Below, piece by piece: positions 1 to 64,000 of a stretch of DNA of 64,000 bases (positions are counted from its first letter, which is position 1; the number at the start of each line of letters is the position of its first letter). A program made the position numbers and the translations under genes. A model generated the notes under the pieces. The model was given only the letters and a program-made list of their open reading frames with translations, had not been told where the DNA came from and did no database searches. This DNA is from Rhodocollybia butyracea (Eukaryota; Basidiomycota; Agaricomycetes; Agaricales; Omphalotaceae), in contig JADNRY010000109.1 in NCBI GenBank assembly GCA_015501585.1, positions 62,001-126,000 on the forward strand, in the 5' to 3' direction.

Positions 1-1552
1 AGCAGTGTTTGTTTTATCTTTGAAGTAAAAGTCTACGACCGGATGGTCCGTTAAGTGGGATCCTACGCCAGGAAGGTCGAGAACGACGGGTATATGTTGA
101 TCTACGAGATGTTTCTCAGGACCAACACCTGATAACATAAGGATCTGAAAGCGATAATTGGCAAGCATCTTTTGAAGAAACAGGCCTTCATACCTGAGGA
201 GAGTGAATAGCACCACCACTGGGTTCGAGAGGCGTAATCAACCCCAACTCAAGCATTCTCTTACAAAATGACTTACCAGGTAATTACTTCTTTCTTAGCC
301 CGAGCTCGGAATCGTGGTCCTTTCTGGCTGTTGGTGAACTCAACTCCCACTGCGCGAATCTCGCCGCCTTGCTTTTCGAAGAGGATTCGCGTCACTTGCG
401 CGTGTATCGCCACTTTGAGATTTGGTCGCTTGAGAACATCTGAGGTTAGATATGCGCTTTCACTGGACACCCGCTCGACCTTCTCGTCAACGTATGTCAC
501 TAGTTAGGTGAAGCTCAGCGAATGCACGCGTGATGTCCTACAACTTACTTATCTGAACACACCTTCGTCAGAATGACCATGTAAATGAAAATATGTGCAC
601 GTACTCGGTTTACGCCCCTTGTCCCCGCAGTCTGATTGAAGTCCAAAGACGCAGGGATGTTAATGTTTTTACAGGCTTGGACGAAATTGGCTGAAGACGG
701 AGTAAAATGGCTGAAATAGCCAACTTTTACGGGTCCTTTGGTGCCTTTACCGGACATGTCAACGTCCGCCTGGGTGGGATGAGACATGTAGCACTCGAAT
801 TTTCGAAATTCCCTGTAGCAAGGTAAGTTAAGAGGGAGAACTGAGAATTGTTTACATACGAGTTGAAGTTTTTCCAGGACCAGCTATCGTCCCCGGTTAT
901 GGCAGCCCATTCATCAAAATCGCCGGGTGCACCGTACTGGGCCCTGTAAATCAAGAAAGGTCAGACAAAAGAAGTAGGCAGAGCAGAAAATGGATTTTCA
1001 TTTGAGCGTTGATGGAGCTACAACCTCCGAGCATCTTAGCTACGGTTGTCAAGTCAGCATTCACTAAAGCGCGTTGGAAAGTGTAGAGCAACAAACCTCT
1101 TGGCCAGAATAGCTTTCTTCCCTTCGTGTTTTCGTGAGGCTCCGTGTGGAACTGGAATACGTGCTTCGGATCGTACCAGAGCTGAGAGAAAGCTCCTGGT
1201 ATGCGTGAGAAAAGGTTGTATCCACTGTGTCTCATCAGGCGCGCCATAGTTCGAATAACTGCACGAATATACCTTCCGCCTGCTTCCAATAGCAGAACGC
1301 GCACCGATGGATCTTCACTCAAACGAGAAGCCAGTACACATCCCGAAGTCCCTGTGTAGTTCTAGTTTCGATACCGGGGAGTTACTAGTCATTCGGGAAC
1401 CTACCTCCTCCAACAATAACGAAATCGAATACGCTGTTTGCTGGGGCATCCTTATCCAAGTAGTCGTCAGACCGAGGCGATGTTACGCGGGCTCCAACTT
1501 TGGAAAGGTCGGAGATATAGTGCCAGGAGTTTGGGTTGTAGAAGAGAGGCAT
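1..1552 (-). CDS. GMC-family FAD oxidoreductase (aryl-alcohol oxidase / choline dehydrogenase-like), 3' end beyond the window
   Basis: Reading the minus strand and splicing short introns gives a clear glucose-methanol-choline oxidoreductase. FDFVIVGGG joins TSGC across an intron to make the N-terminal FAD dinucleotide-binding GxGxxG fold. It is followed by RVLLLEAGG, LGGCSSINAQM (first GMC signature region), AQYGAPGDFDEWA, then SGGAIHSPQ joined to ILMLSGVGP (second GMC signature). The last part in the window is VLDLPGVGSHLTDHPVV. The catalytic His/Asn C-terminal segment lies beyond base 1. I chose the ATG at 1552-1550 because it is the first ATG downstream of a TATA box at 1603-1609; no signal peptide is obvious, but an upstream exon cannot be excluded. 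Family members oxidise alcohols or sugars and often supply H2O2 for lignocellulose decay; the substrate cannot be told from this fragment. Confidence 0.88.
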
Positions 1553-1602
1553 ACAACAGAAGTGCGCAGGATACACGAAATGTCGAAACTGACCAGTGCA
1601 TC

Positions 1603-1609
1603 TTTTATA
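1603..1609 (-). promoter_or_regulatory. TATA box of the GMC oxidoreductase gene
   Basis: Minus-strand TATAAAA lies about 50 nt upstream of the first ATG of the GMC gene. This spacing leaves room for a start site about 30 nt downstream of the box and a short leader. Confidence 0.5.
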
Positions 1610-1879
1610 AAGGCTCGCTACTGAATAATAATATCAGCAGCCAGGCATTTCACCATCTGAAGTTACCGACACGGGTCAGCTGACACCCCGGTCCGATCGG
1701 TTCTACCCATTTTGGGATAATAACTGGGGGAAAAATTTCCCTTTTACAGAAGTTTTTCTGGGAAGCATCCGGAAAGCTCTCGCTGGCGCCTTTCGAATTT
1801 CCCGCCCTTAACGATGGTCGGGATTACGGCCACGATCGATATATTTTTAGCGGCAAAGTAGCACTGCAGCGCCGTTTAC

Positions 1880-2300
1880 CCAAGTCCGAGTCAATGGCCT
1901 TCATCATGGCGCAGCCTCACTGCCTCACTTTGGAGCCGCTAAGAAGTGCTTGTGAGTCGACACGTTCCCGCTGTGCAGTGGAATACTCCAATGATTCCGT
2001 GACCATGTACTTCATATGAGAATGCCTAGCGACTACTAGTACTTGGACCATTGGAGTATCGTCCATCTTGCTTTACGGCCGAGGACTTTCATTTTTTCAA
2101 TTACCGTCTGTAAACTGAACTTTTTCAACCTTGTGGGCTCGTTTTCGCCTCGAAAGATTTTAGTAGAATTCGTAAATGGGCAATGACCGTGGTGATTCCG
2201 TCGATTATGTACTAACCACGACCTGAATGGTGCGTACGTTGGGCCCTTCATGCTGCGGCTATGTAGTAAATTGTTTCTTGTTTACGGGTTCATTATTCTT
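1880..2300. repeat. Degenerate direct repeat A, copy 1
   Basis: This stretch aligns in the same order to 2683-3160. Shared islands include CTGCCTCACTTTGGAGCCG, TAAGAAGTGCT, TTGGAGTATCGTCC, TTGTGGGCT, ATGTACTAACCAC and CCCTTCATG. The copies are diverged with indels, so the duplication is old. No coding potential is evident in either copy. It may be a relic of a mobile element or a duplicated gene flank. Confidence 0.6.
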
Positions 2301-2389
2301 GCCTTCTCCTGATTGTTAAAAACAATGTACTAGCTGACACCCACTGGATTCTCGAGACTACTTATTCAGATAAACAGAGTTGATTTAAC

Positions 2390-2700
2390 CCACTTTTCTT
2401 TCTACCTTCGTGCCTATCCATAGACAATGATGCGGTGTCCAGGATGTCCAGCCATACCGTATGTGCAGTAGAGTGACTTCGTCGGAGAACAAACTGAGGA
2501 AATTGCATCAATTGTGAATTGGTAACTGAACTTCTTGATTCGTGCCGGACTCGGAGAAGGGGCTCCCTCGTAAGGTTGAAGGCAAGCAAAAGTATTCAAA
2601 AAATACTCGGCGCGGGGAAGCAGTGACTGTCATGGCAGGAAGACAAGGACTGTAGCGTAGACAGCAGGAATCCTCTCCCGGTAGGAAGTCTGAGTCAATG
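2390..2700. repeat. Dispersed repeat B, copy 1
   Basis: Shares CATAGACAATGAT, GTCCAGGA, ACTGAGGAAA and TAAGGTTGA followed by GGCA with 6345-6600. It also shares TGTAGCGTAGACAGCAGGAA and TCCTCT with 7055-7090. A weaker match starts near 9690. The repeat therefore recurs between the duplicated genes of the left block. Confidence 0.55.
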
Positions 2701-3160
2701 ACCTTCATCTTTCATCTCTGTCTTCATGGTATAGGCTCACTGCCTCACTTTGGAGCCGTTAAGAAGTGCTCCTCGTGAGTCAACGTGACGTTCCTGCTGT
2801 CTGTGGTGTTTTTTTTTGTAGCAGTGATACTTACACCGATGATTTTGCCATGTCGAATGACTGGTGACTACTTGGTCCATTGGAGTGATATCCACAAACA
2901 AGAACTGGAGTATCGTCCGTCTTGTCTTACCACCGGAGAGGTTATGGTTACCGTAAATTTAACTTTTTCACGTTGTGGGCTTGTAGTAGAGCACTCTAAC
3001 TTCTGCAGAGCTCGAAAATGTGCACGGCGGATCACCGTCCTATGAGTCGATTAGTATGTACTAACCACCACCGAATGAGTGCGTTGGTGAACCCTTCATG
3101 GCGCAGCTGTGTAGTACTTAGAGTGTTCCTTCTTTATGGGTTGATACATTATTTTCTATA
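2683..3160. repeat. Degenerate direct repeat A, copy 2
   Basis: Second copy of the repeat at 1880-2300, same orientation, about 0.8 kb away. It ends about 50 bp from the 3' end of the first G-alpha gene. It holds an extra T-rich insertion near 2810 relative to copy 1. Confidence 0.6.
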
Positions 3161-3209
3161 ATCACACATCCGTATGGAATGTCAGTGTATACGAGTCTGT
3201 TTAGGGAGA

Positions 3210-5572
3210 CTACATTATTATACGGTCCCAGCGTCGTCTGTATTGCGGCCATTCAACCAGGTATTGCGAAGATTCCGCATTGGCATACTTTAGGTATCTC
3301 TTCTTCACAGTTCTATGGAGACCAGGTCGAGCTCCAAGGATAGTATCGATTACTACATCTGGAGATCCGAGATTCAGATATGTGATAAGAGGCTCGATAT
3401 ATTCATCGTAGACATCCTCCATGACATCTATAAAAAATGGAACACATTAGTGCACGTGTCAGGCTCTGTGGAGAACTTCAACGTTCAACGCTTACTTTTT
3501 ATCTGCATCTCATCAACAGCAGACGTTACGAAGATCCTAATTGGGCGACCAGTTCTGTTAAGTAAGAGATATTGATTGATGATGAAATCAAGAGCAGCGT
3601 CGTAATCATTTCCACCACGGTAGTCTGGGAAGTGTTCTCTTGGTAATGGCGAGTAAGATATTTTCTCGGAAAACAAGTCAATCTTGTTCAGAAAAAGTAC
3701 CTAGTGATAGCTTCAAATGAATTGGCTTTTTGAACAAGGAAAATCATCGTACCATGGGTGTCTCGATGAACCATCTTGAGTTTACTATCGAGTCAAATAA
3801 TGCTAAAGCTTCCTGCATGCGGTTCTGTTTGTCAGGTCATAGTAGTCAGCGGTGGAAGATTATTATAAAATTATTTCCTTACTATAGTAGGGTCCTCAAA
3901 CAGCCCTTCATCATATTCATCCAAGGATGCCACAAAAATAACTATTCCTGCATCTTTGAAGCAATTGATCCACTTCTTCCTTTCAGATCTCTGTCCACCA
4001 AAATCAAGCAAAGTGAAGGATTCACTTCCTTTCATTGAAAAGGACGTTGCATGGATGCCTGTAGTCCTTATATAACATCTAGTTATATCCGCATCAGATG
4101 GTAGATAATTTTCTGCCAGTATTCGAGGCAATGCATCTAAAAAGTACTCGGATTTTCTGAGAATCTGATACCGGTTATCGAGAAGATACTGGCATTCTTC
4201 TTGGATTGACATTAAACCAAATCTGGATGTTGCTCTAGAGGTTGCCTGCCATTGTGATGATTTCAGTAAAATGTCATAGAAATTTGATTTGGGATAGCAT
4301 ACAAGTATATTCTCGTAGTATTCTTGACTCCACCCCGCCTCTATTGCTGCACTAGCAAGTCGATCAAGAGCATCAAAGACGTTATCCATGATGGGCTCTA
4401 TATAATCTGTATTGGTGTGACCATAAGCAAATGCTTTCAAAATTTGTTTCATTACAGTGGTCTGCCAAACGAGTTACTTCCACATTTTGCGAGAAAAAAA
4501 GAATACAATGAATACCTTGCCCGACTCGCCAGAGCCTAAAAGAAGTATGTTCGGCATCGGCCAATCCTCCTTTCCCAGAAAAAACCTCTGTAACTGATCT
4601 ATTTTAGAGTGTGCTTCCTTCCGAAATGGGGATATGGCAATCGAGGGCTTAACCTCTTTTAGGAGTCCCAGGACGTGGGAAATGGACAAAGCATCTTTCG
4701 CGGGATCAAGATTTTCTATCAAAGCGCATAGCACAAGACGCGCCGGAAGTAGATGCAGGGACCAGCGGTGCTTAGACTCCAGGATGCTAGGATAAGTTTC
4801 AGTGATAAAGAGGGGGATGTCAAGCTCAATCAATAATCTGGAAAATGCTGGACTCTTGCTTGCGGAGATTATCAGCCCTAGATATATTAGGAATGCCGCC
4901 AAGCAGAGATTGGATTTCAGCATGAGAGCTTCGGGTAAGCTTGCCTCGTAGGGCAAATTTGCATTGTAAGCTTCCAGTCCTGCGTCATAGTAGAGGTTCA
5001 ACTTTGCTCTATTATCTCCGTCTTTGCCATTGCTGAGCGATCCTGAGGTGCTTTAGCTCATTTAGGTCAGATTCTTTTCTGAAGGACTAGGATTTACCTT
5101 GACCCACGAAAACACAAAACCATTGCTTTCAAAAGATCGTAGGATTCGGATATGGGCCAGTTGGCAACAGCAACGGCAAGATCCTGGGAATCCATTGCGC
5201 CAACTCTCCCCATAATCACTCGTAATGCTCGAGTTCGGATTGAAAGGCTATATACAGGTCTGTTTTCGCTGGTTCAATTGAAAACATGTATGATGAATGT
5301 AAGAACACGCACCTAGACAGCTCTAGCAGGTCACTATAAAGAGATTTAACATCCCTAGAATCTGCCGTAGTGACCTTTTGGCCGAGCATAGCCTCCAGCT
5401 GAGCTAGCCTCCGCCGTATGATGATAGCATCAACCCCATTTACAACCGCAGTTCCTACCCGCTTTATAGCTTTCCCAGAAAGAGAACCTAGTCCGGGTAT
5501 GGTCGAGGTGGAAGTGAACGTTCCTGTAGCAGTAAAGACGCTGTGGGTTTCAGAAAATATGGATTCGCTCAT
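3210..5572 (-). CDS. Divergent G-protein alpha subunit with long N-terminal extension (copy 1)
   Basis: Heterotrimeric G-alpha family GTPase. Motifs in order: P-loop GSGESGK joined to TTVMKQI across a phase-0 intron at 4462-4515; switch I RTTGI; switch [31 protein letters not shown]4 [10 protein letters not shown]5 TSAVDE. The exon before the P-loop and two more exons encode an N-terminal extension of roughly 250-300 residues that I do not recognise (starts MSESIF; contains [14 protein letters not shown] and [11 protein letters not shown]). The frame stays open if introns end at GAGCTAAAG (near 5055) and at TTTTTTATAG (near 3428). After G5 the protein runs into about 70 unusual residues instead of the usual short receptor-contact tail. 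The Arg-finger position three residues before TTGI is Tyr. Agaricomycetes often carry expanded G-alpha sets; this looks like such a lineage-specific paralogue. The pair lies at 10344-12636. Confidence 0.8.
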
Positions 5573-7556
5573 CGCGGTTGATGTGCGTAAGTAACAGTGC
5601 TGGAAGAGCTATCGACAATTGTGCTGTGAATCGGAAATTCAATAAGAAATTCAAAGGTACGTACAGTGATCTTCAAGTCTTTTAGACTTTAACTAATTGT
5701 ACTTTAGTACTTCAGTACTTAAGTATGTAGTTGAAATCTATTCGTACAGCTTTCTTTCATCAGGATGATCAAGGCTGGTCGATCGACAACAAAGTGTAAC
5801 GGCAGATCAACTCCTGATATCTTTGCACTGCCTGTTTGTGAACAAAGTTGTAGAGTCTGCCTAGGGGAGACAACCTGGCATGTAGATACTTATTGCAGTT
5901 TCAGCGTTAACTCTGTCGTTGATAAAAGTCTGCAATATAAATAAAAACGTGTTTACCGATGGATTTTCCCGACATACGCATGTTTTTCAGACCACCCAGG
6001 TTACTTAGTAGCAAAGCCACAATGAAAAAAGGGCTGATCACTGTACTTACATGTAGCTTCGGATATAGTACCGACATCGAGATTGCTCGGAAGATAGTCA
6101 CTGTTTGACTATGCAGAGGGGTCGGGAGTCTGCAGTTGAGTGCTGCTCTGTAAGTTTGTAGGCATGGCTTGGGCCAGCGCACAAAAGCGACAGCACAAGA
6201 TGGAGCTATCAAGATAGTATCTGACTTGTGGGTTGGTTGGGGAACGAGATTTTGTATGAGAAAAGATGACGTCGCATGATATCGGCCGGCCCCATCCAGG
6301 CCCCATCTGTGATCAGAGATAAAATGCTGATTTCCATCGAATACTCTTTCTTCCTTCCACAACCGAACTTCTTGCACATCCATAGACAATGATACAGCGT
6401 CCAGGACGTCCATTCATACTATATATGCTGCAGAGTGAATTTCGTCGCAGTACAGACTGAGGAAACTGTATCATTGGGTCTAGATCCTATTCGCCTGTAA
6501 CGAACTTGTTGACGGACTCAGAGGAGGGACTCCGCTTGTAAGGTTGAGGGCAGGCAAAAGCATTCAAGAAACACTCGGCGCTGGGGGCGAGGAAGCAGGC
6601 TCATGGTGCTCGAGTCAAAACTGGATTGTTGTAGCCTTTAGCAGGAATTGTGAACGCCACCTCAGACGCGAGTGCAAAACTACCAGTACGAGACAGACGA
6701 GTTCAAGGGCTGTTGATCTGCCAGCGCGATTGGATACGTTTGGGTCCTAATGGCTGTAATACAGTCAAAGGAATACTATAGAGGACTCATTACAACAGGT
6801 GCATTTTCGCCAGTAGTAGTACTAAGTTCTAATGAGCACAACAAGCCAGTCAGACAGAAGTCCGAGAATGAACGCTGACTGTATATGTTTTTTTGCATTT
6901 AACTATATTATCGGGCCCACGGCTCAAACTAGATGATAAATGTCAGGACAGAACATCATAAACACAAAGACAGCGCAGGAAATATGCTCTGTTAATTGGT
7001 TAGATCTTCTTGTAGTTTCTAATGTGGGGACTGTCACAGGAAGACAACAGAGACATGACTGTAGCGTAGACAGCAGGAATCCTCTGTCGATAAAGTGAAT
7101 CTGGTGGTTTCTCCCAAGTTCCAACATCGACGCGCAGGAGGCGGGAATCGCGTCCAGACCTGGAGAGGGTTGTCGGCGTGGTGAAGGCAGTCTATAGCGG
7201 TGTCAAAAAGTTTGATCTTGTGAAAAAAAGAGCGAGGGACATGGAAGTGGCAGACAAAGAAAGACGAGGATTCCCGTTTGATCACATTATGTTGCCGGAA
7301 TCATCGTTGATTGCCGCATTCCGCCTCTTGCTGGTCACCTTTGCGGTCAAATTCACGTATGGTACAAACCTCATCTGAGTCCTATCTTCAAGTTCAAACT
7401 GCAACGTCGTATCTAAATGGTCAGTCGTGACCAGGATCTCAACGGGAAAATGAAGGTGCAGACTGGCTAGATTCGACACACTAATGATTGAAAAAGACTT
7501 GTAGGAAGTTTCTACATTCTTAAGTACCAAGAGTGCCACAACACAGGTAGGCTTTA
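5573..7556. other. Intergenic, repeat-bearing, no gene called
   Basis: Contains repeat B copies at about 6345-6600 and 7055-7090. Short open frames here show no recognisable domain. A shadow of repeat B accounts for most of the ORFs between 5900 and 6400. Confidence 0.4.
6345..6600. repeat. Dispersed repeat B, copy 2
   Basis: Same orientation and order of islands as 2390-2620: CATAGACAATGAT, GTCCAGGACGTCC, ACTGAGGAAACTG, TAAGGTTGAGGGCAGGCAAA. The copy breaks near 6600, and its continuation reappears near 7055. Confidence 0.55.
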
Positions 7557-8427
7557 CTACCTTACTCCTCCCACTGGATGAAGTTTCTGTCGCTAGATAT
7601 CGGGAAATCAGAATCATGAACCGTCCGAAAGTTGAGTGCGCACTTACTGAGAATGACTGATTGCGGTGGTCAGTGACGGGAGACTGGACCAGTTGACAAG
7701 CTTGAGATTTCACAAGTGGCCAATGCAGAAACAGCTTTGGGTTCCATCTACGCAGTCGATTGTCTTCACCAGTACGGTCAAAAGAATAACGCAGAAAGAT
7801 ATGATACCAATCCATATCACTTTCATGATCATCCCTAAAAACGCGATAACCCCTAAGCCTTATCGCATATTCAGCCCCAACGTAGTGTGGTGTACAGGAG
7901 TCCCAGTCGACTATTCCAACTATGCGCCAATTTCTGGTATCGATAAGGATATTTCTGTTATGGCTTAGCCCAAGACTAGCCAATTCGCGCACGACATCGT
8001 CCACCATTGCTGTGATTTTCCATGGCATGTATTGAAGCCCCCGTCTCTCCATTACGATTGAGAGACTAAGGTGTGGAATTCTCTCCATTAGGATGTACGA
8101 ACAATTTCCTGATTGTCCGTAGCGCAACACACGAGGTACTGGAAGCTTCGTTCTAGCGAGATCCATGTTTGCAACTATGGCCGAGACCTCAACGAGGTAG
8201 GAGAAAAATTTGAGGAGCTTGTCGTCATCGACGAAGTATATTGACCTAGTGTGAAAGTTTCGAACCTTGTCGACAGACGAAAATTCGGCCAGATCAGCGG
8301 GATCCATGTACAAATCTTCGAATTCTAAGCCTTCTCTGAGCTCCCAGTCTCTGTCTATATCGCGATATGAAAATGGAGGGGCGGATCGGCTACGGAGGAT
8401 AGGAGTTGCGAGTCCATAGTCGCGCAA
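7557..8427 (-). CDS. APH-like (aminoglycoside phosphotransferase fold) kinase homologue lacking the catalytic loop; likely pseudoenzyme
   Basis: Paralogue of the gene at 8749-9644, with matching N-terminus (RSRSAPPFSY), DPADLAEFSS, ARTKLPVPRVLRYG and SCSYI-type hydrophobic strand, IVDWD, and WYHIFLRYSFDRTGE. In the sister gene the catalytic loop reads LSHNDLVPRNVL; here it is LSHNRNIL, an in-frame loss of four residues (12 nt) that removes the Brenner-motif Asp. The IVDWD metal-binding Asp remains. An intron at 7593-7647 (GTAAGT...TAG) gives a short last exon and a stop at 7557, matching the sister gene. Without splicing the frame would stay open to 7282. The open frame elsewhere suggests the gene is not simply dead, but kinase activity is doubtful. 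Confidence 0.72.
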
Positions 8428-8748
8428 GACAAGAGAAGGCGTGAGAACTTTAATTGCATTTTACGCCACATTTCAGCCTGCCTCACTGGAAGTGTATGAA
8501 GTTTTGGGGGCTAGAAGTCAAAAATCTACATCGCGAATCGCAGTGCGTGTTTACTGATCATGATTGATCATTACGGGGGTCAGTGAACGCCCAGTCGTTC
8601 CCTCGACGGGATAATAGATCGAGGATTCTTGATCACGGTAATGGTAGTAGGAAAGACGTATGAGAGGTTTTACAGAAAAGAGCTGCGATTCAGTACGTCT
8701 AGTACTTACAACAGATGGAACAGGATATCTTGGGCTGCTGCAGCATGC

Positions 8749-9644
8749 TTACCTATATCCTCCCCTCACTGGATTAAGTTTCTGTCGCTAGAAAACCAAA
8801 ATTCAGCGTTCACGGACTGTAGAGTTGAGTGTGCACTTACTGAGAACGATTGGTTACGAGGGTCAGTGATAGGGGGCGAAACAAGCTGAGAAGCTTTGGA
8901 TTTCACAAGGGGCCATTGAATAAATAGTTTCGGGTGTCTTTCACTGCAACCCATCATGATTTCTTCACCTGTACGGTCAAACGCATATCGCAGAAATATA
9001 TGATACCAAGCTTCTTCTCCAGGATCACGACTATGGAAGTCCACCATTCTTCTGGCGTATTCCCCGCCCATGCAGTTCGGCATACAAGGATCCCAATCCA
9101 CGATCGCGAGGATCACCCCAGTATTTCCATCGACGAGGACATTTCTAGGCACCAAATCATTGTGGCTTAACCTTAGAGTGGCAAGAGCATAGACTACATA
9201 GTCTATTCCGCTCGTACTTTGCCACGGTATATGATCAAGCTTCCAATGGCGCATCACGGCTGCAAGACTATGTAGCTGGATTCTCTCCATCACGATATAC
9301 GAGCAATTACCGGAGTAACCATAGCGTAACACACGAGGCACTGGAAGCTTGGTTCTGGCGAGGTCCATATTCGCGACTATGACTGAGACGTCAACGAGGT
9401 AAGAGAACACTTTGAGAACTTTGTCATCGTCGACCCAGTATATCTTTCTGGGGTGAAGGCCCGTGAAAAACTTGATGGACGAAAATTCAGCCAGATCGGC
9501 GGGATCCATGGCGAGATCTTCGACTTCTATATCGCCTTCTCTGAGCTGCCATCTTTTCCCAATATCGCTATATGAAAATGGAGGGGCAGAGCGACTACGG
9601 GGAATATGTAGGCTCGATGTTATGCTGGAATGTGGGCTCGACAT
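8749..9644 (-). CDS. APH-like phosphotransferase (fungal small-molecule/protein kinase family)
   Basis: Protein of about 280 residues with the APH/choline-kinase fold. It has a VLRYGYSGNCSYIVMERI N-lobe/hinge strand, the catalytic loop SHNDLVPRNVLVD (HxDxxxxN) and the metal-binding IVDWD. These fungal APH families are large and mostly uncharacterised; the substrate is unknown. An intron at 8788-8840 (GTAAGT...CTAG) joins the main exon to a short one ending RGGYR and a stop at 8749. The same splice works in the neighbouring paralogue. Both copies lie between the two G-alpha genes, on the same strand and 321 bp apart. Confidence 0.78.
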
Positions 9645-10343
9645 CGCGGTAGTGTGAGAATAAGAGAGACTTCATCTACTATGCAGACTCATGATGTGCA
9701 GCAGAATAAATTCGTCGGAAACTACATCATTGGGTCCGGGTTGATGTCTAAATTCGTCTGATAAGACGCATACAATAAATCCTCCTCACCTTGTAATTGG
9801 TTGTGGGTCTGTTGTGGGTCCATTCTTAGATCAACTTGAAAGCTTTAATCACGCCTTCTGTTGCGGTTCTCCCCCTGACTTCTAACCACATTTGCCCCCC
9901 CCATATGGCAGGACGCAAAAGCAGGAGATGGCACAGGGAGAGTATTTCGTATCCTGGTCTGCTGGGCATCTAGACAATATGGCTGGATAGCCGAAACGCT
10001 GAATTCCTGGTGTAATGGCTCACTTTTAATCAATTTTAATGGAACTCAAGGCGGCTACTTTGGCGGCTACAGCACAAGACCCAAAATAACCTATTTCCGA
10101 ATGAAGGCGGGTGCGAAATATCAATCAAAGAAGCATACAATTTCAAACACTGACTTAGCTATTCAGAAATTCAATTTTGGTGCACTGCACGAGTCCCGGT
10201 ATAAAATTTCAGTTTCTTATTGTCATCACTTATCAAATAGTATCAACGTTCTCCTCTCCGCCGGTATGCTCGGCGTCTGCCAATTTCTTTCGCCGATCGT
10301 CATAATTTATCATTGATTAGTATGCCCATTCTCCGCTCCGGTG
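9645..10343. other. Intergenic, no gene seen
   Basis: Holds a weak third match to repeat B near 9690-9770 (AATTCGTCGGAAACTACATC and CATTGGGTCC). No domain-bearing open frame is seen on either strand. Confidence 0.35.
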
Positions 10344-12636
10344 CTACTGTACAGTACTGTACTCTACCGTGACTGACACTTGGGTTTGAATTTGGATATC
10401 GATTACATCTGGCGGTTTTAGATCTAGATATGGAATAAGAGGATCGACGTTCAAAACCTCTGTCATGATATCTATAAGATGGGGCGCATTAGTATTTGTG
10501 AAGAGAAGTTTAACATTGAGCACTTTTTATTTGAACCTCGTCGACTGCCGACGTTAGGTATATCTTTAGAGGCCGACCTGCTTTGTTGCATGAAAGATAC
10601 CGACCCATGATATATTGAAGCGCAGCGTTGACATCGTTTCCCCCAACATAATCGGGGAAGAGGTCTACTGGCAAGCCGGAATCGTGAGACATTTTCTGGG
10701 CAAACAAGTCTCCCCTGTTGAGAAAGAGTACCTAGTTACAGATTTGAACTAACAAGTCTTTAGTAAAGACATCGGAGTATCTTACCATGGGCACGTCAAT
10801 GAACCATCTCGAATTTAATATCGAATCAAATAACGTTAAAGATTCCGACATGCGGTTCTGGTTGTTAAGTCAAAATCGGTGGAAGATCATTCAGTACAAA
10901 ATCCTTACCACAGTCGGTTCTTCAAACAGCTCTTCCTCATATTCATCCAAGGATGCCACAAAAATAACCATTCCTGCATCCTTGAAGCAATTGACCCATT
11001 TTTTCCTCTCCGATCTCTGTCCACCAAAGTCAAGCAAAGTGAAGGATCCACTTCCTTCCATATCAAGGGGCACTGGATGGATGCCCGTAGTCATTATATA
11101 GCATTGAATTATATCCGCATCGGATGGTAGATAATCTTTTGTCAGTATTCGAGGCAAGGTGTCCAAAAAGTACTCGGCCTTTCTGAGAATCTGATACCGG
11201 CGGCTGAGAAGATACTGGCAATTATTCTCAATTGACTTGAGACCAACTGTAGACATCCATTTAGGCGTTTGCTGGGATTGTCATGATTTTAGTACAGACA
11301 TAGAAGATTAAGGATGGAATACTTACAAGTATGAGGTTGTAATGTTCTTCATTCCACCCCGCCTCTATAGCTGCACTAGCAAGGCGTCCAAGAGCATCGA
11401 AGATATTATCTATGATGGGCTCTATATATTCGGCGCGTTCGCTATCACTGTAATGACTTCCATGAACGGATGCTTTTTTCATTTGTTTCATCAAGGTGGT
11501 CTGCAGATCGATTCATTTCGTCCACGTTTTGTAAAAAGGATACATAGTGCAAGAGATACCTTTCCCGATTCTCCAGGACCTAACAGTAGTACGTTCGGTG
11601 GCGTCTGCCAATTTCTTTCCGAAAAGTGTTTCCGTAATTGAGATATTTTAGAGTGTGTAGAAGACCCTGCCAATGTCCGCAGAGACGGGAGGTCCAAGCC
11701 GCAGTGGTGGGTCCGGGCTTCAAGTCGCTGAGTAGTCCTCTCAGCTGGGAAATGGCCATAGCATCGTCCACAGGATCGAGATGTTCTAATAAAGCTTGTC
11801 GTAGAAGGCGCGCTGGAAGTAGATGTATTGACCAAGGGTGGTTAAACTCCAGACTACTTGTATGAGTTTCAGTGAGAAAGAAGGGGATGTCGAGCTGCGT
11901 CATCGATCTGGAGAATGCTGGACCTTTACTCAAAGAGATTGTTAATCCTAGAAATAACAAGAATGCGATGTAAAGATCGGATTCGAACGTGGGACCTGTC
12001 TTATAGCGCAAATTTGCCTTATAAGCATCCAAGCCTGCTTTATAGTATGTTTCCAGTCTTGTTCTATCATCTCCGTAAGAGCTTGTAGTGCTATATAGTT
12101 CATTTAGGTCCGGCTTTGCTCGAAGGTCTTGACTGATACCATACATACCTTGGGTCACGGAAACACAATATCATTGATTTCAAAAGATCGTAAGACTCAG
12201 ATATGGGCCAGTTGGCGATAGCAGCCGCAAGATCCTGGAAGTCCATTCCTCCAACTATGCTCATAATCATCCGGAATGCTCGAGTTCGGATTGAAAGGCT
12301 GTATATAATTCTGTTTTGGCACTGGTTCAATTGGGAATAAGAGTATGGACGATAGAAGGCGCACCGAGCTAACTCTAGCAAGTCGCTGTAAAGAGATTTG
12401 ACATCGCTGGAATCTGTCGCAGTGTCCTTTTGGTCAAGTGAGTTAGCCTCAAGCTGAGATAACCTCCGCCGTATGATGATAGCATCGACCTGGTTCACTA
12501 CAGCAGATCCTACCCGCTTTATGGCTTTTCCAGAGAGAGAACCGAGTCCAGGAATGGTCGAGGCAGATGTAAAGGTTCCTGTGCTAGTAAAGACGCTACT
12601 GGTGTCAGACGAGCCGGCATAGATAGATTCGCTCAT
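10344..12636 (-). CDS. Divergent G-protein alpha subunit (copy 2), reading frame broken before the P-loop
   Basis: Paralogue of 3210-5572 with the same unusual architecture and matching intron positions: MSESIYAGSS start, [26 protein letters not shown]-loop GPGESGK | TTLMKQM (intron 11501-11559), switch [18 protein letters not shown], and a non-canonical C-terminal end after PLIPYLDLKPPDV. The introns ending ACTATATAG (near 12091) and CATCTTATAG (near 10481) mirror copy 1. Between LKPGP and THSKISQL (about 11660-11735) the frame must change. Copy 2 is 26 nt longer than copy 1 there, and the only GT-AG pair that repairs the frame would be a 20-nt intron, which is implausibly short. So this is either a pseudogene or a base missing in a G/C run. 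The Arg finger is also Tyr here, and the residue before TTGI is Met. Confidence 0.72.
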
Positions 12637-13026
12637 CGTGGTTGAAGCTTTGAAGCTGAAGCCCAACGACTATCGACATATTTAACTTATAAGGATAATA
12701 AGGGGCACAGTAGGACACAGCCTTTGTACTATCAATCAGAAATTGGGAGGTACTAAGTATGCACAGCGATGTTTGCGTTTAACCATGCTCAGATGCTGTA
12801 CAATCTACTCAAATATATTTAAAAGATTTGTAAGTTTCGCAGGTATTCACTGCGTATGTCCTCGCATACATATTTGACACCTCTATTTTCCACAGGAGTT
12901 ACTGATTTGTCTCACAACCACTGATACATAGAGTCCATCAGCACAAGAATCCCTGATTTCACTGAATCAAACAAGTAACTAACACGGAGGCGTCGTTCAC
13001 CACTGGCACAGTGTCAACGGCCCATC

Positions 13027-13236
13027 TCAGTTTTTCATGGCCCGGGTCCGTACATCTGTTCCACTCTTCATCGTAAACTTCAAGATTGGTAACCCGTCCT
13101 CTTCGCTTTCAAAAGCTGCGTGGCCAATTGGTATTGTTCCATCTTTCGCTTAGGTAGACAAACACTAACGCGTAATAAGTTTACCTTGATTTTCCACCAC
13201 GCCGGATGGAGGAGTCTTTATCTGCAAGTAATTCAT
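13027..13236 (-). CDS. Possible small two-exon protein, function unknown
   Basis: A 17-residue exon starting MNYLQIKTPPSGVVENQ and a 40-residue exon (AKDGTIPIGHAAFESEEDG..., ending RTRAMKN) join in frame across a 36-nt GT-AG interval at 13149-13184. The composition looks protein-like and the intron has a CTAAC-like branch motif. The intron is shorter than others here and I recognise no family, so this may be a gene remnant. Nothing else coding is visible between 12637 and 14151. Confidence 0.22.
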
Positions 13237-14074
13237 AAATGTTCCGATTTCGGGTCGGAGAACGGAAAACAGAAACGCAGGGTGCATATGATGGACTGAT
13301 TTTTACAAGGCACAGAACGCCGATTCGTCCAACCTATACATCAAGGCCAAGGGCTGCGGTGGTGTGAGAGGTGACCTTAAACATTAGGTGGGACGCTCGC
13401 TAATTGACGAGAACATAGACCGTAAGATCAGAGGACAGTGAAATTCTAAGGGCGAGAACGGGTATTGATGTTATCTGAACAGTGACAGCAGATTGAACAT
13501 GGTGGCCACGAGTACAACATGAGGGCAACGACAGTGGGAGAGTTGTTCCATGGGGTTGAAATCGTAGTGGGCACAGCTGTGATTGCTAGTGACTAGTGAA
13601 TACCCAGAAAAAAGTGTTTCTTGGGGAACACCTTTGCTTTGAGGCGCCTCATTTCGGGCTGGATTTTATAGGTAACATGATATGATCATTGTTTCAGGAT
13701 ACCATCGTTACAACTTGAAGTCGAGAACATTGCTCTGGGGCAGAGGGGTCTGCTTTAGGCCTACTCTGGGGCTTATTTGAATCAGCACAGCAAAATGCTT
13801 TTTGGTCTAGAATACTCGGGTCCTAAAGCAACCTAAGGCATGTTAACTGGGGAAATGCGTGTCCCAGAGACCAGTTCGTCACTCCAGTAAATCAGAACAG
13901 TATTCAAGCAATATAAAAGCAGCAATGACTGAGTGAGATAACAATTAGAACTTGTGCGAGACGGTGGGGTTGTTGACCAATCCCTCAAGTTGGTCGTTTT
14001 GATTATATAGCCAGCGGTCCGATCGGGGTCATGTGACTCGTATTGGGGACACATTTTTTAAAGCTTCCCCAGCC

Positions 14075-14093
14075 CATTGGGGTTACATAAATA
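14075..14093 (+). promoter_or_regulatory. Possible core promoter of the fatty acid synthase gene
   Basis: An inverted CCAAT box (ATTGG, 14075-14079) and a TATA-like CATAAATA (14086-14093) lie about 60-75 nt upstream of the fatty acid synthase ATG at 14152. Position fits, but both motifs are short. Confidence 0.3.
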
Positions 14094-14151
14094 GGAAGAC
14101 AAATTCTGTTCCTTCCAACTCCATTATTCGAGCATCCGTTTCTGTTCAACG

Positions 14152-17100
14152 ATGGCGACGCCAACTGCGAACGGCTCTTGCTCATCGTCCATTATGATGC
14201 GACCTATCATTGTTGCATTAGGAAAAACTAGAGTGCGTCCAGTGGAAATTTTACTTTTGCAGCGGTTCTAATTGCTTTCCAGGTCTCGATACCCGTTTCT
14301 ACAAAATCAGACGAGTGGATTTCTGCAGAAATCCTTAGAGAAGAATTCATCCATGAACAGTCGCTCATAGACGCAGTAGATAACACTGCTGAACTCGAAA
14401 ACCAGGCAGAAGCAACCGTAGAGCTTGCTGCCCGATTCCTAGGCTTTGTTGCCTTGAAGGTCCACGAAAAATCCGAGTCCACAGCGGCCAGAACCGCTTT
14501 GCTTTTGAACGTATTCCACTTCTTTACCACATCATACCTGTCCAGCAAAGATATCCATTCTCTCGCCTCTGCCTACGACACAGAGGTCCGAAAAGTCGTT
14601 CTTACTTCTTTTTTCCGAGCTTCTTCTGTTCTTTCAGAGCAGAAAGTTGCCGAGATTCCTACAGGACTAAAGTCCACCCTGTTTGCGGCTGCTGCATCCG
14701 GTGATGCAGAGATATATGCGCTCTTCGGAGGTCAAGGGACTAACGAAGTCTACCTCGACGAATTACAGTTTCTCTATGACGTGTACAACCCTTTCGTCGC
14801 GCCTTTCGTTTCCGCAATGTCGGAAATCCTCGTTTCTTTGACGGAGGAGAAACATAACTCTTCTTTCTACACACATGGCCTCGACGTTGCTTCTTGGCTT
14901 TCAGGCGGTAAGCCTCGTCCCCCGGTCTCCTACGTTGCCTCTGTTCCCGTGTCCTTCCCCCTCATCGGATTAACGCAACTCGTGCAATATTTGATTGTAT
15001 GCAAAGTTACTGGTCTCACTCCTGGTGAGCTTTCAGACCGCATTGCTGGTTCTACCGGCCACTCTCAAGGTATCGTGTCTGCCGTCGCTGCTGCGGCCTC
15101 TTCTTCTTTCGAGTCCTTTACCCAGAATGCAACCAAGGCCATCCGATGGCTTTTCTTTTGTGGTTTCCGTGGTCAGGAGGCATTCCCTGTCGTTTTCTCT
15201 TGAACCCAGCATAATTCAGGATTCTATTGATGGTGGCGAAGGTACACCTAGTCCCATGTTGTCTATCACCGGTCTTTCTTTGACCGAACTCGAGCCTCAT
15301 CTCCTCAAAACCAACAAGCATCTCGCCGCCAACTCCCAGCTTCACGTCACCCTTCATAATGGTCCTCGTGCGTTGGTCGTCACGGGGCCCTCGCGTGCTT
15401 TGCATGGCCTCGTTGTCAATCTGAGGAAGATTCGTGCTCCTAGCGGAGCTGATCAAAGCAAGACCGCGTTTTCACAGCGTAAACCCGTGTTTTCTGTTCG
15501 TTTCTTGGTGGTTGGTGTTCCCTTCCACAGTGTTTATCTTGAGAATGCTACAGAGAAGTTGTTGAAGGAGGATTTGAAAGGGGAGGAACTTTGGCAACCT
15601 AAGGACATGAGGATTCCCGTATACCATACTGAAAACGGTATGACTATCGCTATCTATCTCGTTTCTATATACTAACATTCTTGCAGGTGATGATTTGCGA
15701 TCATCCAAGACTTCCGTTACTCGTGCTCTTTGCAGCCAGATATTTACCTCGCCTATCCACTGGACCAAGGCTACGAATTTCCCCAAGTCTGCTACGCACG
15801 CGCTGGATTTCGGTCCCGGTGGCCTTAGTGGTATCGGTCCCCTCACCGCGAGGAACTTCGATGGGAGAGGTGTACGCGTCATCGTTATCGGCGAACGTGG
15901 CAAGGGTGATGCTGAGTTATACAGCTCTAATGTGATCAAACGGGAGGACAATTGGGGTGAAAAGTACGCTCCGCGTCTCGTGAAGAACAAGTGAGTATTT
16001 TTCGTTTTTTTCAATTTTGGCTGTTTACTTACGTCTTGTTGCAGGGATGGAACGATTCATCTTGATACCCCCTTCTCGCGTCTTTTGGGCAAGCCTCCGA
16101 TCATGGTCCCAGGTATGACCCCTTCTACCGTTCAGGCCGGGTTCGTGAGTGCTATTCTTGCGGCCGGTTATCACGTCGAATTGGCCGGAGGTGGCCATTA
16201 CAACGCCAACGCCCTTCGGTCGAGAGTTATGGAAGTTCAGTCGAAGATCCCTCAGGGTACAGGAATCTCGCTCAACTCGATCTATATCAACCCCGCGCAG
16301 TTTGGCTTCCAGTTCCCTCTTTGGCAGGAGATGAGGAAGGAAGGTTTCCCCATCGAAGGTTTCTGTATTGGTGCTGGTGTTCCTAGTACTGAAAAAGCCG
16401 TGGAAATCATTGGGGGTCTCAAATCCGCTGGTATCAAACATCTCGCCCTAAAGCCTGGCTCCGTCGATGGTATTCGCCAGGTCATCAACATCGCCGCTGC
16501 TAATCCTGACTTCCCTATCATCATGCAATGGACTGGTGGCCGTGCCGGAGGCCATCACTCATACGAGGACTTCCATCAGCCCGTTCTCTCCACTTACCGT
16601 GCTATCCGCAAACAGGAAAACCTCATCCTTGTTGGCGGCTCTGGTTTCGGTGCTGCTGAAGATGTTTGGCCTTACCTCACCGGAGAGTGGTCCTCCGCTT
16701 ACGAAGTTCAGCCAATGCCTTTCGACGGTTTCCTTTTCGGAAGTCGTGTCATGGTTGCCAAGGAGGCTCACACGAGTTCTTCCGTGAAAGATCTCCTCGT
16801 CGCTTGCTCTGGTGTAGAGGATCAGCAGTGGGAAGGGACCTACTCCAAGCCCACTGGTGGTATCCTTACCGTTCGTTCCGAGCTTGGAGAGCCTATTCAC
16901 AAGGTCGCCACGCGTGCCGTCAAGCTCTGGAAAGAGTTCGATGAGACTGTTTTCAAATTGCCAAAGGAGAAGCGTGCTGCCTGGTTGTTAGAGCACCGCG
17001 ACGAAGTTATCGACAAGTTGAACCGCGATTTCAGCAAGCCTTGGTTCGGTTGGAAGAAGAACGGCGAGCCGGCAGAGTTGCGCGATATGACCTACGAGGA

Positions 17101-20100
17101 GACGGTTTTGCGTATGATCCGTTTGATGTATGTTGCGCACGAGAGTCGTTGGGTCGATATTACCCTTCGTAATCTTACCGGTGACTGGATGAGGAGAATT
17201 GAGGAAAGGTTCGCTGGTGTCAATGGTTCCGCCAACAAATCTTCGGTCTTGCAATCATATAACTCCCTCAATGATCCTCTCCCTTGCGCCGAAGCCTTCT
17301 TCAAGGCCTACCCTCTCGCCACCGAGCAACTTCTTTCTGCTGATGATTCCGGCTTCTTTTTAGCCATCTCCCAACGACGTGGTCAGAAGCCCGTCCCTTT
17401 CATTCCAGTCCTTGATGCAACATTCGAGGTCTGGTTCAAGAAGGTAATTTTCCGTCCTTTCTTTTGTCGTCTTTTTTTCTTACGCCTTCTTACGCCTCCT
17501 TAGGACTCCTTGTGGGCTGCGGAGGACATTGAAGCTGTCTTTGACCAGGACCCTCAGCGTGTCTGTATTCTCCAGGGTCCTGTTGCCGTCAAGCATTCAT
17601 TCATCAAGGATGAACCCATCAAGGACATGCTTGGAAATATCAATTCCTCGCTTATCAGCAAAGTCCTACAGAAACACTATTCTGGCGATGCTTCCACTGT
17701 CCCTGCTATCGAATATCTTGCTTCCCCTCCTCGCGCCGTTGAGGATATCTCTGGTGTCCAAGTCACCAGATCCAACAAAGAGATCATTTACCAGTTCGGT
17801 AAATCTCTTCCTTCCAATGATTCTTGGCTCGCTACGTTCGCAGGTTCCGAATTGAACTGGATGCACGCTCTTATTGGCTCTCCGAGTATCGTTCAAGGAT
17901 CTTCCTATGTCAGTAACCCTATCCGACGCTTGTTCTTCCCCCGCGTAAACGAAAAGGTCGTCGTGAAGCTTTCCAACGGTCTTCCAACTTCAGTTGTGGC
18001 TTACGGAGGTGCTCGTTCTTACGGCCCGCACGATCCATCTTTCAAAGCAGCAGAGGTTGCTTACAACGCCTCCACCAAGTTGATCGATGTGACTATCTAT
18101 GAAGAGCGGCGTCAGGTGTCTGTTCCGCTTGCTTTGCAGTTCGAGTATAAGCCTTCGATGGGATTCGCTCCTATTCACGAAGTCGTTACCGGGAGGAACA
18201 CTCGCATCAAGGCCTTTTACTGGAAGTTGTGGTACGGTGATGACCAGTCTCTCCCAGAGCTGGACATCCACGATACATTCACTGGTCCTGAAGTCACTCT
18301 GCGGACTGAGGATATCGAGCAGTTCTGTTCCATAGTGGGTAACAACGAGGAATCTTTCAAGTCTGTCCGGGCTGATAAAGTCAACGCTCCTATGGACTTC
18401 GCTATCGTTGCTGGCTGGCAGGTGAGTATTGTGCCTTCCTTTCCTTCTTGTTTGTACTTATCTCTTTTCTCCAGGCCATCATTAAGTCGATCTTCCCTAC
18501 ATCTATCGATGGGGATTTACTCAAGCTCGTCCATCTCTCGAATAGCTTCCGGATGGTCCAAGGTGCTCGCCCTTTCCAGGCCGGCGATGTCTGTCGCTCC
18601 GAAGCCAAGATTGTCTCTGTTGTGAACAGCGCTCCTGGAAAGGTGGTAAAGGTCAAAGGCCACGTCTATCGTGACGGAAAGGCTGTTGTTGAGGTTGTGT
18701 CTGCTTTCCTTTACCGCGGTGTCTTCACCGACTACCAGAACACCTTCGAGACAACCGAAGAGCCGGATTATATCGTTACTCTTGCAAATGATGCCGACGT
18801 AGGTGTTCTTCAGTCCAAAGAGTGGTTCGACTGGGAAGACGAATCTAGGGCGCTTACTCATGGACTTCCTCTTATTTTCCGCGTTCAGTCTGAGGTTTCA
18901 TTCAAAGACCGTACATCCTTCCGCGAGCTTACTGTTTCCGGGGAAATATTCATTCGTGACCAGCTGAAGAATCTCCACAAGGTTGGATGCGTTGACTTCC
19001 AGGCTGATGATGCCCACGGCAACCCTGTTCTCTCCTATCTTCAGAGGCACGGCACACCTGAAGGACAGACGGTACCTCTCGCCAACGAAGGTTACAAACT
19101 CACCACCGAGGGCACAACTTCATTCTTCTCTCCTCTTACCAATGAGCCCTACTCTGGTGTTTCGGGCGATTTCAACCCGATTCATATCAATCCCTACTTC
19201 TCTTGTTACGCCGGCCTCCCCGGAACAATTACGCACGGGTTATGGTCTAGTGCTGCTACTCGTCGATATGTCGAAAATGTTGTGGCGAAGGGTCATCCAG
19301 ACCGGGTCCTCGCGTAAGTTTCTCACATGTCCCTCTTACCATCGCATACTAACTGATGAATAGCTATGATGTCTCTTTCGTTGGTATGGTCCTCCCGGGT
19401 GAGGAACTTACCGTTCATATTCGCCACGTCGGCATGCGCAACGGAAACATCGTCGTGAAGATCGAAACCGTGAATGCTCTTGGAGAGAAAGTTTTGGAGG
19501 GATCCGCCGAGGTCTCTCAGCCAACAACTGCCTATGTCTTCACTGGGCAAGGATCACAGGAACCTAGCATGGGCATGGACCTTTACAACTCTTCCCCTGC
19601 TGCTCGTGCTGTTTGGGATGGTGCAGATGAACATTTGCGCGCTGTTTATGGGTTCTCGATCCTCGAAATCGTCAAGAACAACCCGAAAGAGAAGACTGTT
19701 CACTTTGGCGGTATTAAAGGGCAAGCAATTCGTCAGCGATACATGGATATGTCCTACGATACCACTGACAAGGATGGTACCATCAAAACTCTTCCTCTCT
19801 TCGCCGACATCGATATTCGGACTCCGAAGTATACGTTCAGTCATCCAAATGGTCTTTTGTTCGCAACTCAATTTGCTCAAATTGCCCTCGTCGTCACCGA
19901 AAAAGCGGCATTTGAGGACATGCGCTCGAAAGGCTTTGTTCAGAATGAGTGTGCTTTCGCTGGTCACTCTCTTGGTGAATACTCTGCATTAGCCTCGATT
20001 GCCGATGTTCTAGCGATTTCCGCTCTCGTGGATGTTGTTTTCTACCGTGGTATTACCATGCAGAGAGCCGTTGAGCGTGACTCGGAAAACCGTTCCAACT

Positions 20101-23100
20101 ATGCTATGTGTGCTGTTAATCCTAGCCGTATCTCGAAGAGCTTCAGTGATGCTGCTCTTAGAGAAGTAGTTGACACGATTTCAATGCTTACTGGTTCTCT
20201 TTTGGAAATTGTGAACTACAATGTTGAAGTACGTTTTGTCGTCGCTTCGTACCACAGTCGTTTCTCAGCGTGTTTCTTTTACAGGGTCAGCAATATGTCT
20301 GTGCTGGAGAGCTTGTTGCACTTCAGACGATGACCAATGTTCTCAACTACCTCAAGCTTCAGAAGATTGATATTGAGAAGGTATGTCCTGAGAAGAGTTC
20401 GCTGAATGCACACTAAACTTTTCCACAGTTGACTGAGACCTTCTCCGTTGAGAAGGTGAAGGAAATGCTCGGCGACATTGTCAAGGAGTGCCACGGTCGC
20501 GCGCTGGATCAGCAGAAGGAACAGGGTCATATCACATTGGACCGGGGCTTCGCTACGATCCCTCTTCCTGGAATCGACGTGCCCTTCCACTCAAGATACC
20601 TCTGGGCTGGAGTTATGCCTTTCCGAACTTGTAAGTTTCATCTGCAAATATACTGCTTTCGTTGCTCATTATGTTTGATTAGACCTTTCCAAGAAAATTG
20701 ATCCAACGCATATCAACCCCGATGTTCTGATCGGCAAATATATTCCCAACCTCATCGCTAAACCGTTCGAAGTCTCCCGGGAGTATGCCCAGATCATCTA
20801 CGACCAAACTTCGTCCCCTCGTCTCGACAAAGTCCTTAAGAAGTGGGATGAAGAAGCATGGGGTTCGGCTTCGCAACGTCAGACCCTCGCGTATATCATT
20901 CTTGTTGAGCTCCTGGCATACCAGTTTGCGTCTCCCGTCCGCTGGATCCAGACACAGGATCTTCTCTTCTCTCGATTCAAGTTTGAAAGGCTCATTGAGC
21001 TCGGTCCTTCGCCCACTCTTACCGGAATGGCAACTCGTACGCTCAAGGCCAAGTACGAGACGCAAGATGACTGCGCCTCGCTCACTCGTGAAATTCTTTG
21101 CCACGCGAAACATTCGAAAGAGATCTATTACTTGTTCGAGGATGAGGCTACTAGTGAGGCTGCACCTGAGGTTGCTCCAGAACCCGCCGCCTCCGTTGCT
21201 GCTCCCGCTGCTGCCTCTCCAGCCCCCGTTGCGGTTTCTGTCGCTCCTGCTGGCCCAGCCGCTAGCATCGAAGACGTCCCTGTCAAATCTACGGAAATCC
21301 TTCTCGTTATCGTCGCCCAGAAGCTCAAGAAGCAGATTGGTGAAATCTCGACGTCGAAATCTATCAAGGATCTTGTTGGTGGAAAGTCAACCCTCCAGAA
21401 CGAAATCTTGGGTGACCTGCAACAGGAGTTCTCGTCCGCTCCGGAGAAAGGTGAAGAATTGCCGCTTGATGAGCTTGGACCTGCCTTAGGCACTGGTCAT
21501 AGTGGAGCCCTCGGAAAGTACACTACCGGCCTTATTTCGCGTTTGATCGGTGCCAAATTACCTGGTGGTTTCAATTCCTCTGCTGTAAAGGCGCACTTGT
21601 CGAAGACTTGGGGTATTGGCCCTCAACGAGCAGATGGTGTACTACTTCTTGGTACCACTATGGAACCCGCTAAACGTCTCGCATCGGAGGCGGAGGCGAA
21701 GGCTTGGTTGGACGGAGTAGTCACGATATACGCACAGCGTTCTGGCATCTCTCTTGCGGCACCTGGCGCTGCTGGAGGTGGAGGTGGCAACGGAGGAGGA
21801 GGAGCCGTTATCAACAGCGAAGAATTCACCAAGTTCCAAGCAGAACAGGAGCGTTTCGCTGCCCAACACATCGAACTTTATATGCGATACCTCAAACGTG
21901 ATTCCCGTTCTGGTGAGATTGCGTTCGATACCGAGAAGGCAAACTCGGCGACTCTACAGGCCAGGTTGGATAGTATCGCGAAGGAGCACGGTGACCTTTA
22001 CATCGATGGAATACAGCCTGTTTTCGATCCCGCGAAGGCTCGTCACTTCGATTCTTCTTGGAACTGGGTCCGTCAGGATGCGTTGATGATGTTCTATGAC
22101 ATTATTTTCGGTCGTCTTACTACTGTCGACCGTGAGATCACCGCTCGTTGCATCCATCTTCTCAACCGTGCCGATCCCGAGATGCTGGCCTTCATGCAAT
22201 ATAACATCGACCACTGTGATCCGAGCAAAGGAGATACTTACAAGCTCGCGAAAGAATTCGGTCAGCAACTCATCGATAACACACGCCAAGTTCTCGGACA
22301 ACCGCCTGTCTATAAAGATGGTATGTTCGTTTTTCTCTGATTTTTCGTTCTTAACGTCGTCGTGTTAGTCACTTTCCCGACTGCCCCGCACACGGAAGTC
22401 ACTAGCAAGGGTGATGTTGTGTACAGCGAAGTCATGCGTGAGAATGTCCGGAAGCTCGAGGCTTATGTCGAGGAGATGGCTCGCAGCGATACGGTTTCTG
22501 GCTCCGTCAATATACAAAAGGTCCAGGACGATGTTTTAAAGCTGTGGACAATTGTAAAAGCACAGCCCGAGATTAGCCAGGACCAGAAGAACCGCATCAA
22601 ATCCCTCTATGAGGGCGTTGTGCGTTCTTTGAGAGCCAAGGGTCCTGAACCTCGTCCTGCTCGCACCCCTCGAAGCCGCCGATCTTCTTCACAGTTCCTC
22701 CGTCCTCAGGTATCTGGCATCACATCTGTGTCCGCTGATAAAGTGCCCCTTCTGCACTTGAAGAGGAAAGTTGGTACGACCTGGGAGTACAGCAGTAACC
22801 TTACCAGTGTCTATCTCGACATCCTTCACGAAATCGCTACTGCTGGCACGACATTCAAGGACAAGAATGCATTGCTCACTGGTGTTGGCAAAGGGTCTAT
22901 AGGTGTCGAGGTTGTCAAGGGCCTGCTTTCTGGTGGTGCTCACGTCGTCATCACCACATCTCGCTACAACCGCTCGACTGTCGAATATTATCAGTCCATC
23001 TTCCAGACGTGCGGTAGTCGTGGATCTGCTCTCACTGTTGTGCCTTTTAACCAGGGATCTAAGCAGGACGTTGAGGCCCTTGTGGACTATATCTATTCCT

Positions 23101-26100
23101 CTCTCGGAATGGATTTAGATTTCATACTTCCTTTCGCCGGTATTCCTGAAAATGGACGCGAAATCGATGGCATCGATGACAAGTCGGAGTTGGCTCATCG
23201 AATCATGTTAACCAACTTATTACGCATCCTTGGAGCAGTCAAAACTAAGAAAGCCAGCCAACAATTTGTCACACGTCCCACGCAGGTCATTCTCCCTCTG
23301 TCTCCCAACCACGGTGTCTTTGGAAACGACGGATTGTACTCGGAGTCCAAGATTGCTCTGGAAACGCTCTTCCAGCGTTGGGCCTCCGAAAGCTGGGGTG
23401 AATATCTTTGTCTTGCTGGAGCTGTCATTGGGTAAGTGGGTTCTTTTGCGTTTGCTTTCCTTCTAACCTGCATTCGCAGTTGGACTCGTGGTACTACGCT
23501 CATGGGTCCCACCAACATTGTTGCTGAAGGTCTCGAAACCTATGGTGTTCGAACCTTCTCCGCTAAAGAGATGGCATTCAATATTCTCGGTCTCATGCAT
23601 CCTCTCCTGTTCAGCATTACTCAGGTTGAACCCATTTGGGCTGACCTCAACGGTGGAATGGACCGTCTCCCTGACATCGCCGACGTTACAGGCAGAATTC
23701 GAAGCGCACTCAACAAGAAGGGCGACCTCCGTCGCGCTATCGCTCGTGACAATGCAGCTGATTTCAAGGTCCTTAACGGCGTTGACGCGGAACGCCTTAT
23801 CCAGACTGTGGACGTTCTTCCTCGTGCTAACTTCCGGTTCAATTTCCCTGAACTTGAATCTCAGGAATCTCTCGTAGATGTCACTAAGCTTCGTGGCATG
23901 CTTGACTTGGACAAAGTCATGGTTATTACTGGCTCCGCTGAAGTAGGACCGTGGGGTAGTGCCCGTACTCGTTGGGAGATGGAAGCTCGAGGGGAGTTTA
24001 CGATTGAAGGTGCTATTGAAATGGCTTGGATGATGGGTTACATCAAACATTTCGACGGCCGTCTGAAGGACGGTTCGCTATATGTGGGCTGGGTTGACAG
24101 CAAGAGCGGCGAGCCAGTTGATGATAAGGACGTTAGAGGGCGTTACGAAAAGGATATTCTTGAGCATGCCGGAATTCGTTTGATTGGTACGTCGTATTTG
24201 CGTCTTTCATTTTCTTATTCTTATTAATCCCTGTCCCCGTAGAACCTGAGCTCTTCCGTGGTTACGATCCAAACAAGAAGGTCTTTAACCAGGAGGTTGA
24301 ATTGATCCACGACCTTGAGCCTATCGAAGTGACTGCAGAGGAGGCCTCGAAATTTAAACTCCAGCACGGCGACAAGTGCGACATATGGGCAGGCGAAGGT
24401 GGACAATGGTTCTTCAAACTCAAGAAGGGTGCTTGCGTGTTCGTTCCGAAGGCGTTTTCGTTCAGTCGCAAAGTTGCTAGCCAAATTCCTACTGGATGGC
24501 ACGCTGGTCGCTACGGTATTCCTGACGACATCATTGCCCTGACTGACCCAGTTACACTTTGGAACTTGGTCTGTACTGCGGAAGCTCTCAACATGTCCGG
24601 TATCACCGATCCGTATGAGTTATACCAACACATGCATCCGTCAGAGGTCGGAACGTCACTTGGTAGTGGTATGGGTGGGCAAGTCAGTTTGGCTAAGATG
24701 TTCATAGATCGTCGAGACGAGAAGGACGTTCAAAATGACATCCTCCAAGAAACGTACGTACTCTCTTTCATGTCCAATTACCTGAATTAACCTGGATGTT
24801 ATCTCAAGGTTCATCAACACAACTGCTGGATGGATCAACCTTCTGCTTATGTCGTCCAGTGGACCAGTAAAGATTCCCGTTGGAGCATGGTAAACATCCT
24901 TGGACTGTCATTTGGCCAAATGCTTACCACCCTTTCCAGTGCTACCGCTTTACAGTCGCTTGAGATCGCTTGTGACACCGTTCTGGCCGGTAAAGCAAAG
25001 GTTATGATTGCTGGTGGTTACGACGACATTAGTGAGGAAGGATCATACGAGTTCGCCAATATGAAGGCCACCAGTAATGCGGATTCCGAGTTCGCCATGG
25101 GTCGTGAGCCGACAGAAATGTCCCGACCTACAGCAAGTACTCGTTCAGGTGTAAGTTGCATCACCTTACCCACGCCTTTTTGTACTGATCTGTCGTAAAG
25201 TTCATGGAAGCGCAAGGATCCGCTGTGCATATCGTCATGAGTGCCAAGACTGCCTTGGAACTTGGATGCCCTATTCGCGGCATTATCGCTTTTACCTCTA
25301 CATCAACGTAAGTGTTTATACCAATGGCTTAAAGTTTCTTGCTAACCCCTTTCTAGTGACAAAGCTGGTAGATCTATTCCTGCCCCCGGTCACGGGTCCC
25401 TCACCATTGCACGCGAAGTCCCTTCGAAGCACCCTCTCCCTCTCCTCAACCTTGCCTACCGCGAACGTCAGCTCTCCTTCCGCCGCACTCAAGTCTCTCA
25501 ATGGCTGGCCCACGAACAACAACAGCTACGTGATGAAATTGAGACCCAGAAAGCATCTGGACAAACCGTCGATGAGGAATACTATGCGTCCAGAGTTGCC
25601 GCTATTGAACACGAAGCTTCTCGTCAAGAGAAAGAGGCAGTTGGGACGTACGGCATGCTCGAAGGAAGTGACCCTCATATCGCTCCTCTTCGTCGTGCGT
25701 TGGCTGTATGGGGTTTGACTGTCGACGACATCAACGTCCTTTCTATCCATGGCACGAGTACCAAAGCTAACGTAAATTTTTATTCGTGATTTCTCTTTGT
25801 AATGTTTGCTAATGTTTTCAACAGGAGGAGAACGAGACACATATCTGGAACACTGTGTTCACCTGCCTTGGCCGTACAACTGGAAACATTGTCCCGGTTA
25901 TGGCACAGAAGAGTCTTTTGGGTCATTCTAAGGGTGGTTCTGCTGCTTGGCAGGTCTCTGGTTTGATGAACTCGTTACACACTGGAATTGTTCCAGGGAA
26001 CCGAAACGCGGAGTAAGTTGATCTCTCTCCTGTTCGTTCTTTCGTTAATCATTACTCCAGCAACATCGATGACCACTTCCAGCACCGCAGCCACTTGATG

Positions 26101-27051
26101 TTCCCTTCAAAGACCATTCATACGGATGGTATCCGGGCTGGTATTATGGTAAGCATGATATGTCTCAATGGTACCAGCTTTTAATTTTTCATCTCAGTCA
26201 TCGTTCGGTTTCGGTCAAGTTGGAGGCGTCCTGCTCATGGTCCATCCTCGCTACCTCTTTGGATCCATCGATCCCACTTTCTATGAAGCGTACAAGGAGC
26301 GCCGGGCAGTCCGTGCCAAACTCAGCTACAAGGCTATGAGCGAGATGATGATCAAGAATAATCTCGTTCAGATCAAGGAACGGCCACCATACCCTGCTGA
26401 GCTCGAGGACAAGGTGCTCCTGAACTCGATGGCCCGTACTATGCCGGATCCCAAGTCTGGCTCGTACGCGTACAACAAAAAGTACGAAGTCCCGATCGCT
26501 ATCGACACTGCGAACTTCAAGACAGTCTCAGAGGTACTTGCAAAGGATGCACTGAGCAAGTCGGCTGCTTGCACCGAAGAATTCGTCGGCGTTGGTGTTG
26601 ATCAAGGTATGTTTGCAAGTATTAATCTCGAAAAGATGTTGTCTAATACTGTGATAGAACTCATTTCGTCTGTCCCATCGCACAATTTCAATTTTGTGTC
26701 GCGCAACTTCACCGATGCTGAGATTGCCTACTGTAATGCCCAGCCCTCTCCGCCGTCCTCGTTCGCCGCACGCTGGGTCGGAAAAGAAGCCGTCTTTAAG
26801 TCGCTCGGTGTCAAGTCCCGGGGAGCCGCTGCACCAATGAAAGACATTGAAATCGTCAATGATGAAAGTGGGGTTCCTACTGTTGTGTTGCATGGTGAGG
26901 CCAAGACCAAAGCTACGGAGAAGGGTGTTTCGAAGGTCTTGATCTCGTTGAGTCACTCGGAGGTGAGCTTTCTCGTTCAGACACCACAAAACTCTTTACT
27001 GACTACTTTTCTCAGAATGTTGCCATTGCTTTTGCTCAAGCTTCTACATAG
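14152..27051 (+). CDS. Type I fatty acid synthase, fused beta-alpha single polypeptide
   Basis: Cytosolic megasynthase making C16/C18 acyl-CoA from acetyl- and malonyl-CoA. Splicing 21 introns (14233-14282, 15638-15686, 15991-16044, 17444-17503, 18422-18474, 19314-19363, 20229-20284, 20381-20428, 20631-20682, 22321-22368, 23432-23479, 24187-24242, 24754-24808, 24890-24939, 25151-25200, 25308-25356, 25772-25824, 26013-26060, 26149-26197, 26607-26657, 26963-27015) and ignoring one extra T near 15193 gives about 3,938 residues. Domain order is that of yeast beta then alpha: acetyltransferase (GHSQG, Ser ~288); enoyl reductase ([25 protein letters not shown]); dehydratase; malonyl/palmitoyl transferase ([20 protein letters not shown], Ser ~1834); then an Ala/Pro linker near residue 2,170. 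The alpha half has one ACP (LVGGKST, Ser ~2255), ketoreductase ([11 protein letters not shown]), ketosynthase (PVGACATA Cys ~3353; SIHGTST; LGHSKGG) and phosphopantetheinyl transferase ([16 protein letters not shown]). All catalytic motifs are present. The first intron was placed so [11 protein letters not shown] joins VSIPVST, the usual beta N-terminal strand. Confidence 0.97.
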
Positions 27052-27350
27052 TATTAGGTTATAATTGAATTGACAGGATATTCGTTAGGTACTTTTAATT
27101 TTAAGTCACTGTAGTATACGACGCGTAGATGATAGAATGAACTTTTTTCTCTTGTTCTTTTGGAGTGTCAAAGCTGTACATTTCTCATGACGAATTATGT
27201 AAGTCATTCGTAAGTTAGCGCTAAGAAACTACTCCAGCTCCAGTTGTCTCCACCTCACGAATTCATAACGACCAACATTACGATTATTTTCTATGATTCC
27301 TACTCAACACTGATTCAATAAACTTTACTTTACTCTCATTGCTTGCTACC

Positions 27351-30300
27351 ATGAAGTGGGAACTTTTGCAAACCCTTGCGGTGTTTTTTGCTATAATTGA
27401 TTCAAATGCATATGCATATACTGCACTGCCAAGGTATACCAGACAAAATCATCTCTTCCTTGTTCTGATTATCGTACAGATGGGGACAAGCCACAGCTAT
27501 CATAAACGACGCTCTGTTCGTTCAAGGCGGAATGACTGATCAATTCAAAGAATATTCCTACACGTCTGCACCCATAAATGACGATTTACTATACCTTTCC
27601 TTATCGACTTCCTTCGATCCTTCTTCGCCTCCATGGCAGCTTATTAGCAGTTCCGCCAATTCATCGATTTCTGCTGGTGCACCAGTTGCTTGGCATACGA
27701 TATCCGCAGTGAACACCTCGGAAATCCTCCTTTTTGGTGGCTTTCCATCTGTGAATTCACCAACTGTTCTTACGCTCCAGGCAGACTCTGCCTGGTTGCT
27801 CAATGTCTTTAATCGTCTTGTACCGGTCTGGATTCAAGAAGCCATGTCCTGGGCTAGTGAACCTATTCGGCGCATGCGGCATAGTGCTGTAACGAACATA
27901 AACGGTGCAGTCTTCATTGTTGGTGGAGAACGAGCTGATGGCTCAGGACTTGCGTTTTCCGACCATTACATGTTCGATCCGGCGATTCCATCGTTTACTA
28001 GCCTTCCCACAACCAACGGGCCTCCTGGAATCACTGGCCACCGCTCCATCATCCTTGCAAATGGTACTATGCTCGTTTTTGGAGGATACGAGCCCAGTGT
28101 ATCTTCCCTGGTTAGCCTTGCGACCATATGGACCTTGGATACTACTGCCTTGTCTTTTGAGTGGGTCGCTATCACAGCCGTAGGAGCTATTCCTGGATCA
28201 AGGCGAGCTTTTGCTGCAGTGCTAATCGAAGGCGAACAAATCCTTATTCATGGAGGGTGCGACGCAGTTTTTCAGACAACATACGATGATGGATGGTCTT
28301 TAGACTTGACCACAAATCCTCCAACTTGGTCAGAGGTCTCTGCCTTGTCTCAAGTCGGTCCGCGAAGAGATCATTTCGCTGTCTCGTATGGTCCTGATGT
28401 TATTTTTGGATTTGGTGAGTACTCACTGTGATGATAGGTAATTTGTGCAGCTGACCATTACGTTCTTAGGCTATGGAAATTCCGCACCGGCTCCTGCCCC
28501 TTTGGTGGTATACAATCCATCGGGAAGTAGTAGTGGCAGCGGCACTCGCACTGGAAGTGTTGGTGGTGGTGACTCCTTTCCCTCGACTTATAGTGCCCCT
28601 CCAATTACTTCTATCAGTCTAACTCAAACTATTCCTGGAGTAACTCAGGCCATGACCAGTACCAATGGTCAAACTGGAGGGTCACCAACATCGACTTCAG
28701 AGCCCAACAACCCAGGCACGAGTGCAGGAGCTAACAGTAATTCCAAGACTGAGGGAATTGCCGTGGGAACTGCACTGGGTATCCTTGGTTTTCTGGCAGG
28801 AGGTGTGGTGGTGGTTTACTACGTGAGACGGAGAAGACTGGATGCTGCACAGGAAAGTCGATTTATGTTACTCAATGACGACGATCCAGAGGCCGGCGTT
28901 CCTGCTATCAGGCCAAGTGGGGAAAAAGGTCCATATAGCGAACGTTGGAATGTGCTCAAAAATCTTAAGGCTGGAAGTGCACTTACTGCGGTACCTGGAG
29001 GTGTTGTGGGACTCGCGGAAACAACACGACCTACTGCTGCGAGAAGAGACATGCTTGCCGATGAAGACACTCGAGATTTCGGATGGCATGGGCGTCGGAA
29101 GAGGGAAGGCACGGATGATAGCTCTTGGTCTCTCTTGAGTTTTATGAAGCTTCGAAGTCGGGAGGGCAGCACGTCAAGCTATACCAGCCTGGCCAGAGAA
29201 AAATCAGATCCATTTTCAGACGGAGCGGCGCTAATGAGAGATGAAGAAACTGGTTTCATTGGTGCCGCTGCCCGAGGTTATGGTGGTTCTGTCAGCCGTC
29301 CTGCCCACAACCGCGGTATGAGTGGTACAAGCTATGCCAGTACTTCGAGCGCGATTAGCAATCAAGATACACCAGTCTACTCTGGCGGAAGAATTTATCA
29401 TGATCCATTCACAAATCCCTTCGCTGACGAAAACGAGCTAGCAGCGGATTCCCGACGGCCACGCCCTCAGCTCAATCAGCCGCTTCAGATTCAAACCATG
29501 CTACCCGTAGAGGTACATAGCCTTAGTCCAGTCACCGAAATTTCTCGTACAACACTCTCACAAAGTGACCACACTGAGTCTTTATCCTCACAGTCGCATG
29601 AACGTATCAGCCCCTTCAACACGCTCTCTCAGGCCACCTCTCGTACTTCCTTCAACCCCCGTCCATCATCGCTCCTTGATACCAATTTTGACTCACATCC
29701 TGTTCGACGGAGTGACTCTTGGTGGTCCCGATTCTCTCGCCATAGCATTCTCGATAGACGTGGGAGTGGCTCTCGACAACTGGGCGGTATGCCTGATATT
29801 CGAGATCCCAACCCACCGCCTCGCCTCGGTGGCCTTGTTGCAATCGAAGAAAGTCAGAATTCTATTTCTCCGGAGCGTGATTCTCTTGATTCCAATTCCA
29901 TAACCTCTTCCATCAAACGCGCACTGTCGAGGGGCAATGATCCCAATGTCTATACTGGGAAACACGAAAAATCACTTTCTTCGCTGAGAACCGCTGATTC
30001 TGAAGCAATTGAGCGGATGGCTGGTGCTGTTGATGTTGTTCAACGGGAACGGACAACGGGGAGTCAAGGTACAAGGGGGAGTACACGAAGTTATGACAGC
30101 AATAGCGTGTGGCTACCCGAGGAGGGCCATGGTATTATTCACGGAGTGGACATGTCCTCCTTTGACGTTCAGTCTCCGGTCGATATGGGGCTGGGCGAGT
30201 CCCTGCTATCTCTAGACCATCCAACCACACCACCCAAAGCAGCTTCTCCTGTCATCACGCCTCCAATATCTCAACCCAGCACAGCAGCATCGTCAAATAC

Positions 30301-30556
30301 ATCTGTGAACAGTGCTGGTGCCAAACGACCCATCCGTACACCGACCGGCTCCGCGGTTGCCGCTCGTGTCCAGGACTACGAGAAACGAATGAGCCAAGAT
30401 CAATTTGTTCCCAGCCCGACTAATACCCGACAACATGAAGAGCGTTCCAACAAGAGAAAACCGAATATAAACTATGGGCTTACTTCTCGTCCCAGCCTGT
30501 TCGTGGCTAATCCTGATAAACACCGACAAGGGTCCTCACAGGATTCGCAGTCATAA
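27351..30556 (+). CDS. Kelch-repeat (galactose-oxidase-like beta-propeller) single-pass membrane protein
   Basis: Three exons (introns 27434-27479 and 28415-28469) encode about 1,034 residues. A signal peptide (MKWELLQTLAVFFAII) is followed by an extracellular Kelch propeller with repeated glycine-pair strands: ILLFGGFP, VFIVGGERADG, MLVFGGYEPS and ILIHGGCD. Then come a Ser/Thr/Gly-rich stalk, one transmembrane helix (VGTALGILGFLAGGVVVVYY, about residue 465-485) with an RRRR stop-transfer, and a long cytosolic tail of about 550 residues rich in Ser, Arg and Pro and apparently disordered. Topology is type I. Kelch/TM proteins of this shape are common and poorly characterised in basidiomycetes; a cell-wall or polarity sensor role is only inference. 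It starts 300 bp after the fatty acid synthase stop, same strand. Confidence 0.85.
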
Positions 30557-33500
30557 TTATAGTCTTGCGTATTTCCTTGCTTTCTGTTTTGGGTGTTGGA
30601 TTCTCTGGTCCCAGCCTTCGTCCTAGTCCCAATCGTTACAATGCTGCTTTTCTGTTTTAGACATCCCAGCCGCCTTCCTCATGATTTCATCTTGCGATAC
30701 CTTGTTTTGGACGAAGACTACATACTTAGATTCTCTTTATCATTTTTTTTTATTACTTTGCTTCTCAAAACCATCTGCTTGTATTTACGATTCATGTTAC
30801 GATACATCCACGACTATTGCTTTCGTTCCTCTCCCTTTCCTTTTTATTACCGTTGAGTCTCGGTAGCTGAATGGACAATGACAACGGACTAATAATGTAA
30901 ACGCTGTACCCACAAACAATCAATGATGTATCCTATCCACACACTAATTGTTCTTTTCTCATCAGATGGACGCAGTCTCTAGTGGATCCTGGGTGGATCA
31001 ACGAAAAATCGAACATGAAATCCAGCTTGACCCTCTTCAATGCACATGCTTTACCAAACGGGCTGAATCTCATTGTGGAGCTGACCGTTGCGCACCTGCT
31101 TGGAGAATGGGAGCAGTTACTATGAATATTGTCGTATGTGGGATATACTTGCAGCCGAGACCTAGACCAGGTATTTTCCGAATTGCGCTTCAGAATCTCC
31201 CTATAAAAATCTGGAATATATTTTGACCCCCGGCTTCAACTTGGCAAATACATATATTTCAAGATAACGGCTGCCTTTTTTTTCCCTTCTCGTCTGCCTC
31301 GTTTCCCTCCTTGTCCGACCTCAGTGTCTGCTGGTGGAATGGCCGGATGAGTAACGAACTGGTACGTTTACCCTCACAGCGCGACTTAGATATTTCTCGT
31401 GAGTAAATACAATTGCTATGGACATTGCTAAATAATAATAAAAGGAAGGTCTACTGACACCGCAGCTTTCACGGCGTACCGCTGGTAGCAATGGTAATAT
31501 TCATAGAGCGCCCACCAGTAGTACAGTAGCGGAGCAACTCGCGCAAAAACCGTAACTATACAATGTACTTCGGGCTCGACACTGTTCAAAAGCTTCTGAA
31601 TCTGATTGAATGTCCTCGCTCTTCACAATAAATATAGAAAGACCTTATTACCTCGACTCCCCAGTGAATGGGATCGCCTCAGTTAAGATCCGACTAGTTT
31701 CGGACGGCGTACATAACTCTAGAGGTCGTGTAGCACCTCTAATAATACCGACCTATTGTCACGACTCCCTTCTTAGAAAAAATAACGCACCCCAACCATC
31801 AGTAGTATGCGTTAACAGAATACTTTCCGATTCGTAGCCGTATGCAAGTCTATGCAAGTTCCACCGTTTTTGCGGACCCTTTCCTTGCTTCCATCAGGGT
31901 GTATTAATTTATAAAAACAAACAGAACGAACCACTCCGACCATCAAAAATATATATGCATCAAGAAGCCACTTTCCGATTTGTAGCCGTACCGTTTTTGC
32001 GCAGGTCCAATAGAGTCATAGTTCTTTACTTGCTTCCATCGTGGTGTATTGAGTTTTCAAAACAACTAAGACGAACCACCCTGACCGAAAGTATGAGTTA
32101 CTTGAGTACTTTCCGACTCGTAACCGGGTGCAATGCAAGCTTGCCGTTTTCGCGAAGGTCTAATAGAGCCATAGCCCTCTTTGCTTTACTTTTAATTATT
32201 TTATTTTCCTCACAGGAATAAATATTGAACAGCCTGATGAGTTTCAGTATTAATTCGGACTCGGAGCTTGCAGGGCTCAAACTTCAGTAAGTACTTCAGT
32301 CGAATAATGAATCGATGACAGATGATAGTTGCTAGTAGGTAGGAGTGGCACGGCAATAAGATTAAGCTTCAAATGACCTGGGCAGAGTACAGACTCGACC
32401 AACTTGTTTTATCATGTGTTTGTTGAAGTTGTACGGTTCAACAAAGCATGGATGATCGGGTGATACAATCTGAGCGGTAAGTATCATATATCATAACTGA
32501 ATTTATCAGCCCCTTGAAAGCCCTTGAAGCAGAGAGTTGGACTGCAAAGACGCGTTGATCACATCAAGAGATGTACGCTCTTCGACGTGGTCGTAAGCCG
32601 ACATGTCCACTGCGATGGAAACCAACTTGAAAGTGATGGATGCATACACTCACTTTTGAAGAAATGTCGAAAACTCTAATCGCCGACTTTGAAATGAGCG
32701 CTCGTTGAAGGAGGCCAGGGGTGAGTCACATACATCGGGAGATCAACGTCCGGGAAAATCCCGACGTCGATCATAGTGCATAGCGAGTTGCGTTTGGTAT
32801 TCTCCGAGATTCATGCGATGGCGGGGACGTGAAAAGTTGGTCACTGGGATCCGCCGGTGATAAATGCTTTGTTGGAGGCAGAGAGGACATTGGTGCATCG
32901 TGGTGGTGCAAAAAAAAAACTACTACAGCGCTGGTAAAACTAAATCACTGTTTCAAGTCCTAGTAGGAGAACTGCTGTATGTTCTGGATGTCCATGATGT
33001 TGTTGATCTATACGTGAGACGGTTGCTTCTGAAACCAAAGACAGCTTCTATCATTAATTATCAGGATATGTGGATAGTTTATTGAAGCGTGAGTACGCTA
33101 GTGGAAACTGTACACCAGCTGCATACGGTTATCTCTCGAAAAGGGTACTTTTTTCTTTCGGTGTGCGCTGCTCCTGGAAAAAGTATGACACCTGACCGTT
33201 TACTAGAATACACGCCGAAGGGCAAGTCCTCGCGCCGTTCTCAGCGGGAGATAAGCGACATAAATACGCCAACTTGAATTCCTCTCATAACCAAGACCAA
33301 TATACAACCAATATATTAAGCACATCGCTGTGTGTAACATACTTATCTGAAACACCCATTCAAGTTCACCACCTGCTAGAACTTAGACGCTGCGATAAGG
33401 AGGCCCAAGGCTCACCGTTTTTGGTTTGGCTCCAACTTGAAGGTCACCGTCGCAGAAACACTCAGAAAACACGAGCCTTATTTGCCTAGGGCTAGAGAGA

Positions 33501-34845
33501 ACGGCATTTTGCCGCTCACCAGACGCCCGGGGACATCGCAGATTTTAACAGCTCTTGCTACGATTGTAATTCAGAGCTCTACTGACCTCACTCCAAAGGT
33601 GTCACCGTGGTACCCAGTGACCAAAGGTACAATAGGACCTAAAATTGTGCCTACGTACTATGGGGAATTCTTTTTGACAACGTGTTGTGGGCGACAAGAT
33701 CGTGCGCAGTTGTTATTCTGGAAATCTTGCCTCCGAGTCAATATGTAAGATTGCAAGAACCGACCGAGGAAACACCCTTGGTATCTTCATTCGCCGCGGC
33801 CCAGGAATTAAGTTCTCAAGTCGGAGGCTTCATGTCGGGACGTCGGGAGAAACCAGTGCGAGATCCTGAAGGTTGTATTGATGGAGTAAGAGCCAAAGAT
33901 TTACGCGTTTTACGCTCAATGAGTTTGCTTCATAGTAGAGCAACGAGATAGCAATGTTGTATACGTGTATACGTGTTGACTGTGGACGAAGCCCTAAACA
34001 ACGATCGGCGAAACGTGCATTTTTGTCGTATTCCTTGGTTAGCGCGGGACCGCCCAATAGAAATCACTTTGTTAGGCGCTACAACACCAAATTGACACCA
34101 AACGTGAATTGAAGAAAACAAGGCCGGGGTGTACGAGGTCCTCACCCTTTGGCGCCGACACGCCGACTGAATATTTGAAGATTGAATATTATTGAATGGA
34201 TCTGAATAGGTGAATGGAAGTTGAGTTATGAGTTACGTTGAGTAATTCTCAATGAATGGCGATGATCTCAATCGCTTCTATGATATTCTGTGAAATTCAT
34301 ATTTAGTACTCGACCGTTCAGCTCGTGGTTGAGGACGATCGTATCCAGGAAGACTCGGAGGTGTAGACCCTGGGTGCACTTGGACGGATGCGAGAAGAGG
34401 GGCCGAAGGCACAATCTCGATTGTACACTGTGCATGCAACAAAGCGAATGGAACCTTTAGGAAAGGCGCTGCGATGCTGCAATGCTACATAACACGAGGA
34501 TGATAGACGTCAGCCCAGCCAGTGCAGAGAAATTCTTTTACCTCCTGAGTTTTTTTTACGAAGGCGCATCGGATTTTACACATGGTACAACCCTTTATGC
34601 ATATGGGTATATGAACAAACGATAGATACCCTGAACCTGATAAATGGAGGATGCAACTGGGGGCACTGAGGGCACTGGAGGCCAGTCAAACCGTTGACGC
34701 GATGGAGATAGAGCCCGATCAGATTCGTTGAGAGGTAACTGTACATACACTTGTTTAGTCGGTTTCAACAACATTTACAATCATTAGCAACAAAGTCATT
34801 TGCTGTAAGAAGTCCAAGAAAAGAGTGCAACTGAATTCAAGGCAC
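30557..34845. other. Gene-poor region
   Basis: I see no gene I can support in these 4.3 kb. The first 300 bp are probably the 3' UTR of the Kelch gene. 31821-32215 holds tandem degenerate repeats. Around 32506-32900 several short stretches in different frames and on both strands look protein-like (for example plus-strand VHSELRLVFSEIHAMAGT and minus-strand VDMSAYDHVEERTSLDVINA), but no consistent gene model results. It may be a decayed gene or transposon. Confidence 0.4.
31821..32215. repeat. Three degenerate tandem direct repeats of about 135-150 bp
   Basis: Units begin near 31824, 31971 and 32107 with CTTTCCGAyTyGTArCCG. They share CCGTTTTTGCG or CCGTTTTCGCG and CTTGCTTCCATC followed by GGTGTATT. 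Units 1 and 2 also share GACGAACCAC-type sequence. They differ by indels and many substitutions, so the array is old. No ORF is shared by the units. Confidence 0.6.
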
Positions 34846-35415
34846 TCATGCTGCCGCATCGATCTCTGCAATGTAGGCTTTAGTCTCGTCGGAATTCACT
34901 TTTTCGAGGACCTATACAAAAAAAAACGATATGATCCTGTGAGCTCCAGATCAAAAGAATATTTTTGAGGTGGACGCACCTCTTTGAGCCTCACAACATA
35001 GGCTTTCTGAGCCTCTTCTTTCTTCATCCCCTTGATTTCGTTCCAAGCGTCCCTGTCGAAGAGTAAAATTCAATGAGTTCGAAGCCGGGGGCAAGGAGGA
35101 GCGAAGCACCATTTAGCCTTTCCGACAAAATCAAGCATACCAGGACGCGCGGTATTGACGTCCCCAATCGTGGCTATAACACAAGATAACACAGGTAGTA
35201 AGATTCGAGAGACATTTGAGATCATTCCTGAGTGTCAGACCTTGCTTGTAATGCTTGTAAAACTAATTAATGATGAGTTGCGGCCCTGCGCGAAAGAACA
35301 AAAGTTGACGCGATGGACTTACGAAGAGCTGGTCATCCTGAGAAGGCTTCACTGGACCATCTTTAGGGAGACCTGTAACAATTTTCACAGCTACGTCGAA
35401 TTGGGCTTGGGACAT
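34846..35415 (-). CDS. Acyl-CoA-binding protein
   Basis: Five short exons (35323-35415, 35241-35262, 35110-35173, 34980-35052, 34846-34911), each with clean GT-AG borders, splice to 105 residues. These include [53 protein letters not shown] and [16 protein letters not shown]. This is the canonical four-helix acyl-CoA-binding domain with the conserved YKxYKQAT.GD and KWDAW motifs. The length equals that of a stand-alone cytosolic ACBP, which buffers and shuttles C14-C22 acyl-CoA esters. It lies 8 kb downstream of the synthase that makes those esters; no co-regulation is shown. The gene has no exon longer than 93 nt, so simple ORF scanning misses it. Confidence 0.93.
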
Positions 35416-36174
35416 GATGGATGTTGGAGAAGAAATTACTTGGGGCTGGGGTTGATTTTCGTTATCGATGATCGTTGCGTTATCTATTATTCATTATAAT
35501 CTTATCTCATCGATACGCGTTAAAATACCAAAAACATTAAGTGAGCGTCCAACCAGTTACCACGTCCCGAGAGTTACAGTAATGCGCTTCTATGATTTCG
35601 GAAAATGAAAAGATTGGCTGAACTTTGACCTACTCTGACCGCCGCCGCCGCCGGTTGAGATTCCGCAGCCTTTGATATCATCTGTCCACTGTCTTTCAAA
35701 AAGGTACCAAGCCAAATCAACCATGTACATGTACTTTGTTATCTGATATAGATTCAACAAATGAAAGAAGTGGGGTCAGAATGGGGTTTAGATTCAGGCC
35801 TTAATCGCTGGGTCGGAACATATCTGCAGCCACAGAAAGGCAGCTGCCCACAGATATTAAGTACAGATCCGTGGATTTGGAGTTGGGTTGAATCGAAAGG
35901 ATATTAATACTCGGGGTCATTGTTGGCATTGATGTTTCGAGGTAAAAAAAAAGGCTAAGAGCATGAAACGTCGGAGTGGGATGCGTCAAGTCAGTATCGG
36001 TCAGGTATAACTTGTGATAGATAGATGGAAGTGTGGTATATAGGGAGATTGTGGCAGCAAGTTGGCAGCAAGTAAGAGGCTGACTGATGAGAAAAACACA
36101 ATTAAGAGCGCTAATGTCACGTGGATCAAAGTTACGTCCGATTCCTGGAACGAGACGTTCCTCGTCGTGTGGCC
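35416..36174. other. Divergent intergenic region between the ACBP and PH-domain genes
   Basis: Presumed shared promoter region. It contains a (GCC)n microsatellite at about 35639-35653. No ORF with domain content is seen. Confidence 0.4.
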
Positions 36175-37755
36175 ATGTCACCTTCAGCAGCGCCGCCGTC
36201 GCCACAAGAAGTTCATCGGAAACTGTCCATCTCTTCCGCTACTGCAGCAAAAAGCAGCAAAGTGAGCTGGAAAAATTCTAAGCCCGGAAATAATGTCATT
36301 ATGAACAATCTGAACTTTAGCCTCCGCCGCCTGTTACTGTTCCCCCTGTCTCTGGCACAGAGTCCGACTCTGACTCTATCTTGACGCCAGATTGGACCAG
36401 CTCGCCTTCAGGCATGGTCTCTGCTGCTGGTTCCATCTTGCCTGCTGGCCCTCATCAGCAGCAGCCGCTATCTTCAATCGCTGAACGAAGATCAGCTAGC
36501 GGCGAAGATTCTGAAGATGACGACGATGAGGGAGAAGGAGGCTGGAAAACTGCCCAGGCTAATCCACATGGCTCGATGGATGATAGTGTTATTAAAAGTG
36601 GATACCTATGGAAGAAGGGCGAGCGACGAAAGGTTTGAAACTAAATCTTTGATGCTTTTATCTCCTTCCATCTAACCTTTTTCTTTCGTAGACTTGGAAG
36701 AAGCGCTGGTTTGTATTGCGGCAAGCCCATATCGCCTACTACAAAACAGCCGCAGAATATCAACTTTTACGATTACTCGAGCTGAGCGATGTGCATTCTT
36801 GCACGCAGATTCCACTAAAGAAACACGAAAACGCCTTTGGGCTTATATCGCCTGTACGAACGTTCTATCTCCAAGCCAAAAGTCCCACAGAGGTCCAGGA
36901 ATGGGTGTCCGCTATTGAAGAGGCCAGGCAGGCATTGCATGCTCCTTCGACGCAAGCGGCGCCTTCAGCACCGATACCAATACCCAGGGTGTCTAACCAT
37001 CCTATTCCTCCCCCCATAACACCCTCGCCGCCGTCTTTTCTATCCCATAATGCCACTTCCTCCGACTCGGAAGACGCTTCGCCATCAACGCATCCCGGCC
37101 ATCGCACAAATTCAACCTCCTCACAGAGCCGACCAGCCGTCAGCACATCACCTTCTAAATCACATACGTCAGCTCCACCCAAAGACCCCAGTAAAATAGT
37201 GTTGTCCGGTTACTTGATGAAATGCGGGTCTAAGAGACGGAATTGGAGGAAGCGCTGGTTCGTCATGTCTGGCGAAAAGCTAGTATATTCGGCTAGCCAT
37301 ATGGTACGTATATATTATCCTATTATCGTCTCTGTATTGATATCTGCCTCGGTGCTCAGGACACGAAACCTCACCGCCAGTTTCCATTCTCCGATATACT
37401 AGATGCACTCGAGTACGACGTCACGTCCCACCGCCCTCGATACCCATCCTCCGTTTCATCACCTCCCAATCCTGAAGGCGGTGAAGATCCGTCGACTGCC
37501 CATACATTCAAAATCATCACAACGAAACGAACGTTATTGTTGTGTGCGCCGACGGAGGAGGACGAGATTAGATGGCTTGGAGCCGTCCGTGCGCTGATTG
37601 CTCGTCGATCTCACCCCGGAGATACGCCCAAGGCGACGTCGGGAGGCGCATCAACTAGCCAGGAAACAAGTCCGCCGAGTTCTGGAATCAAATCTAAAGT
37701 TCGGAGATTGAGTACGAGTGGATCTGCGATCCAGGAGGAGACTGTGCAATCATGA
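36175..37755 (+). CDS. Tandem pleckstrin-homology domain protein
   Basis: Four exons (introns 36262-36320, 36633-36691, 37304-37359) encode 468 residues. After a Pro/Ser-rich and acidic N-terminus (EDSEDDDDEGEGGW) comes PH domain 1: SGYLWKKGERRK joined to TWKKRWFVLR, ending in LQAKSPTEVQEWVSAI. A Ser/Pro linker of about 100 residues follows, then PH domain 2: LSGYLMKCGSKRRNWRKRWF, RTLLLCAPTEEDEIRWLGAV. The basic KxxKRWFV and KRRNWRKRWF loops are typical phosphoinositide-binding strands, and the closing Trp of each domain is present. Two-PH architecture resembles yeast Opy1 and animal TAPP adaptors. No other domain is seen, so it probably acts as a membrane-recruited adaptor. The second 5' splice site (GTTTGA) is weak but needed to join the first PH domain. 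Confidence 0.85.
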
Positions 37756-38601
37756 ATAACAGGTTTATTTTTGTTGTATCCTTATTCCATTTCCTATCTG
37801 TTCGCTCTTTCTCTGTACGTATCCTTCTTGCATGCGCTACCCGCTCCCGAGAAAGAGCACACATTATACCTACGACCTATCTATCAGTCCTGGAAATCTC
37901 ATTGTACAACAGCATACCCAAGTACCTATGTGTCGCGTTTGTTACCTTGGCTTTGAATTGATCTACAGTAATGGAACAAGGAACCCATTTATCGTTGCTA
38001 GGCCTTGGAGCAATGGAGGTCTCATCGCGTTTCCTCTCCATGTGCTCATCACTTCACTGGTAGGGTAAAAGTCACTAGAGTCTGTCATTTACCCAGTTTT
38101 GTAGTGGCACGATTTTTCAGGGAATGATGCGTTGGGATTAAACCTTAGCTTGATCACACACAGAGAACCGACGAGAACGGTGGCCAGGCTTGCATATCTT
38201 TAAAGCTGTTTAGAGAAGAATTTCGAGAGAGAAACAAAAGTACTGCCATCGAAGCACCGCAGACTCATGGCAAAAACGAAAATTCTGGTGGCGCTGATTA
38301 GAGTCTCAGACAGGAGGCTCTGAGGCTCGTTTATCATTTCTTCTTTGCTGTGGGAAAATAATCGGGATGATTTAGTGCAGCGTCAGGACCCCGGCATAGC
38401 CCGGTATCCTTTTGTGGAACCACGTGGCTTTGTTTGTTACTCTTTCTAAGCGCTCTTCTTTTATAGCGCTCAACTCTGCCTCACAAAGACCCATTGCCGC
38501 TCGCCTTTGTTTCGCCTCTGTTTATTCTCGCCCGTCGTTCTCCCTTACTCTTATAAATATCCCGTTCCCCATATTCTTCTGTCTTTTAATTCCATTCAAC
38601 C
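37756..38601. other. Intergenic, 3' UTR and promoter region
   Basis: No ORF with domain content. Pyrimidine-rich sequence from 38440 to the ATG at 38602 fits a basidiomycete promoter and 5' leader. Confidence 0.4.
38552..38558 (+). promoter_or_regulatory. TATA box upstream of the first Zn2Cys6 regulator
   Basis: TATAAAT lies 50 nt before the ATG at 38602, inside a pyrimidine-rich leader. Confidence 0.45.
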
Positions 38602-40941
38602 ATGTCTCCACCTCCTCCTGATTCAAAGCCGACGATGAAGAAGACCGGAGCGCCCAAGGCTAAAGGCGCTGTGCGCGCTAAGTCGGGTTGTTACACGTGC
38701 AGAATTCGACGAAAGGTACTTTATACTACTTTTGCTCTTCATCTAGAACATCTGCTGACCTTTTTCCTCTTTTTTCTGCCCATTTTTACCTGGGATGTCG
38801 ATGTAGAAATGTGATGAACGCCCAGATGCTGAAGGCCGCTGCGAAACCTGTCTTCGTCTCCGGCTCCAGTGCCTTGGTTTTGGTGCCAAACGGCCAGATT
38901 GGCTCAGAGTACGTCGCTTTTTATCTGGCGATAAGCCCTAGTGTCTCACTTTTTGCCGTTGATAGGAAAACAACAATGTCGTTGAGCTTCGCGACAAAAT
39001 CAAATCTTTCCTCGCCTCGCAAGGCATGATCAAAGGACATTCTGGATCTGGCCCTCGTGCTCCCGAGCAAGAGCCACCTACTCTACATCTATCTGCACAG
39101 AACTACGGCGAGCCATCTGACAGCCCGCAGTCCCAACTTCTCGTTCTCAGCGATGAAGCTGTCCGCCATGGCCCCGTCTCTAATGTTCGCGAACAACAAT
39201 GGCCCTATCCTCCTCACGTAGCTCCAGGTTACGAACCACACCCTGCTGGTCCTCCTCCTCAGAGTATGTTTTTTTTGGGCAAAAAAAATTTTTTTTTTAC
39301 TAAGCTAACTGATGTTCATCCGCAGTTCTGCACCAGGTTGGCCAGCCTTCGAGGAACCCTCCGCCTTTCGGAGCTCCTGGAGCCGATGGCTTCCCGCCCG
39401 ACCCTCAGTACCTGCATACGATTCCGAATAATTCCAATAGCTTAGTATCTCCCCCACAATGTAAGACTCCTTTGTACCCCAATTAAATACTGTAATGTCA
39501 TGTAAAGTACTCAACTCCCTTCCTTCTGGTAGGGTCTTATCATCATCCTGCAAATATTATGCACCATCGTATTCCCCACCTTCATACGACGATTGCCACT
39601 GCCCTGGCGACCATTGCGGCACAAGCCTCGCCACCGCCGCCCCAGCTGCCCCCAACTGTCGCCAGTCGGTTTGGATCGTCATACACCGCTGTCATCCCTG
39701 AGGACTCGGGTGAACAAATGTTTTTTGGCTCAGTCGACGGTGCCACTCATCCCATGACGAGATATATTCTCCCCGACGGAACACTGGACGAGCTCGTGAA
39801 CCACTATGTGAATACCGTTGCGTCCATGCAATACCAGCTTGCAGACAAACTTACCCTCCCTAAAATACTCTTCGAGGCTATTGAAACAGACGGCTTTGCC
39901 CGCCACGCCGCGCGCCTCTTGGCCTCGGTCCACGTCCAGCGATCTCAGGCTCCCATGCGACGTGCGTTGGGTGCTGTTCCCATCCACGAGCACTACGAGG
40001 AGCTTCTCCGAATGTTCAGTTTCGCAAAAGACCAGTTCGACGACGACGATGCGCTTGCTGCTATTCATATCATCAGCAGCTTCCTCTTCGATGGTGGCCA
40101 CGGTGACTGGGAACGGTGGCTCCAGGTTGCATCTTGGTACTCCAACTCCGTCCTCGCGGATCGATCTCGATTCCACGACTACCGCGACGCACTTATGAGC
40201 TGCACTGACAAGGAACGATTTATCATCAAAACCACATTCTGGTTCGATGTTCTTTCATCAGTAACGACGATGACCCAACCCAACTTTGTGGACGTCATTG
40301 ATGACCTCTACAACCCGTCCAATTCTGGCATCTCCGACGCTTCGGAAGAAGACTCTGACTCCCTCTCGATGTTGTCGATTATGGGCTGCGAAAACCGCAT
40401 TGTCTGGGCTTTATCGCAGATCTCCAGCCTCTATGTCTGGAAATTGAACCGCGAGAAGGAGGGGCGGCTGAGTATCCTCGAGCTTAGCAGAAAGGCAAAC
40501 GATATCGAGGCGTACCTCGCACCGCCCAACCCACCTCTCCGCCCTAGGACTGAGGATGATATTCCTCGATCACTCGCTTCAGAAGTTTTCCGTACTTCTG
40601 CAATCGTGTACCTCCGGACTATCGTTTCAGGCAACCATCCACTGGTGCCAGAGATCAGCGAGGCTGTCAACGAGGCAGTCGCGTCTCTGGAGAAAGTGGG
40701 CAACGCGCAGCCAAAGGTGAAGCACGTTGTCGTGCGTAGCACCGTGTTTGCGTATTTTGTCTGCGCCTGTCTTACTACCAAACCATCCAAACGGTCTTTC
40801 CTGCTCAAACAACTGGAGGACGAAGGCGAGGTTGGAAATTGCCATGGCGTTCTGAAGCTGCTACAGGGACTCAATATTGCGAAACCCAGAGAGGTTCCAT
40901 GGAGGTCGATCCTTCACGACTCGAAGATGCTGCTGGTGTAG
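38602..40941 (+). CDS. Zn2Cys6 fungal transcription factor with fungal-specific regulatory domain
   Basis: Five exons (introns 38716-38806, 38909-38965, 39264-39325, 39461-39532) encode 685 residues. The DNA-binding cluster is split by intron 1: SGCYTCRIRRK | KCDERPDAEGRCETC followed by LRLRLQC, giving Cys spacing 2-6-9-2-6. It is followed by a linker helix ENNNVVELRDKIKSFLASQG. A Pro-rich spacer leads to a C-terminal helical regulatory region of about 400 residues (VNHYVNTVASMQYQLAD ... LASEVFRTSAIVYLRTIVS) typical of the Fungal_trans_2 type. It is a nuclear regulator with unknown targets. It is related to the gene at 42156-44605: same zinc-cluster context (GCYTC.RRKKCDE, CLGFG.KRPDWLR), same order, same strand, 1.2 kb apart. 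Confidence 0.88.
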
Positions 40942-42155
40942 AGACTCATTGGTTCGTTGCTACGAAGGACTGATTTTTTTCTGTACTATCTTGTGTTAGT
41001 AAAGCCATTTTTTCCCCCTCACATATGCTATCGCTTGCACTCCTCTGCACAAAGTGTTTGTTTTTTTTTGTCTCATAGCTTTGCGCATGTAATGTATGTA
41101 ATCTTGTTTCATTCAGATCTAACTGCAATTTTAAGAGTCGAATCTAGTGTTGTACTCTGGCATAGGTTCTTGTTCTCACTGCCCGTAAGTAGGTCTCACG
41201 TTCACGCACTATTATGCCGTTTGGCAGCTTTTGGCTCAGTATGACCTCTTTTAAGTCCATTTTCCTCACAGCCTTAGCCTTACTAAAGTTCACTTGAAGC
41301 ATGGTGAGTTGGACCAAGTCACCTCCCTACCGACCATCAGGATTGTCCGAAAATAACCGAGATTTAGAGGTTCACGCGCGCCTAATAATCAACAAGGCAC
41401 ACAAAGTTGAACAGTTGATCATGCCCTAGTAGCTCCGACTTAGTATAGCTAGCCCTGAAAACCAAAATATAGAAAGTCGAGCAATTGGTAGAGTCGTAAA
41501 CTTGTACTGTACGATGCGAAGAGTGGCCCCGTTAAGTGTCTGTCAGATGCCACCCTAATGCGCGTACAATCCCTCCGTATGATGAACGAGGAGCACGGAA
41601 TCCAACAGTGCTCGCAAGTCGTCATTACACGACTGTGGCAACGTTCCAGTGGTCCTTGGGTTCTGACGTCGGATTTTGTTTACAGCGACTTGAGGGTGGG
41701 CAACGAACTATCACAGATTTGTAGATCAAAACGGTTTTGTTTCGCTACCGGCCATTTTGAGCCTGAATTTGTAAAGGTGAGGTCCTGTGAGGGCCGATAC
41801 CCAAGGGAAGGGCCCGGAGGTTGACGGTGGGGTAAACCTGCTGAGTAGATCGCTTGAGATTTTGCACATGCTCATCACTAACCGATCATTCTTATGTTTG
41901 CCGAAACAAGAACTATACTGCATTGCCTCACGATTACACATTCCAGGTCCTCTAACAGATAGATAGTATATCAGGCCATGGTTACAATTAAACCATCAAA
42001 CAGAACAATTTAATTGACCTAACACGTTCTAATTGTTTATGGGACCCTTTCCTACTAAGCCACCACTCATTTGAGTGCCGTTTTTCTTAAAGTGGCATCC
42101 TGACTCTGTTTTATCTTTTACCACTTCAGCCATCTTCTTCAAACTACGAATTATC
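40942..42155. other. Intergenic between the two zinc-cluster genes
   Basis: The 3' UTR of the first gene and the promoter of the second. An 88-codon open frame at 41558-41824 matches nothing I know and is not called. Confidence 0.35.
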
Positions 42156-44605
42156 ATGGCTTCTCGTCGAACGGCCAAATCTATCAGTGCGAGTCCATCA
42201 TCCTCATCCGGCGACTCGCCTCTCTCTCGCTCCACCTCCTTGCTGGTTCCCGAATCTGTATCGTCTTCAAAAACAAGCAGTACACGAACATCTCCTAATC
42301 GCAATGCCGTCGATTTACCTCGTTCGCAAGTAGCTAGTAAGGGTGGATGCTGGTATGTTTTCATCCAGATTGTATTCAGCGATGTATCTAAAATGCGATA
42401 TAATCACAGGACATGCAGACTTCGTCGCAAGGTAAGTTTCTTGGATATTGTCTTGAGGATAGCAATTTACGATCTTCGTTAGAAATGCGACGAACAAAGA
42501 GAAGGAGATTCATGCCGAACGTGTATACGCCTAACAATCGACTGCCTTGGATGGGGGCCAAAACGTCCAGAGTGGATGCGGGTAAGATTCCCTTGTTGCA
42601 GATTATTGGTGGACGCGCTGACGATTGTGGGTACAGGATAAGCAAGCCGTAGAGGCGTACAAGGCGGATATCAAGGCTCAGCTGACGCGTGCAGGGTTGA
42701 TTCGGGGGCAGCCTCGTTCATCTATGTTGCAAGCCCAGGCCCAAGCCGCCACAGGACCGACAAGACCGCGTCCAGTCAATCCTCATCCATACTCCGCACC
42801 ATCTACCACCACCAATAGCCCTTCAAGTTCTCCATCTCTTGGCCTAGGACTTGATTTTGGTTTTGGCATCAATCCGTACGTAGACCCGCACCATCTACGG
42901 CACGAAAACCTTCTACCCGGTGCCGGTAAGTCCCTCCCCCGACTAGTACGCATAATGACAAAGGATGACTCACACGTACGCATCTAGGAGGGTCCAATTC
43001 ACATTTTCATCAGCTACCCGCAGCTTCGTTCAGTGACCCTCACCTCAATGATCTCGATCTCAATACCTCCTACTTTCAATCCCCTCAGCTGCCCAACCTT
43101 CCAAACCTCAGCCTGGAACCTAATGATTATGAGATATCGTCTATGGCTAACGCACAGCATCAGTATGCTGGGGGATTCGAGTTTAACATACACCCACCAG
43201 AATTAAACTTCCCCGTCGTGTCCACCCAAAATTCTATTCAAGAAAACCATGTAATGTATTATTTCGAAAACATCCGGTGTGCCCATTTCCTCTTCGCAGG
43301 AAACACTACAACAGATGTTACCTATTCCGTAAGCTTGGTCATTCCATTGGATATTCGTTTTCTAATGTGTGAGATAGTTAATTGTCCAGGAGCCACGGGG
43401 AGCAGTAACGAACGCCGTTTGTGCCGTAGCTAACTTGCACTACACACGAAAAAGAGTCGCAGAAGGGTTTGAGAGACCGGATTCGAACCCAGAGAACTCG
43501 ACCGCTAGATACTTTTACAACGAGTCTCTCTTCCAGCTTGCCAATACCAAACAGCTACGAGGCCACTATAACGAGAGTGACGTGATTGCAGCACTCCATC
43601 TGGTTTATTTCTCCCAGCTGTCCGGTGGATCTGTGGACTGGATGCCCGTTCTCAACATAGCACTGGAATGGATGGCAAATATCGGGTTACCAGAAGAAAA
43701 CCCGATATCAGTTTTGAGCACCATGTCCCTGGCAGGCCAGATAGCTGTAAAAGGCACAATGGTAAGTAGTCTCACGAACGCAATGCAGTGCTGGGCTGAC
43801 CATTTTTCAGTGGATGGACATTTTTGCTAGCCTGACATTAAGACGTCCCCCAAGATATTACAACCTATATCAACGTCTTCTGACCCGCTCAACATGGTCC
43901 ACAGAGAGCAGCATAACTCGCTCTGCGGGCATCCAGATGGAGGCTTTGACGGGCTGTCCTGACAATGCAATGCTGGCTATTGCAGAAATATCCGTTCTAG
44001 CGCACTGGAAAAACAATGGAGCGACACAAAGGCTCCTTGAACTATCGGGAGCTCGTTCGTCGCGGTGACGAAATCGAGCAACGTTTGCGACAGAGCCCAG
44101 GTGCCCTGATCCTTGAAGATCTCCCACTACATCCAGATCTCTTACAACCTTCGGATGACTTACCAAGTGAGGAAGTTCGTAAATTAGTGGCGAACGTCTT
44201 CCGGGAAGCTGCCTCGTTGTATCTCTACACAGTTGTTCATGATTCAAATCCGGGTAAGACGGTCGAATTTCTGGTCTTGCATCACTCACTGACAGATGGC
44301 TTGTAGGAGTATCCGACATTAGCGCGGCTGTTGACACCATAGTCCAGTTGATACATCAGCTGCCGCCTTCGAATACCGACCGTGTGATAGTATTCCCAAT
44401 ATGCATAGCAGCGTGTATGACGGATGATTCTATCCATCGGGACTTTTTGAAAGGAAGACTCCAGACACAAGATGAGAGCATCGGTAACTTGATGAGGGCA
44501 AGGCTATTGGTGGAAGCAGTCTGGCAAAAGCGAGACGTGCAGGGAGGAACTGTTGACTGGCGAGAAACTATGCAGGATCGAGCCTTGAATTTACTTTTGT
44601 TATAA
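42156..44605 (+). CDS. Zn2Cys6 fungal transcription factor, paralogue of the upstream gene; one apparent frameshift
   Basis: Zinc cluster assembled from three exons: GGCW | TCRLRRK | KCDEQREGDSCRTC then IRLTIDC, CLGWGPKRPEWMR (introns 42353-42409, 42432-42482, 42582-42636). Further introns are 42926-42987, 43329-43389, 43762-43810 and 44254-44306. I keep 43251-43299 as coding, although it ends in TTCGCAG, because it reads YYFENIRCAHFLFAG, matching NHYVNTVASMQYQLAD in the sister gene. The regulatory domain includes WMDIFASLTLRRPPRYYNLY and GCPDNAMLAIAEISVLAHWK. After AHWK the frame must lose one base of an A5 run (44009-44013) to continue into RHKGSLNYRELVRRGDEIEQ; otherwise it stops at 44068. 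Targets are unknown. Confidence 0.82.
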
Positions 44606-45582
44606 TTCTGTTCCAAGAGTGGTATTAACGAGTGTTAGTAACGTTCATAGTATACCCTTGCTTAATTAGATTCCCGCTCACCTTGGTATTATGTACACCT
44701 GGTACTTATTATCTGTATTGAAAATGACGAATTATCTCCCTCTCTGTACCCTGACGACCAAGCACCTTTATGACTATGAGTAAACCTGAGCTAGCGATGC
44801 AGACAAGTAGTGGTCAGCATGCAAATGTCTCGAGGAAATCATCTTGCGCTCACAGAAAGCTAGAAAGTACTGAGTCGTTTGCTTGAAGCACCAGTAATGG
44901 GTACTGGGTATTTACCGTTGACACCGGGAATTGGCTTTTTGAAGCAGTTTTGCTCGAGAAAAAGGGATATGGGGACAGGGAAGGAGGGGGGAAAAGAACA
45001 ACTGGGAGTATTTCACGCGCGCAGGCCTTTTAAGTCCATGAAAGAATGAGGTATGGGCGCAAGAGCCAACAAAGTTTGGGCGCAGATTCTGTAGCAATTC
45101 CCGATAGCTTCGGTAAATTGTTCACATCTCAAATTGCTTCGGCGTCAGCGCCTAGGAAGACGCCCATGCTATTTCGAGCTTCTGCTTAATCGATAATGGA
45201 TTGCTTGCGCGCTGAGGCTGAGTGTTTTCCATGCACCACCTGAGCGCCGAGCGCTGAAAGCTCCAGGGCGCTATGACTCTTATTTGTAACTTATCTTTAT
45301 CCAGCGTCCTCATATCGGCCTTTTACCCCAATCCAAAAACCAGAGCCTCAAGAAACCCGGCGTGCCGAACCAGTTGGAATCAGACTGTAAGGCAGCTATT
45401 CCTGGCAAACTTCAATTCCCTGTCATCACGGATATTCATTCTTATAGCAATCTCATAGTACTCTCACAAATTACTCTGCTAGTAAGAGCGAATCAACTGC
45501 TTGTATTTGGAATCCAAGTAAAAACATGCGAGTATCATTAAATGCCTATCGCTAAATGCCTATAATCATGACGGTCATTCCT
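44606..45582. other. Intergenic between convergent genes
   Basis: Holds the 3' UTRs of the zinc-cluster gene (plus) and the VTC gene (minus). Nothing else is recognised. Confidence 0.4.
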
Positions 45583-49006
<3,424 letters not shown>

Positions 49007-49199
49007 CGTTACTGGTAGAAAGTTAAACTCAAAACGAGATACTTTCGAATCTCCGGCCGCCGACGAGCGCGTGATTTTTTCGAAAAGAAGATAAGATTAG
49101 ATTATATTGATCAAATGTCAATGATAACAATGCATAATGATACATAAGATATGTACAAAAACTCGACGGTACACAGCAGCAGGCAGGTTGATTAAAGCA

Positions 49200-52100
49200 T
49201 TACTAGGAGAGAGCATCAGTACCTCATTAGAACAGACAAGAAGCGATAAACTCACTGAAAAGTACATTAGCGATTTTTGAGTATTATTAAGCGGCTTGAA
49301 GTTTCGACGGAAGGCTTCCAATGTCGTCTGGGCCTGGTTCGAGTCCACGTTCGTGGCACTGTCAGAGAAGTCCAGGTTGCCTTGCGGGTCGTAGTGGTTC
49401 TTCGCGCGCGAGCAAACAATATCCGCGTCTAACAACCTATATCAAGAGAATGTTCGATGTAGAGAACCAACAGGAACTCACAGTATACAGGAGCTGGGAT
49501 GGAGACGCTGCGTGTTGAGCGAGCGTATACATGGCACAATGCAAACGAGAGTGATTGAAGGGCATCTGGCGAGAACGAACTCTCATCATGGAGGATCTAC
49601 AAGATTGTCGTCAGGCACAATCGGTACAGTATGTCTCGAAATCTTACAGAGTAGTGGGCAGGACGACTGGTTCCTAGCAAGCCACCGTGGGACTGGAGGT
49701 AGAAATCGAACTCCGTCGGGTGGCCAATTTCTCTATCGACGACAGTTCCGGCGGGGCAGTTGCCAGATTTATCGCCTTGGTCCCTGCGAGTAGGGAAGAA
49801 CCTAAGGAAGAGGTTATCAGAATTATTGGAACAAGAAATAAGAGACGAAAAAGAATTTAACATACCGGACGTGGTGCCTCTTGCCGACTACGATGAAAGT
49901 AATCTTCGCATCGATGCTCAAGGACGCACAGGCCTCTATCGGGTTAGAGAACCATCAGAATAACGTAGGGTTGAACGGTATCAACGAATGCATACTTTTA
50001 AGAGCGACGAGCTCCTGATCAAGAACTTGCTTGAATTGCCCTTCCGAAACACCGTCTGCAACAAAATCATAAGCATTTTGTATCGAAAAAAACCCAGAAC
50101 AAACCTCTGTAGAAAATAATCCTCTTTGGAGAGGCGGCGAGACTCCCCTTTCCTTCAACCTCTCGACGGTACGTGACGTACTTCATCAGCATGTTCTGCC
50201 AAAGACCTGTAAATACTAACGTGTGTCAGGAATGGGATTCCATTTTCTTAAAGAATCAACTTTATTTATGATCATGTACTTTAAGTACTTTAAGAAGTAC
50301 TTACTACTTATACAACTACTTAAGAACTATAAAATTACTTAACAACAATCTTAAGAGATTTTTAAGGTTGCTTTTTCTTAAGAGTACTCTCAAAACTCAC
50401 CAGTGGACACGAGAATGCCAAGGTTTGAGGTAAGATCTTAAAGGAGTGTTTAAGAACAATTTCTTAAGATCAGAAGAATACCATGAGCTCACATCGAAGA
50501 CATCAATCTTAAGGAATTTTTAAGGAGGGTATTTCTTAAGAGCACTCTAAAAACTTGCCTCTTTTGCTATCAGAGTCACCTGGCGCCACTACAGCACACA
50601 AGTCAATCTTGAACCGAGAAGGCGCGTCAACGACCTGTGAGTTGAAAGTCTGTTACTCAAGTACTATACAGACAGAGCCACCACACTAAATGGTAGGCCC
50701 AGGAGTGACAGACAGTGGCTGGACAGTGGATTGGTTGAGCCGATGTGGCGCAACGAGGTCGGAAGATGAAAGAAAGAAAGAAAGAGGCGAAGTGGTGTTA
50801 GCGCCCATTTGCATCAACCATGTGATGGGTCAAAGCACCGGCTGTTGGCTCGGAAAATACAATAAGAGGCTAAGAGTCGGCATGGGCTTTGTCCAATCTC
50901 CTTTTGTCTTTTCAAACAATAGACAGAAGTACTCTTAAATGCTTGACCACCTGCAGGCCACATCTTCTTGCCTTCTCTTTTGGCCCCCTTCCTGCCTATG
51001 TATTGTAGTTGATGCAAAGTAATTTCAAAGTGTTGTTATTAGGAACGGCTGGGGCCCGCGTTATGGTAGCGCTTGGAAATGACAATAAGTATCGGGCCAG
51101 TCACACCTTCTGTCTATTGTTTGAGCACTCCTTTGTCTTTTCAAACAATAGACAAAAGCACTACTTATTAATGCTCAACCACTCGTTGAATTGCTGCCGT
51201 TTTACCCCATCCCCCTCCCCCCCTGCTTGTGAAGGTAATTCTTAGATTCCAGACGCCAGGCTCGCATGTGGTTGGCAGCCAATGCCATGATATGTTGGGG
51301 GACAGGAAGAGGCAGTGAGCTTCTTTTTGCTTGAAAAGTGCGCTTCTTATTGTTCTTAAGAAGCAAGTAAGATTTTTTCCTTAATGAATATTTGCACACA
51401 AGAGAACGATTTGCTAACAGCATTGTTCTTAAGGAAAATTTCTTAAGAATTAAAGAAATAAGTAAAGAATGTTAAGAAATAAAGTATCTTAAGAAACATT
51501 TGGTACTATATTGTAAGTGCGAGGAAATACCACGGGAGACATTAAACACTTAAAGAATACTTATAGGTTTTCTTAAAGTATATGATCATAAATAATGTTT
51601 ATTCTTTAAGAACAATTGAATCCCACTGTACCGTGTGTTTGAACAATCAACAACATACCTTGGCCATCGTTTCAAGATCTTCGATGATCTCTTGTCGGGA
51701 CGTTTGGACAGCGCAATCGGCAACGTATTTGGCGTTATCGGAATCAACGCTAGCAACAAGAGCGGTGAAGGAAGGACGGCCGTCGGATCCAGGAGCAGGA
51801 TGGATGACATCAGCACCTACAAAATGCAAGTTAGCTTCAATCATAACGACCAAAAATGTACGTACCCATAACTATGGTCGGGTTCTGAGGATCGCTCAAT
51901 GTCCTGACTGAGTTGGCGTCAGGAACAGTGTTAATTCCTCCTAATTTTACATTGATCCTGGAAGACTCGTCAAAGAGAAACCAAACCAAAGGACACAAAA
52001 CACAAACTTCAGGCAAACATTTGCAAAGTACTGAGGTTTTGCGTGAACGCACTTCGACGATTTGAGACACTGAGTAGCTACACCCATGACGATATCACCA

Positions 52101-54552
52101 AAGCTAGAGGGAGGAAAAATATAAGTAGTGAGGACACAACTGCATAGCCTAAAAAACACCTACTGTTTCGAGGCGGTATATGTTTCATTGCCTCCTTCGG
52201 GCAAGATAATGACGAGGAGACTGGGGCCTTTCCCGTACTTGTCGACGACAAGCTTTCCAGCAGCCTTAAGCTGCGCAGAGATATTGCCCTGGCCGTTCTC
52301 CCCTAAAACCACGATTGGAGTCGGCTGCATCTTGATACCTTGATAGATGGTCTAGGTTAGACAACTGTTGAGACGTCGAACAGGTTGAAGGCATCCGTAC
52401 CAACTTCCCGTGCGCTTTCGCACAAGGCTTGCATCATTTGAGTGGCAGCTTGCTGGCTGAACCGTCTAGTCGTTTCCTGTAACGCAAGCACATCAAACAA
52501 CGACGACAAACATAGACGAGACACATACATAGGAAACGAGAACCCAACGAGGGATCTCAACAGGCTTGAAGAAACACTTTTCACGCCTACAGAGCAATTT
52601 AGCAAGGGAATAGACGAGGGCATGGTGACTTACATATTCCACTGGCCATTAGCCGGTACCTACAAACGAAAATAAGCAAACATTAAATAGCCGCGGAGTG
52701 AGAAACACGTACGATCGTCAACTGTCTGCTGCCTTTACCATATTTCAACGTCGGAGGGTTGAGAACACGAGCATTGATCCTCATCGGGAAGCATCAGAAA
52801 CGGAAATTCCAAAGTTTCTAACATATTCAGATTGGCCATAAGCAAGGACCTACAGCAGAAAAGGAAGCAGCTTCAGAATCAGAGAAAAAGGGCGACAATG
52901 TTAACGTACGTTCAGTCCAGCCGTGATAGAGGCCAACCGGTCTGCCGGTTGCTTGGTGGCGAAATCCAAAACCGACTTTGTCTTTTCAGGTGGAACCTGC
53001 TTGCGCATGATCTGGCCAGGGGGAACAGTGCAAAGCTCGAACGGAATTAGTGCACCAGTCCCGATCTGATGGCTATAAGTTCAAAGCAAGAGAACCAGAA
53101 ATGCCGAACTTTACCTCAACACAGAGGACTTCAGGGTATTTCAATGGAGATCTAATGACGTTCTTGAAGTAATCCGCGACAGTCATCGAGCCTCCCTCTT
53201 TCAGCTTGAATGAGAGAGCACCAGCCCCTGCTGGACTGAGCTTCTTGATGATACGAGTGATCTGGCGCCCGTCTGGCGTAGGAGTAAGAACTCGTATACC
53301 GGTGATGAACCTCTGCAACCGAAGGCGCTCTCGGTCGGGTAGGCCGCGTGCGGGGGCCAAATCATTGGGGTTGGAACGACCAAAGAAATCGAGAGCCAGT
53401 CCGATGAGCGGCCCCGGCTTGTACATCGTAGCAGTGGATATATCGACGTTGATCAGCATGCGACCGAACGCTGGTCGGATAGACTGGAAGTAACCACGCC
53501 ACAACTCAAGACCTAACGGAAGAAAAAGAAACAAAAAGTCGTCAAAAAATACCCAATGAGCGTGGAACAAGGTGCTTACCAGACCCGATGTCTTTCTTTT
53601 CCTGGTCCGTGTAGAACGAACGCACATTGAATGGGTATCTCATTGAGGGCGCCATACGAATGACAACGTTGAGGGCCTACCAGTCGTTGAAAAACAACTT
53701 AGCAAAGTCGTTCAAACGCGAATGATGCATGTACTCACCGTGATAGCGGTCAAAACCATGTTATCCTGCGACTGCTGACCTTGAATGAAGCGCTGCAAAA
53801 CCCTTTGAAGGAACACTTAGTACGACTAGCTTCGACACACACACACACAAAAATGGCTTACTCAGGATTGATGTTGGCGACCAGTTTGAACTTGACCTTG
53901 TAGATCTTCGGGCCTTTACCGCCCTGGCTCCTGTTCCGGGCAGCGTCTTCTTCGGTCTCCAGCGTCACGTCGAACTAGTAATAGAGAGAAAATCAATCGT
54001 TGCCACGGGAAAACCGGTATGGAGAAATTACCTCTCTGGTGTCCTCGGGGCCCAGGGGCAACCTACGCGCGGCGAAGAAGTTCTTACGCCCGTCGTACGA
54101 TCCCGGCGGCGTGAAAACATCGGGGGCGCATCGTTCCTGGCATGCCTTGATGATGTCCATGTTGAGACGCGCAGGAAGAGCCTTGTCGGCCGGATGGATG
54201 ACTATGACCGCGATTAGTATGTAAGTGCAACCTCACGACTAAAGAACCAACCAACTACAAGACCAAAAAAAAAAGTCAGCCATCGCGATTTCCGATATTA
54301 ATGAAAAAAGCAAAGAAAAGATATCTGATAGTGCATCGAAAACAAAAACAAGAAACGTACTGTCGTAGTGGTATATGATATCGCGAGGAATTGTCGTCTG
54401 GAAGGCATTGACGAAGACGGGCAGCTCCTTTCCAGAGGTTCCGAAAGCTGTTCTTTTCACGCCGAGCGTCGTTACATGAGAGGCGGTAGCCGGGAGATCA
54501 GTACTAGCAGCAGGCGCCCGCCGCGAGCAGCGTTACGAGGTGGAGGAGGCAT
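49200..54552 (-). CDS. Argonaute (RNA-silencing slicer, QDE-2 class)
   Basis: Multi-exon Argonaute. N domain: [21 protein letters not shown]1: [56 protein letters not shown]; then [13 protein letters not shown] and ADRLASIT into L2/[24 protein letters not shown] carries the first catalytic Asp, [11 protein letters not shown] the second, and [15 protein letters not shown] precedes [17 protein letters not shown]. The DDH slicer set appears intact, so it should cleave small-RNA-guided targets. The intron between the first two catalytic Asp exons is 1,463 nt (50196-51658) and contains a mobile-element-like insertion. All other introns are about 50-70 nt. The last intron (49203-49255) sits directly before the TAA. 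The start is uncertain: the ATG at 54552 ([12 protein letters not shown]) needs one extra base in the GGG run at 54517-54519 to stay in frame with [13 protein letters not shown]. Confidence 0.92.
50227..51628. mobile_element. Non-autonomous TIR DNA transposon (hAT-like ends?) inside an Argonaute intron
   Basis: The ends are imperfect terminal inverted repeats of about 50 bp. The left end (50227-50278) reads CAGGAATGGGATTCCATTTT then CTTAAAGAAT...TTTATGATCATGTA. The complement of the right end (51579-51628) reads CAGTGGGATTCAATTGTT then CTTAAAGAAT...TTTATGATCATATA. Both start with CAG, as many hAT elements do. ACGTGTGT precedes the left end and TACCGTGTGT follows the right end, an imperfect target duplication. 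There is no transposase ORF. The interior is full of CTTAAG-type short palindromes and hairpins. Removing the element plus one duplication leaves a 53-nt intron, the normal size here. Confidence 0.75.
51111..51154. repeat. Perfect 14-bp hairpin inside the intronic element
   Basis: TGTCTATTGTTTGA (51111-51124) and its exact complement TCAAACAATAGACA (51141-51154) are separated by 16 nt. A related right arm, TCAAACAATAGACA followed by GAAG, occurs at about 50910-50928 without its own left arm nearby. Confidence 0.7.
53834..53848. repeat. (CA)n microsatellite in an Argonaute intron
   Basis: About seven CA units lie in a short intron between two N-terminal-half exons. Confidence 0.6.
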
Positions 54553-55354
54553 CGCAGAGAAAAAGACGACGGTGGAAGGAGGAAGAAGAAGAAAGAAGAA
54601 CGATGGAAAAAATCAGAGCAGATATCTTTTATATGGACCTCATGAGGAACCGTAAAGACTCAGAGATGGATCACACGATCCACGTGTTGAGTCCTGTTGA
54701 GTCCTTCTTTAGCGCTTATTGCTATTTTCAGGATGGACAAGGGATTTAACGCGTCCATTTATCTATTTACGCGTCGTTTTCTGTCGAAAGAAAAGCTATT
54801 TGTACGAGATATCAGCCGAGGATAAAAAAACTTTTTTCCTTCGCTGTCAAGCCTTAGCTTCAACCCACGCACCCAAAAACGTATCGTGCTGCGCTTCGAA
54901 TTACCACAAGGCCAAAGCGATCAGACAGCGAGGCAAAATTTTAATGAACTCCAGCTGTTCGCAGTCATTCTGTGACTCTGAAACTGTAAGCCGATATGAT
55001 TGTGGAAAACTCTAGTCGGTGGAACTTGTCCGAGAGAGGATTTCATGTTCGAAGTATGTACATGGTATGAATTCTACCGGTTTATCATGATGAGGACCCT
55101 GAGCATCAAAAATAGCTACGTTGGTGTACAGTTCTGTCGCTCCTACCTACTATGTAGAAGAAAAAAGATTGTTCGTGGGATCAGTTCTGACTCGACGCCT
55201 AGCGGGAAAGAACCAAACGTTTCCATGGTGAGAATCCTCGGCTTGTGGGTTCAGCAGCAGTGTATATTTGATTCTCTATCGATCCGAGTATGATAAGGCA
55301 CCTAAGAAAACAATAGGTATGGAACCACAGGAACGGGACATTGCTCACACAAAC
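54553..55354. other. Intergenic: Argonaute promoter and 3' flank of the adenylyltransferase gene
   Basis: No domain-bearing frame is seen on either strand. The Argonaute 5' leader and promoter are expected within the first 200-300 bp. Confidence 0.4.
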
Positions 55355-56396
55355 TCATCGATACAGCCCATGCTCGATGATATACTTCCTCACACGTTCT
55401 GTGACCATCCCTCTCCATCGATGCTCTATACCACTTTTGACCTCAGATCCAGCGCCAGTAGGATCATCTGCAACTTCAGATTCCTTCCTGACTCCTTCCC
55501 TAACTTCACTCGAGCTCACATTCCACACATCCTCCCCAATATCAACCATCGTTACACAGGAGGGTGGAAGCGCAGAAGAAGCTAAGAAGCTCGATATGGT
55601 TCGAGAAAGGGAGATGGGATCAGAGGAAGACGCTGACGGAGTGTTTGGCGGAGGCATTGCAGAATGAGGGTAGGAAGACGGACTGCGTCGGGCACAGATG
55701 ACGCGGGAATTATCACCGTGGTTGTCGCCTTTGGATGAGCTTGGATAAAAAGAAACCTCGTAATGCACGATACATCTTTTCCTCCGAAGAACCATAGTAC
55801 TTGGGAGCAAACAGTCTCTCAAGGGTATCATAACCCAGGAGAAACGTCAGTTGAGTTTCGGGAGGCGATGGTTGATTCTGTAGTTTTTCCCTGAGGAAAG
55901 CCTGTAGTAATCTGGATTTACCGACGAAAGTTGGTTCGTCAATGATGGCCACTGCAACACTTGGACAACGAACAGAACAGACATTGCCGGCACTCGTGGA
56001 GCAATGGGATTCCTGTAGGTCCTTTGCCAGCTCAATCATCATCTCAACCCGCTGGACATACGTCGCATCGCCTGATTTGAGCTGCTTGTCGGCGTTACGG
56101 ACAGATAACAAAAGTAGTTTCGCGTCATATTCCGAGCCTTCAGCGCCAGCTTCGGAGCGGTCTTCAGAGCTACCAAGCGCAGGAGTATCTGCTAATGCAG
56201 AATGGGCTAGAGTTGGTGGGTTGAAGGACGAGTCTAGAACAGATATCCGAATCGTTCGAAGAACACTCGATGGAATTCCGTTCGAAAGAGGCCAGGAGGG
56301 ATGGGAAGCCCAAAGAACTTCGACCGGAGGAGATACCGATCCTGTTTGGAGACGCTGGAGAGCAGATCGAATAGAAGATGACAAGGATGAAGCCAT
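55355..56396 (-). CDS. Nicotinamide mononucleotide adenylyltransferase (NMNAT, Pof1-like)
   Basis: Cytidylyltransferase-fold protein of about 346 residues that would make NAD+ from NMN and ATP. It has the nucleotide-binding signature VLDSSFNPPTLAHSALA (FNPPTxAH), LLLSVRNADKQLK, AIIDEPTFVGKSRLL, TFLLGYDTLERLFAPKYY, SRVICARRSPSSYP and a C-terminal SSSEVREGVR matching the ISSTxxR motif, ending KYIIEHGLYR. The first part has no intron. The frame changes after RALRGFF: deleting one base of an A5 run on the plus strand (55747-55751) restores YPSSSKGD into SRVICARR. A 28-nt GT-AG interval would also restore frame but is far too short for this genome. The 5' part of this gene has a diverged copy at 62150-62320. 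Confidence 0.85.
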
Positions 56397-56815
56397 CGGG
56401 TAGTCTAGTAATAGCCAATTTACTGTTTAGCGTCAGTGAAAGCTACATGTATTCTGTAGGTGTTTAGCGCATAAGATAGGGTAAGACTCACTGTGTAGAA
56501 TTCTATCTCAGAAGTTGGACAAAAGAGACGGTGATCATGGTGAGAAAGATACGAATGGAGTGGATTGATGGTTCGCAGTGGCATCTTCGCACACAAAACG
56601 GCGTTTTATATTACATAAACAACATGACCGCTCCGCATATAACATCCAGGAGTGAAAGACAAAATCCATATGTATTCTTGGTACAACAACTCTAGGATAC
56701 ATAGCAGTAAACATCGATGAACGTTTGAACGTTGACAACAATTAGTCGCCTCTCGTCCGCTAACACTCCGCCTAAAGGCCTGAAGAATGATGACGATATT
56801 TAGGCCATGTCTCAA
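56397..56815. other. Intergenic, adenylyltransferase promoter side
   Basis: No gene seen. Repeat unit C begins just after this stretch. Confidence 0.35.
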
Positions 56816-57070
56816 AGTATGAACTCATGGAAGCCTGCTTTTATATGGCCACAGCACTTGTTGGTATGTTCACACTGTTCTTTCAAGGTATTCTGACATG
56901 TGTGGACAAACCAAAAGAACAGACCAGTCGGAGTACGAGAAGAAAGAGAAAACTTTTGGACTCGTTGGTAAAGCTTAAGCGTGAACTGAAAGGTGTGAAT
57001 TTTCCGTAGTCAACTAGGAGAAGGGATTTACTTGAATTACAGGTATAGACGAAATAAACCGTAAGGAAAG
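56815..57070 (+). repeat. Repeat C copy 1, with a small hydrophobic ORF (56827-57009)
   Basis: Shares CTATGAACTCATGGAAGCC, AAGCGTGAACTGAAAGGTGT, GATTTACTTGAATT and ACCGTAAGGAAAGTTTTTCA with 60535-60745. The plus-strand 60-residue ORF starts MEACFYMATALVGMF and ends VKLKRELKGVNFP: one potential membrane helix, then a basic tail. Differences from copy 2 keep residues hydrophobic, weakly suggesting coding. It lies just 3' of the minus-strand secreted-protein gene, so it could instead be its conserved 3' flank. Confidence 0.5.
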
Positions 57071-57077
57071 TTTTTCA

Positions 57078-58016
57078 TCACTGCTTTTGAAGGTCCGGAG
57101 GCCCCATGAGCTGATCGAGACCCATTTTTGTTGCGATTTCTTTGGGAGTCCGATACGTAGGCCGATACGTAGGAGGCACCGTATTACTATCACTGTCAGG
57201 TGCACGCGAAGGCCCAGGCACTGTTTGGGCATGTTGTAATGTATCCTTCTTGCCAACCTTCTTGCCAGCCTCGGCAAGCTTATCGTAAAGCGCACAGCCA
57301 ACTTTCTCCACCCACTTCCAATCTTCTACCAGCTTAAATGCTTTCAAAAATTCGAGAAACTTTTGCTTCCCAGTTTCAATGATTGAGCCGGTGGGGGGAT
57401 CGCGGGCATTTGAACAATCATGGGTTCTGCAGATTCTGGATCCTGAGCAACAACTGCACCAAACCGCTTGGGACTCGTCCCGGAATCAGTCGAGACGAGA
57501 TATCCATAGCATTTCCGAGGCGGGGTACAGAATTTGCCTCCGCTGAGCTCGAAATAGACCATTATCTCAATGTTGACAGTCCCAGCAGCAACACCCAAGT
57601 CCACTTGGTTCTGAAAGTTTACCTCCTTCACCACATCATCCTTCGAGCCATCTCCCAATTTCGGCCCCATGTCAAGAATGAGACGTTGAATGAGGTTCTC
57701 CGTGGGTCTGGGGAGCGGTTCTACTTTTTCACCATTTGCATGGAACACTGTCACCGTATACTTAATCTAGTTTTAGGAAAGTTAGTAACCGGGATAGATG
57801 AATCACGTAGTACCAATATTAATGCCTTACCGACGGTGGCGGCGTTGGTGGCGTTGGTGCAGCAAACGTGGAGGAAATGGGTACCGCGAGGAGGATGAAA
57901 CCCAGCCAGTAATGTATTGAAGGAGATAAAAACAGATACTGATGTGTGGGAGGAGCGTTAGGAAGAGACGCTAGCGACGAAGCGGTGCGAGAGGAGTGAA
58001 CTGAACCAGCAGTCAC
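57078..58016 (-). pseudogene. Secreted-protein paralogue 1, start codon lost and one frame break
   Basis: Homologous in order to 60741-61774: hydrophobic leader HYWLGFILLAVPISSTFAAP, a GT-AG intron, then IKYTVTVFHANGEKV, LILDMGPKLGDG, IEIMVYFELSGGKFC, CYGYLVSTDSG, GAVVAQDPESAEP, KFLEFLKAFKLVEDWKWVEK and a C-terminus with NTVPP and MGLDQLMGPP. Where copy 2 has its start (ATGCTCCCAACACAGCACTGG, split here as ATGCTCC and CAACACAGCACTGG), this copy has TTATCTCC and TTCAATACATTACTGG, so the ATG is gone. The only in-frame upstream start is a GTG at 58016. The frame also breaks at a G6 run (57393-57398), consistent with one missing base. I do not recognise the family; a cell-wall or secreted role follows only from the leader. 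Confidence 0.6.
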
Positions 58017-58044
58017 TGGGGAAGAGTTTGCTTCTTCGTTTTGA

Positions 58045-58051
58045 ATTTATA
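58045..58051 (-). promoter_or_regulatory. TATA box of secreted-protein paralogue 1
   Basis: Minus-strand TATAAAT. The same box lies upstream of paralogue 2 (61887-61893), in a matching sequence context (TATAAATT followed by A-rich sequence), so the promoters are duplicated with the genes. Confidence 0.5.
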
Positions 58052-59589
58052 TGCTCGACGCAATGGACATATGTGTATATGGTGAGTTGGCACACTATCT
58101 AGTATTGCCAATTTACGCAACACCAATAAAGTCGGTTCAGAGTTCGCATCAGGAAGCCCGCCAAGCCACTCTTCTGATACATAGGACAGTGCTGGGGAGG
58201 GTGGAGGACACATACAGCAGTACTTCTTCGTCGAGCTCGCTACAACTGCGGGGAGTCTCCGTGGGGCCGGTTGTTCTTCGTCCTATAGCCGAGCCGAGTA
58301 TAATGCGAGCATCAACATTCAACGCGTTTCAACCTCCATCGATATCAACCAAGATCAACCAGCGCGCCATGGAAGATGGAGCAGCTGCCGCATTGGGATG
58401 TACGCGTACGAAACACCGATCGCAAGCACTTCAAACCGAGTAGCATTGGGCGTGAGATCTTGAGATCCGACACACCAACCTTCCCTCTCCTCGACTTCCG
58501 ATTCCCTCCGATTCCCTACCTCTCCAGTGTACATTTCAAGTATTTCAAAGCTTCGTATTTCAGAGCTTCTATCCTTCAAAAAAAAATATGACCGACAGTC
58601 ACAAAGGCTCGAAAAAACTCCTAGCCTCACGTGTTCTCACAATCTTTCTCTTCACTACGTGGTGCATCCAGGACGATTCTCAGTCTGAGAATCAGATACA
58701 ATTGTTGTCGCGCTTCGGGCAACTAAAAGTTAAGCCGGTCCAAAGCTCGGAATAGCCTTATGCATGCATGAGCCAAACATGAAGCTACGGACCTGCGGAG
58801 AACTGACATGACTTGTCTGGATGTTTGTGGTCGATAAAAAGGATATCAAGGGGGAGTTATATAAATTCGCTTTTGAGATTGGCGCGCGCGCCTCAACAAC
58901 GCCTCAAGCTCAAGGCCTCACATGCACAATGTCTTTCTCCTCCAGCGAGTCTACTGTTATGGTCATATCTGTCGATTACATCCTTGATGGCAAGCACAAC
59001 ATTTTGCGATCGCGACTCGAGATGCTTTCGAAGATTCGTCTAGCTGGAATTTCCCAGCTCTCATCGACTTCAGAGACATCCTCTTCAGCACCACAATCTA
59101 CCACAACTCTACTCCCGACCTCTATCATATCCTATCTCACACCTGGACGCCAGAGTACAGCCTTTGAACGTTGAACGTTTGAACGCTCTCGCCAGCTTGC
59201 GAATTTCGTTTATGCGTGGTAACCACCTCTATGGTCACAAATCTATGATCGTCAGTCAAATGAATACGTTCTGGCCCTGGGCACAACAGATATTTCTTAT
59301 TAGTTGGATCAGATCGGGATGTCCTCCACAACGCGTTTTCTTGTTCGCTCCCTGTTATCGCCCGTCTCTCATTCTTATGTCTGGTTTGCCTCTCGTTCTC
59401 TAGAGCCAATGCACATGCCGAACAATCTACTGAGCCCAAGGTGCACAAGTCAGCGCAAGAACGTATCATCGGCACAACCCAAGGCGAAAGACTGTGAATC
59501 GGATCGCTTGCAAAATCCCCACTTTTACGGAATGGCAAAACGCTAATAATCTTCCTGTCCATGAAAATTCGGGAGATGGGGGTGGGGAT

Positions 59590-60290
59590 GAACAATTTGG
59601 AACAGAAGAAGCCTGGCCTCGAAAAAGGCAACATACTTATAGTAGGTACTTTCGCCACTTGAGATCTGACGCTTGTTCGTCTTTTTTAGGATGCTAGCGG
59701 CGATTTCGATGAATCGGACGACGTTTCACATGATGAGCCGATGGCGGGACCATTCCATAATAGAGTGTATTTGGAGACACTTTTTTCGCAAGTTGTTGAA
59801 AACTTGATGCAACTTTCCAAAAAGAGCTGGCAGCTCATTCGATCGGCCTAACCCTAAGATCTTCCCGATTTGCATACGTCGTCATCGGTCCATCATCGCT
59901 GTCGCCGTTGAACGTCGTTACCTCCTCATCGCTCTCATGGCCTCGTCGCTGGAGGAAACGACGAGCAAGCCTCAAATATTCAAATATTTGCGCTGTTATC
60001 ATTGAATTAGTATATACCTTAGACTACATGGCAAATTTATTGGATTATTCTGTACAAGCCTCTTAGATCTTAGCGCATTAGCTATGGGTCTCGCTGATAA
60101 ACTTATCGTCGTCATCGAGTGCAAACGACCTGCAACGACGGCGCCAAGGGTTTCTAACCCTAATCTTTACGATGACGTCTGACAGAATATGATCGGATTT
60201 TTCGATCTTAAAGCTGTCGCAACTTTCGAAAACTTACACGCAACATTGCCAGGGGGTTCCAAATACACTCTAATGCACTTGATTCACCGA
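59590..60290 (+). pseudogene. Decayed gene fragments, one with an IVVIECKR nuclease-like strand
   Basis: A possible exon ending TEEAWPRKRQHTYSR is followed by GTAGGT...TTTTTTAG and then DASGDFDESDDVSHDEP, VYLETLFSQVVENLMQ and a stop near 59850. Further on, 60080-60290 reads LADKLIVVIECKRPATTAPR, a TGA in frame, then QNMIGFFDLKAVATFENLHA and a stop. The IVVIECKR strand resembles the ExK of PD-(D/E)xK nucleases, but that match is short and may be chance. I cannot build one gene from these parts. Confidence 0.3.
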
Positions 60291-60513
60291 TAGGTTTGCA
60301 GATGCATCACACTCAACTCTGTACATCAGGATACTGTCGTTGTTTCCGCTGAGGTTTCTGTTACTCTCCGTGTTGTGGAATCGACCCCAGTGTCTTGTCC
60401 CTCTATATATTAGTCTCCCGTAGGCAGATTCTAAAACCTCTTGACACTACGAGTCGAGGTATAGTTAGAGATATGTACGTTCCGTGTTTGTTCGTCTGTA
60501 GTTCGACTGTAGA

Positions 60514-60745
60514 ATGACATCTTTGATATTTCTCAAGCCAGACTATGAACTCATGGAAGCCGGCCTCTATGTGGTCACAGCAATTATCGGTATGCTCTGG
60601 TATTCTCATATGAGGTACAGGAAGATCGTCGTAAAACTTAAGCGTAAACTTAAAGGTGTGAACTTTTCATGGTCGACTAGAAGAAATGATTTACTTGAAT
60701 TGCGAGTATGCACGAAATGAACCGTAAGGAAAGTTTTTCATCAGG
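60514..60745 (+). repeat. Repeat C copy 2, with a small hydrophobic ORF (60514-60720)
   Basis: Matches 56815-57070 in order. The 68-residue plus-strand ORF contains MEAGLYVVTAIIGMLW then VVKLKRKLKGVNFSWSTRRN. As in copy 1, it sits directly 3' of a minus-strand secreted-protein gene. Confidence 0.5.
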
Positions 60746-61774
60746 AAGGTGGGGGAATCTTCAAACTCGCAGCTGCGATATGTTGGAGGTGTGTAGTCTC
60801 CGCATTCGATAAAGGAGTCGCAGGCCCCAAGACATGTTCGAGATTCATTATACCTCTGATATCTGCGTCACCCCTCTGAGGAGGCGCCGTATCCCCGGCC
60901 TTCGTGGCAGCGTCCGCAGGGAAAGGAGGCGCCGTGTTCCCAGTCTTCGCTTGTGAATTTGGATGCACTACAGCCTTTTCGGGAGCCTTCGCAGGTGAAG
61001 GAGGCACCGTATTCCCAGCCTTCGGATGCGAAGACTCAGGCACTGCCTTCCCTTTGGCACCCTGCGCATGCGAAGAAGAAGTCCCTGGAGCGTCCCCGGC
61101 AGCCGCCACAGGCTTATCGTCAGCCGCAGGGCCCGCAGTCTTCGCCACTCCCAACCTGCTACTGGACTAAATTCTTCCAAGAACTCGCGATATTTTGCCA
61201 CCCGGATTCCAAGGGCTTTGGTATATCTGAAGATGGAGTCAGGCTTGAGATCAACCACGGAGTTTGGAGTCTCGCTGTGTGGAGTCTCGGTGTTTAGAGT
61301 CTGGGCGACAACTGCACCAAGCTTCATGGATGACGATTCCTTTTCAGCAGGCGTGCTGACGATATACGCATAGCATATCCGAATCTCGGGACAGAAGTTG
61401 CCTCCCTTGAGCTTAAGATAAACCATTATCTGCGTGTCGTCTAGTCTGTTACTAGCCATGACCACTTTGTTCGAATATTTTATGTGCTTCATATAACGAC
61501 CTGGGCGATCTCCCAATTCTGGCCCCATGGCAATAATGAATTCATCAATGCGTTTCTGCAGGTAGTTTGGGACCTCTTCTAGATCGACGTTTTTCTCAGT
61601 GACCACAGTCACCGTGTACTCGATCATAGTATCGCGTCGTCGTTCCTAATTTTGGAAAAGTTAGTAACCAGGATAGATCCATCATGTATGTCTTACCAGC
61701 GTTGGCGCAGCACATGCGGGGGAAATGAGTACCATGAGGAGGATGAAACCCAGCCAGTGCTGTGTTGGGAGCAT
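60741..61774 (-). CDS. Secreted-protein paralogue 2 with Ala/Pro/Lys repeat tail; one apparent frameshift
   Basis: A signal peptide MLPTQHWLGFILLMVLISPA with CAAP cleavage context is followed by an intron (GTAAGA...AAAATTAG, about 61646-61697). Then come IEYTVTVVTEKN, FIIAMGPELGDRPG, DTQIMVYLKLKGGNFC, CYAYIVSTPAEKES, MKLGAVVAQTLN and KYREFLEEFSPVAGW. Here the frame must shift, and adding one base to a G3 run (61150-61152 on plus) gives VAKTAGPAADDK, which matches WVEK..CALYDK of paralogue 1. The tail holds imperfect protein repeats (KAGNTVPPSPAKAPEK, KTGNTAPPFPADAATK, KAGDTAPPQ) and ends near LEHVLGPATP and SLKIPPPS. Two conserved Cys flank the GGxFC...CYxY block. The family is not recognised; a TATA box lies at 61887-61893. 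Confidence 0.6.
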
Positions 61775-61886
61775 CAAGGGATTATGCGTGAGAGGTGCGC
61801 TAGGAAAATATGCCAACGACAAAGCGGCGCGAGACGAGTGAACTGAACCAGCAGTTGGGGAAGAGTTTGCTAGGTATCTCGTTTCA

Positions 61887-61893
61887 ATTTATA
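61887..61893 (-). promoter_or_regulatory. TATA box of secreted-protein paralogue 2
   Basis: Minus-strand TATAAAT, 113 nt upstream of the ATG at 61774. The equivalent distance in paralogue 1 falls on the place where its ATG has been lost. Confidence 0.5.
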
Positions 61894-62149
61894 CTATCAG
61901 CGCATTGGACATATGCATATATGATGAGTTGACACGGAAAGATTTACTATCCTGTATTTCCAATTTACGAAACACCGAAGAGTGGAATCACCACAAGCAG
62001 GAACAGCTGGGTTCCGCAAAATATATAATACATCCAGCAAAACAATTCCAGCACAAAAACTACGCAGCGTGAAGTCAATCACCCCGCCAACCAGGTACAC
62101 GCGTAGAAACGAACAAACGAGTCAACACCGCATCAGTACGGAGCAGGAT

Positions 62150-62320
62150 GTGGTTGAAGGACGGGTCTAGAATAGATATCTAGATCGTTCGAAGAACACT
62201 CAACGAGATTCCGTTCGAAAGAGGCCAGGGGGGATGGGAAGCCTAAACGACTTCAACTGGAAGAGACACAGATCCTGTTCGGAGATGCTAGATAACAGAT
62301 CAAATAGAAGAAGACAAGGA
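62150..62320 (-). pseudogene. Duplicated 5' fragment of the NMN adenylyltransferase gene
   Basis: Aligns to about 56215-56390, the first third of the adenylyltransferase gene. Shared blocks are GATCGTTCGAAGAACACTC or its one-base variant, TTCCGTTCGAAAGAGGCCAG, GGATGGGAAGCC, GATCCTGTT.GGAGA and AGATCAAATAGAAGA or its variant. The copy has many substitutions, no usable frame and no rest of the gene. Confidence 0.75.
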
Positions 62321-63160
62321 AATAAGTATAACATTACTTGAATGAAATCCAGTACATCCGGAAGAGTGAAAACTACTAGATACTTGGACAGCATCTCAAC
62401 TACAAAGGTAGAATAGCAGTAGATGGACGTTAACAATAACAGACTGATAACAAATGACAAGCTAGAACGAAAGACATTCTAGTTATTCAGATTACGAGTC
62501 CCGTCAGTCCAGTGCGCCTCGAGAGGCCCCCCGTTGAACGCCGCCATGATTTTGTTCAGCCGTTGGTAGGAGATCAATGTAGCTAGTAACCGAAGGGGGA
62601 GGCGTCGGGCAGCTGGTAAATTGACGTTGGTTGAAGTAGTAACCTAACTTAGGAGAGGGATTTCCCCATCTTCGATGAGCAGGGCTGGATGATGCGGAGC
62701 TGTGACATCGATTGGATAAGAGATCGATGCAAATGGACGACTGGGGTTGTATGATACCAGAGGACAGAAAAGAGATGCTCACCTGTACAGTGACCCTCCA
62801 ACATCGCCATATGTGTCATGGCATGGTCAGGCGAATGGCCGGTGGCCCGAGATCGAGCATAGAAGAGAAAAATCTTGTATGCTTAGGAATTACATACAAA
62901 ATTGTAAGTTCGATAACTCACGAATGAAGCGTTTGAAGCTGTAAGAATGAGCCAAGAAAATTCACCGTAATAATAAGTATTCAACAAGCTCTCAGAATAC
63001 TCCTGCGACTCGGATGTAAACGACCTCTGCAGTACACTGCTAGATGCCTAGTGCAACGAATGGTCAAAGATCGAGGTGAGATGGAAGTTCAACATTTAGG
63101 ATATCTGTTGTTCGACAAAGTCCGTGAAATCCAAATCCGAACCTATGTGAACCACGAAGA
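62321..63160. other. Intergenic, nothing recognised
   Basis: Short frames only, without domain content. Confidence 0.35.
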
Positions 63161-63164
63161 TTTG

Positions 63165-63565
63165 GTGAATTAGAGTTCGATGTCGGAGATACCACTAGCG
63201 CGCTTGTTTATCTGTCGAAATTTTTCGATTTTCTCGTCCTCTTGGAGCTCTCGGCTTTATGGACGAATATCTCAAAGTTGAGTGAGCAACAATGAGATCT
63301 ACGATGCGGTATCGGATATAGGTTGTGCGCTTGTTAGAGGATTGGAACAAAGTTGGACGCAGATGTCAATGACAAAGTTCAAATACGCAACATGGAGCAC
63401 CGACGGAAATATTTACTGGACAGTCCTATATCTCAAGGGGTATAAAAGTACTATAACGGATCCGTAAGCATAAGTATTGTCAAGTAACACTGATATGCTC
63501 ACTCATACGTATATCCCAGTATCCGAGTCATGTCATTGTAAAGAACCTGTCGAATGAAAGTTTTG
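63165..63565 (+). pseudogene. Possible plus-strand coding fragment, unknown family
   Basis: A stretch reading EFDVGDTTSALVYLSKFFDF then LVLLELSALWTNISK ends in TGA near 63290. An overlapping frame gives EIYDAVSDIGCALVRGLEQS then FKYATWSTDGNIYWTVLYLK and KSTITDP, followed by GTAAGCATAAG as a possible 5' splice site. The two parts read like one protein broken by a frame change. I recognise no family. Confidence 0.25.
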
Positions 63566-63837
63566 CCACTTCTGCGCAATGCAAGATGTGAAATTTTGGT
63601 TCTGGCAACCCCATCTTATATATTGTTGTTGACGTTGGCCTGAGGCCTTGAGGCAAGGAACTCCACACAGAGTTTGAGGGAGCCTAGGAGCACGATGTAG
63701 GACTGGGCGCCTATTCGGGTCGATATCGATAACTCTTTGACGCCTGTCCAACAATAACCTACCGTAGTAACACTGTACAACCATCCAGCCTGTGGCTAGG
63801 ACCAGTCACTGTGGTCTCTTGTCCCTTAGGCTAAACT

Positions 63838-64000
63838 ATAACTATGAACTTCATCATGATCATGGAGGTTCGCTTCTATACGGTGGTATTGGTAGTCGAA
63901 GACCGGAAGAAAGGGAAGATTTTTTGGACTCGTTCTATGGTAAAAGTTAAGCGTAAACTTTCCATGGTCATTAATGAGAAACGTTTCATTTGATTTACTG
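63838..64000 (+). repeat. Repeat C copy 3, cut by the right edge, with a small ORF (63862-63993)
   Basis: CTATGAAC...CATGGAGG, GGAAGA and GACTCGTT.TGGTAAA, then AGTTAAGCGTAAACTT and GATTTACT follow the same order as copies 1 and 2. The ORF is MEVRFYTVVLVVEDRKK to VKVKRKLSMV. In copies 1 and 2 the next thing to the right is a minus-strand secreted-protein gene, so a third one is expected just past base 64000. Confidence 0.5.

What the first reader, a model, noticed from the sequence alone, without database searches (positions are those of the whole stretch)
50196..51658. A 1.4-kb inverted-repeat element sits in a PIWI-domain intron of the Argonaute gene
About 50-bp terminal inverted repeats (50227-50278 and 51579-51628), both starting CAG, bound a 1,402-bp insert with no transposase. 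It lies between the exons carrying the first and second catalytic Asp of the slicer. Removing the element and one near-duplicate ACGTGTGT leaves a 53-nt intron, exactly the local norm. A mobile element has thus lodged in a gene whose job is to silence such elements. Its palindromic interior could form dsRNA in the pre-mRNA and so feed the same pathway; that last step is inference.
Basis: partly seen in the sequence, partly recalled or inferred. Interest (0 to 1): 0.78.

Follow-up and report, generated by a model that had tools for sequence, protein, structure and literature searches.

The report
Jumping DNA inside an Argonaute intron
A 1.4-kb piece of mobile DNA without genes of its own has recently landed in an intron of a gene-silencing (Argonaute) gene in one of the two gene copies of a litter mushroom; the other copy still shows the untouched site, and the public annotation cuts the gene in two there.

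Summary
The finding holds. The insert is a non-autonomous DNA transposon of 1,405 bp (50227-51631) between two copies of a 7-bp target-site duplication, CGTGTGT. The same genome holds at least 21 end-to-end matches, itself included, 61 left ends and 64 right ends. Of 41 copies with both ends, 30 have perfect 7-bp duplications. Contig C1212, collinear over 9.5 kb, carries the same Argonaute gene with the exact empty site, a 51-nt intron. Another copy 22.7 kb away is identical over 1,405 bases, so the insertion is recent. The organism is Rhodocollybia butyracea; its public annotation splits this Argonaute into proteins of 568 and 220 aa at the element. The mobiliser is probably a KDZ transposase: two loci with the same left end have a KDZ domain 2.43 kb inside, but no right end was found there and I could not read them. 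The RNA folds more stably than shuffles (z = -7); whether it feeds RNAi is untested. Well documented, biologically ordinary.

The parts
50227..51631 (+). non-autonomous TIR transposon, 1,405 bp
   Evidence: ends fixed by comparison of copies and by the empty allele
50220..50226 (.). 7-bp target-site duplication CGTGTGT, left copy
   Evidence: present once in the empty allele
51632..51638 (.). 7-bp target-site duplication CGTGTGT, right copy
50227..50285 (+). left terminal inverted repeat, starts CAGGAATGGGATTC
51572..51631 (-). right terminal inverted repeat, read inward GTACAGTGGGATTC
50319..50540 (.). subterminal cluster of CTTAAG palindromes (6 of 10); possible transposase-binding repeats (inference)
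   Evidence: 10 in the element, shuffle mean 0.75, maximum 5 in 500 shuffles
51355..51493 (.). second subterminal cluster of CTTAAG palindromes (4 of 10)
50912..51124 (.). interior perfect 18-nt inverted repeat (50912-50929 / 51107-51124)
   Evidence: pair I4
50196..51658 (-). host intron 15, 1,463 nt with the element, 51 nt without
51659..51816 (-). Argonaute exon 15 with the first catalytic Asp (GADVIHP)
50105..50195 (-). Argonaute exon 16; ends with the first base of the second catalytic Asp codon
49256..54517 (-). Argonaute gene as modelled (exons 1-21; the start codon lies slightly upstream, near 54552, behind a one-base difference from C1212)

Best explanation
A non-autonomous DNA (cut-and-paste) transposon with imperfect terminal inverted repeats of about 59 bp inserted recently, with a 7-bp staggered cut, into a 51-nt intron of an Argonaute gene in one of the two haplotypes of Rhodocollybia butyracea. 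Shown: family, ends, duplication, empty site on a collinear contig, intact splice sites. Inferred: it was mobilised in trans by a transposase encoded elsewhere, most likely (about 0.6) of the KDZ (Kyakuja-Dileera-Zisupton) superfamily; and it is a near-neutral passenger, mostly spliced out with the intron, perhaps lowering full-length Argonaute mRNA from that haplotype, buffered by the empty allele and by other Argonaute loci. The confidence below is for the shown part.
For: 21 matches, the element itself included, span it end to end in one alignment, 75-100% identical (40 of 88 candidates scored, so a lower bound). Of 41 pairs of ends, 30 have perfect 7-bp duplications and 3 have one mismatch. 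The exact pre-insertion intron is in C1212, collinear over the 9.5 kb fetched at 97.7-99.5%. Matches across the predicted empty junction at 94% or better were found for 12 of 24 distinct sites. The copy at C102:134886 has 0 differences in 1,405 bases. For KDZ: left ends at C1007:18699 and C102:3129 match this element at 96% over 103 of 104 nt, and both have a KDZ domain (PF18758) on the opposite strand from 2.43 kb inside. Fungal Kyakuja elements (KDZ) make 7-bp duplications (PMC12730594, section 3.2.1 read). 0 of 46 hAT-dimerisation matches lie within 20 kb of the 61 left ends.
Against: The KDZ link rests on positions only. If ends and KDZ loci were spread evenly, 0.57 such pairs within 10 kb inside would be expected (61 ends, 89 loci merged by eye from the 144 matches), more if transposons cluster, and the two loci may be alleles of one. 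No right end was found near either (28-nt pattern with up to 3 mismatches; shorter pattern, whose list of 2-mismatch places was cut). Described Kyakuja families have 5'-CA..TG-3' termini and no TIRs, unlike this element. 8 of 41 copies have no 7-bp match at their ends, and 7 of 24 sites gave no match across the empty junction. There are no RNA data. Two AATAAA in the gene-sense strand of the element could end transcripts early.
Confidence: 0.93

Rival explanations
1. Same kind of element, but mobilised by another transposase, for example a hAT element with 7-bp duplications (hAT7) or an undescribed superfamily, not KDZ.
For: hAT7 elements with 7-bp duplications exist in rust fungi (PMC12730594, passage). 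The TIRs here do not match the TIR-less Kyakuja described there. The KDZ link is positional only, with no right end found.
Against: 0 of 46 hAT-domain matches lie within 20 kb of a left end, against two KDZ loci with the same spacing and orientation inside the same left end. Other transposase families were not searched genome-wide.
Confidence: 0.35
2. The element forms a hairpin in the pre-mRNA that Dicer cuts, so the Argonaute gene's own transcription yields small RNAs against the whole family.
For: MFE -406.6 kcal/mol against -344.2 +/- 8.9 for 60 shuffles, z = -7.0; 47 pairs between the two ends in the predicted fold (whole intron).
Against: Any element with TIRs folds this way. Introns are normally removed and degraded quickly (general knowledge). 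No small-RNA data. Copies 96.6-100% alike in two subfamilies suggest recent activity, not silencing.
Confidence: 0.06
3. The insertion stops splicing or causes early polyadenylation, so this haplotype makes a truncated 568-aa protein lacking the second catalytic Asp and the His, as the public gene models read literally.
For: The public models end at ...MAKVCC (P0055, read-through of the 5' splice site) and restart at MLMKYV (P0121). An AATAAA lies 29 nt into the element on the gene strand.
Against: The stop after MAKVCC is in the host intron, not in the element; gene predictors often refuse introns far above the local length (general knowledge). P0055 also skips coding sequence around the one-base difference in exon 8, so it is probably not transcript-based. 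Splice sites are intact.
Confidence: 0.15
4. Assembly artefact: the repeat was misplaced into the Argonaute contig.
For: An identical copy lies 22.7 kb away on the same contig; the two alleles differ by single-base indels in exons that look like assembly errors.
Against: A perfect 7-bp duplication of this site and a different one (CTGCAGC) at the twin are not expected of a misjoin.
Confidence: 0.02

Closest known systems
Kyakuja lineage of KDZ DNA transposons in Agaricomycotina (PMC12730594, section 3.2.1 read)
   Same: 7-bp target-site duplications; fungal host group; left end starts CA; KDZ domains lie inside two copies of the same left end
   Different: The two families described there end 5'-CA..TG-3' and have no TIRs; this one ends CAG...TAC with TIRs of about 59 bp and encodes nothing
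MITEs and other non-autonomous TIR elements
   Same: no coding capacity, TIRs, fixed-length duplication, homogeneous subfamilies; a 91-bp member exists (L037)
   Different: 37 of the 41 members measured are 1.1-2.6 kb, longer than typical MITEs (typical size recalled)
hAT7 elements of rust fungi (PMC12730594, passage)
   Same: 7-bp duplications
   Different: no hAT-domain match within 20 kb of any of 61 left ends; reported there from Pucciniales

Membership tests
non-autonomous DNA transposon with TIRs | terminal inverted repeats at both ends | tested here: met
non-autonomous DNA transposon with TIRs | dispersed copies with the same ends | tested here: met
   (0 matches to the reversed control patterns in 22 and 33)
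non-autonomous DNA transposon with TIRs | target-site duplication of fixed length | tested here: met
   30 of 41 perfect 7 bp, 3 of 41 with one mismatch, 8 of 41 with three or more
non-autonomous DNA transposon with TIRs | empty site without the element | tested here: met
   this site; 12 of 24 distinct sites in all
non-autonomous DNA transposon with TIRs | no transposase inside | tested here: met
   longest stop-to-stop frame wholly inside is 89 aa; frames not searched against families
KDZ superfamily (Kyakuja) | 7-bp duplication | tested here: met
   value for Kyakuja from PMC12730594
KDZ superfamily (Kyakuja) | 5'-CA..TG-3' termini, no TIRs, as described | tested here: not met
   CAG...TAC with TIRs. 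I therefore do not file it as Kyakuja.
KDZ superfamily | a KDZ transposase between copies of these same two ends | tested here: inconclusive
   KDZ 2.43 kb inside the left end at two loci; no right end found there (list cut); letters not obtained
hAT7 | hAT transposase linked to these ends | tested here: not met
   0 of 46 hAT matches within 20 kb of 61 left ends
Argonaute (host gene) | ArgoN, PAZ, Mid, Piwi domains and slicer residues | tested here: met
   domains; alignment to solved Argonaute-2 chains (identity of the catalytic residues recalled)

The most novel reading that the evidence does not exclude
The intronic element acts as a self-silencing trap: transcription of the Argonaute gene makes a long hairpin that is cut into small RNAs against the whole transposon family, so the more Argonaute is transcribed, the more the family is silenced. 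It looks heterozygous, so the two haplotypes of one strain could be compared.
Probability: 0.04. Interest if true: 0.75.

Novelty: new member of a known kind. Interest (0 to 1): 0.3.

Why it matters
It is a clean record of a recent transposition (filled and empty sites, perfect duplication, identical sister copy) in a gene of the silencing pathway, and a natural test of whether a TIR element in an Argonaute intron harms or feeds RNAi. Practically, the public annotation of this Argonaute is split into two gene models, which would mislead counts of slicer-competent Argonautes. If the KDZ link is confirmed, the family would document non-autonomous, TIR-bearing KDZ derivatives with 7-bp duplications.

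Tried and rejected
A 7.8-kb copy (L041) looked autonomous by length but is a Copia-type retrotransposon nested in a family member. A 4.3-kb copy (L038) holds frames without a transposase match, one with helix-turn-helix matches. Three loci with a right end but no left end in 10 kb (L035, L047, L048) gave no transposase domain in the 10 frames tested. A 3.7-kb copy (L053) has no frame above 131 aa. Other members were not scanned for domains. No Rfam family reaches its cut-off in 49000-55000. The idea that the family prefers introns: GTRNGT lies within 60 nt of 19 of 41 sites against 32% of random window positions; too weak to claim. My first model of exon 13 was too short and was corrected from homologs. 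Literature: I saw search listings only (titles, abstract starts), apart from the two papers named; nothing in them looked like this case to me: 20 of 29 papers listed; 20 of 24; 1 of 1; 10 of 10; 2 of 2; 10 of 80; 8 of 4,740. The library holds open-licence papers only, so this is no proof that it is unpublished.

Full report
What is there. The minus strand from about 54552 to 49256 encodes an Argonaute with ArgoN, ArgoL1, PAZ, ArgoL2, Mid and Piwi domains, alignable over nearly its whole length with solved Argonaute-2 chains. My model has 21 exons and 20 introns. Nineteen introns are 47-159 nt (median 57) and one, intron 15, is 1,463 nt (50196-51658). The window differs from the other allele by one base near the start and one base in exon 8, each of which shifts the frame; the other allele in turn lacks several single bases in exons, so I read these as probable assembly errors, not proof of a broken gene.

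The insert. Against the genome (G000, 95.6 Mb, 1,381 contigs) the element gave 21 single-alignment matches over its full length, itself included, 75-100% identical; only 40 of 88 candidates were scored, so this is a lower bound. In the copies compared, shared sequence runs from CAGGAATGGG to CCCACTGTAC, which sets the element at 50227-51631, 1,405 bp. Pattern scans found 61 left ends and 64 right ends, with 0 matches to the reversed control patterns. I took 42 loci that seemed to have both ends; one (L006) gave no pair, 30 of the other 41 had identical 7-bp flanks, 3 had one mismatch and 8 had three or more (where several end pairs were possible, the script took the one with fewest mismatches). 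Two of the 30 (L024, L025) are the same insertion on two contigs. Fetched loci with only one recognisable end (L030, L035, L042, L047, L048, L049, L051) were left out of this count.

The empty site. The Argonaute gene has one other close match in the genome, C1212, 97% identical. The fetched 9.5 kb of C1212 is collinear with window 45241-56175 at 99.5% and 97.7%, broken only at the element. There the intron reads as the window intron minus the element and one CGTGTGT, 51 nt, identical base for base. That C1212 is the allele and not a duplicate is inferred. I also built predicted empty sites for 23 other copies. In one search, 9 of 18 probes found a match of at least 115 nt across the junction at 97% or better (L003, L007, L017, L019, L021, L022, L023, L027, L028). 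In one search (13 probes, 7 of them repeats), this site (C1212 at 100%), L033 (99%) and L046 (94% over 97 nt) did. In all, 12 of 24 distinct sites have an empty counterpart at 94% or better. Five more have only weaker or multi-copy matches (L026, L029, L034, L045 at 76-87%; L039 at 96-98% over about 89 nt in many copies), and seven have none (L002, L005, L015, L016, L024, L032, L043). One search scored 40 of 199 candidates and 40 of 61, so absence is not proof. The identical twin (L002) is among those without. For L016 and L024 two contigs with the same flanks carry the element. Some empty matches (L003, L023, L033) lie in sequences with several copies, so they may be empty relatives rather than strict alleles.

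Age. The copy at C102:134886 has 0 differences in 1,405 bases and its own duplication, CTGCAGC. The eight closest copies (L001-L008, of which L006 and L008 have the same flanks) are 96.6-100% alike over ungapped columns, and six members of a second subfamily of about 1.5 kb are 98.9-99.7% alike. With the empty counterpart, this places the insertion late.

Who moves it. No copy that I read showed a transposase that I could tie to these ends; I scanned frames of five loci only (L035, L038, L041, L047, L048). Two left ends without a partner, at C1007:18699 and C102:3129, are 96% identical to this element over 103 of 104 nt. Both have a KDZ domain (PF18758) on the opposite strand, with the nearest edge 2,433 and 2,435 bp inside. 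About 0.57 chance pairs within 10 kb inside would be expected for 61 ends and 89 KDZ loci (merged by eye from 144 matches) if both were spread evenly, so the weight lies on the equal spacing, and the two may be alleles. One further KDZ locus lies 7.3 kb outside a left end (C463), as chance would give. Against it: no right end turned up near either locus with a 28-nt pattern and up to 3 mismatches, nor among the places listed for a 17-nt pattern (113 places, 100 listed, 39 for the reversed control). No hAT-domain match (46) lies within 20 kb of a left end. Kyakuja elements of the KDZ superfamily make 7-bp duplications in Agaricomycotina but are described with CA..TG termini and no TIRs (PMC12730594, section 3.2.1 read in full, otherwise passages). 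I therefore call KDZ probable (about 0.6) and do not file the element as Kyakuja. Both ends carry clusters of the palindrome CTTAAG, 10 in the element against 0.75 in shuffles; that they bind the transposase is inference.

Effect on the gene. The 5' splice site (AAG|GTATGT) and the 3' splice site (TTGGCAG|AAC, in the frame of the Lentinula homolog P0001) are untouched. The insertion falls between the 5' splice site and a yUnAy-like TTTAC 14 nt before the 3' splice site (read by eye; consensus recalled). The element end plus the duplication also makes CTGAC upstream, which could favour a wrong AG; that is speculation. Homology search identified the source as Rhodocollybia butyracea: protein P0055 (BDP27DRAFT_1332495) lies on a contig of 197,511 bases, the length of C102. 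P0055 has 568 aa and ends ...LETMAKVCC, reading through the 5' splice site of intron 15. P0121, 220 aa, on a contig of the same length, begins MLMKYV in exon 16. One gene is thus annotated as two, split at the element. The strain is probably AH 40177 (PMC8480192, passages seen); that link is inferred from the species name. Other Piwi-domain matches (three places on C506, two on C143, and C1130, C428, C223, C924, C1271; some are likely allele pairs) mean that this is not the only Argonaute.

RNA. The gene-sense transcript of the element folds to -406.6 kcal/mol against -344.2 +/- 8.9 for 60 dinucleotide shuffles (z = -7.0), with 47 pairs between the two ends. The other strand folds as well (-419.2, same call). 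That is what TIRs must give. It permits, but does not show, processing by Dicer.

Verdict. It is a recent, probably heterozygous insertion of a non-autonomous DNA transposon. The location is striking, but nothing shows that it is more than chance among dozens of copies.

Noticed in passing
window 50196-51658 with proteins P0055 and P0121: Public annotation of Rhodocollybia butyracea splits this one Argonaute into a 568-aa and a 220-aa protein at the element.
   Followed up: yes
L041 1981-9774 (C818:15980-23773): A Copia-type retrotransposon (integrase core and RVT_2 domains) is nested inside a member of the same transposon family, with the outer 7-bp duplication GGTGCCT intact.
   Followed up: partly
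L037 200-290 (C627): A 91-bp miniature member with both ends and a perfect duplication CATCTTC.
   Followed up: no
L038 2253-6573 (C648): A 4.3-kb member with a perfect duplication CAATATA holds several frames, one with helix-turn-helix matches (Tc1-like by my recollection), perhaps a nested element.
   Followed up: partly
window AGO exon 8 and start region, against C1212: One-base differences between the two alleles shift the frame at two places in the window copy and at several in C1212; probably assembly errors.
   Followed up: partly
C1007:18699 and C102:3129: Family left ends with a KDZ domain 2.43 kb inside; possible longer, coding members; letters could not be fetched.
   Followed up: partly
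insertion sites of 41 copies: GTRNGT (5' splice-like) within 60 nt of 19 of 41 sites against 32% of random window positions; a weak hint of gene or intron proximity.
   Followed up: partly
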